A program made the position numbers and the translations under genes. 64,000 nt of DNA from Shewanella pealeana ATCC 700345. GTDB lineage: Bacteria > Pseudomonadota > Gammaproteobacteria > Enterobacterales > Shewanellaceae. Below are positions 1 to 64,000 of the stretch, piece by piece (the stretch's first letter is position 1; every line of letters starts with the position of its first letter). The stretch covers positions 867,001-931,000 of the forward strand of contig NC_009901.1 of NCBI RefSeq assembly GCF_000018285.1, read 5' to 3'. Below the pieces are notes generated by a model, which was given only the letters and a program-made list of their open reading frames with translations, was not told the origin of the DNA and did not search any database.

Positions 1-2
1 GG

Positions 3-2231
3 TCTATTAGCTGGAAGCTTGGCTTAGTTTTAGCTGTGGCAGTCGCCTCTTATGGTATCTATCTCGACCAAATCATTGCCCGTAAGTTTGAAGGGCAGAA
101 GTGGCATCTTCCGGCGCAGGTGTTTAGCCGCTCTATGGCGCTATATCCAGGAGCTGCGGTTAGTCATGCTCAGTTAATGTCTGAACTTAAGCTACTTGGC
201 TATCGTAAGGTGGCCAATCCGCGTCAGGTGGGGGAGTTTTCCGCCTCTAAGACCAAGATTGATCTTTGGCGTCGACCATTTTTGCATCCTCAAGGAGATC
301 AGGTTGAACAGAGAGTGATGATCACCTTCGACAGTAATGGTGTGGTCTCAGTTGCCCGTAACAGCGATAAGCGTCAACTAGCCGTGTTCCACCTCGAACC
401 TGTGCTTCTGGACAGGATCATCACAGGTGACGGCGAAGACAGGCTATTTGTGCCGACCGATAAGATCCCTAAGCCTATCGTTAATGCGCTTATCTTAGTT
501 GAAGACCGCAGTTTCTATGAGCATCATGGTGTTAATCCGTTTGCGATTCTGCGTGCGGCCATGGTGAATATCAGTGCCGGGCGAACGGTGCAAGGCGGCT
601 CGACCTTGACCCAACAGTTAGCGAAGAACTTCTTCCTGTCTAGTGAGCGCTCGCTTAGCCGTAAATTGCGTGAAGCGCTGATGGCGATCATTATCGATTT
701 TCGTTATGAAAAAGATGAGATCTTAGAAGCCTACCTCAATGAAGTGTACATGGGGCAAGACAAAGCCCGTGGCGTGCACGGTATGGGCTTAGCTTCACAG
801 TTTTATTTTGGTCGACCAATCGCAGAGCTTACCGTACCGCAGCAGGCATTTTTGGTGGCGGTGATCAAAGGGCCTTCCTACTACAATCCATGGCGTTACC
901 CTGAGCGCGCTCAAGAGCGACGCGATTTAGTATTGCGCTTGCTGATGGAGGCGGGCGATCTGAATGTGGCGCAGTATCAAGCTGCAGTCGAGTCGCCACT
1001 GGGACTAAGAAAAGCCAACAAGTCAGTGCACCAAAAGTTACCGGCCTTCTTCTCAGTAGTGAAGAATGAACTTGCCAGTCGCTATGGCGATGCCTTGTTG
1101 AAGCAATCAGGGGTTAAGGTCTACACCACGTTGGACCCTATGGCTCAAGAAGCCGCCGAGAAAGCTGTTGAAAAGACCTTGAAGCAGCTGGGTAAAAATG
1201 ATGAGAGCTTGCAGGTCGGCATGGTACTAACCGATAAATACTCAGCTGGTATTGCCGCGATGGTAGGCGATAAAGTGCCTAGCTATCAGGGCTTTAACCG
1301 TGCCGTAGAAATTCGCAGACCCATAGGTTCGTTAATCAAACCTTTTGTCTATGCTACCGCGCTTAACCAAGGCGATAAGTACAATTTGGTGTCGCCGTTA
1401 AAAGATCAGCCAATTACCCTTAAAAATGGTCAAGGTAAGACCTGGTCGCCGCAGAACGTGGATAAGAAGTTCCGTGGTGAGGTGCCGCTGTTAACCGCAT
1501 TTAAAAAGTCGATGAACGTGCCAACGGTAAACCTAGGCATGGCGATTGGAGTGAGTAGCGTGGCGACCACGCTGGACAAGGCGGGTTGGCGCGAGAAGAT
1601 CCCTGAGTACCCATCTATGTTGCTCGGTGCGGTCAATGGCTCTCCCTTGATGGTGGCGCAGGTGTTCCAAACGATTGCCGATGATGGTCGTTATCGCCAC
1701 TTGAACTCGGTGACTACGGTACTGGATGCGAATAATCAGCCACTAACGGCATCACGGCCTCAAGCGAGTCAAGCCATCCCTACCGCCAGTAATTACCTGG
1801 TTAAATATGCTATGACTCAAGTGGTTGAATCTGGTACGGCTAAACGCTTAGGTAGCTCATACCCATATGTCACCTTGGCGGGTAAAACGGGTACCAGTAA
1901 TGACTCACGAGACTCTTGGTTTGCCGGCTTTGACGAACGAAATGTGGCGGCCATCTGGATTGGCCGTGATGATAACGGCAAGACCGGGCTCTACGGCAGT
2001 AATGGCGCCATGGCCGTCTATCAAGCCTTCTTAAGTAACCGTGCACCTCTTAGTCTTCGCATGGCGCCAGTCGATGGTGTAGTACAAGGTTACTTTGAGC
2101 GCGATACTGGCAAAGCGCAGGAGCCACAATGTGCCAATGTGGTAAAGGTGCCAGCCCTGAGAGAAAGTTATCAGCCAGTGGCTAATTGCGGCGAGCCACT
2201 GCCTTGGTGGAAGAAGCTGATTGGTGGTTAA
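3..2231 (+). CDS. mrcB: Penicillin-binding protein 1B, bifunctional transglycosylase/transpeptidase (5' end outside window)
   Basis: Class A PBP that polymerises and cross-links peptidoglycan in the periplasm. The frame is open from base 3, so the gene starts upstream and the GTG at 36 is internal; residues before it continue a hydrophobic membrane anchor. Numbering from that GTG, a UvrB-like region (about 25-115) precedes the GT51 glycosyltransferase with EDRSFYEHHG (about 152) and GGSTLTQQLAKN (about 188). The transpeptidase has SLIK (Ser432/Lys435), SMN (about 492) and KTGT (about 616), so both activities look intact. Family proteins are roughly 770 residues, so only a short N-terminus is missing. 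The stop overlaps the start of the next small gene. Confidence 0.95.
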   Translation, partial: SISWKLGLVLAVAVASYGIYLDQIIARKFEGQKWHLPAQVFSRSMALYPGAAVSHAQLMSELKLLGYRKVANPRQVGEFSASKTKIDLWRRPFLHPQGDQVEQRVMITFDSNGVVSVARNSDKRQLAVFHLEPVLLDRIITGDGEDRLFVPTDKIPKPIVNALILVEDRSFYEHHGVNPFAILRAAMVNISAGRTVQGGSTLTQQLAKNFFLSSERSLSRKLREALMAIIIDFRYEKDEILEAYLNEVYMGQDKARGVHGMGLASQFYFGRPIAELTVPQQAFLVAVIKGPSYYNPWRYPERAQERRDLVLRLLMEAGDLNVAQYQAAVESPLGLRKANKSVHQKLPAFFSVVKNELASRYGDALLKQSGVKVYTTLDPMAQEAAEKAVEKTLKQLGKNDESLQVGMVLTDKYSAGIAAMVGDKVPSYQGFNRAVEIRRPIGSLIKPFVYATALNQGDKYNLVSPLKDQPITLKNGQGKTWSPQNVDKKFRGEVPLLTAFKKSMNVPTVNLGMAIGVSSVATTLDKAGWREKIPEYPSMLLGAVNGSPLMVAQVFQTIADDGRYRHLNSVTTVLDANNQPLTASRPQASQAIPTASNYLVKYAMTQVVESGTAKRLGSSYPYVTLAGKTGTSNDSRDSWFAGFDERNVAAIWIGRDDNGKTGLYGSNGAMAVYQAFLSNRAPLSLRMAPVDGVVQGYFERDTGKAQEPQCANVVKVPALRESYQPVANCGEPLPWWKKLIGG

Positions 2232-2709
2232 GCCCTTTATTCCCGAGACTTTCGAGCCACCAGGGTGTTTTGAGTCAAGCGACTTTCACTTTAGAGTGCT
2301 AGAAGAGCAAGTCGCTGAGAAAGATTTTGAAGCGGTAACCTCGAGTCAGAAACGTCTACAAGGCATTTTTGGTTCAACTTCAGATTGGCCCAGAAGCGAT
2401 CTCACACTGGCTGAAAACAGATTGAGCCTACAGGTGCATAAACGTGAGTTTGAATCTCGCGAAGCATTTGCCTACTCGGTATTTAACAAAGCGAAAGATA
2501 AGTGCCTAGGCTCGATATACATAGATCCTAGCCAATCTGCTCACTATGAGTGTGAGGTGTATCTATGGGTGAGAGACGATAGCATAGAGTTAGATGAACA
2601 GCTGTATCAAACTGTTATCGATTGGCTGGATGAGAGTTGGCCTTTCGAAAAAGTGGCATTTCCAGGAAGAGCAATCTCATGGGAACTGTGGGATAAAGAG
2701 CGGCACTAG
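2221..2709 (+). CDS. GNAT-like hypothetical protein, 162 aa
   Basis: Starts with TTG (2221) or GTG (2224), overlapping the last codons of mrcB, so translation is probably coupled. The central part (FNKAKDKCLGSIYIDP, then YECEVYLWVRD) resembles the beta-strand core of GNAT acetyltransferases of the twitching/N-acyltransferase type, but I see no clear acetyl-CoA pyrophosphate loop (Q/RxxGxG/A). The C-terminus is rich in Trp and acidic residues. Soluble, no signal peptide. Function unknown; the acetyltransferase fold is an inference from pattern only. Confidence 0.6.
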   Translation: MVVKPFIPETFEPPGCFESSDFHFRVLEEQVAEKDFEAVTSSQKRLQGIFGSTSDWPRSDLTLAENRLSLQVHKREFESREAFAYSVFNKAKDKCLGSIYIDPSQSAHYECEVYLWVRDDSIELDEQLYQTVIDWLDESWPFEKVAFPGRAISWELWDKERH

Positions 2710-2806
2710 CTGCGAAATTCTTAATATAAAGAGAAGCTTCGCAGCCAACATAGCTTAATACATAGCGACTTATAAAATGGCCACAGGGTGACTAGGCTCA
2801 ATGGTA

Positions 2807-3991
2807 TTAGTGAACTGCCAGTGCAGCTCGGCGAGCCCGTAGTAGGAAGAACAGCGGCATCAAGGCGAGGACAATTAACAGCGCTGCCCAGTTACCATTT
2901 TGAATCACGCCATAGTGCGCGGCTATGATACTGCCAAGCAGGGCGCCACTACCAATCCCCACATTAAATAAGCCCGAGTAGATAGCCATGGCAACGTCGG
3001 TCGCTTCTGGCGCCAGTTTTAAGGCTTTAGACTGCAAAGATAGACACATCAACATCATGCCCGTGCCCCATAAGATACATAGCGGCAGCAATAACCCTAT
3101 ATTACTAGCGACAAAAGGCAGCATCGCCATGCAACAGCCTAAAATGGCGATAGCTATGATCAATAGTTGTTGAGCATATTTGCCTTGATAGCGACTAAAG
3201 AGCCCACTACCGATTAAACCTGCAGCGCCAAAGATTAGCAGAATCATGGTGGTGATATTCGCCGAGTAGCCAAAGTGTTCTTGCAGTAACGGCTCCAAAT
3301 AAGTGTAAACACTGTAGTGTGCCGTCACGAGTGTCATGGTTAGTAGATATAACCATAGCAGAGCCTTATTACGTGCTATTGAGGGTAGGCTACGCCAGCT
3401 ACCGCCATGGGTTGCGGGCAGATTAGGTAGACCGCGCCACAGCAGCAACATCATGGCTAAGGTGAGTAAACCTATGATGGCGAAGATACTGCGCCATCCA
3501 ACAAGCTGACCTATCACCCGCCCTAAAGGAATACCAAGCACAAGAGCCAGTACGCAGCCAGTAGCAAAGATACTTAAGGCTTTAGCGCCTTGGCCGTCTG
3601 GAGCTAAGCGCACCACGAGTGCTGGAGCGATTGCCCAAAATAGTGCGTGAGTTAATGCTATGCCAGTGCGGCCCGTGAGCAAGATTTCATAGGTCGGCGC
3701 CCAGACGCAAATACCATGACTGATAATGAAAACGGACATTAAGCCTAGCAGTAACTGCTTACGCTCGAAGCGGGCAAACAGCAACACTGCTGGCAAGGAT
3801 GCAAGCGCGACCACGGCGGCATAAACCGTCAACATGGGACCGATTGCAACCGCGCTCATGTTAAAGCTTTGGCCTAGGGCGGCTAAGAGCCCCACAGGCA
3901 CAAATTCAGTGGAGACAAAAACAAAGGCGGTGAGCGCCAGTAAAAGCACCGGAGCCCAGGCGATAAGGCGCTGTTGCATTGCGATTAGCAT
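2807..3991 (-). CDS. MFS transporter, SotB/sugar-efflux-like
   Basis: Twelve-helix major facilitator of 394 residues. The N-terminal STEFVPVGLL stretch and GRTGIALTHALFW (start of helix 4) are typical of the DHA1/SotB-YdeA efflux family (sugar or arabinose-like efflux, also drug efflux). A GIPLGRVIGQLVGWR segment is the motif C-like region of antiporters. It probably exports a small solute across the inner membrane; the substrate cannot be told. It is convergent with the preceding gene and alone on its strand. The alternative start at residue 5 (ATG) cannot be ruled out. Confidence 0.85.
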   Translation of the reverse strand: MLIAMQQRLIAWAPVLLLALTAFVFVSTEFVPVGLLAALGQSFNMSAVAIGPMLTVYAAVVALASLPAVLLFARFERKQLLLGLMSVFIISHGICVWAPTYEILLTGRTGIALTHALFWAIAPALVVRLAPDGQGAKALSIFATGCVLALVLGIPLGRVIGQLVGWRSIFAIIGLLTLAMMLLLWRGLPNLPATHGGSWRSLPSIARNKALLWLYLLTMTLVTAHYSVYTYLEPLLQEHFGYSANITTMILLIFGAAGLIGSGLFSRYQGKYAQQLLIIAIAILGCCMAMLPFVASNIGLLLPLCILWGTGMMLMCLSLQSKALKLAPEATDVAMAIYSGLFNVGIGSGALLGSIIAAHYGVIQNGNWAALLIVLALMPLFFLLRARRAALAVH

Positions 3992-4130
3992 CCAAAATCA
4001 AAAGGGCGGCAAGTCTACGCTGAATTCGAATTTTTGGCGAGACAGGAAGTGATTGTTAAGATTTGAAATGTTTGATTTGTGAGCAAGGTGGTGGTTTGTC
4101 TAAACGGATATTGTTTTGCTTGCTTAAGGT

Positions 4131-4390
4131 CCTAGGTCCTAGGTCCTCGGTTCTAGGGCGCTTCGCTTCGAGGACGGGCTAAAGCCCTGCTAGAAAAAGC
4201 AAAAGAAAAAACAAAAGAAAAAACAAAGAATCACTACTTTATGCCGCTTTTCCGCTTTATCTCTAAGCGCAGCGCTCGGTAAGTGACGCAGTCACGTTCC
4301 CTAGGCCGTTCGGCTCTGCTAGTACCGTCTCAGCTTATCCCGTCTTTGCTCTTCCTAGGACCTAGGGCCTGCTTTTCCTAGAACCTTCTC
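4131..4390. repeat. Intergenic repeat, copy 1 (CTAGGTCCTAGGACCT family)
   Basis: The gap between the MFS and GNAT genes is filled by a composite repeat. It has AGGTCCTAGGTCCTAGG tracts at both ends, an A-rich AAAGCAAAAG segment, and a core with the dyad AGTGACGCAGTCACGTTCC (about 4278). The same blocks in the same order recur at 4870-5060 and, in inverse orientation, at 60110-60370; a partial copy is at 39430-39547. It ends directly at the stop codon of the GNAT gene. No protein is encoded. Confidence 0.85.
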
Positions 4391-4831
4391 TTAATACTTC
4401 TTCAATAAAAAATAACGCGCTGGGCTTTTGTCTGTGCTGGGAACGGTACCGATAATTTCAAAGCCAAGCTTTTGATAAAAGGCCGGAGCCTGAAAGGAGA
4501 GGGTATCGACTTGTGCCATGGTGCAGCCGCGGCTCTTAGCTTCAATTTCTGCTAGTTGCATGAGTTGTCTACCTAAGCCGCTGCCTCGGGCTGCTTCATC
4601 GACCCACAACACATTAATCAAAAAGTTGTCATAAATCGTCCGCCCAGCAACGCCGCCAATAAGCTTGCCACTGGTATTATTGTCATCATGGGCGACAACC
4701 GCGAGTGGTTTACTTGTTTCTGGTCCCATATGGGCAAAGTTATGTTGGCGTACTCCATCAACCAAGTCATCAACCAAGGTATCAAACACGGACTGAGCCT
4801 CTTCGTGGATCACATCTATTTTAACTGTCAT
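4391..4831 (-). CDS. GNAT family N-acetyltransferase
   Basis: About 146-residue acetyltransferase. The core VDEAARGSGLGRQLMQLAE carries the R-G-x-G-x-G/R acetyl-CoA pyrophosphate loop, followed by the usual ending FYQKLGFEIIGTVP. The upstream ATG at 4843 gives four more residues, but the ATG at 4831 has a GGAAG ribosome site five bases upstream and starts with MTVKI, so it is preferred. The substrate is unknown. The gene is a single cistron bracketed on both sides by copies of the CTAGGTCC intergenic repeat; its stop codon abuts the repeat. Confidence 0.85.
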   Translation of the reverse strand: MTVKIDVIHEEAQSVFDTLVDDLVDGVRQHNFAHMGPETSKPLAVVAHDDNNTSGKLIGGVAGRTIYDNFLINVLWVDEAARGSGLGRQLMQLAEIEAKSRGCTMAQVDTLSFQAPAFYQKLGFEIIGTVPSTDKSPARYFLLKKY

Positions 4832-4859
4832 TGCAACTTCCATTTATTGTTTTAGCTCG

Positions 4860-5060
4860 TCTTTGGCTAGAGCGGGTTACGCCCTGCTAGGAAAAGCAAA
4901 AGCAAAAAATCGCTAGCTTTTACCGCTTTATTACAGCTTTTCCGCTTTATCCCTATGCGCAGCGCTCGGTAAGTGACGCAGTCACGTTCCCTAGGCCGCA
5001 GGCCGTTCGGCTCTTACCGTCTCTGCTTTCCCTGCCTTTCCTAGGACCTAGGACCTTCTT
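4860..5060. repeat. Intergenic repeat, copy 2, running into the PepSY gene
   Basis: A second copy of the composite repeat, sharing AGGAAAAGCAAAAGC, TTTTCCGCTTTATC, the AGTGACGCAGTCACGTTCC dyad and a terminal CTAGGACCTAGGACCT. Its right end provides the last codons and the stop of the PepSY protein gene (minus strand): the final residues EGPRS and TAG are read from the repeat. Confidence 0.85.
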
Positions 5061-5829
5061 TTAAACCTGTTTTCTTCTTTCTTGGCGGTTTTTGCTGTAA
5101 CCAGATATAGACTCCGGTAAACGCCATAATCAATAAACTTAATGCCACGAGATCCATGAGCCAAGGGCCTAAGGAGCCAAAGAAACGGCCGCTATGAAGA
5201 TCTAGCAGTACCCGCTCCCAAGTTAAATGACTCGCTCTCATTTGCTGAGTAAATTCTGCGGTTTCAGGGCTTTCTATAGGTTTAACCCAGTCTATGGCTG
5301 CATAAGGTTGAGCCGCTGTCCATTCGATAAGGTCGCTATCGGCTAGGTACAAGCCTGTGGCGGTTTTTAGCCAAAGTTCGTCGGTTTGGCCGATGGCTTC
5401 TATGTCTTTCGGTAGGCCTGTGGCAAGGCTTTGAGTCTCGAATAACTCCCCCTGAGCAGAGAGTAGGTAGAGATGCTGACTATCGATGGCGACTATCATC
5501 TCTTTATGTGCGATGGCGGCCAAAATAGGCTCGCTAGCCTCTAAGGCCAATTTATCATTTAGCCAAAGCTGGTTGGTTGTACTGAGAAGCGTCTGAGGGC
5601 TGGTTTGATAAAGGGCTACATCGGTTGGTGCTTTAATACCATAGTAATCCAGTAACCAAGCTTGCTTGACTTGAGTGCTGTCGAGGGAGAGATGATTGCT
5701 ATGGTTTATTAGCACCCCTGTCACGGCAATAAAGATCACTAACAGGGTCGAGAATAGGCCTATTCTACGATGCCATGGGCGAAGTTGACGTAATATTTTG
5801 ACTCTAAGGCTTGGATGTTTTCGGGTCAT
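5041..5829 (-). CDS. PepSY-associated transmembrane protein
   Basis: Inner-membrane protein with an N-terminal helix (RIGLFSTLLVIFIAVTGVLINHS), a periplasmic domain of about 180 residues and a second helix near the C-terminus (LMDLVALSLLIMAFTGVYIWLQ). That is the PepSY_TM layout: first helix R-[KR]-x-H, second helix followed by basic residues. The start is placed at ATG 5829 (MTRKHPSLRV); the longer frame to 5901 adds a non-hydrophobic leader. PepSY membrane proteins act in extracytoplasmic electron transfer or ferric-siderophore reduction. It lies in the same strand and order as an FMN-binding protein, a porin and a TonB receptor. The C-terminal few residues come from an intergenic repeat. 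Confidence 0.8.
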   Translation of the reverse strand: MTRKHPSLRVKILRQLRPWHRRIGLFSTLLVIFIAVTGVLINHSNHLSLDSTQVKQAWLLDYYGIKAPTDVALYQTSPQTLLSTTNQLWLNDKLALEASEPILAAIAHKEMIVAIDSQHLYLLSAQGELFETQSLATGLPKDIEAIGQTDELWLKTATGLYLADSDLIEWTAAQPYAAIDWVKPIESPETAEFTQQMRASHLTWERVLLDLHSGRFFGSLGPWLMDLVALSLLIMAFTGVYIWLQQKPPRKKKTGLKEGPRS

Positions 5830-6113
5830 TGTCGGGCCTGCTGACCTTTTTATTGTTGTTTTATCAGTATTGATGCGGTTTTGTGTCGCTATCCGCCACA
5901 CAGACCGTTTACTCTACAGTAACAAATGCTACTACAGAACCGTTAAATGGTAATCCTAATGGGCTTGTTTAGTTTTTCACCTAGATAGCGCTTAAAAATA
6001 GGCTACGCTCAAAAATAGACTGCAAGAGATGTCTAACTGTGGGTCATGGAGCCGTTAGCAGCGAGCTGGTAGTCGCTGCTGCCAATGGCGGTCTTCACCT
6101 TGTACTTATCTAG

Positions 6114-6869
6114 CTAAAACCAGCTTTCTTCAATCGCGGTTGCAAAAGCATCAGAGTAAGCAGTAAAGATAGCGCGATGACCTGCAGTAAACATTGCAAA
6201 TGAGGCATCGGCAGGCTCGGTTAAATTACTACTGGTTACATTGACGATTAACTCAGGGAATAACATGGTGCTGGCTGCATTCATTAAGTCTTGTGCGCCA
6301 GTCAAGGAGTAATCATTGTTACTCATTGATGCGGTTGATATATTGGATAGTTTCGAGTCGGATAAGCGAGTCGTTACCGATAAATTTTCAAGTTTTGCAA
6401 TTGACTCGTTAGCATCATTGGCGATATCGGCAGCCGCAAAACCAGTAGGATCTTGCCAAGTGTACTGATAGTCATCGTTGAACTGATAAGTTCGGCTGTT
6501 TTCAAACGTTATAACGGCTGTGGCGTTGTCTGCTGGTAGCTGAAAAATAACCCGACTTGCGCTAGTGCTTTTGGCGTAGTTATTTTTGTGGATCACATCA
6601 TTGAAAGTATATTCAACTCTCACTTCTTGTTGATTTGTTTTATCGTTAAATTTGCTAATGCAGTTTGCGCGGATCTCATCTGTAGCAGTACATAAACGTA
6701 TGATGCTGGCTTCAGATAAGCCCAGTTGCAGGGCGTGAGTTCTGAAGTTATCGTCAACTATCACCTCATCGTTGCCATCATCTGGGTGTAAAATGTTCTC
6801 GATATATTCACAACCACTGAGATTGAGGCATAACAAGCCTGCCGCTAGTACTTTAATTTGTGCATTCAT
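6114..6869 (-). CDS. Hypothetical lipoprotein, 251 aa
   Basis: The frame is open to 7025, but the ATG at 6869 starts a clear lipoprotein signal: MNAQIKVLAAGLLCLNLSGC, with lipobox LSGC at residues 17-20. The mature protein is acidic, Asn/Ser/Thr-rich and has no recognised domain. The longer version would overlap the FMN-binding gene by 26 bases and bury the signal, so it is rejected. Position between the PepSY and FMN-binding genes on the same strand suggests the same envelope function, but no homologous family is recognised. Confidence 0.65.
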   Translation of the reverse strand: MNAQIKVLAAGLLCLNLSGCEYIENILHPDDGNDEVIVDDNFRTHALQLGLSEASIIRLCTATDEIRANCISKFNDKTNQQEVRVEYTFNDVIHKNNYAKSTSASRVIFQLPADNATAVITFENSRTYQFNDDYQYTWQDPTGFAAADIANDANESIAKLENLSVTTRLSDSKLSNISTASMSNNDYSLTGAQDLMNAASTMLFPELIVNVTSSNLTEPADASFAMFTAGHRAIFTAYSDAFATAIEESWF

Positions 6870-6999
6870 TAATCGACTACTCTGATACGGATATAACAAA
6901 CGGTAACTGCAATTTAGCATTGTTTTTATTGGTGATAATAGTGATATTTTCATAGATTTGGCATGACAGTTACCAAGGCATATTTCAGTCTGCAAAAGC

Positions 7000-7521
7000 C
7001 TAATTGCCAGTGGTGAGTTGCCCATCCAAATACAGAGCGATGCGTGAAAGTTTTGTCAGTGCTCTAACTGAAAGTGTTGCACCTGTAATGCCGTCGATAT
7101 GGGTATCGAGCTTGAGTTCTGGGGTGAGTTTGGCTGATTTGAACTGGTCGGTAAAAAAGTCATGCCTGACTTCATCACCACGACTTTCTCTATAAACCAA
7201 TACCTTAGTCTGGGAGATGGCACCGTCTTTAACGTGAATGCCTACGGTAATGGGGGCCTCTTTGCCAATCTCATCCATGATCCATACGCTTTCATTATCT
7301 TGCTGCCAATAGCGTAGGCGCATCTTTCTAAAACTATGGGAGAGAATCGACTCAATAACCTCTTTGGTCTCGTCATCAATCCATAGGACCTTAGATTTTG
7401 GGGGAGGAGTGTTAAAGGCCTGAGTGATAAATTCTTCAGGAGTTTGATAAGTTCCACGGGCATTGGCCACGCTAGTCAATAGCGATAAGCTAAGGGTGAT
7501 GATGGCAATGGTTAGCTTCAT
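7000..7521 (-). CDS. Periplasmic FMN-binding domain protein (flavinylated)
   Basis: 173 residues with a signal peptide (cleavage about ANA-RG, residue 21) and an FMN_bind domain. The motif DGITGAT at residues 143-149 matches Dxx(S/T)GA(S/T), where the ApbE flavin transferase attaches FMN through a phosphoester bond to the last Thr (Thr149). The protein should carry covalent FMN in the periplasm and pass electrons one at a time. ApbE itself is not in this window. Neighbours are a PepSY membrane protein (downstream) and a porin and TonB receptor (upstream), so an electron path from the inner membrane to a periplasmic ferric substrate is a fair inference. Confidence 0.85.
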   Translation of the reverse strand: MKLTIAIITLSLSLLTSVANARGTYQTPEEFITQAFNTPPPKSKVLWIDDETKEVIESILSHSFRKMRLRYWQQDNESVWIMDEIGKEAPITVGIHVKDGAISQTKVLVYRESRGDEVRHDFFTDQFKSAKLTPELKLDTHIDGITGATLSVRALTKLSRIALYLDGQLTTGN

Positions 7522-7580
7522 GGCGGTAACTTCATCGGGGTAATGTTATAAGTAGAGCCTGTTGGCTCGGGAGACAGATA

Positions 7581-7599
7581 AGTGCCCAAACTGGGCACT
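7581..7599 (-). terminator. Hairpin between porin and FMN-binding gene
   Basis: AGTGCCCA-AAC-TGGGCACT is a perfect 8-bp stem with a 3-base loop, just after the porin stop. There is no long T tract on the minus strand, so it may attenuate or stabilise transcripts rather than end them. Confidence 0.45.
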
Positions 7600-7635
7600 C
7601 ACCCTATTGCTTAAGTACTGTTGCTTAAGCTTAGC

Positions 7636-8814
7636 TTAGAACTGGTAACCCACGCCTAAGTTAAAGCCGTCAGCGTCTTTAGCGCCGCCCACTTTTTCAT
7701 AGTCAGCTTTAAATACCACATTCTCATGCAACCAGTAGTTGATACCTAGGTTGGTTTGCTCGACTTTAGTGTCTTCACTATTGCCTGCATTGTTGTCGTA
7801 CTCGTTGTAGCGAGCAAACACACCAAAGCTTTCATTGATGCGGTAAGATGGTTCAATGTACCAACCGTTTTGCTCATCACGACCTAATGCTTCAGCTTCT
7901 TTACCGTCGATGTCCCACTGAGCGTAAAGCGCTTTAACCGTGAAACCTTGGATTGAGTAAATTGCGTGAGCAGTTAGCAAAGTTGCCGAAGCCGTATCGA
8001 CACCCGCTTTGCTTTGAGTTAGATCTGACTGGTACTGGGCAGTAGCGGCTAGCTCTAGACCTGTTACGCCTGTGTACTTAACACGAGCAGTATAGGCAAG
8101 GTCTGACGCATCAGCTTTAGCCACTTTTTGACGGCCGCCACGGATGTTATAAGTTTCATCAACCTTAAGGCCTGATGTGATAGCACCGTCGAATGCTAAA
8201 CCTGGAGAGGCTTTAACATTAAGTGCCGCACCCGCTTCCCACCAAGTTGCAGGCAAGATGTTTTTCTCAACAGGGTTACGCTCAACACCGTAGAAGGTTG
8301 GTGGCTCATGAGTTTCGTTAATAATACCGACTGGTACTAGGAACAGACCCGCTTTACCGGTAAACATCTCATTGAAATCATGCTCGATATACGCTTGCTC
8401 TAGCTCAACTTCGCCTGGCTTATCGTCACCAGAAAGTGCGTGCTCAATTTCAACCTCAGAGAAGAAACGTGTGCTTTCGGTAAACTCATGACCGAAGAAC
8501 AATACAAAACGGTGAAAATCGATAGCTTTCTTATCTTTGCCAGACTTGTTATCAGTGATGTTGTTGTAGTGTAGTTCACCATAACCACCGATAGTCGTCG
8601 CGCTCTTTGACTCACTTGCCGATTCTTCAACGACGTCAGCGGTTTTTTCAACGCGCTTCTCTGTTTCATCTAGACGCTTCTCTAGGTCTTGAAGAACTTT
8701 CTGTTGTTGCTCAATAATTTTTCGTAGCTCAGCAGAATCATCTGCCGCGACAGCACCTTGAGACGCGAACATGCCAACTAGCGCTGTGGCAAGTAAGGTT
8801 TTTTTCATCATCAT
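7636..8814 (-). CDS. Outer-membrane porin (OprO/OprP-like)
   Basis: 392 residues with a signal peptide ending at AVA-ADDS (about residue 24), a short coiled-coil head (LRKIIEQQQKVLQDLEKRL, residues about 30-70) and then alternating amphipathic strands ending in GVGYQF, the C-terminal Phe signature for BAM insertion. The coiled-coil head before a 16-strand-like barrel is typical of the Shewanella phosphate-selective-porin-like family. The true substrate is not shown. A Fur-like box lies upstream and an FMN-binding protein gene follows, so iron-dependent expression is likely. Start ATG 8814 or 8811 (two further Met codons follow). Confidence 0.85.
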   Translation of the reverse strand: MMMKKTLLATALVGMFASQGAVAADDSAELRKIIEQQQKVLQDLEKRLDETEKRVEKTADVVEESASESKSATTIGGYGELHYNNITDNKSGKDKKAIDFHRFVLFFGHEFTESTRFFSEVEIEHALSGDDKPGEVELEQAYIEHDFNEMFTGKAGLFLVPVGIINETHEPPTFYGVERNPVEKNILPATWWEAGAALNVKASPGLAFDGAITSGLKVDETYNIRGGRQKVAKADASDLAYTARVKYTGVTGLELAATAQYQSDLTQSKAGVDTASATLLTAHAIYSIQGFTVKALYAQWDIDGKEAEALGRDEQNGWYIEPSYRINESFGVFARYNEYDNNAGNSEDTKVEQTNLGINYWLHENVVFKADYEKVGGAKDADGFNLGVGYQF

Positions 8815-8876
8815 TCTTTCCCTGTTGTTATTTAAGGGTTGCTAAATTTGGCTGAATTCTAACAAGTGATGTCGAT

Positions 8877-8895
8877 AATGCAAATCGTTATCATT
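8877..8895 (-). promoter_or_regulatory. Fur-like box upstream of the porin
   Basis: Read on the minus strand, AATGATAACGATTTGCATT matches the 19-base Fur consensus at 15 positions by eye. It lies about 63 bases before the porin start. Confidence 0.65.
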
Positions 8896-9014
8896 ACCTT
8901 TTTTGATAAAGATCAATAATTGTAAGCTAACTGTAAACCCATGTGATTTATAATGTTATTGATGTTGCCGCTATTAAGTTTTTGTTTTTCGGGAGAAAGA
9001 TTCTTCAGTGGCAT

Positions 9015-9046
9015 AAAAAAAGGTGAGCCTCAGGCTCACCTTTTTT
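9015..9046. terminator. Bidirectional terminator after TonB receptor gene
   Basis: AAAAAAAGGTGAGCCT-CAGGCTCACCTTTTTT: a strong GC stem with A and T tracts on both sides. It ends the receptor transcript on the minus strand. Confidence 0.85.
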
Positions 9047-9102
9047 AAAAGAAAAAAATTAATCTAATTTTAAGTTTTGTTTAATAAACCCGTCTTTATC
9101 GC

Positions 9103-11292
9103 TTAAAATTTATACGCATATCCTACGGATACCGTCATAGGTTTGCCTACGAAGTTGGAACCATAGACTCGAGAGGTGACATATTTTTCATCGAATAAGT
9201 TTTCCGCAGTAAGGTAAAGCTCTTGTGCATCATCGATGAAGTAACGCCCAGATAAATCGACAATAGTCTTGGCCTTAATTAGATTGTCGGCTGCAATTTC
9301 GCCTTGGCCTGCTTGTGTGCGAATATCGTCTGTGTAACGGGCAGCTAAAGTCAGCTCCCAGCTATCAGCTTTCACCCCTGCCGATGCAAACAGCATATTT
9401 TCAGCGATATAGGGGAGTTTGTCTCCCTCGCTGACATCACCCCAAGGATCGAAGTCTGACTCGAAGCTATTGGCAAACTGCGCATCGGTATAGGTGTAGG
9501 CCAGTTTCACTGGAAAACTGAAATCAGTTTGAGTGTTAAAGCTATAGCCAAGACTTAACTCCAGTCCCTTAACATCCACTTCACCACCATTATACTGATC
9601 ACCGATATTGTCATCATCGCAGCCTTTTGATGCGGTACATTCACCATGCATGTTGCTGTAATCACTGTAGAAGAAGATGGCTTCTGAGCTAAACTCACCG
9701 CTGTTATAACGTGCTCCGGCTTCATAGTTCCAGCTCTGCTCCTCTTTTTTATCGGCATTGCCTGGAGAGGCGGGGGCAAAGCCCTTTTGAACGCCAGCAA
9801 GAACCAGAAGCTCGCTGTTTATTTGGTAGGTTGCAGATAGAGAAGGCAAGGTCGCAGAAAAACTGTTGTCGATATCTTTATTTGGCTGGCCGTCACGTCC
9901 CGGATTTTCCTTGCCCCAGTCGGTACGGTTAGTCGTTACATCTTCGTAGCGAAGACCTGCAGTGATGTTGAAGTCGCCGAACTGGATCTTATCTTGAACG
10001 TAAAGAGCAATGGCCTTGGCACTGTCGATACGGTTAGAGTCGGTGCCTGGAATACCGCTTTCACTTAAGGTCATCACCTGATTTGAGTCTAGAGTATAGT
10101 GATCGGCCCATTGGAATCGGTCCATCTCATCTTCATGGTAGCGAGCACCGAAAGCGAGATCATGATTAGCTAAATACCAGTTCAGTTCCGTTTGAACGCC
10201 CTGTGAAATATAGCTTCGATTGTTGGCTTTAACTCTTACGTCCATTGGAGCCATAGATGGATCTTTATCAAATTCAGAGGCGGCTTCAACCCCTCCTTTA
10301 CTGAGTTTAAGACCATTAACTTTATCGGCCTTATACCAGTTGCGAGCAAAATCGTTATAGTAGGCTGTCGTCCCTAAGGTGAGATTATCGCTAAAGTCGA
10401 TAATATGGTTGATCTGTAACTGTTTATGCTCAGTATTCATCACATCTTTTTGTGAGGCCGAGTAACGAGCATAGGGTGTCGTTTCTAAATCACTATCGGT
10501 TAATCCCATATAGGTTTCATTGGAGACTTCGTCAGAGTATTTCAGCTTAAACTCTAACACCTGAGCGTATTTAGCATCGTCAGCCGAGCGCACACTGACC
10601 TTTGCCAGCGCGTCGTTCTTTTCAAAACCTGTGTCGCCACCCACGCCATTGATATCCTTAAAGCCATCGGCTTGGTAGCGGTACATTTCCATTACCGCCC
10701 CGACTCGCTCTCCTTGGCCGCCAGCGTAGGCATGTAACTTTCCGAAGCCATCTTGACCTGCAGCGACATCTAGCTTACCCGCTAACTCCTCTTCGGGGAT
10801 TTGGCGAGATAGCATATTGATCACGCCGCCTGTGGTCCTTGGCCCATATTTAACGGTCGAACTTCCTTTTAGGATCTCAACTGATTGCATTCTGCCCGGA
10901 GTCGGGAAGTAATAGGCCGCAGGTGACGCGTAGGGAGCCGGCGCAGCGAGTACACCGTCCTCCATGATGGTGATTTTTTCTGAGCGATTTTGCCCAGTGC
11001 CTCGCATACCTATGTTTGGTCTTAAACCGTAACCATCTTCTTCTTGAATATACACACCGGGAATGCTCGCAAGTGTGCGCATGATATCTGTGTATTTGAA
11101 GTTATCTAGCTCGGCTTGAGTGATGAGGTGCGCACTGCCCGGAGCGGTATTGAGCGGATTCTGTTTACCAAAAATACTGATCTGTTCCATGGTCGGTTGG
11201 GAGTCAGACTCCTGTGCCATGACTTGAGGTGAGAGCGCGGCGAGTAACGCAGTTGAAATTAGACTTAAAGATCGCGTATTACGGTGTGACAT
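9103..11292 (-). CDS. TonB-dependent receptor, FecA-like
   Basis: 729-residue outer-membrane receptor. A signal peptide ends near VMA-QESDS (residue 26). A TonB-box-like QISIFG is followed by a plug domain (about 45-160) with GLRPNIGMRGTGQ and MEDGVLAAPAPYASPAAYYFP, which are characteristic of the FecA branch of receptors. The barrel ends in VGYAYKF. It likely imports a ferric chelate (siderophore or carboxylate). No FecI/FecR pair or N-terminal signalling extension is present. A Fur-like box lies about 47 bases upstream. It heads a minus-strand cluster with a porin, an FMN-binding protein and a PepSY protein, separated from them by a terminator. Confidence 0.92.
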   Translation of the reverse strand: MSHRNTRSLSLISTALLAALSPQVMAQESDSQPTMEQISIFGKQNPLNTAPGSAHLITQAELDNFKYTDIMRTLASIPGVYIQEEDGYGLRPNIGMRGTGQNRSEKITIMEDGVLAAPAPYASPAAYYFPTPGRMQSVEILKGSSTVKYGPRTTGGVINMLSRQIPEEELAGKLDVAAGQDGFGKLHAYAGGQGERVGAVMEMYRYQADGFKDINGVGGDTGFEKNDALAKVSVRSADDAKYAQVLEFKLKYSDEVSNETYMGLTDSDLETTPYARYSASQKDVMNTEHKQLQINHIIDFSDNLTLGTTAYYNDFARNWYKADKVNGLKLSKGGVEAASEFDKDPSMAPMDVRVKANNRSYISQGVQTELNWYLANHDLAFGARYHEDEMDRFQWADHYTLDSNQVMTLSESGIPGTDSNRIDSAKAIALYVQDKIQFGDFNITAGLRYEDVTTNRTDWGKENPGRDGQPNKDIDNSFSATLPSLSATYQINSELLVLAGVQKGFAPASPGNADKKEEQSWNYEAGARYNSGEFSSEAIFFYSDYSNMHGECTASKGCDDDNIGDQYNGGEVDVKGLELSLGYSFNTQTDFSFPVKLAYTYTDAQFANSFESDFDPWGDVSEGDKLPYIAENMLFASAGVKADSWELTLAARYTDDIRTQAGQGEIAADNLIKAKTIVDLSGRYFIDDAQELYLTAENLFDEKYVTSRVYGSNFVGKPMTVSVGYAYKF

Positions 11293-11338
11293 AGGAGCTC
11301 CGTATAGGATAGAAATTTCGAATTACCCACTAAATGTT

Positions 11339-11357
11339 AATGGGATTGATTATCATT
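11339..11357 (-). promoter_or_regulatory. Fur-like box upstream of the TonB receptor
   Basis: On the minus strand AATGATAATCAATCCCATT matches the 19-base Fur consensus at about 16 positions. It is well placed to repress the receptor promoter when iron is plentiful. Confidence 0.75.
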
Positions 11358-11521
11358 TGCGTGGATACTATGCCAAGTTCATTAAAATTAACTTAAAGGT
11401 GGAACTCTTTACATTTGTTAACATCGGCAACACGTTTTATACGGCGCAAGTCATCGGGTGAGTGAAAACTCAATCATGGTATAAACTGTCGGGTCATTTT
11501 TATGGCTAACAAGATGTTTGA

Positions 11522-12232
11522 GTGAATATGTTTTTAAGTTCTTATTTTCAAAAAGAAAATCAATCTGTATCTATCACTCCTCAGCAGGCGAGTGATTTTG
11601 CCAAAGTTGTCGCCCAAGACTTCAATCCGATCCATGATGTGGCGGCCAAGCGTTTTTGTGTGCCTGGAGATCTGCTTTTTGCCCTTGTTCTCAATGAATA
11701 TGGCTTAAGCCAGAAGATGACTTTTAACTTCGCTGGCATGGTTGGCGATGGTGTGAAACTACAGTTTCCTGATGCAGTAGCAGAAGATTTTGATATTCGT
11801 GATGACAAAGATAAGTGTTATCTCGAGGTGCATCGCAGCGGCGATGTGCGCCACTGTGAGACCCAAATCGAGTCATTTATTCGCAAGTATGTGGCGTTCT
11901 CAGGTCTTAACTTCATGCATATCTTAGTGCCTATGATGAAGCAGCATCAGATGATGATTAATCCGGCTCGCCCTTTGGTGATCTACGAGAGCATGTCATT
12001 TGATTTAACTACCTTGGACTTTAACGAGGTGAGTTTGTCTCTGGTTAAGCAAGAACTCGAGATCGAAGGTAAACGTGGTGATGTAACCCTGACCTTCGAG
12101 CTACTCAGTGGCGATACGGTTGTGGGTACTGGGGTAAAAACCTTGGTCATGAGTGGTCTGCGTCCATATGAAGATGAGCCCGCGCAGCAGATGTGTGATG
12201 CCTATGAGAGCCGTAGAATCGCTTTCGGTTAA
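11522..12232 (+). CDS. DUF3581 family protein
   Basis: 236-residue soluble protein of a family common in Shewanella and Vibrio. The N-terminal part (DFAKVVAQDFNPIHDV...FCVPGDLLFALVL) resembles the substrate-entry helix of MaoC-type hotdog dehydratases, where N-P-I-H-x-D is the usual motif; here it reads NPIHDV, so a hydratase-like fold is possible. Start GTG 11522 or ATG 11528. The gene is divergent from the TonB receptor and is followed by its own terminator. The biochemical role is not known. Confidence 0.75.
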   Translation: MNMFLSSYFQKENQSVSITPQQASDFAKVVAQDFNPIHDVAAKRFCVPGDLLFALVLNEYGLSQKMTFNFAGMVGDGVKLQFPDAVAEDFDIRDDKDKCYLEVHRSGDVRHCETQIESFIRKYVAFSGLNFMHILVPMMKQHQMMINPARPLVIYESMSFDLTTLDFNEVSLSLVKQELEIEGKRGDVTLTFELLSGDTVVGTGVKTLVMSGLRPYEDEPAQQMCDAYESRRIAFG

Positions 12233-12285
12233 GCTAGCTTCTTTAATAAGCGTGCTTTATCAACGGCTATAAAAGTCAGTTAATA

Positions 12286-12321
12286 AAAACCACTTAAGCT
12301 ATTTGGCTTGAGTGGTTTTTT
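12286..12321 (+). terminator. Rho-independent terminator after the DUF3581 gene
   Basis: AAAACCACTTAAGC-loop-GGCTTGAGTGGTTTTTT, a 14-bp stem with one G-T pair followed by a T tract. Confidence 0.85.
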
Positions 12322-12526
12322 GTTGTTTGGTCATGCGCTTTTATGGCTTTGTATTTTATGAGTTAGAACGAAATAACACTTTTTTGATTTAAAAGTGCGC
12401 AAATGAACGCTTGGCACTAAAAATGTGACTAAGCTCACTTGCTGAAACGGCGATGAGGGAGCATTCTATCTGTCCCTATCGCTTGCTGGCCCTAATGGTT
12501 AGACAAGGATTGGGGATCCGTTCGGA

Positions 12527-12779
12527 TGAAGGTAGCAGGAGAGTGGGGAGTAACCCCACACCGACGAGGCAACTTCGTTAGGCTTTAAGCTAAACGAAGC
12601 ACTCTTTCAGGTGCCACATAGTGGTGAGGACTGTTACTGGACGAGCCTCTGGAGAGACTGTGAGCAGCTAAGTGTTCGTAAGCTTAATTGTCACACAGCG
12701 CCGAAGGCGAAAGTGTAAACTCAGCTATTAAACCTAGCTATGAGGTTACGCGAAACGCTCAGGCAAAAGGACAGAGGAG
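12527..12779 (+). ncRNA. Tandem glycine riboswitch
   Basis: Two consecutive glycine aptamers. The first (about 12527-12640) shows AGCAGGAGAGTG, CCGACGAGGCAAC and CTTTCAGGTGCCA. The second (about 12641-12779) shows CTCTGGAGAGACTG, CGCCGAAGGCGAAAG and CGCTCAGGCAAAAGGACAGAG, the textbook core. It lies 210 bases before a Na+/alanine-glycine symporter gene, so it should link intracellular glycine to expression of that carrier. The first aptamer is more diverged from consensus than the second. The expression platform is in the 200 bases that follow. Confidence 0.93.
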
Positions 12780-12988
12780 AGGATGACTGTGTTAGTTATT
12801 TTAAAGATAACTGCATAAAGTCACTGTCGTTTGTCGCTGCGCCTTTTTTCTATCTAACTTGCGTTATGTTAGGTCGACTCAATTGCTCGTTGCATACGTC
12901 AGTGCTCTGCAACAGCCATTTCTTTTCCTCCTCCGATTATTAATAACTCTTATTAGAGAGTTTTGTTGTTTAATACTCGAGGAATACC

Positions 12989-14359
12989 ATGAATTTTCAC
13001 GCACTTTTAGCCGATATCAACGCCATTGTCTGGGGGCCTATTACCCTGTGCTTATTGGTGGGAACCGGTCTTTATCTCACTGTTCGACTCAAACTGATCC
13101 AAGTTTTTAAATTGCCTATGGCGCTGGGTTTATTGTTTAAACCTGCAAGTGGTAAGGGCGACTTATCATCATTTGCGGCGCTTTGTACCGCACTGTCGGC
13201 AACTATTGGTACCGGTAATATTGTGGGTGTGGCAACCGCAATTAAAATCGGTGGTCCAGGGGCACTATTTTGGATGTGGCTAGCGGCCTTTTTTGGTATG
13301 GCGACCAAGTACGCCGAATGTATGCTGGCAGTAAAGTATCGCACCACAGATGCCAAAGGTAATATTGCTGGTGGCCCTATGTACTATATCGAACGTGGCC
13401 TAGGGCTTAAGTGGCTGGCGAAGATCTTTGCCATCTTCGGTGTCGGCGTGGCGTTTTTTGGTATAGGTACCTTTGCTCAGGTTAATGCCATCAGTGATGC
13501 CATGACTATCGCTTTCGATATTCCTACTTGGGTAACTGCTGTTGCGCTAACCTTGATGGTGGCGGCGGTGACACTGGGCGGCGTTAAGCGCATCGCTAAT
13601 GTGGCGCAAAAGCTGGTGCCGACTATGGCGCTGGGTTACGTGTTAGCCTGTATGTGGGTGCTGTTTATCTTCTCTGATCAAATTATTCCTGCATTTGAGT
13701 TGGTACTGCACTCAGCTTTTACCCCTATCTCGGCTGCAGGTGGCTTCTTAGGCGCAACGGTTGCTCAAGCGCTGCAAATTGGTATCGCTCGCGGCGTATT
13801 CTCTAATGAATCAGGCCTTGGTAGTGCACCTATTGCCGCCGCTGCCGCGAAGACTAACGAGCCGGTAGAGCAAGGCCTTGTGAGCATGACAGGAACCTTC
13901 TTCGATACGATCTTAATTTGTACCATGACAGGTTTAGTACTGATTATTACCGGTGTGTGGAGCGGTGATACTGCAGGGGCTGCCATGACCAGCGCCGCAT
14001 TTGCTGCCAGTGGCTCAGAAGTTATTGGTCAATATGTGGTAACCATTGCACTGGTTTGTTTTGCCTTTACCACGATTTTAGGTTGGCATTATTACGGTGA
14101 GCGCTGCTGGTATTACCTAACGGGCAGTCGCCTTGGTGATAACGGCATTAAAATCTACCAATTTACCTTTTTAGGCTTAATTGCAGGTGGCGCATTTATT
14201 CACTTAGATCTGATTTGGATGCTAGCCGATACCGTAAACGGCTTGATGGCGATCCCTAACTTGATAGCCCTCATAGGCTTAAGGCACGTGATCTTAAAAG
14301 AGACTCGCAAATATTTTGCTAAGCAGCAAGCCTTAGCGAACCAAAGCTCGCTGGCTTAA
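12989..14359 (+). CDS. Sodium:alanine/glycine symporter, AGCS family
   Basis: 456-residue inner-membrane carrier with about 10-11 helices. Family marks are ATIGTGNIVGVATAIKIGGPGALFWMW (residues about 70-96, cut here by position), AECMLAVKYR and GGPMYYIERGLG, followed by NESGLGSAPIAAAAAKT. AGCS carriers take up alanine or glycine with Na+. The glycine riboswitch upstream favours glycine as the controlling, and probably transported, amino acid. A GAGG ribosome site is a few bases upstream of ATG 12989. A strong terminator follows. Confidence 0.93.
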   Translation: MNFHALLADINAIVWGPITLCLLVGTGLYLTVRLKLIQVFKLPMALGLLFKPASGKGDLSSFAALCTALSATIGTGNIVGVATAIKIGGPGALFWMWLAAFFGMATKYAECMLAVKYRTTDAKGNIAGGPMYYIERGLGLKWLAKIFAIFGVGVAFFGIGTFAQVNAISDAMTIAFDIPTWVTAVALTLMVAAVTLGGVKRIANVAQKLVPTMALGYVLACMWVLFIFSDQIIPAFELVLHSAFTPISAAGGFLGATVAQALQIGIARGVFSNESGLGSAPIAAAAAKTNEPVEQGLVSMTGTFFDTILICTMTGLVLIITGVWSGDTAGAAMTSAAFAASGSEVIGQYVVTIALVCFAFTTILGWHYYGERCWYYLTGSRLGDNGIKIYQFTFLGLIAGGAFIHLDLIWMLADTVNGLMAIPNLIALIGLRHVILKETRKYFAKQQALANQSSLA

Positions 14360-14420
14360 GCTCTCATGCATGCAAGCGTGGAGCGTAAATAGTTTGCTTT
14401 AATTTAACATCGGCTAGATG

Positions 14421-14460
14421 AAAAATAAGCCCGCCCATCATTATTGAGGCGGGCTTTTTA
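14421..14460 (+). terminator. Rho-independent terminator after the symporter
   Basis: AAGCCCGCC-loop-GGCGGGCTTTTTA, a nine-bp GC-rich stem flanked by A and T tracts, so it may work in both directions. Confidence 0.9.
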
Positions 14461-14666
14461 TTAGGTTCTTGCTTGCAGAGGTTTAAGTTTTCTTTCTACA
14501 GAGTCACTTGCTAACTGCCGATTGATTGAGCATCAAAATGTCTAAAAATGGCGTATGATCTCGCTTCTGTTATTTGGTCACCGAAACCGCCGCTTTAGTC
14601 ACTTTTGCATAATTGCCAAGCGTGGCGCTTTCCTTTAATTTAGTGACCATCAAAATTTTTATAGCT

Positions 14667-14709
14667 CTAACACTAGACCTAACACTAGATCTAACATTAG
14701 ACCTGACAT
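14667..14709 (+). repeat. 12-bp tandem repeat (CTAACACTAGAC, about 3.6 units)
   Basis: Units CTAACACTAGAC, CTAACACTAGAT, CTAACATTAGAC and partial CTGACAT lie about 60 bases before the SMC-like operon. The rest of 14460-14772 shows no gene; the operon promoter is expected here. Confidence 0.9.
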
Positions 14710-14771
14710 TTTTAGCTTAATGTAAGCCCAATGCGCTTACCGTTACGGCTCTGTTTGGATTAAGGAATGCA

Positions 14772-17700
14772 ATGCCAAGCTTAAATCGCATCATACTTAT
14801 CGATACTCATCTACCAGGCGTGGTAGAGCTGGCCTTGGATGGCCACACCAATATTTGTGGTACCAACGCATCGGGTAAAACCACACTGCAGCGTCTGGTA
14901 CCGGTTTTTTATGGTGAATATCCGAGTCGAGTGGTGCCATCAACCCGTGACAGTTTTGAGCGCTGGTACTTGCCTCATGATTCAAGCTATATCATCTATG
15001 AATATATCAAGTCTGATGGCCTAGCCTATCAAGCGGTATTGGCGTCGGCGGGCGACGGTAAAGGAGTGAACTACCGCTTTATCGCTAAAGGCTTCGAGCT
15101 TGAGGATTACATCAAGACTAAGCAAGGCGATAGCATTCAGTGCTTCACCATGGCGGAGCTTGGCCGTGAGATGAAGCGCGCCGGTGTGGCGGTGACTAAC
15201 CTGCTTAACACCCGCGAATATCGTGCCATTATCCAAAATGACCGAGCGCTATTAAGTACGGGTAGTAACCGTAATGAGCTGCGTAACTATGCGCGTCAGT
15301 TCTCCCTGTGTGAAGCCGAGCATTCACTGCGTCATATCGAAAAACTGGCCAAGGCGGTGCACTCGAAAGAGGGCAAGATGGAAACCATCAAGTCGATGAT
15401 CGCCGCGATTTTGGAAGAGGATGGCGTTAACCCGCCAAGTTCACGCTTAAATCCACAGCGCGTCGAAGCGTGGATCCGTGAGAGTCAGCTTATTCAAGGC
15501 TTTGAGCAAATTCGCCCTGAGTTTGAAAAGCTAGAGCAGGAGTTTGACCAACTGCTGAGTACCGAGCAGCGTCTTGCTAGCTTGCGCCGCGGTTACAGTA
15601 AAGATGAAACCACAGAGATTGAGCGTCAAGAGCATCATCAAGACTTGTCTAAGGCGTTAAACGCTCAGCTTCGTCAGCTCGACGAAGAGTGGAAGGAGCA
15701 GCGTGATGAGCTTAACCTCGACCTGTCTGCTGCCAAGGGCGACGTGGCTAAGTGCGAGCATGAGCTGGACTCGATTGAAGATCAGCATGCCAGTTTTCAA
15801 GATGCCGATATCGAGCAAGCAAAATCAGATTTAGAGCAGCTACCAAGCTGGCGTGGCAGCTTAGAAAACCTAAGCGAGCGTCATAAGCTACAAACCGAGA
15901 AGCATCAAGATATTGAAGCGGCCTATAACGCTCGCCGTAGTAAGATTGGTGAAGGCTTGAACCGTGAGCTGGAAAACTTGCATCAAGAGCAAGACATCCT
16001 ACGTGAGTCTCGCGATAAGCAAAGAGAGATTGGCCGTAGCGAGCTAGCCGAGCTAGAAGCGCAGTGGCGCGAGTCGACCGAAAAAGGTCAGGCGCAGTTT
16101 AGCGAGCAAGCCTATCAGCTTAAGGTGAATGCGGCTGAGCTTAAGGTACGCGTCGATAGCGTGACTTATTCAGAAGATGAAAAGCTTGCCTTAGCAGTAT
16201 TCGATGAGCGCATCTCCCGCGCCGACGAAGATCAAGAAGCCTGTAATGCCAAGGTCGATCGCTTAACCAGCGAAGAGCGTAAGCTTCGAGCTAAACGCGA
16301 TCAAGCCAACGAGAGCCTACGTGTAGCCGGTATTCGGGTGACAGAGCGCCAAAGTGAGCTCGAAGAGCTGACTCATATGCTGTTCCCGCAGTCGCATACT
16401 TTGCTGGAATTCTTACGTAAAGAGGCGGCAGGCTGGGAAAACACCTTAGGTAAGGTGATTAACTCTGAACTGCTGCACCGCAGCGATCTACACCCAAGTA
16501 TTAGCAGTGAAAGCTTAGAGGCGCTATATGGTATCGCGTTGGACTTAAAAGCCATCGACGCGCCAGAGTATGCCGCCTCAGAGCAAGAGCTACGAGTTAA
16601 ACACGCCGCCGCAGAAGAAGCGTTGTCTAGTGCTAAAGAGCTACAGGCCGAAGCGGAAGACATCTTAGTTGCCAGCAATAGCGAGCTCGATAAATTATTG
16701 CGTGAGCTGACTTTTGCTCGCACAGCATATAAGAATAGCCGTGACGATCTACGTCGCCTATTTGATGACAAACGCGCCGAGCAGGAGAAGATCAACCTTG
16801 CACTGAATGAGCGCAAGGCCGCGTCACAGAAGCAGCTTGCCCGTATCGACAGCGATATTAAGCAGCTCCAAGGCCAGCAACAAGAGTGGCTCGAAGAGCA
16901 AAAAGAGCAAGCGCTCGAAGCGCGCATGGAAAAGAATGCCTACTGGCAGGAAGTGGTTGGCGCGTTAGACAGCCAGCTAAACCAAGTGAAGAGCAATATT
17001 CACAGCCGCCGTGAGCACGCAGCAAGCGAGCAGAAGGCCTGTGAACAGTGGTACAAGAATGAGCTTAAGTCTCGCGGTGTCGACGAAGCGAAAATCGTCG
17101 CCCTTAAGGCTGAAATCCGCACACTTGAGAGCAATATCAGCAAGGCGGAGCAGCGCCGCAGTGAAGTGCTACGTTATGACGACTGGTATCAGCACACTTG
17201 GCTTAAACGTAAGCCTAAGCTGCAGTCTGAGCTAAGCAAGGTGAAGCACGACAGTCTCGATCTTGAGCAACAGCTTAAGAGTAAGGCCAACGAAGTTAAG
17301 GCTAAGCGTAACGAGCTAGATGGCGAGCGTAAGCAATCTGATGCGGTGCAAATTGAAGCCTCAGAAAACTTAACTAAGCTGCGTAGCGTGATGCGTAAAC
17401 TGAGTGAGCTTAAGTTACCAGCTAGTAATGATGACGCCCAAGGTAGTTTGACTGAGCGTCTACGCCAAGGTGAAGATCAGCTGCTGAAACGCGATTCGTT
17501 AATGGGCTCGGTCAAGCAGTATGTTGAGCACTTCGACTCTGTTATTGCCAGCAAATCAGGTTCGGGTCTATCTGAGACCTGGGAGCGCGCCCGCGAAGAA
17601 TCAAGCTTTGTAAACGATAAAGGCATTCGTATTCTCGATTACCGTAAGCTAGTGCCACAGCTTGAGCAGTTGCTAAACGTCATGGTGCCACAGTCTATTA

Positions 17701-18446
17701 TGGCGCTGCGTGAACAAGGCCGTATTTTCGGTGTCGATCTGACCGCCTTCTACGATGTACTGGCCGATATCGATCGCCGCATCGCCTCGCAAAGTGCGCG
17801 TATTACCCGTGAAGTGGGTGAGGAGCTGTTCCTTGATGGCGTATCAGAATCGGCGGTTAAAATTCGCTCGCGTATTAGTGAGTTAGAGTTCTGGCCTGAG
17901 CTTGAGCAGTTTGTAAAAGCCTTTAAACGCTGGAAAGCAGACGGTTTTAACGACTTGCCGGGAGAGGATTACACCAACAGCATGCGCCGCGCACTGGATA
18001 TTATCGGCCGCGCAGCGCTGTCAGGTGGTATTGCTAAACTGCTTGAGATTGAGCTGCGCCTAAAAGAGGGCAATAGCGACCTAGTTATTCGCACCGACAG
18101 ACAACTGAATGAGTCATCGAGCCACGGTATGGCTTACCTGATCTTATGTAAGTTCCTGCTGGCGTTTACCCGTCTACTACGTGGCCGCGCAGAAGTGACC
18201 ATACATTGGCCAATCGACGAGCTGGGCACCTTGCACCACGGTAACGTGAAGAAGATTTTTGATGCTTGTGAAAACAACAATATTTCAGTACTGGGGGCAT
18301 TCCCGAACCCTGAATCTGAGGTATTGAACCTGTTTGCTAACCGTTACATCATCAACAAACAAACTAAGAAACTGCAGGTGGTTAAGCCTCAAGTTAACCC
18401 GATCGCCGAGAAACTCAATCAGCGTCGCACTCAGGAGGCCGTGTAA
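14772..18446 (+). CDS. SMC-like/MukB-like ATPase (DUF3584-type)
   Basis: 1224 residues built like a condensin ATPase. An N-terminal Walker A, GTNASGKTT (Gly30-Thr38), is followed by a long coiled coil (about 245-530), a globular hinge-like break (about 535-610), a second coiled coil (about 615-930) and a C-terminal head. The head carries a signature-like SSSHGMAYLI (about 1115) and Walker B with IDELG (about 1149, preceded by VTIHWP). The size and the MukB-style signature fit the DUF3584/MksB/JetC branch of SMC proteins. It is first in an operon with a MukE-like and a kleisin-like gene; the next ATG overlaps its stop by one base. It probably loops or clears DNA (chromosome compaction or plasmid defence). 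Confidence 0.85.
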   Translation: MPSLNRIILIDTHLPGVVELALDGHTNICGTNASGKTTLQRLVPVFYGEYPSRVVPSTRDSFERWYLPHDSSYIIYEYIKSDGLAYQAVLASAGDGKGVNYRFIAKGFELEDYIKTKQGDSIQCFTMAELGREMKRAGVAVTNLLNTREYRAIIQNDRALLSTGSNRNELRNYARQFSLCEAEHSLRHIEKLAKAVHSKEGKMETIKSMIAAILEEDGVNPPSSRLNPQRVEAWIRESQLIQGFEQIRPEFEKLEQEFDQLLSTEQRLASLRRGYSKDETTEIERQEHHQDLSKALNAQLRQLDEEWKEQRDELNLDLSAAKGDVAKCEHELDSIEDQHASFQDADIEQAKSDLEQLPSWRGSLENLSERHKLQTEKHQDIEAAYNARRSKIGEGLNRELENLHQEQDILRESRDKQREIGRSELAELEAQWRESTEKGQAQFSEQAYQLKVNAAELKVRVDSVTYSEDEKLALAVFDERISRADEDQEACNAKVDRLTSEERKLRAKRDQANESLRVAGIRVTERQSELEELTHMLFPQSHTLLEFLRKEAAGWENTLGKVINSELLHRSDLHPSISSESLEALYGIALDLKAIDAPEYAASEQELRVKHAAAEEALSSAKELQAEAEDILVASNSELDKLLRELTFARTAYKNSRDDLRRLFDDKRAEQEKINLALNERKAASQKQLARIDSDIKQLQGQQQEWLEEQKEQALEARMEKNAYWQEVVGALDSQLNQVKSNIHSRREHAASEQKACEQWYKNELKSRGVDEAKIVALKAEIRTLESNISKAEQRRSEVLRYDDWYQHTWLKRKPKLQSELSKVKHDSLDLEQQLKSKANEVKAKRNELDGERKQSDAVQIEASENLTKLRSVMRKLSELKLPASNDDAQGSLTERLRQGEDQLLKRDSLMGSVKQYVEHFDSVIASKSGSGLSETWERAREESSFVNDKGIRILDYRKLVPQLEQLLNVMVPQSIMALREQGRIFGVDLTAFYDVLADIDRRIASQSARITREVGEELFLDGVSESAVKIRSRISELEFWPELEQFVKAFKRWKADGFNDLPGEDYTNSMRRALDIIGRAALSGGIAKLLEIELRLKEGNSDLVIRTDRQLNESSSHGMAYLILCKFLLAFTRLLRGRAEVTIHWPIDELGTLHHGNVKKIFDACENNNISVLGAFPNPESEVLNLFANRYIINKQTKKLQVVKPQVNPIAEKLNQRRTQEAV

Positions 18447-19099
18447 TGAGCCAAGTAACCGAAACCGCTATCGTAGGCACCAGTGCCTTAATCGAACGTT
18501 TGTTAAAAGGCCAGTTTATCTGCCGTACTACCGATGAAGACGGCTGGCGCGCACTGAAAAGCCCATCGACTCGTGAGCATGTTGAGCAGTATCTAAATCA
18601 GATTAACCGCACCATTGGCTCGGCTGGCGAAGGTGAAGTGTTTTTCTGTGGCTATCAGCAGCTAGGCGATGGTGAGCGTAAGGTGATCTCGTCGCAGTTT
18701 AAAGATATCTGTAATGCGCTTATTCCGCTGGTTGAGTGGCTAGTGTTAGTGCAAGAGGGTAGTGGTCAAGATGCGCCATTATCTGAAGGCGTAGCCGTGC
18801 GTTTAACTGAGCTGCAAACTCGCATCGAAGACACGCCAGCTTTTCGTGAGCAGTTGGCCAAAATTAGCCATTATCGCCTGTTTGGCTCTACCAGTACTAA
18901 CGTGGACGCGCAGATAAAACTAGTATTCAAGCGTTTGGTGGAGCTCGGCTATCTGACACGACCTAACAGCGAGAAGCAGATCTATATCGCTACAGGTAAG
19001 CTAGATTACCTTTATGAGGTGATTCGTTTTATCGATGAGACCGAAGGCTTAAGCCTTGAAGCCCAAGCTGAAACCGCCACTCAAAGGGACTTAATCTAA
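18446..19099 (+). CDS. MukE-like (JetB/MksE-like) subunit
   Basis: 217-residue soluble protein. The ATG overlaps the stop of the SMC-like gene (TAATG), so translation is coupled. N-terminal ALIERLLKGQFICRTTDEDGW and C-terminal VFKRLVELGYLTRPNSEKQIYIATGKL look like the tandem winged-helix segments of MukE-type proteins; the second has the helix-wing order. The role is inferred mainly from size and position between an SMC ATPase and a kleisin-like gene. No catalytic motif is seen. Confidence 0.65.
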   Translation: MSQVTETAIVGTSALIERLLKGQFICRTTDEDGWRALKSPSTREHVEQYLNQINRTIGSAGEGEVFFCGYQQLGDGERKVISSQFKDICNALIPLVEWLVLVQEGSGQDAPLSEGVAVRLTELQTRIEDTPAFREQLAKISHYRLFGSTSTNVDAQIKLVFKRLVELGYLTRPNSEKQIYIATGKLDYLYEVIRFIDETEGLSLEAQAETATQRDLI

Positions 19100-19100
19100 T

Positions 19101-20321
19101 ATGAGCAGTAACTTACACCAAGCTGGTGTTAAGCTGCTCAAACAGCTTGGACGCCATGCAGAGCTGGTGATGGACGTGTACTTGTCGGGCTCAGTATCGG
19201 TCGATGAGAGCAACGCTGCTGCCATCGATAAGCTGCAAAAGAGCGACATTCTGTGGCGACCAGAGCCAGAGCAGGAACTGCGCCTTAAACGTTCAGTACG
19301 AGCCTTGCTTGAGGAAGCCTTGAGCGATGAGCGTAATCGTCAAATCGACTCCAATGTGGGTTCGTCACTGGCTACTATTAAGACCTTGGCCGACCACTAT
19401 AAAGAGGCGCGCCATAATGTCGATTTTAGTGCATCAGAGGCTTACCTTGCCGATTTAAGCGAGCATGTTTATAGCTTTGCCGATGGCCTGCGCTATTCGA
19501 TTCGTGTGCTGTGGAGCCGCATCAACAACGAGTTTGGTTATGTGGGCAGTATCAACGCTAAAATTCGTGAGAACGAGTTAGCACAATCTCAGGTATCTGA
19601 GCTGCTAAACGGCCTTGAGATGTTCCAGTTTAGCGAACTGGGTGAAATAGCCGGTGATATTCGCGAGCTGCGAAAATTGTTGGTCACCACGCTACAAGAA
19701 ACCTTGAGTGACTGTACCCAGGAACTCAGTGTGGTGCAGGCGCGCTTACTTGAATTACTGGGTCGTTTCCGTCAAATTCGTGGCCGTACTCGTTTGCTAA
19801 AAGGTTGGTTGCTGTATACCGACTTGCATCCAGACTATAAGCCCGCGGATCATGTCAGTCACAAGCAATTGCCGGCGCTATTTAATATTGCCGAGCCACT
19901 GCTTGCGCCAGCGGCGGTAGATGTTAACAATCACGGATTAGAGCCTGAGCTACTTGAGCTAGTCTCAAATATTAAGCGTATCGATCGCTTAAATGATACT
20001 AGTAGTCAGCGCGAGCAAGATGTGTCAGTCGATCTTACTCAGGCGGAAGACTTTGATATTCCGGATAACCCACTTAAGCTGGCGGTAGACGGCTATTTCT
20101 GCGCAGTCATCGATTCGGGCAAGAGCCAGTCAGCATTGGAATATCTTGACGAGCAGCAGCTCCCTTGGGACAGAGAGTCATGGCTGTATCAGGTGATCTG
20201 TGGCTATGAAGGGCTACCAGAGGAGCACCGTAGCTACTTTGAGCTTGAGCATATCGGTGAGCCAGATCCGGTTTATACGGGTAACTTCATCATTAAAGAC
20301 GTAGAGCTGTGGCTGGCGTAG
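19101..20321 (+). CDS. MukF/kleisin-like (JetA/MksF-like) subunit
   Basis: 406 residues, starting one base after the MukE-like stop. It is largely helical, with an N-terminal winged-helix-like part (about 1-75), a helical middle (about 80-240, leucine-rich LLELLGRFRQIRGRTRLLKGW) and a C-terminal globular piece ending FIIKDVELWLA. That architecture, and the operon, suggest the kleisin that bridges the SMC heads. The last 135 bases of this gene, including the stop, are repeated three more times downstream. The downstream copies lack a start and are not translated as part of this protein. Homology to MukF is an inference. Confidence 0.65.
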   Translation: MSSNLHQAGVKLLKQLGRHAELVMDVYLSGSVSVDESNAAAIDKLQKSDILWRPEPEQELRLKRSVRALLEEALSDERNRQIDSNVGSSLATIKTLADHYKEARHNVDFSASEAYLADLSEHVYSFADGLRYSIRVLWSRINNEFGYVGSINAKIRENELAQSQVSELLNGLEMFQFSELGEIAGDIRELRKLLVTTLQETLSDCTQELSVVQARLLELLGRFRQIRGRTRLLKGWLLYTDLHPDYKPADHVSHKQLPALFNIAEPLLAPAAVDVNNHGLEPELLELVSNIKRIDRLNDTSSQREQDVSVDLTQAEDFDIPDNPLKLAVDGYFCAVIDSGKSQSALEYLDEQQLPWDRESWLYQVICGYEGLPEEHRSYFELEHIGEPDPVYTGNFIIKDVELWLA

Positions 20322-20721
20322 GGTTATATGTGGCGATGAAGGGTTTCCTGAACCGAAGAGCACCGTAGCTACTTTGAGCTTGAGCATATTGGTGAGCCAG
20401 ATCCGGTTTATACGGGTAACTTCATCATTAAAGACGTAGAGCTGTGGCTGGCGTAGGGTTATATGTGGCGATGAAGGGTTTCCTGAACCGAAGAGCACCG
20501 TAGCTACTTTGAGCTTGAGCATATTGGTGAGCCAGATCCGGTTTATACGGGTAACTTCATCATTAAAGGCGTAGAGCTGTGGTTAACGTAAGGTTATATG
20601 TGGCGATGAAGGGCTTCCTGAAGCGCACCGTAGTTAGTTTTAGCTTGAGCATATTGGTGAGCTTGACCCGGTTTATACGGGTAACTTCATCATTAAAGAC
20701 GTAGAGTTATGGCTGGCGTAA
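20187..20721 (+). repeat. Tandem 135-bp duplication of the kleisin-like gene's 3' end (four units)
   Basis: Unit 1 is the gene's own end (stop at 20321). Units 2 (20322-20456) and 3 (20457-20591) are exactly 135 bp; unit 4 (20592-20721) is 130 bp. Each unit spans from the codons for ICGYEGLP to the stop after DVELWLA. Units 2-4 carry shared changes (for example TTTCCTGAACCG in 2 and 3), showing stepwise duplication. Unit 4 is the most diverged. The period is 45 codons. Confidence 0.95.
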
Positions 20722-20753
20722 TCTGGCTATAATGGAGCGATAAACGGCCAAGA

Positions 20754-20780
20754 AAAAGCACCTTTAAAGGTGCTTTTTTT
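20754..20780 (+). terminator. Terminator of the SMC-like operon
   Basis: AAAAGCACCTTTAAAGGTGCTTTTTTT is a perfect inverted repeat with T tract, placed after the last tandem unit, so the operon mRNA carries all four copies. Confidence 0.9.
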
Positions 20781-20784
20781 ATGA

Positions 20785-21178
20785 GCATTAATCGGTGTTT
20801 TTGGCCTGATATAGTTTGATTGGCTTTTTGGGTTGTCACTGCTAGTTTATTCATCTGCTTGCTGTTGTTTTTGCGGTGCTTTTAGCTATCCGGTTTTTGA
20901 CTTTTTGTTCTTAAAATGATGTCGTGATGTTGCTGGTGTAAAAGTTGTGTTTGGCGGCACTTTGCGTGCACATCTGGTTAATCGTTTGAAAACAGCCCCT
21001 TACGTGGTGATGTTGAGCTTGGTTATCAAGCTGTTTCAAAAACTATTTGTCCCTTTTTGATTGAATTTTTTGCCAGCATGTTTCACTATCCCTGCCACAA
21101 CGAGATGGAAATCAAGTTTTCATCAAAATTGAAGGCAATAGAAGGCATGCGTTAAGACATGTCCAATAAGGCAAGCAA
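20785..21178. other. Intergenic region with no gene seen
   Basis: About 390 bases, AT-rich, with no convincing ORF or structured RNA. It should hold the promoter of the dicarboxylate symporter; no operator is recognisable by eye. Confidence 0.5.
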
Positions 21179-22435
21179 ATGACTAAATCACTTTCTACAC
21201 GGATCTTTATCGGTCTGTTTTCTGGGCTTATTTTTGGCTCAATCATTCAATACTTCCTCGCAGACATCAGCTTATTTTCTGGCACTATCGTTGAATTAGC
21301 CTCGGGCGCAGGCACCATGTTCGTTAATATGATCATGATGCTAGTGGTGCCACTGGTATTCGTCAGTATCGTATGCGGCGTGTGCGAGCTTAAAGATCTC
21401 AATAGCTTCGGTCGCTTAGGCGGCAAAACATTTGGCTTCTATATCATCAACACCTTAGTGGCTATTTTTGCTGCACTAGGCGTGGCGCTACTGCTTTCTC
21501 CAGGCAAGGGCGTGGATATGTCTAACGGTGGCGGCGTGGATATCGTGGCCACAGAGCTACCTAATCTGGTCGACTTAGTAGTCAGCATTGTACCGAGTAA
21601 CCCGATAGCGGCGTTTAGCTCGGGTAACATGCTACAGGTTATCTTTATGGCACTGCTGCTTGGCGGCGTGATTAAGTCTCTTGGTGAAGCGGCGCAGAGC
21701 GCGGTAAACGGCTTCCAAGTGGCGAATAAGATCATGATGAAGCTGATTAGCGTGGTGATGCAGCTAGCGCCTATCGGTGTATTTGCATTAATGCTGAAGC
21801 TAGGTGCAACCCTAGAAGCGGCAATATTTGGCAGCGTGGTGGAATACCTAGCACTGATCTTAGGCTTGTTGCTGTTATGGATTTTTGTGGTATACCCATT
21901 CGCGGTTGGCTTATTTACCCAGATTTCGGCGAAAGAGTTCCGCGCTAAGACTCGCGAGCAGATCCTATTTTCACTGTCGACGGCCAGCTCAAATGCAACC
22001 ATTCCAGTGACTATGCGCACTCTTACCGATAAACTCGGCGTTAATCGCTCGGTTGCAGGCTTTGGTGTGCCACTCGGCGCGACCATGAACATGGGCGGCG
22101 TATCGATTTATATCACTATTGCTATCTTCTTTGTGGCCAACGCATTTGGCGCGCCAATCCCTATGGAGCAGCTACCCGCATTACTATTTAGTATCTTCTT
22201 ACTGTCAGTAGGGGCTGGTGGCGTACCAGGCGGTGGCATGGTGATGATTGGTGTGCTTATCCATCAGATGGGATTACCTGTAGAAGCGTTCGCAATTGTG
22301 GCAGCGCTAGACCGCCTCATCGACATGGTGCTGACATCTTGTAACGTTGTAGGTGATACAGCTGTACTAACCATAGTTAATGAAACTGAGAAGAGCAGCG
22401 ATGCTAAGTTAGCAGCGGCGCCGGCGCAGGCTTAA
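21179..22435 (+). CDS. Dicarboxylate/amino acid:cation symporter (DAACS/SLC1 family)
   Basis: 418-residue inner-membrane carrier. It contains the re-entrant-loop serine-rich motif SLSTASSNATIP, the NMGG sequence of helix 7 (GATMNMGGVSIYI), and helix 8 with DRLIDMVLTSCNVVGD, the substrate-contacting region. DAACS carriers import C4-dicarboxylates or glutamate/aspartate with Na+ or H+. The arginine that binds the side-chain carboxylate of dicarboxylic amino acids is not evident after DRLIDM, where the segment reads VLTSCNVVGD, so neutral amino acids are also possible. The neighbouring two-component system and fumarate reductase support a C4-dicarboxylate role. A terminator follows. Confidence 0.88.
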   Translation: MTKSLSTRIFIGLFSGLIFGSIIQYFLADISLFSGTIVELASGAGTMFVNMIMMLVVPLVFVSIVCGVCELKDLNSFGRLGGKTFGFYIINTLVAIFAALGVALLLSPGKGVDMSNGGGVDIVATELPNLVDLVVSIVPSNPIAAFSSGNMLQVIFMALLLGGVIKSLGEAAQSAVNGFQVANKIMMKLISVVMQLAPIGVFALMLKLGATLEAAIFGSVVEYLALILGLLLLWIFVVYPFAVGLFTQISAKEFRAKTREQILFSLSTASSNATIPVTMRTLTDKLGVNRSVAGFGVPLGATMNMGGVSIYITIAIFFVANAFGAPIPMEQLPALLFSIFLLSVGAGGVPGGGMVMIGVLIHQMGLPVEAFAIVAALDRLIDMVLTSCNVVGDTAVLTIVNETEKSSDAKLAAAPAQA

Positions 22436-22474
22436 ACCGCGCTAGAGTCTTTTTAGCTCGCTGTTTTAAAAAGG

Positions 22475-22508
22475 AAAATGCCAGCAATTTGCTGGCATTT
22501 TTGTTTTT
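22475..22508. terminator. Bidirectional terminator between symporter and regulator genes
   Basis: AAAATGCCAGC-AATTT-GCTGGCATTTTTG: an 11-bp stem between two convergent genes, with A and T tracts on both sides. Confidence 0.85.
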
Positions 22509-22532
22509 AGATTAAACCGCCGAAGCTGTTAT

Positions 22533-22584
22533 TTTTCTTTACTACTTTTCTTTACTACTTTTCTTTACTATTTTTCTTTAGTTA
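22533..22584. repeat. 13-bp tandem repeat over the regulator's 3' end
   Basis: Four units of TTTTCTTTACTAC (the third ends in T; the last is TTTTCTTTAGTTA). The array contains the stop codon of the regulator gene (minus strand, 22568) and its last residues TKEK. Confidence 0.9.
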
Positions 22585-23950
22585 TGCGACGGCTTAGCGC
22601 ACTCTGGCTGATGCCGAGCATCTGCGCCGCTGCAGTTTGATTATTGGCGGTGCGGTTCAGCGCCTCTTGAATGAGGGCGTCACTCATCTGCGCTAATGTG
22701 GGCAAAATCTTAGGGAAGATAAGCTGGTCGCTGTCAGTGGTAACGTTCGACTTGCTTAGGTTTATCGCCTCCATAAAGGGCGTGATATTCAGCGCAATAC
22801 CGTCGCTACGGCTCACTGCATCAAACACCATGCCTTTAAGCTCATGTAAATTACCAGGGAAAGCATATTCTGATAACTGCTGCGCTAGCGAGCTCGGTTG
22901 CTGGGGCTCTGATAAGCCCATCTCTTTGGCCGCTAAACAAATAAAGTGGTTGATCAGCATCGACAGATCTAGCTTACGTTGCCTCAGCGGTGGCAGCTTG
23001 ATGGTGTGTGAGCGTAGGCGATATAACAAGTCACTCCTGAACTTGCCCGCTTGATTCAGCGCTAACAGGTCGTGCTGGGTGGAGGTGATAATTTTACACA
23101 ATATCGGGTACGCTCTGTCGCTGCCGATAGGGTAATACTGCTTATGCTCAATCACATCCACAAGCTTTGCCTGAGCCTCAATGGGGAGATCACCAATCTC
23201 ATTGAGGTAGAGTAGGCCGTTTTTTACTTGGTGCAGCACGCCTGCTTGAGCGCTAACTTTGCCGTCATCATCGGTATGCAGTTGGCCAAATAACTGTAGC
23301 TCGAACGCCGAAGTGCTAATACCCGCCAAGTTGACGTTAATGAAGGGCGCATCGGCGCAAATAAGCTGATGACAGGACTTGGCAAACTCATCCTTACCTG
23401 TGCCGCTTTCCCCTTGAATAAGAATGGGCTCGGGGCTTAAGGCTACGGCCTCTAAATAGCGGAACTGATCCAGCAGCGCGGGTTCACAGGTGAGGATATT
23501 ATTGAACACTTCTGGGCGGCTTAATGTGCGACTTAAGAAGCTTTCTTTAATTCGTAGATAGTTACGCTCAAGACCTACTACTTCTAATGCTCGGCGAACG
23601 GTGCGGGCGAGATCGTCGACCTTGTCTGTTTTGATAAAGTAGTCATAGGCACCGTTTTTAATGCAGCGCACCGCAGTGTCGACCTCGTTAACCCCCGTGA
23701 CTATGATGACCCGGGTCTTAGGAAACTCTTTGCGGATCATCTCAAGCAAGTCTTCGCCGGAATGAAACGGCATGGTCAGATCTAGCAGTACCAGCGCATA
23801 GTCGCCAGTCTGCAATCGGCTCATCACTTGGCGACTATCGACACAGGTATCGATAGTCGCTTCTGGCACGAGACGATTAAGCGTGATGGAGAGTGTTCTA
23901 AGCCAAGAGGCTTCATCGTCAACAAGAAGAATATTTCTGGCGAGTTTCAT
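22568..23950 (-). CDS. NtrC-family response regulator lacking GAFTGA
   Basis: 460 residues: receiver domain (1-125, phospho-acceptor Asp57 in LLDLTMP), AAA+ domain (about 145-375) with Walker A GESGTGKDE, and a C-terminal Fis-type HTH (NRTANNQTAAAQMLGISQSALSRRI). In place of the sigma-54-binding GAFTGA loop the protein reads QLHTDDDGKVSAQAG, and Walker B is LLYLNEIGD with Asn where Asp is usual. It is therefore unlikely to open sigma-54 promoters and may act like TyrR as a sigma-70 activator or repressor. Its ATG overlaps the stop of the kinase gene (TAATG), so both come from one mRNA. Target genes may be the symporter and fccA nearby. Confidence 0.9.
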   Translation of the reverse strand: MKLARNILLVDDEASWLRTLSITLNRLVPEATIDTCVDSRQVMSRLQTGDYALVLLDLTMPFHSGEDLLEMIRKEFPKTRVIIVTGVNEVDTAVRCIKNGAYDYFIKTDKVDDLARTVRRALEVVGLERNYLRIKESFLSRTLSRPEVFNNILTCEPALLDQFRYLEAVALSPEPILIQGESGTGKDEFAKSCHQLICADAPFINVNLAGISTSAFELQLFGQLHTDDDGKVSAQAGVLHQVKNGLLYLNEIGDLPIEAQAKLVDVIEHKQYYPIGSDRAYPILCKIITSTQHDLLALNQAGKFRSDLLYRLRSHTIKLPPLRQRKLDLSMLINHFICLAAKEMGLSEPQQPSSLAQQLSEYAFPGNLHELKGMVFDAVSRSDGIALNITPFMEAINLSKSNVTTDSDQLIFPKILPTLAQMSDALIQEALNRTANNQTAAAQMLGISQSALSRRITKEK

Positions 23951-25983
23951 TAGTACTCCAAAGGAAAGCGTATTTTTATCACAGTGCCTTTGCCTAGGCG
24001 CGAGGTGATCTGCATGTCGGCCTTGTGCTCTTTAATGATGCGGCTACACACTGAGAGGCCAAGTCCTGTGCCGCCACTTGAACGGCGCGTAGTAAAGAAA
24101 GGTTCGGTAATGCGTTGTAGGGTGGCGCTATCCATTCCGGCGCCTTTATCACTGATCACTAGGCAGATATGTTTATCTTCGACACAGGTCTGGATATTAA
24201 TGTGTTCCTTGCACTCATAGCACTCAGCATCTTGCCTGATGGCATGGCAGGCGTTTTGGATAAGATTGATCAGTACTTGATGCAGTTGCTGGGCATCCCC
24301 CATAACAACTGGGCTTGGGAGCAGTAAATCGGTAGTGACGTTAAATATCTTGGTCTGATTGGCTGTGAGGCGCAGCGATACCTCCACCACTTCATTAACA
24401 CTGATTGGCTGATACTCGTTAGCTATAGTCGGCAAAGCGTAGCGTTTTAAGTCGTTTACGATACGGCTTATGCGCTCGGCCCCCTCATTAATAGACTGAC
24501 TACTCACGTCTAGCTCGTTCATGGCACTGTCGGGCGCCATGCCCGCTACAGTCCAAAACGGGTTTTGTCTTTGATAGTTATCACTGGCTTCAGATAGATC
24601 TTTAAGGGCATCGCTAATAAAGGCAATCGAATGAATGATAATGCCCGTCGGGTTATTGATCTCATGGGCAATCCCCGCCGATAGCTCACCTAGAGAGGCG
24701 AGGCGGCTGGCTTCGTCATTGGCTTGGCGCAATCTATGTTGTTCGGTGGCTTCCTCAAGCAAAATCACCACCTGCTGTTGGCTAATAGGGTGAAGCTGCA
24801 GCTGCCAATACTGATTATTAACCTGCATATCGGCGGTTTGTGACTTCTGCTCGACAAGCGCATCGGAAAGAGCATTCGCTAAGTTAAAGGCTGCGCCATC
24901 AATATAGTGAAACTCTGGACTGGTCAGCAGGTCGTTATTGTTATCGTTGCTCCATAGGCATTCACCGTCTCGATTGAACAGGGTGACGCCGTGGGGGATC
25001 CCGTCGAGTACCGACTGGAACTGCTTCGATAAGTTCGATATCGCCTCTTCGGCTTTCTTACGCTGGAGTAACTCCACTTTTAGCGCTTTAGAGCGTCTAC
25101 GTAGACTCAGACTGATATAGCCAGTCAGCAGCATGCCGACGGCGGAAAGCAGGCTGACAAAAATGGCTAAGGAGAGCATCTTCTTCTGTGCCGAATTCAG
25201 GTCGACTTTTTCGCGGCCGGTACCAAACCACTTATTGACTAATCGGTCGTACTCGCCAGATAGCTTTAACTGTCTAAGCGCGTCGTTGATTTGCGCCATC
25301 ATTTCAGCGTTTTTATAGTTACTGACGAAGTTAAATGCACCATAGATAAGCGGATCGCTCGAGCTTCTAATTGATGGGTACAGCGGCATTAGGCGTCTGG
25401 CGACAAAGTTTTCGGCGATGACCACATCGACCTCACCTTTTATAAGCAGCTGGAAGCCTGTCTCATAGAGGTCGACATCGACGCGGGTAAAGTCTTGTTT
25501 CTTACCTGAGATATAGACATCGACGAAGGCGCCTTTCTTAATCGCTACCCGTTTGCCTTCAAGATCATTCCAGCCATTGATAAACGACTTACCTTGAAGT
25601 GTGTAAGCTTTTGCGTGAGTGGCATAAATGGGGTCTGACTGACTCAGCTCTCTATCTATGGTAATTGGGCTTACCACGGCGATGACATCAATGAGCGAGT
25701 CACGGTCGTGCACATCTTTAAGTAGCTGCTGGAAGCTCTTACGGCGGATGATGATGCGCTTGCCCATGAGCTGACCGATACGATCCATCAACTCGAGGTT
25801 GAAGCCTTGGTCTACGCCATTATTGCGCCACTCAAGGGGGGCGGTCTTTGAGTGAACGCCGAAGACGATACTTTGATTTTGGTGGGAGTCTGCAGCGTGC
25901 GCGGGGAGCGATAACCCCGCTAAGCCAAGTGCACAAAGTGTGCAGAGGCTGCAAATTAAGTTAACAAATATTTTCATAATCAA
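23950..25983 (-). CDS. Sensor histidine kinase with extracellular solute-binding (SBP_bac_3) domain
   Basis: 677 residues: signal or anchor helix (1-30, ending AHA-ADS), a periplasmic SBP_bac_3 domain (about 38-260, ending LVNKWFGTG), a membrane helix (about 275-295), a short coiled-coil/PAS-like segment (about 310-420) and the kinase core. The H-box is LGELSAGIAHEINNPTG (His about 439); N-box LIQNACHAI, G1 DKGAGMD and G2 GGTGLGLSVC are intact. It senses a periplasmic solute, presumably a C4-dicarboxylate given the neighbouring symporter and fumarate reductase. It is co-transcribed with the regulator and divergent from fccA. Confidence 0.92.
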   Translation of the reverse strand: MIMKIFVNLICSLCTLCALGLAGLSLPAHAADSHQNQSIVFGVHSKTAPLEWRNNGVDQGFNLELMDRIGQLMGKRIIIRRKSFQQLLKDVHDRDSLIDVIAVVSPITIDRELSQSDPIYATHAKAYTLQGKSFINGWNDLEGKRVAIKKGAFVDVYISGKKQDFTRVDVDLYETGFQLLIKGEVDVVIAENFVARRLMPLYPSIRSSSDPLIYGAFNFVSNYKNAEMMAQINDALRQLKLSGEYDRLVNKWFGTGREKVDLNSAQKKMLSLAIFVSLLSAVGMLLTGYISLSLRRRSKALKVELLQRKKAEEAISNLSKQFQSVLDGIPHGVTLFNRDGECLWSNDNNNDLLTSPEFHYIDGAAFNLANALSDALVEQKSQTADMQVNNQYWQLQLHPISQQQVVILLEEATEQHRLRQANDEASRLASLGELSAGIAHEINNPTGIIIHSIAFISDALKDLSEASDNYQRQNPFWTVAGMAPDSAMNELDVSSQSINEGAERISRIVNDLKRYALPTIANEYQPISVNEVVEVSLRLTANQTKIFNVTTDLLLPSPVVMGDAQQLHQVLINLIQNACHAIRQDAECYECKEHINIQTCVEDKHICLVISDKGAGMDSATLQRITEPFFTTRRSSGGTGLGLSVCSRIIKEHKADMQITSRLGKGTVIKIRFPLEY

Positions 25984-26162
25984 ATCTTAGCATGAGCTTA
26001 TACAGCATAACTGTGCGGGGTTTCTCGATTTACTAAGGAACTCCTTAGGCTGCAACAGGCGCAGAATCATAGGCTTGGCTGCTGTTGCCTTAATATTGAG
26101 GTGTAGAGTTGAGGTGTGGCGCTGAGCGGTATTGGAGATATGTGATCTTGCTAACTCTGAGC

Positions 26163-26208
26163 TATGCATTTTTGCATAACTGCTTATGAGGTTATGCATG
26201 TTTGCATG
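26163..26208. promoter_or_regulatory. Twin ATGCA-N4-TGCAT palindromes between kinase gene and fccA
   Basis: Two inverted repeats of identical geometry, ATGCA-N4-TGCAT, at 26164-26177 and 26194-26207. Their centres are exactly 30 bp apart, about three helical turns, so both sit on one face of the DNA. They lie in the 414-base divergent gap, 185 bases before the kinase start and about 190 before fccA. They are candidate binding sites for the adjacent response regulator. Confidence 0.6.
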
Positions 26209-26396
26209 GCATGGTTTGCAAGCTGTGATCGAGTGTTCAGTTTCTTGAGTCATTCGAGTTATCTGGTTGAGGGCAGGCGCTTTCAGGCAGAGAATTACCT
26301 CAAAGTGAGTATTTAAGACGGCGTTAACGACCGTTAAATATAACGTGATAGCTTTTTGCGCTGCTTATCGCGGCAATAAAAAGGCGAGGAAATGAG

Positions 26397-28187
26397 ATGA
26401 AAAACTTTAAAAAAGCAGTGTGTATTGCAACACTTCTAGGCTCAGCAGGCTTTATGTCTACCGCGATTGCCGCTGATAACTTGGCTGAGTTCCACGGTGA
26501 AAACCAAGAGTGTGATAGCTGCCATATGCCAGACGGTGAGCTATCGAACGACAGCTTAACCTATGAGAATGCGCAGTGTGTATCTTGTCACGGTACACTG
26601 GCTGAAGTTGCTGAAGAAACTAAACATGAGCACTACAATGCCCATGAATCTCATTTCCCTGGCGATGTGTCTTGTACTTCTTGTCACAGCGCTCACGAAA
26701 AATCTATGGTTTACTGTGACTCTTGCCATAGCTTCGACTTTGACATGCCTTACACTAAGAAGTGGGAACGTCACGAGCCAAGCATCGATGAGTTATTAAA
26801 AGACCAGTCTGACCGTCAGGCGGCGCTAGCCGAAGCACCACGTGACACAGTTGATGTTGTGGTTGTTGGTTCTGGTGGTGCAGGTTTCTCTGCTGCCGTA
26901 TCAGCACACGATCACGGCGCTAAAGTGATTCTAATTGAAAAAGAGCCAGTTATTGGTGGTAACGCTAAGCTTGCAGCCGGTGGTATGAACGCCGCTTGGA
27001 CTGACCAACAAAAAGCGAAAGGCATCAAAGATAGTGTTGAGTCTATGTACAAAGACACTATGAAAGGTGGCCGTGACTTAAACGAGCCTGCACTAGTTGA
27101 AGTATTAACTTCACACTCTAAAGGTTCAGTTGACTGGTTAACTGGCATGGGCGCAGATCTTAACGACGTAGGTCGTATGGGTGGTGCTTCTGCTAACCGT
27201 TCACACCGTCCAACAGGTGGTGCAGGTGTTGGTGCTCACGTAATCCAAGTGCTTTACGATAACGCCGTTAAGCGTGACGTTGATATGCGCATGAACACAC
27301 GTGGTATCGAAATCCTTAAAGACGACAAAGGCAACGTTAAGGGCCTACTCGTTAAAGGCATGTACAAAGGTTACTACTGGATTAAAGCTGACGCCGTTAT
27401 CCTAGCAACAGGTGGTTTTGCTAAGAACAATGACCGTGTAGCTAAGCTTGATCCTAAGCTAAAAGGCTTTATCTCTACTAACCAACCAGGTGCGACTGGT
27501 GACGGTATCGATGTTGCAGCAAATGCTGGCGCTGCGATGACTGATCTACAGTACATCCAGGCTCACCCTACGCTATCTGTTAAAGGTGGTGTGATGGTAA
27601 CTGAAGCGGTTCGTGGTAACGGTGCAATCTTGGTTAACCGTGAAGGTAAGCGCTTCGTTAACGAAATCACCACTCGTGATAAGGCTTCTGCAGCTATTCT
27701 GAACCAAACGGGTAAGTCTGCATTCCTAATCTTTGATGACTCAGTACGTAAGTCTCTAAGTAAGATTGATAAGTATATCGGTCTAGGTGTTGCTCCAAGT
27801 GCTGACTCGCTAGTTAAGCTAGGTGAGATGGAACAGATTGATGGTAAAGCTCTAACTGAAACTGTTGCGCGCTACAACAGCCTAGTGAAGAGCGGTAAAG
27901 ACGCAGACTTCGGTCGTCCTAACCTACCTCGTGCCCTTAACGAAGGTAACTACTACGCAATCGAAGTGACTCCTGGTGTTCACCACACTATGGGCGGCGT
28001 GAAGATTGATTCTAAAGCTGAAATCATGAACGCTAAGCAGCAGGTTATCCCAGGTCTATACGGCGCGGGTGAAGTAACTGGTGGTGTTCACGGTGCTAAC
28101 CGTCTAGGTGGTAACGCTATCTCTGATATCGTCACCTTCGGTAGAATGGCTGGTGAGAATGCAGCCGAGTACTCTAAAAAGAATTAG
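26397..28187 (+). CDS. fccA: Periplasmic flavocytochrome c fumarate reductase
   Basis: 596 residues. A signal peptide ends at STAIA-ADN (residue 25), leaving a 571-residue mature protein, the length of Shewanella Fcc3. The N-terminal domain has four CxxCH heme sites (CDSCH at 39, then CVSCH, CTSCH, CDSCH). The flavin domain starts with [14 protein letters not shown] and has the clamp and active-site segments [31 protein letters not shown] and [12 protein letters not shown]. The segments expected to hold the catalytic His and Arg residues are present. It reduces fumarate to succinate in the periplasm with electrons from CymA. A GAGGAAATGAG leader carries the ribosome site. The gene is divergent from a dicarboxylate-type two-component system. 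Confidence 0.97.
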
Positions 28188-28270
28188 TCTAAGAAGAACT
28201 AGTCTCTTTTAGACTAATCTTGGAAGTGTTAGTCGGGGTTGAGATTTGAGTTAAGTTTCAGCCTCAGATT

Positions 28271-28315
28271 AAAAAACAAAAGCCTTTATCTTATAGATGG
28301 AGGCTTTTTTGTTTT
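28271..28315 (+). terminator. Terminator after fccA
   Basis: AAAACAAAAGCCT-loop-AGGCTTTTTTGTTTT, a 13-bp stem with T-rich tail about 85 bases after the stop. Confidence 0.8.
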
Positions 28316-28349
28316 CTTAGTTTCAGTTGAGAGTGATTGATACCAAAGG

Positions 28350-28676
28350 CGTGAAGCAATCAAGCTGCGCTTGATAAAGGTCGAGGCGTTGCCACTTACC
28401 AAGCTGTGCTTGAGCTTGGAGTTAGACTGCGTTTAACAATCAACGTCGTGGCGCTTCGCCCACACCCGAGCCAAGGGGGAAAGCGCTTGTCCCCCTTAAC
28501 AAACCCTCAGCGCCCCTACGAAGTTGTGACCCCTCAGTTATTTTCGACAATCGCTATCGCCTCATATTCGCCGTCCATGGCTCACCTAAGGCTATCTCGG
28601 CATCCATGCCTCGCTCACGCGATTGTCTTCAATAACTTCGGCAACTCCGATGGGGGATTGGAGTGCCTGTGAATGT
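28350..28676 (+). repeat. Foldback intergenic element, copy A
   Basis: Starts with two small hairpins (ATCAAGC-TGC-GCTTGAT and GTTAGAC-TGC-GTTTAAC), then GTCGTGGCGCTTCGCCCAC, a CCCGAGCCAAGGGGG/CCCCCTT stem, CCCCTACGAAGTTG, a variable part with GGCATCCATGCC, and an ending AACTTCGGCAACTCCGATGG. The same blocks occur in copies B-E. Any ORF across it is coincidental. Confidence 0.85.
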
Positions 28677-28679
28677 GGT

Positions 28680-28947
28680 GGTTGGACTTTTTCCTTTTTG
28701 AGTTTTAGGCGATAAGCAGCATAAAATAGTTGCAAGCCTGCAGACCTACTTTTCTTATCAATAATTGATAGTTACTGATGACTTTGGATAAGACATCAAT
28801 ATCAATGTTCATTTTTCAGTTTTTGCTCGTTTATCCAGTATGACTTTGTTAGGGTGCTTATAAATCAATGGCTTCGATTGCTCGTAGCTTAAGTAATAGC
28901 ATTTATTAAATGCGTATACGCACTATATAAATGTTAGTGCCTTTAAG
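28680..28947. other. AT-rich leader before the hydrolase gene, similar to 37740-37898
   Basis: Shares with the region before 37899 the blocks GCTCGTTTAT, CTTATAAATCAAT, TTTATTAAATG, a GCGTATACGC or GTACGCATGCGC palindrome followed by ACTATA, and a final GTTA. The two small orphan genes were thus placed next to a common leader. Confidence 0.65.
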
Positions 28948-29763
28948 GTGGTCAATTTGAAATCTTGGTTAATCATAGGTTTGTTTTTATTTTCAAATGC
29001 AGTATCGGCTGCTGCTTCTATGGTGAAAGTTAAAAACTATGATGTTGAATACGAGATGGCAGGAAGCGGTGATGTTATTGTGTTGCTAGAAGCAGGTGGA
29101 GCTGCTGGATTAAGTGATTGGGAGCCTATTTTTAAGGATTTAGCAAAAATTACGACCGTAATTCGTTATTCTCGCCTGGGTAATGGACGCTCTTACCCTT
29201 TAAAGAAAAATTACAGCTCAGAAGAGTACGCAGAAGAAGCACTCTTATTTTTAAAATCGATTAATATAAACAAACCTATTGTATATGTTGCTCACTCTTA
29301 TGTTGCCTATATTGCGAGGATATTTGCTGCTAGATATCCCGATAAAGTGGCAGCATTAATGCTTGTAGAGCCTGCATCAGAGCATGATGTGGATATAATG
29401 AGAGAAATTAATCTTGCTATCGCTGAGCAAGAAATAGCCCAGATTAAGGTTGATGATCTGGCTAATGGGATGTCAAATCAATATTTAGATTTTTGGGCGA
29501 AACGCCCCTTGCCTGATTACCCTCAGATACCAGATATTCCAGTTAGCGTTATTGCTTCTATAAAAAAATATAAAGAGCCAAGTGTTTTATTTTTTAGCGA
29601 CAGAGCAAGGGAAATGTGGGGTAAGTTACATCAGGATTGGGTTAATGAATTTCCTCAGGGGAAAATTATACTAACGGAAGAAAGTTACCATCATCCGCAA
29701 TTTGACGAGCCACAGATGGTTATAAGAGAAATAAAAGAGCTTATTGGTAAAGTCAAACACTAA
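28948..29763 (+). CDS. Alpha/beta hydrolase, secreted
   Basis: About 270 residues with a signal peptide (LIIGLFLFSNAVSAAAS). Alpha/beta hydrolase marks are the oxyanion-side LLEAGGAAG, the nucleophile elbow AHSYVA (Ser retained; the usual G-x-S-x-G is A-x-S-x-V) and a C-terminal SYHHPQFDEP with the catalytic His. Start GTG 28948 or TTG 28957; the latter has AAGGTGG about six bases upstream and begins directly with the signal peptide. It is low in GC compared with neighbours. The stop is followed at once by CACTAACAAACC, an attC-like R'' element, and the gene is preceded by GTTAGTGC, which is its complement. Substrate unknown. Confidence 0.75.
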   Translation: MVNLKSWLIIGLFLFSNAVSAAASMVKVKNYDVEYEMAGSGDVIVLLEAGGAAGLSDWEPIFKDLAKITTVIRYSRLGNGRSYPLKKNYSSEEYAEEALLFLKSININKPIVYVAHSYVAYIARIFAARYPDKVAALMLVEPASEHDVDIMREINLAIAEQEIAQIKVDDLANGMSNQYLDFWAKRPLPDYPQIPDIPVSVIASIKKYKEPSVLFFSDRAREMWGKLHQDWVNEFPQGKIILTEESYHHPQFDEPQMVIREIKELIGKVKH

Positions 29764-29882
29764 CAAACCAATCAATCTGGACTACTAAAGCTCGGCTCCC
29801 CTACGCCGTATAGCCTAGTATTATCCTCCTTATTTGGGACATTTGAAATATTCAAATGCCTAGCTTAAGTATCCCTACTCAA

Positions 29883-30236
29883 ATCACAGAAAACACCTAC
29901 TCCCCATCGAAGTTGCCGAAATGCGTAGATGAAAATGCTGTGGAGTCATCATGGATGATGGTTCAGGCTCAGCGGGACATGGATGTCCCATCTGAGCCGT
30001 TAGGCAATTTTTATTGGAGTATGAGGCTCGTATCTAATGCATGTAACTTCGTCGGGGCGGCTCGGGTGATGCAAGAGGGGGAAGCTGTTGTCCCCCTTTT
30101 GCCCGAGTGTGAGCTGGAGGCTCACGACTTTAGTTGTTAGACGCAGTCTTATTGAATGACTTTGGTCAGGCGCAGCCTGATGCATTACCAATGTAGGGCG
30201 AAGCGCCGCGACGTTAGTTGTTAGGCAAAGCCTAAC
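29883..30236 (-). repeat. Foldback intergenic element, copy B
   Basis: Inverse orientation to copy A: begins ACAGAAAACACC, CCCCATCGAAGTTGCCGAA, has the GTCGGGGCGGCTCGGGTGATG and GAGGGGGAAGC...CCCCCTTTTGCCCGAG stem, GTGAGCTGGAGGCTCAC, and ends in two nested GTTAGRC/GYYTAAC junctions. The last, GTTAGGC-AAA-GCCTAAC (30220-30236), touches the stop codon of the TraB-like gene. Confidence 0.85.
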
Positions 30237-31313
30237 CTAATGCCTCATCGGTGCGTAATCTTCAAATTGCACGATATTGACTCCGACCATATTTGATAAG
30301 TATTGCTCTAAGAAAACCTTGTGATTGGCTCCTATTATAATAACAAGCCTACCGCCAACGTGATCAGCGACTACCCGCATTATATTTGAAGCCATATTGA
30401 GGTTCCGTATCTCCCATAGGGCGACTCTCGCCAGTGCAGATTTTGGCTCCAAATCTTTATCTACAAAACCTAACCATTCCTTATTGATTACGTCAGATTG
30501 ATACTCTTCGCTATTGAACCAGTAAAACAGAGGTAGCCAATCTCCTGTCTCCAGTGCTTGAGATTTTAATTTCTCGGGTTTGGTTATATATTCGCTTGAG
30601 TGGAATTCAGCCCAAAAGGTTGATTCTTGGTAAGACGGCATTAACTCACTGACGATGTTGCCGTACATGTCTTTGTCTAAATGATCGTCAATAGGATATA
30701 AACGATTTAGGTTAAGTCTTTCAGCTAATTCGACTGCAATGACATTTATTTCGTTGTTACGATTTGTTTGCTTATGAAGAAATGCTTGTAGTTCTTTCGA
30801 AAGGCTATCGTTAGGGATGTTAGCATCTAACAGACTCCAGTGAAGCGCCGCTGTGTCACGGTTGTAGCCTGCTATAGCTAGCTTGATAAGCTCTATTCTT
30901 TTCTGCTGGCTAAACTGGTTTTTAGTCAGCAATTTATTCATTTTGTTAATCGCGTCATGAGCTGAAACCCCTAAAGCTTTCTGCTCTTTTCCTGCTAATG
31001 ACAAAAGTGTATCACCGACAAATTGTGATAAAACTTCTTGATACTCTTCTGAGCCATTGAGCATAGTAATTATGTCTTCTGCCCTTAGTGATTCGATAGC
31101 GACAGCGGTAGGGTTAAATGTTTCTAGCATTTGGATGACGGGGACAAACTCTTCCCTGTTTAGCTCACCTTTAATTGTATTGAGGTGTGTACTCCCTAAG
31201 ATCATGACTTCTGTTTTATGTTTGGCTTTGGCATTTAAACTTTGAATATGCTGCTTCGCAAAAATATTATGCGATATCGACAGACATATAATTAAGGCTA
31301 AAAATCTACACAT
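30237..31313 (-). CDS. TraB/Tiki-like (DUF5694-type) secreted protein
   Basis: 358 residues with a signal peptide (FLALIICLSISHNIFA-KQ, about residue 19). The start of the mature part, VMILGSTHLN, and the end, RLVIIIGANHKVFLEQYL, each hold a G-x-x-H, the paired metal-binding motif of the TraB/PrgY/Tiki and GumN superfamily of membrane-associated metal-dependent proteases. A conserved AIESL follows the first. The role in this host is unknown. GC is lower than in the core genes. The stop is followed on the same strand by GTTAGGC-TTT-GCCTAACAA, an attC-like junction. Neighbours on both sides are foldback elements. Confidence 0.7.
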   Translation of the reverse strand: MCRFLALIICLSISHNIFAKQHIQSLNAKAKHKTEVMILGSTHLNTIKGELNREEFVPVIQMLETFNPTAVAIESLRAEDIITMLNGSEEYQEVLSQFVGDTLLSLAGKEQKALGVSAHDAINKMNKLLTKNQFSQQKRIELIKLAIAGYNRDTAALHWSLLDANIPNDSLSKELQAFLHKQTNRNNEINVIAVELAERLNLNRLYPIDDHLDKDMYGNIVSELMPSYQESTFWAEFHSSEYITKPEKLKSQALETGDWLPLFYWFNSEEYQSDVINKEWLGFVDKDLEPKSALARVALWEIRNLNMASNIMRVVADHVGGRLVIIIGANHKVFLEQYLSNMVGVNIVQFEDYAPMRH

Positions 31314-31581
31314 CGACAGTCCTCCTTGATTGTGTTTTTACAATATATGAGGTTTGGCTAGGGTTTTAAACTGTAGAGTGCTGGATAAGATGTAAAGTGC
31401 ATACAAGCGTTGTAAATGCACTATTTCACAGTATATATATCTGCTTTTAACTATTTTGACTTCCATTAAATAAGCCAAAAATCACATCATAATATGCTGT
31501 GGTTTAGGGTCACTTATTGGAATAAATCGGGTCAGGGTAAACATTCAGATATATGCCTAATCCAATTTTTTCGCTTTACTA

Positions 31582-31915
31582 ACAGAAAACACCCATTCCC
31601 CATCGAAGTTGCCGAAGTACGCAGATAACAAATGCCGTAGAACCATCATGGATGATGGTTCAGGCTCGGGGGGACATGGCCGTTCTTTGGCATCCATGCC
31701 ATCACGGCATTTGTGAATCCATTCACATCAGATGTCCCATCTGAGCCGTTAGGCAATTTTTATTGGAGTATGAGGCCCGTATCTAATGCATGTAACTTCG
31801 TCGGGGCGGCTCGGGTGATGCAAGAGGGGGAAGCTGCTGTCCCCCTTTTGCCCGAGTGTGAGCTGGAAGCTCACGACTTTAGTTGTTAGACGAAGTCTAA
31901 CTTAAAGGTCAAGCG
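31582..31915 (-). repeat. Foldback intergenic element, copy C
   Basis: Begins ACAGAAAACACCCATTCCCC and ends GTTAGAC-GAA-GTCTAAC (31885-31901), with the same stems as copy B and over 200 near-identical bases shared with it. An extra palindromic block, GGCATCCATGCC followed by TGTGAATCCATTCACA, is inserted in the variable part. Confidence 0.85.
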
Positions 31916-31919
31916 AAGC

Positions 31920-32534
31920 TTGATTGCTAATACAAAGTGGCTGAGTTCGACGCCACCACGACGATGAAAATCCTGATATAGCTCAAACAAACGATAAATT
32001 AGTAAAATTATTTTTGTTTTAAATGTTGATTTTGCTGCTGTTCTTTCGGTAAAAAAATTACCAGTTTTCGCATAAAACATCTAAATATATTTACTTTAAC
32101 TTTAAGTTTAGTAATTTTCGTTCATATCTTAAATTGTCTTGAATATAAAACAGTGTGTGCGCTGCTTTCATGCTGCTAATAAGCTCTGGCTCTATGGCTT
32201 TGTATTCATTTGATAAACACCTTTTGGTTGGTTTTTTTGTTGTCCTTTTGGGTGGACAATGCTGTCTGCGTTGGCGCTGGGGTGCCTAATCACGATTTGG
32301 TGTGATTAAAACAGTGATATCACGCATATTTAAGCGGTTATTTGTATTAAAAGTACAACTGGCCACTTTTTAGCTTTGGCTGATTTGTGGGCTTTTGGGG
32401 TACTAGTAATCCTATTCAGTGCTGCTGTAAGCTCCGGATTCTTGATCTTAAATGATGGCTTCAAGCTTGGGGCTTTTACTGCTTAGAGCTGTCAATAATA
32501 CCAAAAATAATACCTATACCTTATAAGGACGAGA
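31920..32534. promoter_or_regulatory. Leader of the nucleoside transport operon, with dyads
   Basis: No gene is seen. Dyads are TTGTCC-N8-GGACAA (32240-32259), AATCAC-N8-GTGATT (32288-32307) and GTGATATCAC (32313-32322). The last two share the GTGAT/ATCAC half-site. They are 210-295 bases before the BMP gene and could be operators; an alternative is chance in an AT-rich region. Confidence 0.4.
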
Positions 32535-33539
32535 ATGATGAAAATCCTGAGCGCAACTGCTGCCGCAGTCACTCTAGCAATGTGTTCGTTTGCAGCTTCT
32601 GCCGCAGACTTTAAGCCTGCTGTTGCTTTTGATACAACGGGTAAGTTCGATAAATCTTTCAACCAAGCCGTTTACCAAAATGGTGTATTGAAGTTTAACG
32701 AAAGCTCAGATATTGAAGTGCGTGAATTCGTACCTTCAAATGATGCGCAGCGTGAGCAGGGTCTTGAGCGTTTAGCACGTCGTGGCTTTAGCCCAATCGT
32801 TGTTGTTGGCTTTATGTATGGCTCAGCACTTGAAAAAGTTGCTAAGAAATACCCTGAGACTGAATTTGTTATTATTGACTCAGTTGTTGACCTGCCAAAC
32901 GTTAAGTCACTTGTCTTTGAAGAGCATGAAGGTTCATTCCTTGTTGGTGCACTTGCTGTGATGAAGTCTGAAACCAACAAGATTGGTTTTGTTGGCGGCA
33001 TGGATATTCCTCTCATTCGTAAGTTTGCTTGTGGTTACGAGCAAGGCGCGAAGTTCATGAGCCAAGATGCTGAAGTATTCCAAAACATGACTGGTTCTAC
33101 TATCGCTGCATGGAATGATCCAGCACGTGGTGCAGAACTTTCTAAGAGCCAGTTCACTAAAGGCGCTGACGTAATTTTCGCCGCTGCTGGTGGTACAGGT
33201 GTGGGTGTTTATCAAGCGGCTAAAGATGAAGGTAAGTACGCTATTGGTGTTGATTCAAACCAAAACTATATCCACCCAGGCGTAATGCTAACTTCTATGG
33301 TTAAGCAAGTGGGTGTTGCAACATTTGAAGTATTTAAAGCCGCTGAAAAAGGCACATTTGTTGCGGGTATTGATAGCCGTGGTCTAGAAGAAAATGGTGT
33401 TAACTGGGCATTAGATGAGCATAACCGTGCATTGGTTACTCCAGAAATGGAAGCAAAACTAGCTGATATCACAAAGAAAATTATTGCGGGCGAGATTGTT
33501 GTTCATGACTATATGAAAGACAACAGCTGTAAATATTAA
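32535..33539 (+). CDS. BMP-family ABC transporter substrate-binding protein (nucleoside type)
   Basis: 334 residues with a Sec signal peptide (cleavage about ASA-ADF, residue 23; no lipobox Cys, so periplasmic rather than lipoprotein). The Bmp fold is shown by AFDTTGKFDKSFNQAVYQ, the nucleoside-contacting DKSFN motif, VGFMYGSALEKVAKKYP and FVGGMDIPLIRKFACGYEQGA. Family members (PnrA/TmpC, BmpA, NupN) bind purine nucleosides. It heads a four-gene operon with an ATPase and two permeases. An AAGGA site lies six bases before ATG 32535. Substrate (guanosine, inosine or others) is not determined. Confidence 0.92.
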   Translation: MMKILSATAAAVTLAMCSFAASAADFKPAVAFDTTGKFDKSFNQAVYQNGVLKFNESSDIEVREFVPSNDAQREQGLERLARRGFSPIVVVGFMYGSALEKVAKKYPETEFVIIDSVVDLPNVKSLVFEEHEGSFLVGALAVMKSETNKIGFVGGMDIPLIRKFACGYEQGAKFMSQDAEVFQNMTGSTIAAWNDPARGAELSKSQFTKGADVIFAAAGGTGVGVYQAAKDEGKYAIGVDSNQNYIHPGVMLTSMVKQVGVATFEVFKAAEKGTFVAGIDSRGLEENGVNWALDEHNRALVTPEMEAKLADITKKIIAGEIVVHDYMKDNSCKY

Positions 33540-33692
33540 GCCGTATTAAGATTGATTTAGCTCCTTGGTTACTGACTGGGGAGCTTTATTATAAGTGGCA
33601 ATTTTTAAGAGTTAATTTTTAAATCATTATTTGATCAATGTTTATTTATCAATGTCTATTCATCAATGTCGATCAAGACATTTGAGATAATT

Positions 33693-35282
33693 ATGACCAT
33701 GTCTACATACGCAAAAGAAAAATCAGATGAGCGTCCCGTTGCCCTTGAGCTGCGTGGTATCAATAAAAGATTCGGCGCAGTTCACGCCAACAAAGATATC
33801 TGCTTAAAAATTCCTGCTGGCACCATTCACGGTATTATCGGTGAGAACGGTGCAGGTAAATCCACCTTGATGAATATCATTTATGGTTTCTACACCGCAG
33901 ATAAGGGTGAGATCCTGATTGATGGCATCGAGCGCAAGCTGGCTAACTCTAAAGAAGCCATCAGTTATGGCATTGGCATGGTGCATCAGCACTTTATGTT
34001 GGTTGACAATTTCACCGTACTTGAGAATGTCATCTTAGGTGCTGAAGAGGGCGGTTTACTTAAGCCTAGCCTTAGAAAGGCGCGCAAAGAGCTTGAGCGT
34101 TTAGCCAAAGAATACCAACTCGATGTACCCCTCGATAGCCTAATTGAAGAGCTGTCAGTTGGATTACAGCAACGAGTCGAGATCTTAAAAGCGCTATATC
34201 GCGGCGCAAAAATTCTTATTCTAGACGAGCCAACTGGCGTACTAACGCCGCAAGAAACTGAGCACCTATTCCATATTTTCGATGCCTTGCGAGCGCAAGG
34301 GGTCACTATCTTATTGATTACCCATAAACTAAAAGAGATCCTCTCTGCCACTGACAATGTGTCGGTAATGCGCCAAGGTGAAATGGTTGCTCATAGAGAA
34401 ACGGCTCACACCAATAAAGAAGAGCTCGCAGAGTTGATGGTTGGCCGTAAGGTTCGCCTTAAAGCTGAAAAAAGTGATGCGCATCCGACCGAGGTATTAC
34501 TTTCAACCCATCAGCTTACTTATACCGACAGCATGGGCGTAGATCGCCTTAAAGAAGTGTCGATTGAGATTAAAGCGGGTGAAGTGGTTGGTGTTGCAGG
34601 AGTCTCTGGTAATGGTCAATCAGAGCTATTAAGTGCACTAGCCGGGCTTATCACACCAACGCGCGGTTCAATTAAGATTGGCGATAAAGTGATTGATGCC
34701 AACAACCCAACTTGCGCCGATGGTATGCGCAAATTAAAGGTTGGTCACATACCAGAAGATAGATTGGTAATGGGCTTAATCAAGTCTTTCACTGCAGAAG
34801 AGTCGGCCATTCTTGGTCATCATAATCAGTCACAGTACAACGGCGTTTTATTGAATAAGCCTAAGTACATTAACGCTGAGTGTAAGCGTTTGATGGATGA
34901 GTGGGATGTTAGACCTCGAGATCCTAAGCTGAAAAGCTCACTGTTTTCAGGCGGTAACCAGCAGAAACTGATTATTGCTCGCGAAGTGGATCAAGACCCA
35001 GATATCTTACTGATTGGTCAGCCGACCCGCGGTGTCGATATCGGTGCGATTGAGTTTATTCACAAGCGCATTATCGAGCTAAGAGAGCAAGGCAAGGGCA
35101 TTTTACTAGTATCAGTTGAGCTAGATGAAGTGATGTCGCTTGCAGATAGAATAATAGTGATGTTTGACGGCCATGTGGTTGGTGAGATTGATGCCAATAA
35201 GGCCGATGAGAAAACTTTAGGAATGATGATGGCAAATATTCTGCCAGATGAGCTGGCTGCGGATAACGGAGGTCAGCAATGA
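33693..35282 (+). CDS. ABC transporter ATP-binding protein, nucleoside type (double ABC domain)
   Basis: About 529 residues with two fused ABC domains, as in RbsA/NupA proteins. The first has Walker A GENGAGKST, signature LSVGLQQRV and Walker B LILDEPTGVLT. The second has the shifted Walker A-like GVSGNGQSE, signature FSGGNQQKL and ILLIGQPTRGVD, where the Walker B Glu is Gln. Only the first site should hydrolyse ATP fully, as is typical. The start is placed at ATG 33693, with GAGATAA upstream; the frame is open to ATG 33666, which lacks a ribosome site. The next gene's ATG overlaps the stop (ATGA). Confidence 0.92.
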   Translation: MTMSTYAKEKSDERPVALELRGINKRFGAVHANKDICLKIPAGTIHGIIGENGAGKSTLMNIIYGFYTADKGEILIDGIERKLANSKEAISYGIGMVHQHFMLVDNFTVLENVILGAEEGGLLKPSLRKARKELERLAKEYQLDVPLDSLIEELSVGLQQRVEILKALYRGAKILILDEPTGVLTPQETEHLFHIFDALRAQGVTILLITHKLKEILSATDNVSVMRQGEMVAHRETAHTNKEELAELMVGRKVRLKAEKSDAHPTEVLLSTHQLTYTDSMGVDRLKEVSIEIKAGEVVGVAGVSGNGQSELLSALAGLITPTRGSIKIGDKVIDANNPTCADGMRKLKVGHIPEDRLVMGLIKSFTAEESAILGHHNQSQYNGVLLNKPKYINAECKRLMDEWDVRPRDPKLKSSLFSGGNQQKLIIAREVDQDPDILLIGQPTRGVDIGAIEFIHKRIIELREQGKGILLVSVELDEVMSLADRIIVMFDGHVVGEIDANKADEKTLGMMMANILPDELAADNGGQQ

Positions 35283-36409
35283 ATGACTCTAAAATCCCAT
35301 CATGGGTAAATATTATTGTTTTGCCATTGATTAATATCTTTTTTGCCTTCGCCTTTGCGGCCGGTATTTTTATTGCGGTTGATGTGAATCCGATAGAAGC
35401 CGCTGGTGTAATGGTACGCGGCGCCTTGGGTTATCAAGAAGGTATTGGTTATACGCTTTATTATGCGACTAACTTTATCTTTACCGGTTTAGCCGTGGCA
35501 ATGGCATTCTCTGCAGGCCTATTTAATATTGGTGGTGAAGGTCAGGCCTATATGGGCGGCTTAGGTGTCGGGCTTGCCTGTTTAGCACTCGATAGCACCT
35601 TGCCTTTCTGGGCATTGCTGCCAATTACTATGCTTGCCAGTATGTTGTTTGGTGCGCTGTTTGCGCTGATCCCAGCTTATTTACAGGCTTACCGCGGTAG
35701 CCATATCGTGATCACCACCATCATGTTTAACTTTATCGCGTCAGCGTTAATGGTTTACCTGCTAGTAAACGTACTTAAGCTAGAAGGCCAAATGGCGCCG
35801 GTATCGCGTGTATTTGAAGAAAGCGCTGGTTTACCCATGTTCCATGAGATGACCCAGTGGTTTGGCATTTCTTTCTCACAATCACCCATGAATCTAAGCT
35901 TCTTTATTGCGCTTATCTGCTGTGTACTCGTTTGGGCGCTGCTGTGGCGTACCCGTTGGGGCTATGCAATTCGTGCCATGGGCGCGAGCCCAAGTGCGGC
36001 TGAATATGGCGGCATTAACTACAAGAAGCTGATCATTGTGGTGATGCTTATTTCTGGTGCGCTTTCGGGCATGATGGGATTGAACGAAGTTCAGGGCTAC
36101 AGCCAGCAGCTTAAACTGGACTTTGTTGCCGGTTATGGCTTTACCGGTATTGCAGTGTGTTTGATTGGCCGCAGCCATCCGATAGGGATCATCTTAGCCA
36201 GTCTACTATTTGGCGTGCTGTATCAAGGCGGCGCAGAGCTGTCATTTGACTACCCGAATATTGACCGTGAGATGATCCAAGTCGTGCAGGCGTTAGTTGT
36301 ACTGTTTAGCGGCGCATTGGCATTGATGCTAGTTAAACCGACTGAGAAGCTATTTGTGTTTCTTAATCAAAAGAAAGCAGCCCTAGGCAGCGTTAAGGCG
36401 GAGGCATAA
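35279..36409 (+). CDS. Nucleoside ABC transporter permease 1
   Basis: 376 residues, eight to ten helices, BPD_transp_2 family (YufP/NupB-like). The family sequence FNIGGEGQAYMGG and the loop GASPSAAEYGGINYKK (contact site for the ATPase, EAA-like) are visible. The start overlaps the ATPase stop by four bases. It forms the channel with the next gene product. Confidence 0.9.
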   Translation: MNDSKIPSWVNIIVLPLINIFFAFAFAAGIFIAVDVNPIEAAGVMVRGALGYQEGIGYTLYYATNFIFTGLAVAMAFSAGLFNIGGEGQAYMGGLGVGLACLALDSTLPFWALLPITMLASMLFGALFALIPAYLQAYRGSHIVITTIMFNFIASALMVYLLVNVLKLEGQMAPVSRVFEESAGLPMFHEMTQWFGISFSQSPMNLSFFIALICCVLVWALLWRTRWGYAIRAMGASPSAAEYGGINYKKLIIVVMLISGALSGMMGLNEVQGYSQQLKLDFVAGYGFTGIAVCLIGRSHPIGIILASLLFGVLYQGGAELSFDYPNIDREMIQVVQALVVLFSGALALMLVKPTEKLFVFLNQKKAALGSVKAEA

Positions 36410-36412
36410 ATT

Positions 36413-37378
36413 ATGTTTGAGAATATCATTCTAATCTTAGATGCAACGCTAAGGGTATCGGCGCCGCTAATCCTAGCAGCGCTTGCAGGCTTGTTCTCTG
36501 AGCGCTCCGGTATTGTTAACATTGCACTTGAAGGCAAGATGCTCTCCGCTGCCTTTGCCGCAGCGGCAACGGCTTCTATAACAGGCTCTGTTTGGCTAGG
36601 TCTGCTAGCGGGTATTGCTGTTTCAGTAATGCTGTCGCTGGTGCATGGTTTTGCGACCATTACCCACCGCGGCGATCAAATCGTATCCGGCGTAGCTATT
36701 AACATGTTAGCTGTGGGCTTAACTGTCACGCTAGGGCGTTTCTGGTTCGGTCTGGGCGGTCAAACGCCTGCACTCACAGATGAATCACGCTTTACTGCTA
36801 TCACCTTACCTGGCGCAGACGCATTAGCCGATGTACCGGTTATTGGCATGATTTACAGCCAACTGTTTTCAGGGCACAACTTCTTAGTGTATCTGTCGCT
36901 GTTTGCAGTGCCAGCCGTTTACTGGATTGTTTATAAAACCCGTTTTGGTCTAAGACTGCGCGCTGCGGGTGAAAACCCACATGCTGTGGATACCGCGGGT
37001 ATTTCAGTTGCTTGGATCCGTTATCGCGCGCTTATCATTGCCGGTGTATTAGCGGGTATGGCGGGGGCTTACTTGTCGACTGCTCACAGTGCGGGCTTTG
37101 TGCCGAATATGAGTGCGGGTAAAGGCTTTATCGCGTTAGCGGCGTTGATTTTTGGTAAGTGGAAGCCTGTGCCGGTATTGTTTGGTTGTCTACTGTTTGG
37201 TTTCTTAGACGCGATTGCGATTCGTCTGCAAGGTGTTGAGTTACCACTTGTCGGCGAGATCCCAGTACAAGCGATTGAGGTATTACCTTATATCCTGACG
37301 GTATTACTGTTAGCAGGCTTTATTGGCCGCGCGGTGGGGCCAAAGGCGATTGGGCAACCATATGTTAAGTCTCGCTAG
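36413..37378 (+). CDS. Nucleoside ABC transporter permease 2
   Basis: 321 residues, BPD_transp_2 family (YufQ/NupC-like). ERSGIVNIALEGKMLSAAF and AAGENPHAVDTAGISV are the paired family motifs corresponding to those in the first permease. It starts three bases after its partner's stop. It is last in the operon; the foldback element D follows about 25 bases later, and no other terminator is apparent. Confidence 0.9.
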   Translation: MFENIILILDATLRVSAPLILAALAGLFSERSGIVNIALEGKMLSAAFAAAATASITGSVWLGLLAGIAVSVMLSLVHGFATITHRGDQIVSGVAINMLAVGLTVTLGRFWFGLGGQTPALTDESRFTAITLPGADALADVPVIGMIYSQLFSGHNFLVYLSLFAVPAVYWIVYKTRFGLRLRAAGENPHAVDTAGISVAWIRYRALIIAGVLAGMAGAYLSTAHSAGFVPNMSAGKGFIALAALIFGKWKPVPVLFGCLLFGFLDAIAIRLQGVELPLVGEIPVQAIEVLPYILTVLLLAGFIGRAVGPKAIGQPYVKSR

Positions 37379-37402
37379 CGATAGCGTGGTTTATCGTTGT
37401 TG

Positions 37403-37662
37403 ATTCAATCAAGCTTCGCTTGATAAAGGTCGTGAGCTTCCAGCTCACACTCGGGCAAGAGGGGGACAACAGCTTCCCCCTCTTGCATCTCCCCAGCCGC
37501 CCCGACGAAGTTGTCTCCCTCGTACTTATGGATAAATCGCTAACGCTTCCGATGGGGCATCCTGCCCCGCGAAAGCTACGCCGACATCCATGTCGGCATC
37601 ACGTGATTTATTCCAACGTACTTCGGCAACTCCGATGGGGAACTGGTGTTTTCTGTGATTTC
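37403..37662 (+). repeat. Foldback intergenic element, copy D
   Basis: Starts with hairpin ATCAAGC-TTC-GCTTGAT, then GTCGTGAGCTTCCAGCTCAC, CTCGGGCAAGAGGGGGA...CCCCCTCTTGC, GCCGCCCCGACGAAGTTG, variable palindromes (GGGGCATCCTGCCCC, GCCGACATCCATGTCGGC) and AACTCCGATGGGG...TGTTTTCTGTGA. Same orientation as copy A. Confidence 0.85.
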
Positions 37663-37898
37663 AGTTAGATACGTTAAGCTAGGTATTTGGATGTTTTCTC
37701 TGGCGGCAGATCCAAAATATCCATATCCACTTTGTAATTTTTCGTGCTCGTTTATTCAGTGCCACTCTGGTAGAGTTCTTATAAATCAATAGCTTTACTT
37801 TAGTGAGGCTTTAATAATAGGTTTATTAAATGTGCATGTGCGTTTTGCCAAATACGTACGCATGCGCACTATACAAAAGTTATGTCTAGAGAGAGTTC

Positions 37899-38315
37899 AT
37901 GGATATAAAATTAATTGTGGCATTAATCGGGCTGGTTGGAGTCGGAGCAAGCGCTTTAATTCAATACCATCTCGGTAAAAAAAATGAGCATAATAAAAAA
38001 GAAATCGAGATAAGAGCAAACGCATATCTCGATTTGGTTAATGCCGTCTCAGAGATAGCTAGCTCAATTAAGCATGATGAAGAACGAAACTTAGAGCAGT
38101 TACAACGGCTAACACAGGCAAAATCTAGGGTAGTACTTTTGGGGAGCGATGCTGTCGTCACAGAGCTTCACAAGTACTTTACTGAGTACGGCGTTCTAAA
38201 TTCAGATGAGTCCTTTAATGCATTCAGTAATATTATTTCTGCTATGCGCAATGACTTATCTGGTAGCAATACATTAACAAATAAACTATTAACAGAATCT
38301 TTGTTCGGGAAATAG
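37899..38315 (+). CDS. Small membrane-anchored hypothetical protein, 138 aa
   Basis: N-terminal helix LIVALIGLVGVGASALIQYHL, then a charged helical domain (KKNEHNKKEIEIRANAYLDLVNAV begins it) with no known motif. Such short anchored proteins are common in integron gene cassettes. The ribosome site is GAGAG before ATG 37899. An attC-like element starts nine bases after the stop. GC is clearly below the core genes. No function is recognised; the layout (one helix, cytoplasmic tail) resembles many orphan phage-defence or stress cassettes, but nothing specific can be claimed. Confidence 0.65.
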   Translation: MDIKLIVALIGLVGVGASALIQYHLGKKNEHNKKEIEIRANAYLDLVNAVSEIASSIKHDEERNLEQLQRLTQAKSRVVLLGSDAVVTELHKYFTEYGVLNSDESFNAFSNIISAMRNDLSGSNTLTNKLLTESLFGK

Positions 38316-38323
38316 GCAAAGGC

Positions 38324-38374
38324 ATAACAAGCGCCTGCAATCTGGCCTCCGGCGGTTGAGGTGGCGTTATGCTT
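38324..38374 (+). other. attC-like site between two orphan genes
   Basis: 51 bases: GCATAACAAGCGCC at the left and GGTGGCGTTATGC at the right are complementary, with an internal GGCCTCCGGC foldback. The left arm has the R''-like ATAACAA and the right arm the R'-like GTTATGC. Length is near the lower limit for attC. It lies exactly between two short genes, where a cassette recombination site should be. Confidence 0.5.
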
Positions 38375-38385
38375 CTGGAGAGGAA

Positions 38386-38985
38386 ATGGAGAAAAAGAAC
38401 AAGCTATCTGTAGACGAAATCGTAGAATCGATGCTCTCATCAGTTTGTGAAACATCGAACTCAGAGCGCGTTTGGCGTGTGTTGATTGACCCTGTGATGC
38501 ATCTAGAATTTAAAACGCAGTTCAATATGTATAGTTCGTTTATGCTTACGACTAGTCGTAGCACTTTTGCAACGTTATTAATGGGTTTGTCTAGAATTTC
38601 AGATGATCAGAATAATTCTATGAGTATTCCAAAGTTACTAGAACTAGCCGAATCGGACTCAAACTCAGTCGAGATAGAAGAATTGAGGCATAAGTACTCG
38701 GATCTCAACAAAACATGGCAAAGCCTTAAACACATTAGACATAATGTGTACGCGCATATTAGCGCGAATACGACAGAGTTTAGCGCATTTGAGAGAGCTG
38801 GAGTGACTCCTAACGATCTTACTGAAGCTGCTAATGTGACGAAAGAAATTGTATTGTCAGTATATGACTTACTAGGTTATGACTCTGCGCCTTATAAAAA
38901 TTTACACGTAGATGCAAAGCTAGATCTTCAAAAGCTATTTCGTAATTTAAAAGCAGGAAGAGATGTTAGGCTCAGTGGAGCATAA
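38386..38985 (+). CDS. AbiU2/HEPN-like protein
   Basis: About 199 residues from ATG 38386, which has a perfect GGAGAGGA site; the frame is open to 38356, inside the attC-like site. The layout follows AbiU2-like HEPN proteins: an aromatic helix (LTTSRSTFATLLMGLSRISDD), then SIPKLLELA, then a late helix with RHNVYAH (Arg118, His124), the R-x5-H active-site pair of HEPN ribonucleases. HEPN proteins are often toxins or abortive-infection effectors. No obvious antitoxin neighbours it apart from the small membrane protein before it. After the stop comes GCATAACAAACGAC, a second attC-like left arm. Confidence 0.65.
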   Translation: MEKKNKLSVDEIVESMLSSVCETSNSERVWRVLIDPVMHLEFKTQFNMYSSFMLTTSRSTFATLLMGLSRISDDQNNSMSIPKLLELAESDSNSVEIEELRHKYSDLNKTWQSLKHIRHNVYAHISANTTEFSAFERAGVTPNDLTEAANVTKEIVLSVYDLLGYDSAPYKNLHVDAKLDLQKLFRNLKAGRDVRLSGA

Positions 38986-39089
38986 GCATAACAAACGACT
39001 ATGGCGTCAATAGCTAGTTTTAAATACTTAGATATGTCGGGTCAGAGTAAACATTCAAATACCTGAATCTAACTTCCCCTACTTAGTCT

Positions 39090-39345
39090 ACAGAAAACAC
39101 CCATTCCCCATCGGAGTTGCCGAGGTCATTGAAGAAAAATATCGTGATTGAGGCATGGATGCCGAGATAGCCTTAGGTGAGCCATGGACGGCGAATATGA
39201 GGCGATAGATATTTTCGAAAATGAGTGAGGAACAACAACTTCGTCGGGGCGGCAGGGGAGATCCAAGAGGGGGTTGCTGTAGACCCCTTCTTGGCCGTGT
39301 GTGAGCTGGAAGCTCACGACTTTAGTTGTTAGACGAAGTCTAACT
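39090..39345 (-). repeat. Foldback intergenic element, copy E
   Basis: Begins ACAGAAAACACCCATTCCCC, shares the GCATGGATGCCGAGATAGCC and GAGCCATGGACGGCG blocks with copy A (inverse), and ends GTGAGCTGGAAGCTCAC then GTTAGAC-GAA-GTCTAAC (39328-39344). About 50 bases upstream, AAACATTCAAATACCTGAATC is shared with the leader of copy C. Confidence 0.85.
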
Positions 39346-39385
39346 ATAACTTTAACCCCAGCTCGATGCATAGCGACAACTATGC

Positions 39386-39430
39386 AAAAAAAAGCACAAC
39401 CCTAACTAACATAGGATTGTGCTTTTCTTT
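39386..39430. terminator. Terminator after fbp
   Basis: AAAAAGCACAACCCTA-loop-TAGGATTGTGCTTTTC, a 15-bp stem with one mismatch, A and T tracts on both sides. It serves fbp on the minus strand. Confidence 0.75.
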
Positions 39431-39434
39431 TAGA

Positions 39435-39549
39435 TTTTTGCTTTTCCGGCTTTTACCGTCTTGGCCGACACCGTCAAAGCTTTCTCGGCTCCTGCCGTCT
39501 CAGCCTTGCGTAGAACCTAGGACCTAGGACCTATCTCAACCCCTAGAAC
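39435..39549. repeat. Partial copy of the CTAGGTCC repeat after fbp
   Basis: TTGCTTTTCCGGCTTTTACCG, several TGCCGTCTCAG-like blocks and AGAACCTAGGACCTAGGACCT match the right half of the copies at 4131 and 4860; the central dyad is absent. As in those copies, it ends directly at a stop codon, here that of fbp. Confidence 0.75.
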
Positions 39550-40539
39550 CTATAAAACTGGTTCTTCGCTGTAATCAATACCGTGGTATTCAAGACAAGC
39601 GTCAACTTCATTGGCTGAGCCTAAGATCACCGCTACTCGTTGGTGAATTTCAGTCGGCTGAATATCCATAATGGTTTCATAACCCGTCGATGCTTTACCG
39701 CCTGCTTGCTCAACCAAGAATGCCATTGGGTTGGCTTCATACATTAAACGTAGCTTGTATGGCTTCTCTGGGTTCTTGTTGTCAGTTGGGTAAGTGAAGA
39801 TACCGCCGCGGCAAAGTACGCGGTGTACATCGCCCACCATGGCGGCAATCCAGCGCATGTTAAATGACTTCTCACGTGGGCCAATCTTACCTAGCAATAG
39901 ATCGCTGATGTAAGTCTGCATTGGTGCTTCCCAGAAGCGTTGGTTTGACATGTTAATGGCAAACTCGCCGGTGTCTTTACTAATCGCCATAGCGCCGTTG
40001 GTTAGCAAGAACTCGTTAGTTTCTGGGTTTAGGGTAAATAGTTGTACGCCTTGGCCTGTAGTCAGTGCAAGCATGGTTGATGGGCCGTATAGCACATAAC
40101 CTGCTGCCACTTGGTTGCGGCCTGCTTGTAGGAAACTCTTTTCAGTTAGCTCGCCGGCAGGAGCTGGTAATACTGAGAAGATAGTACCCACTAGTGAATT
40201 GATATCGATGTTTGATGAGCCGTCTAGCGGGTCAAAACACACTAAAAACTCGCCGTTAGCATCGGCTTCAACGACATAGTCTTCCTCTTCAGATGCGATA
40301 CCACGTACTGTACCGTCAGCCTTTAGGGCATCTTTGAGCATATCATTGGTGATGATATCGAGTTTCTTCTGTGTCTCGCCTTGAACGTTTTCCTGTTCCG
40401 TTGCGCCTAACACGCCTGCTAGCGCGCCGTGACGTACTGCGTGGCTAATCTCTTTTGAGGTGTTAGCTAGGGTCAGGATAAGTTTTTCAAGGGTAGGAGA
40501 AATTGCTTGTGATGTCAGGTTTTCAGCCAGAGTTTGCAT
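39550..40539 (-). CDS. fbp: Fructose-1,6-bisphosphatase, class 1
   Basis: 329 residues, the usual class 1 size. Metal-binding [21 protein letters not shown] (split here by position, residues about 111-131) and substrate-binding RYxxxxVxDxHR-type region [14 protein letters not shown] are clear. Active-site acid pair EEED is present near residue 82. It hydrolyses fructose-1,6-bisphosphate in gluconeogenesis, fitting growth on lactate or amino acids. Stop TAG directly touches a repeat of the CTAGGTCC family. Single cistron, minus strand. Confidence 0.97.
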
Positions 40540-40791
40540 CTTGTTTCCTATACAATTTTACATGAGTAAATTGAGTTTGAGGTCAGGACAAAAGTGTATT
40601 CTTTATTATTGACGCGATGATACCCCAGAACGCTAGTTTTTTCAGCCGTAAAGATTGGCTTTTCCACTGCGACGAGTTGCATCATTTGTGCAATTTTTGT
40701 TTTGCTTATGATTAAGGCACAATGTAGGCGAATTTTCAGCCTAGCTTCTAGTTAGCTGAAGACTACTTAGCTATTAATCCAGGGAATAATA

Positions 40792-43038
40792 ATGAAAAAA
40801 AATTGGATGAGTTTGCTGCTCGCATCTTTGCCTATGATCTTGACGCCTGTTGCAACGTCTCAGGCTTCCTCTGCACTACCTGGTGGCACTGAGCCACTTA
40901 CCATCGAACGTATGTATGCTTCTCCTGCACTTGCTGGCAGTAGCCCTCGTGGGTTAAAGCTGTCACCGGACGGTAAGCGCGTCACCTACCTTGCTGGGCG
41001 TAAAGATGACCAGCACCTGTATGACTTGTGGCAGATGGATGTGGCCAGTGGCAAACAAAGCGTGCTGATTAACGCCGATAAGCTGGAAGCGGGCGAATTG
41101 TCTGATGAAGAAAAGGCGCGCCGCGAGCGTCAGCGTATTTATGGTCAGGGGATCATGGAATACTTTTGGTCTGACGATGGCGAGGCGGTTTTAATCCCTG
41201 CTGCGGGCTTGCTGTACTACTACTCGGTCAATGACAACAAGGTCAAACTGCTTGAAACGGGTGAGGGCTTTGCTACCGATGCTCGACTCTCGCCTAAAGG
41301 CCACTTTGTGTCGTTTGTACGTGAGCAAAATTTGTATGTGTTGGACTTAAAAAGCCACAAGATCACCGCATTAACCACAGATGGCGGCGGCGCGATTAAA
41401 AACGCTATGGCCGAGTTTGTTGCTCAAGAAGAGATGGGCAGAATGACGGGCTATTGGTGGGCGCCCGACGAGTCGGCGATTGCCTACACTCGCATCGATG
41501 AGTCGAGCGTAGAGTTAGTCACCCGTAATGAAATATATGCCGACGGTATTAAGCTGGCCGAGCAGCGTTATCCCTACGCTGGTGAGAATAATGTCAAGGT
41601 TGAGCTTGGTGTGGTTACCCTTAAAGATAAAAAAGTCGCTTGGGTCGATTTAGGTAAAGATACCGATATCTATCTGCCACGGGTTAAGTGGCTGCCAGAC
41701 AGCAAGCATTTGTCTTATCAGTGGCAGAGCCGCGATCAACAGGCGCTGGATCTGCGCATTGTCGCAATTGATGATATAAAAAACGATAAAGACTTGGTGC
41801 AAGAGCGCAGCAAAGCTTGGGTAAACCTTAATGACGACCTGCACTTTTTAAAGCAGCAAAAGGCATTTATCTGGGCATCTGAACGTGATGGCTTTAATCA
41901 CCTGTATTTGATTGGCTTAGACGGCAAAGTGATCCGTCAGCTAACCTCGGGTGATTGGGCGGTCGATGCGGTTGAATATGTCGATGAAAAAGCCGGTGAC
42001 GTTTACTTTACTGGCCGCAAGACTAAGGTGACTGAAAAGCAGCTTTATCGGGTGGCATTAGCGGGGGGCAAAGTTGAGTCCATCAGTCAGCGCAGTGGCA
42101 TGCATTCCACGGTATTTGCCGACAATAACCCCGTGTACCTAGATTACTTCAGCAGCTTGTCACAACCACCGCAGGTGAGTCTGCATGATCAAAGTGGTGA
42201 ACGCCTGGCTTGGGTTGAGCAAAACGAAGTGAAAAAGGGTCATCCACTCTATGACTACTTTGGTTTGTGGCAGTTGCCGGAATTTGGTGAGCTAAAGGCT
42301 GAAGACGGTCAAATGTTGCAATATCGCATGTTCAAGCCAACTAACTTTGATGCTAACAAACAGTATCCCGTGGTCGTTCGGGTTTATGGTGGGCCGCATG
42401 CGCAGCTGGTGGTCAATAGCTGGAGTCATCAAGACTACTTTACTCAGCATCTTTTGCAGCAAGGCTACATTGTTTATCAGCTAGATAATCGCGGCTCGGC
42501 ACACCGTGGTACCCAGTTTGAGTATGTGATCTATAAGCAGCTCGGCGAGGTTGAAGTGAACGACCAAAAGGCCGGTGTGGATTACCTGCGCACATTACCT
42601 TTCGTCGATAGCGATAACATTGCTATTTATGGCCACAGTTATGGCGGCTATATGGCGCTGATGAGTATTTTTAAGGCGCCAGATTACTTCAAAGCGGCGA
42701 TTTCAGGCGCGCCAGTATCTGACTGGTCTTTGTATGATACTCACTATACAGAGCGTTATATGGGGCATCCTGAAACCAATGCTAAGGGATATAAGGCCAG
42801 TAGCGTGCTGCCTTATGTTGGCGGCTATCAGTCAGGCCTATTGATGTATCATGGCATGGCCGATGACAATGTATTGTTTGAGAACAGTACCAGAGTTTAT
42901 AAGGCGTTGCAGGATGAGGGTAAGTTATTTCAGATGATCGATTACCCGGGATCGAAGCACTCGATGCGTGGTGAGAAGGTGAGAGTACATTTATATCACT
43001 CACTAGCCGATTTTTTAAATCGAGAGCTTAAGCAGTAA
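40792..43038 (+). CDS. Dipeptidyl peptidase IV (S9 family), exported
   Basis: 748 residues with a signal peptide (about 25 residues). An N-terminal beta-propeller (about 50-500) includes the double-Glu motif region FVAQEEMGRMTGYWWAPD that reads the substrate N-terminus. The C-terminal hydrolase has the nucleophile in GHSYGGYM (Ser about 615), Asp in MADDNV (about 690) and His in SKHSMRG (about 722). It removes X-Pro dipeptides from peptides in the periplasm, feeding amino-acid catabolism. Own promoter presumably in the 250-base gap before ATG 40792. No downstream partner. Confidence 0.93.
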   Translation: MKKNWMSLLLASLPMILTPVATSQASSALPGGTEPLTIERMYASPALAGSSPRGLKLSPDGKRVTYLAGRKDDQHLYDLWQMDVASGKQSVLINADKLEAGELSDEEKARRERQRIYGQGIMEYFWSDDGEAVLIPAAGLLYYYSVNDNKVKLLETGEGFATDARLSPKGHFVSFVREQNLYVLDLKSHKITALTTDGGGAIKNAMAEFVAQEEMGRMTGYWWAPDESAIAYTRIDESSVELVTRNEIYADGIKLAEQRYPYAGENNVKVELGVVTLKDKKVAWVDLGKDTDIYLPRVKWLPDSKHLSYQWQSRDQQALDLRIVAIDDIKNDKDLVQERSKAWVNLNDDLHFLKQQKAFIWASERDGFNHLYLIGLDGKVIRQLTSGDWAVDAVEYVDEKAGDVYFTGRKTKVTEKQLYRVALAGGKVESISQRSGMHSTVFADNNPVYLDYFSSLSQPPQVSLHDQSGERLAWVEQNEVKKGHPLYDYFGLWQLPEFGELKAEDGQMLQYRMFKPTNFDANKQYPVVVRVYGGPHAQLVVNSWSHQDYFTQHLLQQGYIVYQLDNRGSAHRGTQFEYVIYKQLGEVEVNDQKAGVDYLRTLPFVDSDNIAIYGHSYGGYMALMSIFKAPDYFKAAISGAPVSDWSLYDTHYTERYMGHPETNAKGYKASSVLPYVGGYQSGLLMYHGMADDNVLFENSTRVYKALQDEGKLFQMIDYPGSKHSMRGEKVRVHLYHSLADFLNRELKQ

Positions 43039-43398
43039 TAACACAATGGCTAGTGTGATATAAATCGGGCGTTGCTACTGTTAATTGCGATTAATAGAAT
43101 GCAATTAGTAGACCACGCCTTTTTTATTAAGGTTAATTTGAAATTAAATATCATTAATAAGAACAAAGCTTGGCTCGAATCGAGAACTGTATTTATTTTG
43201 CTTGCCAGTGAAAAGGCGTAGCGCAGAATTAATATGAAATACTATTACTTTGTAGGTATCTGATTGAGCTAAATATCATTTTTAATGGCTGACTATTAAG
43301 TTTCTTGCCGAGTAAAGTTCAGTTTTATTTAAGTCTATACTCTAATCTAACCGCTAATAAATATGCATGTTGGCACAAAGGTATCTAAATCTGGGCAT
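43039..43398. other. Intergenic, no gene
   Basis: About 360 AT-rich bases between convergent genes; nothing recognisable except the terminators at its end. Confidence 0.6.
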
Positions 43399-43431
43399 AA
43401 AAAAAGCCAGTCAATCGACTGGCTTTTTATT
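43399..43431. terminator. Bidirectional terminator next to arcA
   Basis: AAAAAAAGCCAGTC-AATC-GACTGGCTTTTTA: 9-bp stem with tetraloop between convergent genes. A second hairpin, TATATGTACT-GCTTAC-AGTACATATA, follows at 43432-43457. Confidence 0.88.
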
Positions 43432-43470
43432 TATATGTACTGCTTACAGTACATATAACGGAGCTTAGAA

Positions 43471-44187
43471 TTAATCTTCTAAGCTACCGCAGAAACGGTA
43501 ACCTTCACCGTGGATTGTTGCGATGATTTCTGGCGTATCAGGCAAGCTCTCGAAGTGCTTACGGATACGACGGATAGTCACGTCAACAGTACGGTCGTGT
43601 GGCTTAAGCTCACGGCCAGTCATCTTCATTAGAAGGTCTGCGCGGCTTAGGATCTTACCTGGGTTTTCAACAAAGTGAAGCATAGCGCGGAATTCGCTGC
43701 GTGGTAGCTTGTATGACTCACCTTGTGGGCTAACTAGAGAGCGGCTGTTGATTTCAAGGCTCCAACCGTTGAAACGGTAGAACTCAACTGCACTTTTCTC
43801 TTCTGAATCTGTACCTGTGCTATTAACGCGAGTTAATAGGTTACGAGCACGGATTGTCAATTCACGTGGGTTGAATGGCTTAGTGATATAATCATCAGCA
43901 CCAATTTCAAGACCCAAGATCTTATCAACTTCGTTATCACGGCCCGTTAGGAAGATTAGACCGATATTATTAATTTCACGAAGCTCACGAGCTAGTAAAA
44001 GACCGTTCTTACCTGGTAAGTTAATATCCATAACCACCAAGTTAACTTTGTTGTCTTGCATAGCCTTATGCATTTCAGCGCCGTCATTGGCTTCAGTTAC
44101 CACATATCCTTCTGCTTCAAAAATACTTCTAAGTGTGTTTCTTGTTACTGCTTCATCTTCAACAATCAGAATGTGCGGGTTTTGCAT
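43471..44187 (-). CDS. arcA: Aerobic respiration control response regulator ArcA
   Basis: 238 residues. Receiver domain with Asp54 (VVMDINLPG) and conserved Lys in [11 protein letters not shown]...ITKPFNP, then an OmpR-type winged helix ([23 protein letters not shown] region). Length and sequence match ArcA closely. In Shewanella, ArcA pairs with ArcS/HptA rather than a full ArcB, and controls respiratory genes. The single minus-strand gene has a 420-base upstream region with TGTTAAC repeats, possibly self-binding. Confidence 0.96.
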
Positions 44188-44748
44188 ATTAATTACCTAA
44201 TTTCTGTCAATTCTAACCATGAGTATAAAAAGTTTATACTCCATCTAGTTATGCTGATAATTCACTGATACACGTAGGTGCTTTCAAATTTGGTTCGAAA
44301 CAGCAACACACTGCATGATAAGCAAAGTATGGGTATCTCACATATGGAAAAACGTGAACTGTATAAACTTTGATTAACGATAGTAGAAAAAAGTTCCTTA
44401 CTTACCGTTTTGTATGAAGTTTAAATGTTAAATCAAACATAGATCACATTTGATACTGCTGTGTGGATTACTCTTCTATCTGTTTCAGATATGTGTAACA
44501 AAATGTGTTCGTTACATGTATCAGTATGAGTTAATCAACAAACCCTATTGTACTCGTTTTAGGCATTTGTTAACAAATGAAATGTTAACAAAATTGCTCA
44601 ACGATATGATTTGGATCACTTTTTGAAAACTATATCATTGATTTTATTGTGTTTGATAAATTCGCTAATAGTGATATACATCACAAGGTTAGGAAGCGCT
44701 TACGAGTTTGCTATAATAATTACACCTAAATCGGAGAAATTGTTAGCA
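44188..44748. promoter_or_regulatory. Divergent promoter region of arcA and the DUF3293 gene
   Basis: Contains TGTAAC-N11-GTTACA (44494-44516) and two TGTTAAC sites 15 bp apart (44568-44574, 44583-44589), both ArcA-like half-sites. A TATAAT box at 44712-44717 lies 32 bases before the DUF3293 start. No other gene is seen. Confidence 0.45.
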
Positions 44749-45105
44749 ATGAGCAACTCAGTAGATAGCCTTTGGCACTATTATAAACAAACCGAATTCT
44801 TGTTTTCTCAGACATTATCCGCTCAATTATCCTTCGCAATTATCACCGCATACAACCCTAAAGGAGAGGTTCTCTCTCCTTGTCAAAATGGCCTTCTAGA
44901 CCGAAAACTGCAGCATGAAATACATCAACTAGGCCTACCTTATCGCTCTATGGTCGGTGCTTCCCAAGATGGAAGACATATGGAGAAAAGCTGGGCAGTT
45001 TCTACCGATAAGCACTCGGCGATACAGCTTGGCCGTCTGTTCAATCAAAATGCTATCTATACCCAAACAACTTCAATATGCAGGATTCAGCATGTCGAGA
45101 AGTGA
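44749..45105 (+). CDS. DUF3293 domain protein
   Basis: 119 residues from ATG 44749 (MSNSVDSLWHYYKQTEF), preceded by GGAG and a TATAAT promoter. The ORF stays open to 44611, but the extra 46 residues span promoter sequence and are not expected. The middle FAIITAYNPKGEVL is the DUF3293 hallmark; later YRSMVGASQDGRHMEKSWAV follows. Soluble. Function unknown. Confidence 0.75.
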   Translation: MSNSVDSLWHYYKQTEFLFSQTLSAQLSFAIITAYNPKGEVLSPCQNGLLDRKLQHEIHQLGLPYRSMVGASQDGRHMEKSWAVSTDKHSAIQLGRLFNQNAIYTQTTSICRIQHVEK

Positions 45106-45570
45106 CAGAGTTCAAGGCATGAAATTGTAGGACTAGTTATTCTAATTCAATATTTCATAACGCAGAAAAATGTTGCTTCTCTCCGTGCCCTACGGGAGTT
45201 CCCGTAGAATACCTGCACTGCGTTAGTGATATCGGTAAGGGAATAACCATTATCCTCAATCACTGCCTTATTCAGCTATCCTACGGGAGCTCTGAAACGA
45301 GCATCTTGAGGTAGCTTGGGTATATTATGTCGAAGCTGACCGTTTACAGTTAGTTCCCTGCTTAATGCCTAAGCAAGAAGCCTTTCTAGGCGCATTCTCG
45401 CCACGAGTGCGCAGAGTAGTAGACTTGCCTGATATTGAGTAAAATTAAATCATCTTAGATTTCCGTTGACTTAATTGGTTATTTTTTGATATTTTTTAAT
45501 CTGTTATTTTGTATACAAAGCAGACTTTCTTCGCTAGTTCGATAGGACGTTACAGCTATACAAGATAAGT
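45106..45570. other. Intergenic region before the lysine riboswitch
   Basis: No gene. One perfect hairpin, CTACGGGA-GT-TCCCGTAG (45201-45218), and its half CCTACGGGAGCTC near 45284. AT-rich stretch 45470-45530 probably holds the lysC promoter. Confidence 0.5.
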
Positions 45571-45746
45571 GCAGAAGAGGAGCGTTAACTAGGTAGTAAG
45601 TTTGAGGGGACCAAAACCCTTTGATGACTTATGAGGGAGATTAACGCCGAGATATTTAAAGCCATTTGGACGGGCTTGAATGTTGGTTGTACAGGCTGAA
45701 TCCTGTCGATTGTCACCTATGTTTATTATGGTGGAGAGCTTCTGGT
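45571..45746 (+). ncRNA. Lysine riboswitch (L box)
   Basis: Core elements in order: AGAGGAGCGTTAACTAGGTAGTA (split by position), TGAGGGAGATTAACGCCGAGAT, GGGCTTGAATGTTGG, AGGCTGAATCCTGTCG and the closing TGGAGAGCTTCTGG. It lies 150 bases before the lysC start. The expression platform includes CCCC-ACTCTAT-GGGG (45761-45775) and a CTCTTCGAACGAAG hairpin. It should reduce lysC expression when lysine is high. Confidence 0.93.
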
Positions 45747-45894
45747 GACGATCGCTGTTTCCCCACTCTATGGGGGACATATCATAGCACCAGGCTCTTC
45801 GAACGAAGTTAGTTCGGAGCTTATTCATGTTAGTTTTTCAAAATACCCATTCTCGTCAATGCCTGCCGTGCCTATTATGCGTGGAGGCAGCGTT

Positions 45895-47265
45895 ATGTCT
45901 TTAGAATCTGTTGTTAGCTTAAATGTTGCCAAGTTTGGTGGTACCTCTGTTGCCGACTATGACGCAATGCAGCGCTGCGCCGATATCATTATTGCTAATC
46001 CACAAACTCGAGTCGTGGTGGTGAGTGCATCGAGCGGGGTGACTAATCAGCTAGTCGCCTTGACCCAAGCCGAAACCAGTGTTGAAGAATCTAAAGCCTT
46101 GATCAAGAAGATCGCTTCGATTCAATATCAAATCCTCGATAAGCTGGGGAACCCGAGCGATGTGGCGGCAAGAATTGATCACATTCTCAGCCATATCTCG
46201 ACCCTAAGTGAGCGCTTAAAGCTGACTCGTAGCAAGGCGGTGATGGATGAACTCTTATCTCAAGGTGAGATGTGCTCTTCAGTATTTTTTGCCGCGGTAC
46301 TGCGGGAGAAAGGCGCTAGTGCATCGGCTTTCGATGTGCGCCAAGTGCTGAGAACCGACAGTCATCATGGACGCGCCGAGCCGCAAATCGAAATGATCGC
46401 CGAGTTGGCTAAGCAGCATCTAGAGCCTTTATTATGCGATCAAGTTATCGTCACTCAAGGGTTTGTGGGCGCCGATAGCGAAGGCAACACCACAACCCTA
46501 GGCCGTGGTGGTAGTGATTACTCTGCCGCGTTGTTAGCCGAGGCGCTGCAAGCCGATGCGGTAGAGATCTGGACCGATGTTGCGGGGATCTATACTACCG
46601 ACCCTCGTCTGGCCCCTAATGCTCGCCCAATCCCTGAGATTAGCTTTAACGAAGCGGCTGAGATGGCAACGTTTGGTGCTAAGGTGCTTCACCCTGCAAC
46701 CATTTTACCGGCAGTGAGACAGAAGATTCAGGTCTTCGTTGGCTCTAGTTGGGCACCGGAGCAAGGTGGCACTTGGATCCGTCATCAGGTTAAAAGTGAG
46801 CCTGTGTATCGCGCCGTAGCGGTGCGCCGAGACCAAACCTTGCTAAATCTCCATAGCCTACAGATGCTACATGCTCAAGGTTTCCTTGCCGAGACGTTTG
46901 CGACACTGGCAAAGCATAAGATCAGTGTCGACTTGATCACCACATCTGAGGTGAACGTAGCACTGACACTCGATAAAACAGGCTCGGACTCGAGCGGTCA
47001 AGGTTTATTGAGTGAGGCGTTGCTGCAAGAGTTATCGCAACATTGCCGCGTTAGAGTCGAAGAGGGCTTAGCTCTGGTTGCCGTTATTGGCAACAATATC
47101 GCTTCAACAGCAGGGGTATGTCGCCGCGTATTTGAAGTATTAGAGACTTACAATGTTCGTATGATCTGCCAAGGGGCGAGCCCACATAATCTGTGTATCT
47201 TGGTGGATGAAGCTGAGGCTGCTAATGTTATTGGCGCTTTGCATGAAAACTTGTTTGAAGCCTAG
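45895..47265 (+). CDS. lysC: Lysine-sensitive aspartate kinase III
   Basis: 456 residues from ATG 45895 (site GTGGAGG), beginning LESVVSLNVAKFGGTSVADYDAM. The upstream open frame to 45745 is riboswitch expression platform. Kinase domain motifs are KFGGTSVAD, QGFVGADSEGNTTTLGRGGSD region and WTDVAGIYTTDPR; two C-terminal ACT domains follow (lysine feedback). It phosphorylates aspartate, the first step to lysine and threonine. Control by the upstream riboswitch fits. The next gene, a deacylase, is 35 bases away, perhaps co-transcribed. Confidence 0.95.
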   Translation: MSLESVVSLNVAKFGGTSVADYDAMQRCADIIIANPQTRVVVVSASSGVTNQLVALTQAETSVEESKALIKKIASIQYQILDKLGNPSDVAARIDHILSHISTLSERLKLTRSKAVMDELLSQGEMCSSVFFAAVLREKGASASAFDVRQVLRTDSHHGRAEPQIEMIAELAKQHLEPLLCDQVIVTQGFVGADSEGNTTTLGRGGSDYSAALLAEALQADAVEIWTDVAGIYTTDPRLAPNARPIPEISFNEAAEMATFGAKVLHPATILPAVRQKIQVFVGSSWAPEQGGTWIRHQVKSEPVYRAVAVRRDQTLLNLHSLQMLHAQGFLAETFATLAKHKISVDLITTSEVNVALTLDKTGSDSSGQGLLSEALLQELSQHCRVRVEEGLALVAVIGNNIASTAGVCRRVFEVLETYNVRMICQGASPHNLCILVDEAEAANVIGALHENLFEA

Positions 47266-47300
47266 TTAACAGTCGACGCGAACAGGAAGTAGAGCCTTTT

Positions 47301-48407
47301 ATGAAATTTACCCAATCTAGCCTAAGAGTGGGAGAGTTGGCGACTGGGCAGGAGCTGAGCGTTCCTGTTTACCGGATCCCAGCCCAAGACCTCGATGCGC
47401 CGAGCGTATTTATCCAAGCCAATGTTCATGGCGCCGAGGTGCAAGGTAACGCGGTAATTTTTCAGTTAATGAAGCAACTGGAAAAGCTGGATGTCAGGGG
47501 CGAGGTAACTTTACTGCCCTTGGCTAATCCTTTAGGGATCAATCAAAAAAGTGGTGAGTTTACCCTAGGTCGTTTCGACCCTATCACTGGGGTTAACTGG
47601 AATCGGGAATATCTGGATCATAAACTCGATGTCGCCAGTTGGTATCAAGAGCATGGTCATCTAGAAGATAAGGCGCTGATCAAGGCATACCGTTTATTGT
47701 TGATTGAGTCATGTCAGACTCACTTAAACAATGAGTGGGGGGTGACCACAGGTAAACGCCTCGCGGTAACGCTGCAGAGACTGGCTCATGAGGCCGATAT
47801 CGTTATCGATCTGCATACTGGCCCTAAATCATGCAAGCATATGTATTGCCCTGAATACGATGTGGCCTCGGCATCTTTGTTCTCTATTCCCTTTAGTCTG
47901 GTGATCCCCAATGATTTTGGCGGCGCCATGGATGAAGCGGCATTTTGTCCTTGGTGGCAGCTGGCGGAATATGTGCAATCTCAGGGGCGCGATTTCAAGG
48001 TACCTGTATCGGCATTTACCTTGGAGCTAGCTAGCCAGGAGCGTATCGATATGGAGGATGCGCTCGAGGATGCGAAGGGGATCTTGGCTTATCTGAGTCA
48101 TCGTGGGGTGGTGAGTGACAAGCTTGAACCTGCCGAGATGGCTAGGTATGGCTGTTACTTGAAAGATTATAAGAAGTTTCACGCGCCAACAGCAGGGCTT
48201 GTCGAATATAAGGCTGAACTCGGCGAGCCGCTCAAAGCGGGAATGGTACTTGCTAACATCTTAAGGCTAGATTTGTATGGCACAGATAACGAGCTAACAG
48301 GCTTGAGTCTTGAGCAAGACTGCGTGCCGATTCTGCACTTTGCCTCTGCATCTGTGTATCAGGGGACCGAGCTTTATAAGGTGATGACCAATCTATTTGA
48401 GCTATAG
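47301..48407 (+). CDS. Succinylglutamate desuccinylase/aspartoacylase-like M14 deacylase
   Basis: 368 residues. Zinc site: NVHGAEVQGN (His about 44, Glu about 47) and DLHTGPKSCKH (His about 158), and a catalytic Glu candidate in FTLELASQERID. This is the AstE/AspA group of the M14 family that cleaves N-acyl amino acids or amides. It follows lysC by 35 bases, so it may share the lysine riboswitch, which hints at an N-acyl lysine or diamino acid substrate, but that is an inference. Site GGAAG before ATG 47301. Confidence 0.8.
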   Translation: MKFTQSSLRVGELATGQELSVPVYRIPAQDLDAPSVFIQANVHGAEVQGNAVIFQLMKQLEKLDVRGEVTLLPLANPLGINQKSGEFTLGRFDPITGVNWNREYLDHKLDVASWYQEHGHLEDKALIKAYRLLLIESCQTHLNNEWGVTTGKRLAVTLQRLAHEADIVIDLHTGPKSCKHMYCPEYDVASASLFSIPFSLVIPNDFGGAMDEAAFCPWWQLAEYVQSQGRDFKVPVSAFTLELASQERIDMEDALEDAKGILAYLSHRGVVSDKLEPAEMARYGCYLKDYKKFHAPTAGLVEYKAELGEPLKAGMVLANILRLDLYGTDNELTGLSLEQDCVPILHFASASVYQGTELYKVMTNLFEL

Positions 48408-48419
48408 CTGCGAGTAGGG

Positions 48420-48464
48420 CAGGCCAAAGTTTGTCTGGCTAAAGTTTGTCAGGCCAAAGTTTGT
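48420..48464 (+). repeat. 15-bp tandem repeat, three units
   Basis: CAGGCCAAAGTTTGT, CTGGCTAAAGTTTGT, CAGGCCAAAGTTTGT just after the deacylase stop. Confidence 0.9.
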
Positions 48465-48551
48465 AGCGTTGTAAAAGCTAACTTATGTTACTAATGCCGT
48501 TCAATTAAGGAAGTCACTCAGAGACAATTCGGTGACTTCGAAAGATAAGAA

Positions 48552-48652
48552 TGCACCACGAAGGACACGGAGAGCACGAAGAAAATCCACTCTAAGTTTG
48601 TTGTTTTCTTCGAGTCCTCCGTGTAGCAAACGAAGTGAGCGCTTCGTGGTTT
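48552..48652. repeat. Imperfect inverted repeat (CACCACGAAGGACACGG type)
   Basis: GCACCACGAAGGACACGGAG and, 60 bases on, CTCCGTGTAGCAAACGAAG then CGCTTCGTGGTTT; inner GCACGAAGAAAA pairs with TTTTCTTCGA. This family of 'CCACGAAG' foldbacks occurs in many genomes. It overlaps no gene (a small ORF across it is coincidental). Confidence 0.75.
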
Positions 48653-48684
48653 ATTGCTTTTATTTTGCCAACTTTAGCAATTGG

Positions 48685-49146
48685 CTATGGCTTAACTGCG
48701 CGTACAATAGGGTTTTGTAGGCTGATTAAGGTTTCAGTCGACTGGATCTCATCGATAGATTGAATGCGGTTGATCAGTACGTGTTGTAACCCATCAATCG
48801 ATTGGCACATTACCTTCACAAACACGCTGTAGTTACCTGTGGTGTAATAGGCTTCAACCACTTCTTCTAACTCGTTGAGTTTAGAGATGGCAGCAGGGTA
48901 GTCACCGGCACTCTTCAAATTAATACCGATAAAACAGCATACATCGTAACCTAAGGCCTTAGGGTTTACTGTAATTTGCGCCCCAGTGATGATCCCAGCC
49001 TGTTTCATTTTCTCAACGCGCACATGTATGGTACCGGCGCTAACACCGAAGCGTTTAGCTAATTCTGCGAAGGGGGTTCTGGCTTCCTTCATCAATGCAG
49101 ATAGGATTTGATTGTCGAGCGAGTCTCTTTGAAATGGGACTTCCAT
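48685..49146 (-). CDS. asnC: AsnC transcriptional regulator (Lrp/AsnC family)
   Basis: 153 residues, close in sequence pattern to E. coli AsnC over its length: ARTPFAELAKRFGVSAGTIHVRVEKMKQAG as the HTH (residues about 22-51), then a RAM effector domain with CCFIGINLKSAGDYPAAI, YYTTGNYSVFVKVMC and the end IQSTETLISLQNPIVRAVKP. It binds asparagine and in enterics regulates asnA. The target is not in this window. Divergent partner absent; the 265-base upstream gap shows no gene. Confidence 0.93.
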   Translation of the reverse strand: MEVPFQRDSLDNQILSALMKEARTPFAELAKRFGVSAGTIHVRVEKMKQAGIITGAQITVNPKALGYDVCCFIGINLKSAGDYPAAISKLNELEEVVEAYYTTGNYSVFVKVMCQSIDGLQHVLINRIQSIDEIQSTETLISLQNPIVRAVKP

Positions 49147-49410
49147 AATAAATAGGTCGATTGCTTATTAGTTAGCTAACTAATTTACGTATTTTTTGAT
49201 GAATATTCTACTGATTTATCAAAGAAGTGCTGCTGGCAACACATCTTATCTCTAGGCATCAATATAGAACTTGGCTTAGGTTAACTGATTTATACCAACT
49301 CTGGAGAGGAAACAATGTGCTCGAGTGTGAACTCGTATTGGGGCGATTTGCGCCAAGGGGATGAGCTCCTTTGGCGCTTTGCTAAAGCAATATCAATCAG
49401 CTAAGGGGGA

Positions 49411-50088
49411 TTATTGCTCACCCTCGGCATTCATAAAGGGCGCATCACAGCTAAAGGTCATTGGCTCTTTAGTGTATGGATGGGTAATCGTCAGTGATTG
49501 TGCGTGCAGCAGTAGTCGCGGAGCGAGTCGCTTGGCCAGAGGATCTGCGTAGAAGTTATCACCCAAAATTGGGTGGCCTAGTGCCATCATATGTACGCGC
49601 AGCTGATGAGAGCGGCCTGTGATCGGCGTTAGCTTTACTAAGGTTGAGCGCTTGCCATAGCTAATCACTTCATAATGAGTCTGTGAAGGCTTACCTATCT
49701 TATGATCCACCTTCTGCTTTGGGCGATTTGGCCAGTCACAAATTAACGGTAGGTTAATGGTGCCGTGGCTCTGTTTGACATGGCCCGCGACCCTAGCATA
49801 GTAGGTCTTCTGGGTTTCTCTATCTCTGAACTGACGCTTAAGCTCCGACTCTGCGCTACGCAGTAACGCCACAACGATGACGCCTGAAGTCGCCATATCT
49901 AATCGGTGAACGATTTTAGCATGTGGAAATTCAGCCAATACTCGAGTGTAAGTACTGTCGGCGTGGGCAGGATCTCTTCCCGGAACAGATAACAGACCCG
50001 ATGGTTTATTAACGACCATAATGTCTTTGTCTTGATGTAACACTTCAAGCCAAGGGGTTGTCGGAGGAGAGTAGACGAAATCAGTCAT
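49411..50088 (-). CDS. rluA: Dual-specificity pseudouridine synthase RluA
   Basis: 225 residues, the short RluA form without an S4 domain. The catalytic motif is HRLDMATSGVIVVAL (Asp about 64). Others are KTYYARVAGH and TGRSHQLRVHMMALGHPILGD. It makes pseudouridine at 23S rRNA 746 and tRNA position 32. Single minus-strand cistron; hypothetical membrane gene upstream at 50202. Confidence 0.93.
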   Translation of the reverse strand: MTDFVYSPPTTPWLEVLHQDKDIMVVNKPSGLLSVPGRDPAHADSTYTRVLAEFPHAKIVHRLDMATSGVIVVALLRSAESELKRQFRDRETQKTYYARVAGHVKQSHGTINLPLICDWPNRPKQKVDHKIGKPSQTHYEVISYGKRSTLVKLTPITGRSHQLRVHMMALGHPILGDNFYADPLAKRLAPRLLLHAQSLTITHPYTKEPMTFSCDAPFMNAEGEQ

Positions 50089-50201
50089 GATTGAACCTTA
50101 TTAAAAATGCGCGGCAAAGATACCTCTTAGGCCGTTATCCATGCAAGCAGATTCGAGATAATCCATAACAACTTGTCTGTTCTGTTATTGCTCAGACTGA
50201 A

Positions 50202-50492
50202 TTAGGAGAAACCTTCTCCGTTAACATGCATGATGGCAAAGGTCCAAACTACAAATGCAAGCGCACTGTGGATCAAGGCATAGAAAGATTGATCTAAGCG
50301 GCCCATGCTTCTGGCATCCCAGATCAGGTAGAGGTGCAGCAAGATAATGATAGGGAAAAGGGCTAATAGAGGATAGAGGCTTAATACGCTGGCATCGCCA
50401 AACACTAACCGGCTGAGCAGAGCCCAAACAACCATTAATCCAGTGAGCATTGGCGGCATCGCAATTCGATACTGTTCAGGGTATGGGAACAT
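50202..50492 (-). CDS. Small inner-membrane protein, 96 aa
   Basis: Start ATG 50492 (MFPYPEQYRIAMPP) with perfect GGAGG five bases upstream; earlier ATGs at 50504 and 50513 would absorb that site. About three helices: PPMLTGLMVVWALLSRLVFG, YPLLALFPIIILLHLYLIW and YALIHSALAFVVWTFAIMHV. No family recognised. It is in a run of three minus-strand genes with a methyltransferase and another membrane protein. Confidence 0.65.
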   Translation of the reverse strand: MFPYPEQYRIAMPPMLTGLMVVWALLSRLVFGDASVLSLYPLLALFPIIILLHLYLIWDARSMGRLDQSFYALIHSALAFVVWTFAIMHVNGEGFS

Positions 50493-50530
50493 GCAGGCCT
50501 CCATTGCTTGCAATTATATCTCGATGGAGA

Positions 50531-51052
50531 TTATACCAGAGGCTTTTGAGCGATAAGCTGTGCCTTATAACTTGCGTTGGGTAATTCTCCGAATAGATCT
50601 TCAGCGTACTGGAGAGTGTGCCAATTGGCAAATATTGCTCGTAATTCATTCGTTTTGAGCAAGAAGTTGGGATTCTTAGGGCGACCGATGAGTGCCTGTT
50701 GCTCGGTGAAGGTTTCATAAATAATTAGCCCGCCAGGCTTAATGCTATCCATGATTTGCTGGAAGAGAGGGCGGTGCAGGTAGTTAAAAACAAGCACAAT
50801 ATCGTAGTGCTCGGTGGGGAGGTTAGGGGCGCTGCCATCTTCGAGATCCCACTCCAGTAACTCGATGCGACTGTCATCAGCTGTGACATCTAGCCCAGAT
50901 AGGTTTCGGTCGAGGTAACTAACATGGCAGCCTCTGTCGCTAAACCATTGACCATTACGACCGTTGCCACAGGCTAGGTCGAGTACTTTCGCCATGGGGG
51001 AGAGTTGATCTTTAAGTTGAGTAAATTGTTTGATTAATTCAGCGCTACTCAT
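50531..51052 (-). CDS. SAM-dependent methyltransferase (TehB-like)
   Basis: 173 residues from ATG 51052; a TTG at 51085 would overlap the upstream gene by 29 bases. Class I fold: VLDLACGNGRNGQWF (SAM motif I), SYLDRNLSGLD, then YDIVLVFNYLHRPLF and GGLIIYETFTEQQ (post I to IV). The N-terminus is short; the substrate is unknown (tellurite-resistance-like or small molecule). The upstream membrane-protein stop is four bases away. Confidence 0.8.
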   Translation of the reverse strand: MSSAELIKQFTQLKDQLSPMAKVLDLACGNGRNGQWFSDRGCHVSYLDRNLSGLDVTADDSRIELLEWDLEDGSAPNLPTEHYDIVLVFNYLHRPLFQQIMDSIKPGGLIIYETFTEQQALIGRPKNPNFLLKTNELRAIFANWHTLQYAEDLFGELPNASYKAQLIAQKPLV

Positions 51053-51056
51053 GGTG

Positions 51057-51467
51057 TTAGCCTTTAACTTCTTTTTTGCCGCCAATTCTGCGTCTATGTA
51101 CGACTGAGTAATGTCTCAAACCGGAAGGACCATGAGAGACAACAACCGATAATAATACGATGGAAATCAGTAGCTCTGGTTTATAGTGTGCCAAAGGAAT
51201 GAACAGGACTAGCAAACCAAGTTTTACCAAGGTTAGTACGCCCTTTAGCTGGATTAGCCAGCGCCAGTCACGCACTATCTCCCACGCCATCATGGCGGCT
51301 CCCGTACTCATGGCCATGATCCAATAGACCAACCATTGATCTTGAGGAACCTGCAGTAAAATGCCACCGCCAGCCCCTGTGACCCCCAAAATATGCAAAG
51401 CGCGTAGGGCGGTTTTAGAAAGCCGTTGGACCATAAATTGCTTTTCTGAGAGTTCTTTTCTGGCCAT
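51057..51467 (-). CDS. Conserved inner-membrane protein, about 136 aa
   Basis: Start at ATG 51467 (MARKELSEKQ) preferred; the frame is open to 51500. Four helices are likely (ALHILGVTGAGGGILL, YWIMAMSTGAAMMAW, VLTLVKLGLLVLFIPL, LLISIVLLSVVVSH), ending SHGPSGLRHYSVVHRRR, a conserved-looking C-terminal segment. Co-directional with the methyltransferase gene four bases after it. Function unknown. Confidence 0.65.
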   Translation of the reverse strand: MARKELSEKQFMVQRLSKTALRALHILGVTGAGGGILLQVPQDQWLVYWIMAMSTGAAMMAWEIVRDWRWLIQLKGVLTLVKLGLLVLFIPLAHYKPELLISIVLLSVVVSHGPSGLRHYSVVHRRRIGGKKEVKG

Positions 51468-51500
51468 ATTTAGGAGTCTTGTGCTGTTACTATTTTGCAA

Positions 51501-51775
51501 ATCTTATCAGGAAATGGCTATTTGAAAAGCATTGAGAGATCACAAGCTCAATCTATAGTAGAAATTTGTTTCACTTGGCGTGTATGGCACAGCTAGTGTA
51601 GAGCAAATATGTGAGGCAGATATCGATACCTAATTATAGATAGTGGTAAGCTAGCGTTCATATGCTTACTCCTTGCTGTTGTTGATATTTTCATGCTCAG
51701 TCAATAATGGCCTTGGTCTGAATGGTGGAGATAATTTATCCTTAACTCCCTAGCAAAGCCTTCAGAATAAGCTGG
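51501..51775. other. Intergenic, possible small RNA upstream of an orphan terminator
   Basis: No gene. The + strand terminator at 51776-51803 has no upstream gene on its strand, which suggests a short transcript starting here. Confidence 0.3.
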
Positions 51776-51803
51776 AAAGCGAGCTGTCAGGAGCTCGCTT
51801 TTT
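51776..51803 (+). terminator. Orphan Rho-independent terminator
   Basis: AAAGCGAGCT-GTCAGG-AGCTCGCTTTTTC: 10-bp stem with T tract. No + strand coding gene precedes it within about 3 kb, as the preceding genes are on the minus strand. Confidence 0.8.
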
Positions 51804-52121
51804 CTTTGCCTGTCATTTCTCACTATTAGCCGTCACTTAAACCCAAATCTAACACCTAAATCTAACACCCAAGTCCAAAGCCATAACTGAAATATATAGC
51901 TAAGAGCCATTGCTGCTCGGCATCGGCTCCAGATAAGCACCGTCTTGTATCCTGTATTTTATCAGCTACTTTGGGCTTTAAAACGTGTAACAAGGTGCTT
52001 CAATACCTCACTCTAGAACCCTGAGCTAAGCGGCAAAAAATAACCCCAAGATGGCTACTTTATAATAGCGATTGGTATACACTGTTTAAGTTTCTCTCCT
52101 CATTTAGATAAGGTTTCTACA

Positions 52122-53111
52122 ATGAAAATAGGCTTCTTTAGCGCTAAACATTACGACATGCAGTATTTCGATCGAACTAATGCCGCTTTCAGCGCCAAGA
52201 TTGAGTACTTCGATTATCGCCTTTGCATGCAAACGGTTAAGTTAGCTGAAGGCTTTGAGATCGTGTGCGCCTTCGTCAATGATTCACTGTGTGAAGAGGT
52301 GTTGGTGGAGCTAGCACAAGGTGGAACCAAGATTATTGCCATGCGTTGTGCTGGTTTTAACAATGTTGACTTAGAAGCTGCCGAGCGCCTAGGCATGAAG
52401 GTAGTCAATGTGCCTGCCTATTCTCCTGAGTCAGTTGCCGAGCATACGGTAGCACTCATGCTGACCCTAAACCGTAAAATTCATAAAGCCTATCAGCGCA
52501 CGCGAGATGCGAACTTTTCTTTAGATGGCTTAGTCGGCTTTAACATGCATGGCCGCACCGTTGGCGTGATAGGCACGGGTAAGATTGGTCTAGCAACCAT
52601 CAAGGTGCTACAAGGCTTTGGTTGCAAGGTTGTGGCTCACGATCCCTACCCGAATCAAGCGGTTATTGATTTAGGTGTCGAGTACTTGTCACTTGGGCAG
52701 CTTTATCCCCTCTGTGATGTGATTAGCCTGCATTGCCCATTAACTCAAGATAATCACCATCTGCTCAGTGAAAACAGTTTTAGTCAAATGAAACCCGGTG
52801 TCATGGTAATCAACACTAGCCGTGGTGGTCTGCTTAACGCCCTCGATGCGATGGAAGCGCTTAAATCTGGTCAGTTAGGCTCACTGGGCTTAGATGTTTA
52901 CGAGAATGAGAAAGAGCTTTTCTTTGAAGATAAGTCGAGCGAGATCATTCAAGATGATGTGTTTAGACGCCTGTCGGCGTGCCATAACGTGATCTTTACT
53001 GGCCATCAGGCATTCTTAACCGAAGAGGCTTTGAGCGCGATTGCCCATACGACACTGACAAATGTCACCCAGCTTTTAGCCGGAGAGCATTGTCCTAACG
53101 AGCTGTATTAG
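52122..53111 (+). CDS. ldhA: Fermentative D-lactate dehydrogenase
   Basis: 329 residues, D-2-hydroxyacid dehydrogenase family. NAD fold GVIGTGKIG, catalytic triad Arg (VINTSRGG), Glu (LDVYENEKE) and His (TGHQAFLTEEAL). MKIGFFSAKHYDMQYF at the start is the LdhA signature. It reduces pyruvate to D-lactate, oxidising NADH. The next gene is 13 bases away, so both are probably one operon. Confidence 0.94.
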   Translation: MKIGFFSAKHYDMQYFDRTNAAFSAKIEYFDYRLCMQTVKLAEGFEIVCAFVNDSLCEEVLVELAQGGTKIIAMRCAGFNNVDLEAAERLGMKVVNVPAYSPESVAEHTVALMLTLNRKIHKAYQRTRDANFSLDGLVGFNMHGRTVGVIGTGKIGLATIKVLQGFGCKVVAHDPYPNQAVIDLGVEYLSLGQLYPLCDVISLHCPLTQDNHHLLSENSFSQMKPGVMVINTSRGGLLNALDAMEALKSGQLGSLGLDVYENEKELFFEDKSSEIIQDDVFRRLSACHNVIFTGHQAFLTEEALSAIAHTTLTNVTQLLAGEHCPNELY

Positions 53112-53123
53112 GAAGGAAAGCCG

Positions 53124-53861
53124 ATGATTATTACTCAAGAAGTCCATGATATTCCCACCGCGACAGGCAGCATGCGAACCTACCTATACCGCCCCGACAG
53201 TGAAGGGCAATTCGCGACTATTATTTTTTACTCTGAGATCTTTCAGCAGACGGCACCGATCGCGCGTGCGGCAGCTATTCTCGCAGGCCATGGCTTTGTG
53301 GTCTTAGTGCCAGAGGTATTTCATGAGCTAAACCCTGTTGGCACCGTGCTTGAGTACGATGATGTCGGTAAAGATAAAGGTAACGCCGATAAGTTTGCTA
53401 AGCCGCTTGAACACCATGACAGTGATACTGAGGCGCTGGTGGACTTTGCTCGCAGCTTAAGTTTTTGCAGCAGTCACATTGGCAGCATGGGCGTATGTAT
53501 TGGCGGTCACTTAGCCTATCGCGCGGCGCTTAATCCTGATATTCAAGGGGCCTTCTGCTTATACGCAACAGATATCCATTCTAATACGCTACCTTGTGAT
53601 AAAGGCAACGATTCCTTGAGCCGCACCGGCGATATCGCAGCCGAGCTAGTGATGGTGTTTGGTAAGCAAGATCCTCATGTTTCCAGTGAAGGGCGTAAAG
53701 CTATCTATAACAAACTTGAAGCCACTGAACGCAAGTTTAATTGGCTTGAGGTGAATGCTCAGCACGCCTTTATGCGGGATGGGAGTGATAGGTATGATCC
53801 AGCGTTAGCTATTCAGATGTATCTGCAGGCGGTAGCGTTTTTTCAGCGAACACTTAAGTAA
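53124..53861 (+). CDS. Dienelactone hydrolase family protein
   Basis: 245 residues. Triad: Cys nucleophile in MGVCIGGHLA, Asp in GKQDPHVSSEG and His in NAQHAFMRD, as in dienelactone hydrolases. No signal peptide, so cytoplasmic. It lies 13 bases after ldhA and before a terminator, so the pair form an operon; the physiological substrate is not known. Confidence 0.88.
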   Translation: MIITQEVHDIPTATGSMRTYLYRPDSEGQFATIIFYSEIFQQTAPIARAAAILAGHGFVVLVPEVFHELNPVGTVLEYDDVGKDKGNADKFAKPLEHHDSDTEALVDFARSLSFCSSHIGSMGVCIGGHLAYRAALNPDIQGAFCLYATDIHSNTLPCDKGNDSLSRTGDIAAELVMVFGKQDPHVSSEGRKAIYNKLEATERKFNWLEVNAQHAFMRDGSDRYDPALAIQMYLQAVAFFQRTLK

Positions 53862-53906
53862 AACGCTTGAGTAATGTTTTGAATAAAATACGTTAATCAA
53901 TGCAAA

Positions 53907-53936
53907 TAAAAAGGGCCGATATAATCGGCCCTTTTA
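53907..53936 (+). terminator. Terminator between hydrolase and DUF3332 genes
   Basis: AAAAGGGCCGAT-ATA-ATCGGCCCTTTT: 12-bp stem between convergent genes, working for both strands. Confidence 0.9.
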
Positions 53937-53983
53937 TCTATCACGGAGTAACTAATATTAATAATACCTATAAGAGCTAATAA

Positions 53984-54508
53984 TTAACCTTGCTGGTAAG
54001 CAGCAAGCTCATCAGTGCTCACACGAGTGATGAAGGTGTTATCTAGATAGAAATCAACATGCTCGTCTTGCTTAACACCAGACATAACCTGCTGGCTACC
54101 ATCTTCGTATACTAATGTCATTGCCAAGGTATTTTCGTCAGTGGCAACCATTGAAGCGCTCGTTAACTTGATGTTCTTTAACGGAGCCGTAGTTAGGTCA
54201 CCATCAATGTGCTTGTTTACTTTGAAAATAGCTTCAACTGGCATATCAACAACAGCTGGTGAACGACCGGTGATAGGGTTAGTACCAGTCCAGAATTCGA
54301 TGCTGTTAAGGATAAATAGATCGCCTGTTGCCGCGAAACCATAAATTGGGCTCATAAGTATAAATAGGCCAGCACGACCGTAACGGTTGTCGACTGCACT
54401 TAGGTTAGCCTTAGTTACCATGGCGCTTAGGCCCATTTGGCCCATACAGCCGGTAAGTTGAGTGCTTAGGATTGCAGTTAGCGCGACTGCAGAAATTGTC
54501 TTTTTCAT
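53984..54508 (-). CDS. DUF3332 family lipoprotein
   Basis: 174 residues from ATG 54508 (MKKTISAVALTAILSTQLTGC). The lipobox LTGC puts the lipidated Cys at residue 21. The mature domain has DNRYGRAGLFILMSPIYGF and LNSIEFWTGTNPITG, the family hallmark. Envelope-associated; no enzymatic motif is known. Single minus-strand gene with terminator after it. Confidence 0.8.
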   Translation of the reverse strand: MKKTISAVALTAILSTQLTGCMGQMGLSAMVTKANLSAVDNRYGRAGLFILMSPIYGFAATGDLFILNSIEFWTGTNPITGRSPAVVDMPVEAIFKVNKHIDGDLTTAPLKNIKLTSASMVATDENTLAMTLVYEDGSQQVMSGVKQDEHVDFYLDNTFITRVSTDELAAYQQG

Positions 54509-54813
54509 TGGTTTCATTTTACTTAGTTGAGAATGGGGCTGATTGTATGTATCAGCAAAAAATGAAATGAGAGGCAGATCCCAACTCGGGGTTGGAAACT
54601 TGTTTTGTTTGTGGCGTTCTTTGCTGAGATTGTTTGCTGCTTGTGGTGTTTGTGCTTATGTTTGGCTTGCTGCTGCTTATTACTTGTAGATGTATGTTGA
54701 TTGTTGCTGCAGTCTGCGGGAGCGGTTTGAGTGCATATTAACAGCAGCATTTTATTGAAGCGGGTTTTTTCAAGTCGTTTGGGTATAATAGCGCCCCAAT
54801 TGTCGGAGCGCTC

Positions 54814-55557
54814 ATGTCAGATTTTCAAACTTTACACCAAACCCAAGATGAATATGGTCCACTTATCGTACTCGAAGATAAGGAAACAAGGATCCTCGCC
54901 TTCGGCGAAAACGATGAGCAGAGTAAGTTACTCAAGGCTACGCCACATATTCCACAGCACACCTATGTGCAAGCCATGCTATTGGTGCTGCTGTATAGCC
55001 AACCTAAGAGCGCTATCGTACTTGGTCTTGGTGGCGGTGGACTTATTCATGCGCTGCGTCATTTCGATGCTGGGATAAAACTGACCGCAGTTGAGTTGCG
55101 AGCCGATGTGATTGAGCTGGCTAAGCGTTACTTCCAGCTGCCGCTAAGCAAAAAGCTTAAAGTGATCAATCAAGATGCGAAGCTGTTTCTTGAATCTGGC
55201 GATCATAAGCGAGTCGATGTGATCTTTGCCGATATCTATAGCGCCGATGGTGTCGATGCGGCTCAAGTGTCGGAGTCCTTTATTGCTCAATGCGCCGCCT
55301 TGATTAAGGCCGACGGTTATTTGGTGTTGAACTGCTGGAAAGAGCACAGCCAGAACCGTGAGCTGCTTGCTTACCTCAACAGGTATTTCGTCGAGGTTCG
55401 CGCCTGCCTAACGGGCAGTGGTAACTGGGTGGTGTTTGCGGGTAAGGCCAAGCGTGAGATCAGTGCCAGTGGCTTAAAAACCAAAGCACAGGCTTTGTCG
55501 CAGCAGTTGGATTTTCAACTCGGCAGATCGCTAACGCGATTCGACGTTTGGCAATAA
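54814..55557 (+). CDS. Spermidine synthase-like methyltransferase-fold protein
   Basis: 247 residues. Aminopropyltransferase-like domain: AIVLGLGGGGLIHALR (nucleotide-binding loop), AVELRADVIELAKRYF and DVIFADIYSADG. The N-terminal strands of true spermidine synthases that bind the polyamine are short here, so it may act on another substrate. A TATAAT box lies at 54784-54789, 24 bases before the ATG. Single cistron. Confidence 0.8.
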   Translation: MSDFQTLHQTQDEYGPLIVLEDKETRILAFGENDEQSKLLKATPHIPQHTYVQAMLLVLLYSQPKSAIVLGLGGGGLIHALRHFDAGIKLTAVELRADVIELAKRYFQLPLSKKLKVINQDAKLFLESGDHKRVDVIFADIYSADGVDAAQVSESFIAQCAALIKADGYLVLNCWKEHSQNRELLAYLNRYFVEVRACLTGSGNWVVFAGKAKREISASGLKTKAQALSQQLDFQLGRSLTRFDVWQ

Positions 55558-56052
55558 GCTTAACGCTATAATGTGAAGTCTAGCTCTGAGCTTACTAATC
55601 TCTGGAGGTTAAGCCACAGTAGCTCAAGTCTCTGTAGGCTTAGTGTCAGTAAGTTAAGCCATCTTAGAATCAGGAGCAGTAGCCTAAGCATCAGTAAATT
55701 AGGCTTTTAGCAGCTTTTCCCCGTTAATCAACGTCAGTGTTAGCGGGGGGCTTTGGCTCAAATCCGTAATCGATTTTTCCGAAACTCGTGCCTAAACGCG
55801 GAATTTTACCTCTGTTTGACCCTCTCAAATCATACCTAACTGCTTAATATCGCTGACTTGTTAATCCTATTCGGAAAAATAGATTAGATTGATAGTTTTT
55901 ACCCGTTATCATAAATTTTCAGTCTCCGTTAATATTCTCACATCGAAAACGAACTGGCTTTAAGAGACTCATCATCACTCATTCAGTTTGTTGAATTTTA
56001 AGAAATAGTATTTTCAACTTTAATGATTAAAACAGATAAAACGGAGCATCAC
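55558..56052. promoter_or_regulatory. ahpC upstream region with possible OxyR-like dyad
   Basis: About 490 bases without a gene. GATAG-N10-TTATC near 55897-55916 is a dyad in the range expected for OxyR in front of ahpC. Degenerate CAGTAAGTTAAGCC-like words (55600-55710) repeat a few times. Confidence 0.35.
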
Positions 56053-56622
56053 ATGCATCAGTCAATCATCAACTCTACAATCAAGCCATTCTCTGCAACT
56101 GCTTTTCACAACGGTGACTTCCACCCAGTGACTGAGCAAGACCTACTAGGTAAGTGGTCAGTAGTATTCTTCTACCCAGCTGACTTCACATTCGTATGTC
56201 CAACTGAGCTAGGCGACATGGCTGACCATTACGAGAAGCTACAGTCTATGGGCGTTGAAGTTTACTCAGTATCGACTGACACTCACTTCACTCACAAAGC
56301 ATGGCACTCAAGCTCTGACACAATCGGTAAAATCCAGTACCCAATGATTGGTGACCCAACTGGTACTATCACACGTAACTTCGGTGTGATGATTGAGGAA
56401 GACGGTCTAGCACTACGTGGCACGTTTGTTATCAACCCAGAAGGCGAGATCAAAGTTGCTGAAGTACATGACCTAGGTATTGGTCGTAGCGCAGCTGAAC
56501 TAGTTCGTAAAATTCAAGCAGCTCAGTATGTTGCAACTCACGACGGTGAAGTTTGCCCAGCAGCATGGCAGCCAGGTGAAGCGACTCTAGCTCCTTCAAT
56601 TGACCTTGTTGGTAAGATTTAA
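56053..56622 (+). CDS. ahpC: Alkyl hydroperoxide reductase AhpC (peroxiredoxin)
   Basis: 189 residues from ATG 56053 with GGAG seven bases upstream; the ATG at 56023 adds ten residues with no site. Peroxidatic Cys49 in FTFVCPTE and resolving Cys168 in GEVCPAAW. AhpC reduces peroxides and is recycled by AhpF, encoded next. Typical two-cysteine AhpC length. Confidence 0.96.
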
Positions 56623-56914
56623 TTAGTCGACAGTCAATAGATGATAGCGTGTTAGCGAGCCCCATCTCTCGCTAACATTCAACAAAGTCATCAAGAGATT
56701 TCATCTCCAGTGTTCAGCCTAGTCACCCCCTGTAGTCTAGGCTGAACAATCTCTTACTGAACTGATATTTAAAAGAGCAATCGCTAGACCGTACACACTT
56801 TTTATTTTCTATATCATTTTTTATTTTTATCGCGAGTGCTAGGTATGCGCCAAGGCTTGTCGCTGCCTGCAAAACGTGAATTTCAGATTAGTTTTAAGAT
56901 ATTTAGGAGTCATC

Positions 56915-58489
56915 ATGTTAGATGCAAACGTAAAGAATCAACTGAACACTTATTTGCAGAACCTCAAGCATCCAGTTGAGCTGGTTGTTTCTATTGATGA
57001 CAGTAAAAAAGCTCAAGAGCTTAAGTCGTTAGCTACGGATATCGATAGCCTGTCTTCACTTATCTCTGTAACAGATCAAGTCGGCGAGCGTACGCCATCA
57101 ATGTCGGTAATTAACCCGCAATTGAATAGCAAAATTACTTTTGCAGGCCTGCCTATGGGTCATGAGTTTACCTCTTTGGTACTTGCGCTTCTGCACAGTG
57201 GCGGCCACCCAATCAAGCTTGAAGCCGATGTGATTGAGCAAATTCGTCAGCTACCGGGTGAGTATCGCTTCGAGACCTACGTCTCTCTAAGTTGTCAGAC
57301 TTGCCCTGAAGTGGTTCAGGCGCTGAACATGATGGCGGCAATTAACCCAAATATCACTAACGTGATGATCGACGGATCACTGTTCCAAGACGAAGTGAAT
57401 GAGCGCAACATCATGGCGGTGCCATCTGTGTACTTAAATGGTGAGCAGTTCTCAATGGGCGCTATCAGCACGGTTGAGATCTTAAATAAGCTTGATGTAA
57501 ACGCAGCAGGTAGAAAAGCCGAGCAGCTAAACGAGAAAGAGCCATTCGAAGTATTAGTAATTGGCGGTGGCCCAGCGGGGGCATCGGCGGCAATCTACGC
57601 GGCACGTAAAGGTCTGCGCACCGGTATTGTAGCAGACAAGTTTGGTGGTCAGGTTGCTGAAACTGTTGGCATTGAGAACTTCATCTCTGTTAAAGCGACC
57701 GAAGGTCCAAAGCTGGTGGCAAATCTTGAAGCCCACGTACATGAATATGATGTCGATATCATGAACAACCAGCGTGCCTTAAGCCTTAAGTCTGGTGAGT
57801 TATTCGAACTGGAACTAGAAAATGGCGCGGTACTGCGCAGCAAAACAGTATTGCTAGCAACCGGTGCTCGTTGGCGTGAAATGAACGTGCCAGGTGAGCA
57901 AGAATATCGCGGCAGTGGCGTTGCATACTGCCCACACTGTGATGGTCCACTGTTCAAAGGCAAGCGCGTTGCGGTGATAGGTGGCGGTAACTCAGGAATC
58001 GAAGCGGCAATCGATTTAGCCAATATTGTTGAACACGTTACTGTGCTTGAGTTTGATAGCAGTCTACGCGCCGATGAAGTGTTGCAGCGCAAAGCTAAGT
58101 CTATGGGCAATATCGATATCATCACCCAAGCAATGACAACCGAGGTCACTGGCGATGGTAAGCGCGTTAACGGCCTTAACTATACCGACAGAGCGACAGG
58201 CGAAAGCCATCATGTTGAGCTTGCTGGAATATTTGTGCAGATAGGTTTAGTACCCAACTCTGAGTGGCTTAAAGACACTATCGATATGACGGCGCGCGGC
58301 GAAATCATTGTCGACGGCAAAGGCGAGACCTCTGTGCCGGGTATTTTTGCGGCGGGTGATGTGACTAACTCGGCCTACAAACAGATCATCATTGCCATGG
58401 GCAGCGGAGCAACCGCATCGTTAGGCGCATTTGATTACTTAATTCGTCACGATATCGATGAGTCGGCGGGTGGCAATATTGCTGCCTAG
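56915..58489 (+). CDS. ahpF: Alkyl hydroperoxide reductase subunit F
   Basis: 524 residues from ATG 56915 (AGGAG site seven bases upstream). N-terminal thioredoxin-fold pair with CQTC (about 130), FAD site [16 protein letters not shown](P) site [12 protein letters not shown], active-site CPHC (about 348) and GIFAAGDVT. It moves electrons from NADH to AhpC. The gap to ahpC is 290 bases, longer than usual for this pair, so a separate promoter is possible. Confidence 0.96.
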
Positions 58490-58505
58490 ATAGCAAATTC
58501 TTATT

Positions 58506-58532
58506 GAAAAGTCAGCAAATGCTGGCTTTTTT
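58506..58532 (+). terminator. Terminator after ahpF
   Basis: AAAGTCAGCAAATGCTGGCTTTTTTT, an 8-bp stem with one G-T pair and a T tract. Confidence 0.8.
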
Positions 58533-58607
58533 TATGCTTTAACAGTATTAATAGCTCCGTTAATAGTGACATTTCTTATAGGCTAAATATAGTCAGCCTT
58601 TCCATCA

Positions 58608-59735
58608 ATGGATCCAGTTCTGAAGTCACATCAATACAAAGCGCAATTGAAGCGTGAAACCTTCATCATTATCAAGCGTGGCACTATCTGGGCGACATAT
58701 ATTAGTTGCGTTCTAGCATTTGTAGTATTAATCAGTAGATATAACTTTATTGGCGATAACGTCGAATTTATCGAGCTGCACTCCAAGTTTGCGCCACTTA
58801 TGACCGTTATCATAAGTGGTCTTGCGTGGTTAAAGTATCGAACTTTGTTTTTGGTCACGATGAGTCAAACTTATTTCTACCTCGTGTTGCTCATTATGTC
58901 ATGGTGTTATGTGCTTATAAGCTTCGCTTTGAAAGTAGGGCATAGCATGCCGGGTTTAGGCTCTCTATCGCACGTGTTGGTTTTTGTATTTTCGCTAGCA
59001 CTCTTTCCGAATCGAAATGTGATGATATTAGGGATCTTACCATTCCTAGTCTTTAGCGTTGTTTATCATTCTTTTCATTATCCCAGTGCATTGATTTATT
59101 CCATCCCTAAAATTTTATGTTTCTTAGGCATTCTTATATCAGGCCAGAAAATTATCTCAGGCTGGTTCTTTAAGGCGGTCACACGCAGCATCGAAAACAA
59201 GAAGCTGTTACAGCAGTTTAAACGTTTGGCTTTAATTGATGGCTTGACCAATATTAGTAATCGTCGTCACTTTGATGATGTATTAACTCAAGAGATAAAA
59301 GCATCACTTCGAACTCTGCAACCGTTATCTATCATCATGGTTGATGTGGATTTCTTTAAACCGCTTAACGATAGCCTTGGTCATCAAGTAGGTGATAAGC
59401 ATTTAACAAAAATTGCAGCAGTATTGAATAGTGCACTAGAGCGACCAAGGGATCTGGTGGCTCGTTACGGCGGAGAAGAGTTTGTTATCGCGCTGCCTGA
59501 TACCGATTTAAGCGGTGCTATTCGAGTCGCCGAAAAGATTAAACTGGCAATATCGGATGCTGAACTGCACCACCCAAGCTCGAAAGTTTCAGGCTATGTT
59601 ACCGTCTCTCAAGGCGTGGCGCAGTGGCAAGAGGGAATGGTTCCTGCTCAGCTGCTAGAGATGACTGATAAGCTGTTATATCAAGCCAAGTCTAGCGGCA
59701 GAGATCGTTATTGCTCTGAGCATCAAGCTCTTTAA
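58608..59735 (+). CDS. Diguanylate cyclase with membrane sensor
   Basis: 375 residues: about six membrane helices (33-200) and a C-terminal GGDEF domain (about 215-370). The active site is RYGGEEFVIAL, and an inhibitory I-site RPRD sits five residues before GGEEF, so product feedback by c-di-GMP is expected. The sensor part is of MHYT/MASE-like type, ligand unknown. A small motility-like gene follows on the opposite strand. Confidence 0.92.
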   Translation: MDPVLKSHQYKAQLKRETFIIIKRGTIWATYISCVLAFVVLISRYNFIGDNVEFIELHSKFAPLMTVIISGLAWLKYRTLFLVTMSQTYFYLVLLIMSWCYVLISFALKVGHSMPGLGSLSHVLVFVFSLALFPNRNVMILGILPFLVFSVVYHSFHYPSALIYSIPKILCFLGILISGQKIISGWFFKAVTRSIENKKLLQQFKRLALIDGLTNISNRRHFDDVLTQEIKASLRTLQPLSIIMVDVDFFKPLNDSLGHQVGDKHLTKIAAVLNSALERPRDLVARYGGEEFVIALPDTDLSGAIRVAEKIKLAISDAELHHPSSKVSGYVTVSQGVAQWQEGMVPAQLLEMTDKLLYQAKSSGRDRYCSEHQAL

Positions 59736-59793
59736 ATCGTAGCTGATTTAGCTCCTACGACTAACTACGAGAGAAGCTTGACGTTGTAAATCT

Positions 59794-59991
59794 TTAGGCC
59801 GTGGTATTGATATTATGGCCACTGTTACCTACAGGCGCGGCTGGTACTTCAGGCATGGCGGCATTAATCAATTGCAGCGCCATTTCACCTTGCATCTCTT
59901 GTTGTGCTTTAGCCATTTGCGCGACTTTGACGCCAACGCTACCATGGCTCAAGTTAGGATCAATATTAGGTGCAGACAGTGAAATAGCCAT
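59794..59991 (-). CDS. YjfB-like putative motility protein, 65 aa
   Basis: Short protein starting AISLSAPNIDPNLSHGSVGVK, with a helix VAQMAKAQQEMQGEMALQLINAA and the end VGNSGHNINTTA. That length, helix and Asn-rich tail match YjfB-type motility proteins. Function is not known. It is convergent with the diguanylate cyclase, in keeping with a motility link, but only by position. Confidence 0.55.
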   Translation of the reverse strand: MAISLSAPNIDPNLSHGSVGVKVAQMAKAQQEMQGEMALQLINAAMPEVPAAPVGNSGHNINTTA

Positions 59992-60109
59992 ATCGGCCTC
60001 GATAAGTTGATTACTCGTTAATGTTACTTAGTTATCGGCTCAGTCGTAAGGGACTTGAGGACTGCGTTGTTACAGAGTGTATCGGTTTAAAGCCAAGACG
60101 GCACGAGCT

Positions 60110-60370
60110 AAGAGGAACCTAGGAAAAGCAGGTTCTAGGTCCTAGGAAGAGCGAAGATGGTTCAAGCTAAGACGGGAAGAGCCTGACGGCCAGCAGCCTA
60201 GGGAACGTGACTGCGTCACTTACGGAGCGCTGCGCTCACGGAAAAAGCGGTAAAGCTAAGAAAGAGCAAAGATGATAAAAGCAAAGAAGAGCAGCCAGAA
60301 AACATATTCTCTTCTGTAGGTTGGGCTTTAGCCCATCCTCGCAGCAAAGCGTCCTAGGAGCTAGGTCATT
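60110..60370 (-). repeat. Intergenic repeat, copy 3 (inverse orientation)
   Basis: AACCTAGGAAAAGCAGGTTCTAGGTCCTAGG, then CTAGGGAACGTGACTGCG, CTTACGGAGCGCTGCGCT, AAAAGCGGTAAAGC, a GCTTTAGCCC block and TCCTAGGAGCTAGGTCA. These are the blocks of 4131-4390 in reverse order. Confidence 0.85.
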
Positions 60371-60382
60371 GTTTTAGAAAAC

Positions 60383-60416
60383 GAAGGTCTTAGCTTAATC
60401 ATAAGCTAAGACCTTT
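60383..60416. terminator. Terminator for the thioredoxin-CcdA gene
   Basis: AAGGTCTTAGCTTA-ATCA-TAAGCTAAGACCTTT: a 14-bp stem with tetraloop just after the stop on the minus strand. Confidence 0.85.
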
Positions 60417-60427
60417 ATTCATTTACG

Positions 60428-61855
60428 CTATGATTTTGCAGTTTGAGCCTTCTCAATACTCTTACGAATAAGGGTAATGATAATGGTCAACACGATAGAG
60501 CTTAAGATAAGTCCTATCGCTAAGGCGACATTCTGCAGCGCCGTTGGGTCGGCGGCTAACATGCCACCTAGGCCCATCATCATAATGCCCGACATTAGCT
60601 TAAGGGTTTGGCCCTCTTTCTCTGTGAGCTTGCGCTTACCAAGCGATACACTAAAGGCGATAACAATCGCGGCTAGCGGGATGACATAAACCACGTTATA
60701 CATCACCAAATACATATAGCGCTCGAACGTATCTAAGTCATGCATCGATAGAACGCTGGTGTAGATCATCGGGAAGCCTGCGGTGCACAGCAGCTCATAG
60801 GCGTTGGCTAAGATCGACAGCACTACAGTGCCGGCAATCATGGCCGTCATGCTGCTGGCGCTGGTTAACTTGCCCATACGTTTTATCAAGCCTGTACGGT
60901 TCTCGGCCGACATAGAAAGGGTGACTTCCCCCTTGGTAAAGAAATAGTCTTTGATGTTTACTGCCCCGGCAACGAGCGCCAACATACCCGCTCCGAGAAT
61001 AATCCAGCCACCATCACTGCCTGCACCAAGAAGCTGAAAGATATTGAGCCATGCGCTCATAAAGATGAAGTAGATAAAACCTGAGAAAAACACGAAGATC
61101 CCGCCGACAATCAGCATGCGGGTACGGCTCTTAGCGTTGACCATAATCGACAGCAAAAACAGTAATACGAAGAAGGCGCATGGGTTGAAAGCGTCGACTC
61201 CCGCTAGCACCACAGTCAGTAACGGTAACGACATCTGCTCTGGGTGCACTACGCCCACTAGTGGAAGTTCAACAGGTTGAACGTCTGAGCTGGCAATTTC
61301 GTTGTTCGTGTCTAGGCCTAAATCACAGGTGCCATCGCTGCCAGCTTTGCTATCAGTTTCACTGCAGGTTGTAAATAACCCAACTGAAGCGGGCGCCACT
61401 ACTGGATATTGGCCTTCGGCTTCAGGGGCTAATTTACCACCTAAGGATACGTAATAAGATTTTAGCCGTTGAACTAAAAACTCACCGGTAACGGCCTGAC
61501 TGCTATAACCGACTACGGCTTTTTCACCGCTAGCAAAGTAGGGTACGGAGCGCGCTTCTGTGCCTGTCTGTTTAGCAACTTGTTGCCATACTTCCATGGT
61601 GTCTGGCGCAGTGATCATATGATCTTCAATCTCTAGCCAGGGGTAGCGCTCGGGCAAGCTGTCTATAAAGGGGTGAGCCTCGGCGCAGTGGGGGCAGGTC
61701 TTAGACCAGAAGAAATAGAGTTTAACCTTAAGCTCCCCCTGAGCATTGGTGTAGTGCCAGAGATTGTTTGTCGCAGTCGATTCCGTAGTGGCAAAACTGG
61801 GGAGAGAGAGGCTTGATAGTAAAAGGGCAATAAAGAGAATAATAGACTTATGCAT
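60428..61855 (-). CDS. Thioredoxin domain fused to CcdA/DsbD-like membrane protein
   Basis: 475 residues from ATG 61855 (GGAG site; the frame is open to 61882). Signal peptide ending SFA-TTE; periplasmic thioredoxin-like domain (about 30-125) with FFWSKTCPHC; linker; then six to eight membrane helices. The membrane part has paired Cys in DAFNPCAFFV and LLCTAGFP, the CcdA/DsbD-beta electron relay. It should move reducing equivalents from the cytoplasmic side to the periplasmic thioredoxin site. Target unknown. Divergent genes; terminator after it. Confidence 0.85.
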   Translation of the reverse strand: MHKSIILFIALLLSSLSLPSFATTESTATNNLWHYTNAQGELKVKLYFFWSKTCPHCAEAHPFIDSLPERYPWLEIEDHMITAPDTMEVWQQVAKQTGTEARSVPYFASGEKAVVGYSSQAVTGEFLVQRLKSYYVSLGGKLAPEAEGQYPVVAPASVGLFTTCSETDSKAGSDGTCDLGLDTNNEIASSDVQPVELPLVGVVHPEQMSLPLLTVVLAGVDAFNPCAFFVLLFLLSIMVNAKSRTRMLIVGGIFVFFSGFIYFIFMSAWLNIFQLLGAGSDGGWIILGAGMLALVAGAVNIKDYFFTKGEVTLSMSAENRTGLIKRMGKLTSASSMTAMIAGTVVLSILANAYELLCTAGFPMIYTSVLSMHDLDTFERYMYLVMYNVVYVIPLAAIVIAFSVSLGKRKLTEKEGQTLKLMSGIMMMGLGGMLAADPTALQNVALAIGLILSSIVLTIIITLIRKSIEKAQTAKS

Positions 61856-62174
61856 AGGAACTCCGACAGATTGATTGGCCATGAGTTAAACGTTGCTAGT
61901 ACTCTACGTTAATGATTCGCGGTTGCTAAATTAATGTTTTGTTTTTGTGGTGGGAATCTCGAAGAAATAACATTTGGGAACTAGGGCTAGTTTCTTGCTG
62001 AATAATTAAACTTTCTGCAATAATTGCAACAGCTTGATTAAGCTGTTGTTGATGTAAGTGCTAAGGCGATATATTTAGTCGCGAGTCTGTTGCCGACTTG
62101 CTTGGTTTACATCACAGTTCCCACTAATGCCTCAACTCATGCCTCTATATACCGTATCTGGCATTAATGTCGGT

Positions 62175-62591
62175 TTACTCGGCTTTGCTGGCGACCTGTA
62201 TAGTTTGGTAGTCAGTTTCATCGGGGCACCAAACAACCGATACGCTTCGAGTCGCATCATTACTTGCGGTCAATATACGGGTGATAACAGGGGCTGGGTA
62301 GTTCGCCTTGTTAAGGTGGTTTTTGACTCTTTCAATACGACGCTCTGCTAACCACTTATTGTACTTACGCTTCTCTTCAGACGACTGATTTTGACTGACA
62401 TCAAACTGAAGCAGTAAATAGCCTGTACCAGCTTGGGGATCTCGAGCAAGCTTATCGAGCAGAGAGGCATAATGGCCCTCAAAATAGGAGCTGTTTTTAG
62501 CATAGGGAATGTCAACAATATGGGTTTTATTATCACATTGCGCAACCGCGCTTCCTGCGAACAATAGACAAACAGCGGCTAGAGACTTCAT
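62175..62591 (-). CDS. Small OmpA-like periplasmic protein
   Basis: 138 residues from ATG 62591 (MKSLAAVCLLFAGSAVA-Q, signal peptide about 18). The domain includes YLLLQFDVSQN and WLAERRIERVKNHL, like the LSxxRAxxVxxYL helix of OmpA peptidoglycan-binding domains, and then RSVSVVWCP. The usual N-x-x-LS residues are partly replaced. Two Cys (after the signal, and in VVWCP) may pair. Function unclear. Confidence 0.6.
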   Translation of the reverse strand: MKSLAAVCLLFAGSAVAQCDNKTHIVDIPYAKNSSYFEGHYASLLDKLARDPQAGTGYLLLQFDVSQNQSSEEKRKYNKWLAERRIERVKNHLNKANYPAPVITRILTASNDATRSVSVVWCPDETDYQTIQVASKAE

Positions 62592-62611
62592 CTTAAACAT
62601 CCTTGATAACA

Positions 62612-63075
62612 TAAGAGTCGTTTGAAAAAATTAATACATAGAAACAGTAGGAACTTTCAAATTCGATTGGAATTTATGCCATTGCAAAGCGAAATGCAAT
62701 CATCTTTAGATTAATAATTCTAATGATGAAACAAGTGCTTTTATAACCTTAATTGAGCGATGAAATCGCCCTTGGTTATTTTGGGGAGGCATTGATTGAA
62801 ACTCTTGATAACAATTTTTAGTCGGTTACTAGATAGTCTTTCTGGATACTCCCTCTAGAAAGTCCCTTCGAGTGGTCTCTTCGCTAAAGCGGGGCAATTA
62901 AAGCATCGATTTTTATCATTAACACAAGTATGTTGGAGTCATACATGTTGATGATTACTAAATAGGCTTATCTAGAACCTGCTTGGGCAACGGTAGAGCA
63001 GAGTGTAGCGCTCTCAAGCATACAGAGAATTCATTCTAGTGAGAGCAAGGCAAGACTCTAATTCAAGGAGCTGAA
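62612..63075. other. Intergenic region with no recognised feature
   Basis: About 460 AT-rich bases between divergent genes. AAGGAGC before ATG 63076 is a good ribosome site. No operator or terminator is evident. Confidence 0.5.
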
Positions 63076-64000
63076 ATGGCGACAGTGGATCTTCTAGTCA
63101 TAGGCGGGGGCATCAATGGTGCCGGTATTGCCCAGTGCGCGGCAGCCGCGGGCTATAGTGTGTTATTGCTTGAGAGAGAGACTATTGCTGGCCAGACTTC
63201 CGCCAACTCCAGTAAGCTCATTCATGGTGGGCTGCGTTATTTAGAGTCAGGCCAACTGCCGTTAGTGAGAAAGTCTCTGGCCGAGCGCAAGGCTCTGCTA
63301 AAGCTTGCTCCCAGCTTAGTTAATCCCATCCCATTCTATATTCCCGTTTATGAAAATAGTCGTCGTAGTCCTTGGGCAATAAGGGCTGGGTTGAGCCTAT
63401 ATGCCATGCTGAGTGATTTCGATGCCCTTGGGCAATTCAAGTCTGTTCCCTGTGTGAATTGGTCGAAAATTAAAGGCCTAAAACTCAAAGGCCTCAAGGC
63501 GGTGTATCAATATTGGGATGCACAAACCGACGATAAGATGTTGACCCAAGCCGTGATTAAGAGTGCGCGCTCACTTGGGGCGGATGTGCTGGAATATGCT
63601 CAATGTACCCATATTGAACATCTACAAGGGCACAGTTTGGTGCGATATCAATATTCATCCATGGAGCAAGAGGTTGAAGCGCTAGCCGTGGTGAATGCCG
63701 CTGGACCATGGGTTAATCAGGTGCTTGAAACAGTTTCTCCACCGATAGCATCTGTGCCGATAGAGTGGGTGCAGGGCAGCCATCTACTGCTCGATATCCC
63801 TGCCAATGACGGCATTCTCTATCTGGAGTCGTGTTTCGACAAGCGGGTAATCTTTGTGATGCCTTGGAAGGGCCGCACCCTTATTGGCACCACCGAAACA
63901 TTGTTGTCGTCGCTGGGTAGCCAACCTAAAGTGACGCCGGAAGAGGTGAATTACCTACTGGGGATCTATAGCCATTACTTTTGCTGCTTTGGTGACGTGG
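63076..64000 (+). CDS. glpD: FAD-dependent glycerol-3-phosphate dehydrogenase-like protein (3' end outside window)
   Basis: No stop before the window end, so at least 308 residues. Start ATG 63076 with an AAGGAGC site seven bases upstream. MATVDLLVIGGGINGAGIA is the FAD-binding motif, followed by LLERETIAGQTSANSSKLIHGGLRYLE, the GlpD signature (split by position). Later NAAGPWVNQV and the GTTET after WKGRTLIG match GlpD. It oxidises glycerol-3-phosphate at the inner membrane. The first helix loop QCAAAAGY differs slightly from the usual RDAAGRG, so a GlpD-like subgroup is possible. Confidence 0.88.
   Translation, partial: MATVDLLVIGGGINGAGIAQCAAAAGYSVLLLERETIAGQTSANSSKLIHGGLRYLESGQLPLVRKSLAERKALLKLAPSLVNPIPFYIPVYENSRRSPWAIRAGLSLYAMLSDFDALGQFKSVPCVNWSKIKGLKLKGLKAVYQYWDAQTDDKMLTQAVIKSARSLGADVLEYAQCTHIEHLQGHSLVRYQYSSMEQEVEALAVVNAAGPWVNQVLETVSPPIASVPIEWVQGSHLLLDIPANDGILYLESCFDKRVIFVMPWKGRTLIGTTETLLSSLGSQPKVTPEEVNYLLGIYSHYFCCFGDV

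Follow-up and report, generated by a model that had tools for sequence, protein, structure and literature searches.

A three-gene SMC operon present throughout Shewanella and its variably present putative nuclease gene

An operon of coupled SMC (B), MukE-like (E) and MukF-like (F) genes without an adjoining nuclease gene was identified in the window, the 64,000-nucleotide stretch of Shewanella pealeana ATCC 700345 (NC_009901.1, positions 867,001 to 931,000) that was analysed here. Its products probably form a core accessory condensin-like complex, descended from a four-gene B-E-F-D system and freed of a plasmid-cleaving effector (D). B, E and F are under strong purifying selection, equally tight with or without D, and D evolves several times faster (dN/dS about 0.14).

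The genes lie in the order B-E-F, all on the + strand: the SMC gene (14772-18446; 1224 amino acids), the MukE-like gene (18446-19099; 217 amino acids) and the MukF-like gene (19101-20321; 406 amino acids). The first two open reading frames share 1 base and the last two are separated by 1 base, in agreement with an earlier note on this DNA which had described a tightly coupled SMC-like operon in that order. Protein 1 matched PF12128 (DUF3584) over its full length (1636 bits against a cut-off of 31; residues 8-1196 on profile positions 1-1191), and PF04310, the MukB N-terminal family, was not among its Pfam matches. The three motifs by which the same note had recognised a MukB-like ATPase are all in protein 1; coordinates worked out from invariant alignment columns place Walker A (GTNASGKTT) at about 14859-14885, the ABC signature (SSSHGMAYLI) at about 18114-18143 and Walker B (IDELG) at about 18213-18227, and further invariant columns mark a conserved mid-protein block, putatively hinge-like, at about 16380-16592 (all +). 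These motifs occurred together in 69 of 70 SMC rows (the window and 69 named loci, L064 being left out as its SMC is cut by a contig end); the exception was L087, where the SMC is split in a metagenome assembly and only the larger piece was tested. With the PADLOC Jet models the operon gave weak matches confined to short segments (best E 3.7e-4 for JetC, across 42 residues, and 1.8e-3 for JetB), and the kleisin gave none. A PDB sequence search with the SMC alone returned no match, and PDB searches with the SMC, KITE and kleisin profiles were set aside, as they returned coiled-coil or chance matches only.

Proteins 2 and 3 were assigned as KITE and kleisin from their fold and size, the gene order and a single Pfam match just over the cut-off, that of protein 2 to PF21980 (MksE; 27.8 bits, cut-off 27); DUF4194 scored under its cut-off on the same protein (19.4 against 32.7 bits), and a Pfam scan of protein 3 gave no match. 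An AlphaFold2 model of the kleisin (mean pLDDT 78.1, pTM 0.44) showed an N-terminal helical domain, long helices, a low-confidence linker at about residues 252-319 and a small C-terminal domain of helices and strands. Fold searches with this model ranked MukF/MukBEF entries first, with all Foldseek matches weaker than E 0.001 and with STAT coiled coils equal to MukF by Z; among the 50 VIA fold-search rows listed for the kleisin a JetA chain was absent, which is uninformative either way. Comparison by hhalign of the operon's E and F with E. coli MukE and MukF gave no significant match (probability under 1%).

Relatives were sought by genome and plasmid scans. The scan of named genomes, whose patterns were drawn from the SMC of the window itself, can recover close relatives only; it returned 70 loci, all Shewanella or Parashewanella by title, with a best-segment SMC identity of 68-99%, and B-E-F order was seen in the window and in the 69 named loci that extend past B. 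In a sample of 129 Shewanella genomes the PF12128 SMC was found in every one. Canonical SMC was over cut-off in 125 of these genomes, including that of the window (998 bits), and the MukB family in 4; a search for the MukB family in the window's genome gave no match.

A nuclease gene follows the kleisin gene in 30 of the 70 named loci, is absent from 38 and was not called in 2. Where present it is about 290 codons long and lies directly 3' of the kleisin gene, which it overlaps by 13 bases in 23 of the 30. The D of four-gene relatives is a DUF7281-type Toprim protein with a predicted fold like those of MksG, topoisomerase VI-A and JetD; EN and DxDPxG motifs were present in all 30 core-locus D proteins, and Spo11 (E 5.2e-4) and TopoVI-A (E 0.0098) were the top matches of the nuclease profile in a PDB sequence search, while JetD_C stayed under its cut-off in 6 of the 7 proteins scanned. 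On this modelled fold and these motifs D is referred to as a putative nuclease, which by analogy with JetD may cleave plasmids. In open-licence PubMed Central no paper naming DUF7281 was found, and, judged by title and opening of the abstract, none of the five naming DUF3584 concerned its function.

Among the 129 genomes, the nuclease family PF23947 (DUF7281) was found in 62. Sixty-one of 63 DUF7281 places (in 60 genomes; a second fragment in genome G339 was not entered) lie within 2.5 kb of an SMC match, the exceptions being the window's own genome (G000) and G382; the linked nuclease of G291 is part of an additional, diverged copy of the unit. A core-locus nuclease was thereby counted in 59 genomes and not in 70; 65 of the latter had neither a DUF7281 nor a JetD_C match, and the other five were G000, G291, G382, G313 and G372. 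These nuclease counts are a lower bound, the whole-genome JetD_C search having missed a gene in G000, the Toprim gene of its other SMC operon, that a protein scan found.

In the window, the interval between the kleisin stop and the gene that follows, that of a transporter, measures 857 bases (20322-21178) and is an empty nuclease site, with no gene and no detectable relic; the earlier remark that no JetD-like gene follows was thus correct. An alignment with locus L080 runs to the kleisin stop and resumes beyond the nuclease. A search for nuclease relics in 40 intergenic stretches (the window, 38 nuclease-free loci and L066) gave a best score of 26 bits, against 23 bits reached by one shuffled set, and none was accepted. 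Tandem repeats with a period of about 135 (20223-20720, +) take in the 3' end of the kleisin gene and three more copies past its stop, and are followed by a terminator-like palindrome, GCACC-TTTAAA-GGTGC, with a T run (20755-20780, +), which was noticed by eye and is absent from the scan list; promoter and terminator scans gave counts equal to those of shuffles. The downstream neighbour (21179-22435, +), recognised by eye and presumably a dicarboxylate/SLC1-type transporter, was found in 62 of the 70 named loci and served as the control for selection; two of the 8 loci that lack it end within 300 bases past the kleisin or before it. The upstream gene (12989-14359, +), which we take by eye to be an AGCS-type symporter, was found in 20 of the 70. 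A fixed site between two transporters across the genus was accordingly rejected for the upstream side.

The symporter was the marker for in-place swaps in loci L096, L110 and L111. In genomes G368, G307 and G383 a diverged unit that includes D lies between the symporter (83-90%) and the transporter (84-91%) known from the window's locus; its B, E and F share only 20-26% identity with those of the window, apparently through an in-place exchange of the entire unit. Similarly low SMC scores and a linked nuclease were obtained by profile searches for G361, G274, G367 and G288, the loci themselves being unread. Second copies of the unit occur within Shewanella in G291 and G383, the latter adjoining a WYL-domain gene. 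In the order sample the SMC was over cut-off in 57 of 148 genomes and DUF7281 in 34; 32 of the 57 SMC-bearing genomes have DUF7281 over cut-off (the window's unlinked one left out), on the SMC contig within about 8 kb in 31 and on another contig in G531. Two genomes of one genus (G402 and G425) carry SMCs that are 95% identical, with the same flanks, one with D and one without. The class sample had the SMC over cut-off in 7 of 274 genomes. Three of these are G000, G139 and G218, the last with a short fragment; the other four (G249, G075, G192 and G171) lie outside the order, and in each a Toprim-like gene follows the SMC unit, a call that for G171 depends on position and motif alone. The phylum sample had 22 of 398 over cut-off, none outside the class and four in family f172 (loci unread). 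Of 72,556 plasmid records, 9 held kleisin relatives and 5 of these nine, and no others, held nuclease relatives; pMAQU02, a conjugative plasmid of Marinobacter, carries genes of suitable size in B-E-F-D order near helicase and DNA methyltransferase genes.

The ancestral unit was probably B-E-F-D, a Wadjet-like system in an unusual order, because the D of relatives has an MksG/TopoVI-A/JetD-like fold and follows the kleisin. In the mechanism that we propose, B would dimerise and hydrolyse ATP, F would bridge the heads and E would bind F; in the ancestor D would, in the manner of Wadjet, cleave small DNA circles once the motor had extruded them. Within Shewanella B-E-F would have become a core gene set for a task that needs no nuclease, most likely the looping or segregation of the chromosome beside canonical SMC, and D would be an optional effector, lost on several occasions, among them on the line leading to the window's clade. 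Assembly of B, E and F into a complex is likewise proposed, and loop extrusion and a chromosomal role are suggested by homology, genus-wide presence and selection; conservation and selection are silent on which task is performed. Taken more broadly, we lean, with some reserve, towards the view that an anti-plasmid machine of the Wadjet type was domesticated throughout Shewanella, and probably in adjacent genera of the order, to serve the chromosome as a second condensin, and that each stage is caught here: the full B-E-F-D unit, D lost, D relocated, and the unit swapped for a version about 21% identical, with the motor constrained like a housekeeping function and D evolving like an optional weapon. 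What is new within the Mks/Wadjet kind is the gene order, the genus-wide presence and the recurrent nuclease loss, and a role is suggested for DUF3584 and DUF7281.

Such a descent has precedents in the literature on related systems. According to part of a review (PMC10586767), Wadjet cuts small circular DNA with JetD, for which a total-extrusion mechanism is proposed, and the CAP domain of JetD is described as without the tyrosine that topoisomerases use for catalysis; the same text speculates that MukBEF and MksBEF arose from Wadjet through nuclease loss, and describes MksBEF of P. aeruginosa, which helps organise the chromosome, as thought to derive from such a system by loss of JetD. An extract of PMC12153180 reports the view that MukBEF/MksBEF and SMC complexes are alike by convergence. 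The four-gene relatives resemble Wadjet (JetABCD) in combining an SMC, a KITE, a kleisin and a Toprim protein, but the window lacks D, the gene order is another one and the Jet profile matches are weak and short. With MksBEF and MksBEFG, of Pseudomonas aeruginosa and Corynebacterium glutamicum, the operon shares the marginal MksE-family KITE, but its order is B-E-F, and B-E-F-D in relatives, rather than F-E-B(-G) (mksF-E-B-G in the published order, as given in an extract of PMC10123090), and the nuclease here is of the DUF7281 family and the SMC of DUF3584. Likeness to MukBEF lies in three subunits, no nuclease and a kleisin model for which MukF/MukBEF entries rank first; the order differs, however, F-E-B being seen in E. 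coli K-12 as the earlier note had stated for MukBEF, the operon SMC lacks PF04310, and canonical SMC coexists with the operon instead of being replaced. D itself shares with topoisomerase VI-A and Spo11 the Toprim fold with E and DxD, but unlike them sits in an SMC operon and has about 290 residues. In open-licence PubMed Central, among the matches listed, no paper was by its title on the operon in Shewanella and no experiment on its protein family was found; one lead, on condensin in Shewanella under pressure, was rejected as a match to the word 'condensing'.

Selection was compared among eight clades, with or without the nuclease, using pairwise dN/dS (ratio of sums over pairs with dS 0.03-1.5; the pairs are not independent and number 1 to 55 per cell), and values of 0.000-0.038 were obtained for B, E and F. 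In the window's clade the ratios were 0.020 (B), 0.012 (E), 0.022 (F) and 0.023 (transporter); for B they were 0.021-0.038 in the other nuclease-free clades and 0.021-0.034 in nuclease-bearing ones, and for the downstream transporter 0.003-0.034 overall. D gave 0.133, 0.146, 0.140 and 0.145 in four clades. As a rule, defence genes are patchily distributed and evolve fast. These patterns make it unlikely that B-E-F is a defence system that works without a nuclease, one that compacts, silences or destabilises plasmids or phage genomes but leaves them uncut, akin to Smc5/6 on viral DNA: the four-gene relatives do resemble defence systems in being uncommon in the class sample, present on plasmids and duplicated in G291 and G383, but the SMC is in every genome of the genus sample, the downstream transporter is common to most named loci, B-E-F has dN/dS like that transporter's, and the patchiness and fast evolution typical of defence are seen in D itself. 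Residues of B, E or F tracking nuclease presence were also sought and rejected, the best column listed (B134) being concordant in 3 to 4 of 7 independent pairs (P = 0.125 at best; sign test).

On a quick tree built from 75 rows of concatenated B, E and F (70 core and 5 outside) the nuclease state has to change at least 8 times, starred branches forcing every change; among 69 core rows there were 7 independent nuclease contrasts. The window falls in an 11-row nuclease-free clade (support 100), next to a group of three nuclease-bearing rows that includes S. kaireitica (100). In the nuclease tree the 30 core-locus nucleases group together (96/91) and the two large subclades, of 11 and 12 rows, repeat those in the B-E-F tree, so that co-inheritance and loss fit better than many separate gains; L076 and L087, both flagged as long branches, join in the nuclease tree (98/97) and not in the B-E-F tree. 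The opposite direction, a chromosomal B-E-F that is ancestral and captured a nuclease several times, would account for an SMC that is universal in the genus sample when D is not and for the union of L076 with L087, and the minimum of 8 changes fits gain or loss alike. It is nevertheless distinctly improbable, given that D occupies the same slot with the same 13-base overlap in most nuclease-bearing loci, that the core-locus nucleases form one clade with large subclades as in B-E-F, and that D fills this slot also beside B-E-F sets with no more than about 20% identity to that of the window. We therefore infer loss of D as the direction of change, with loss, and loss followed by regain, indistinguishable at each node. 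One genus thus shows the nuclease-loss step several times, with close relatives on both sides and motor selection unchanged, and offers matched natural pairs, the S. kaireitica type having D and the S. fidelis/S. schlegeliana group lacking it, for asking what an SMC motor does for the chromosome with or without its nuclease.

A second SMC operon in the genome of the window (G000:C1, about 1533379-1538876), about 653 kb from the first, holds kleisin-sized, KITE, SMC-sized and Toprim genes in F-E-B-D order with a WYL-domain gene upstream. Its KITE matched MksE with 121 bits and its Toprim gene JetD_C with 26.5 bits and, weakly, DUF7281 with 33.5 bits; against the window-type family only the nucleases match by sequence (E 6e-8), the match of kleisin and KITE between the two operons not being significant. 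Operons in this order, which is the canonical one of Wadjet, were also seen in G372 and G313, judged by gene sizes and single family matches. The earlier note had left a choice between a non-defensive accessory condensin and a Wadjet relative that works with a nuclease encoded elsewhere. The former is favoured, because the sole DUF7281 match found in the genome belongs to this separate operon with its own SMC; of the latter, the Wadjet-like descent is very likely, but at the locus itself the nuclease is gone. That B-E-F partners with a distant nuclease is very unlikely: relatives do show an orphan DUF7281 gene 1.23 Mb from its B-E-F (G382) and a D displaced by about 5 kb (G504), and the window's genome has a Toprim gene in another SMC operon, but this Toprim gene completes an F-E-B-D set of its own and matches DUF7281 weakly (34 bits), and most genomes without a core-locus D (65 of 70) show neither DUF7281 nor JetD_C in searches that were incomplete. 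Finally, a decaying remnant of a defence operon, which the missing effector and the repeats in its place might suggest, is hardly credible and is contradicted by selection, as B, E and F are full length with intact ATPase motifs in the 38 nuclease-free named loci and the dN/dS of B is 0.020-0.038 in four nuclease-free clades.

At three relative loci (L096, L110 and L111) the flanking symporter and transporter genes were found to be the same as those of the window, while the SMC ATPase, MukE-like KITE and MukF-like kleisin genes between them (B, E and F) were only 20-26% identical to the window's; the entire unit has apparently been exchanged in place. On pMAQU02, a conjugative plasmid of Marinobacter nauticus, four genes of fitting sizes lie in B-E-F-D order (L140, 1564-8041), D denoting the position of the predicted DUF7281-type Toprim nuclease gene; the first is annotated as an ATP-binding protein and the remaining three as hypothetical.

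The nuclease gene was also observed apart from B-E-F. In genome G504 about 5 kb holding several other genes lies between the two (L130, 11670-18636). G382, whose BEF locus is without a nuclease gene, carries an orphan DUF7281 gene (L112, 8248-9153); the surrounding 18 kb that were read contain nothing matching B, E or F of the window.

The window's own genome contains a second SMC operon, in F-E-B-D order (L093, 3361-9877; about 1532360-1538876 of contig C1), with a WYL-domain gene upstream. Downstream of it, genes resembling those for a helicase and a cytosine methyltransferase were recognised by eye. This region is likely a defence island.

Tandem repeats of the kleisin gene's 3' end (window 20223-20720) run past its stop codon, with three extra copies beyond the stop in the window, two each at L026 and L066 and one partial copy at L033. 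This repeat was present in 4 of 40 stretches downstream of nuclease-free or undetermined loci, and was absent from all 33 further loci examined, which comprised 30 core loci with a nuclease gene, the nuclease-free L017, and L018 and L020. Immediately 5' of the window operon lies a short tandem repeat with a 12-base unit (14662-14708).
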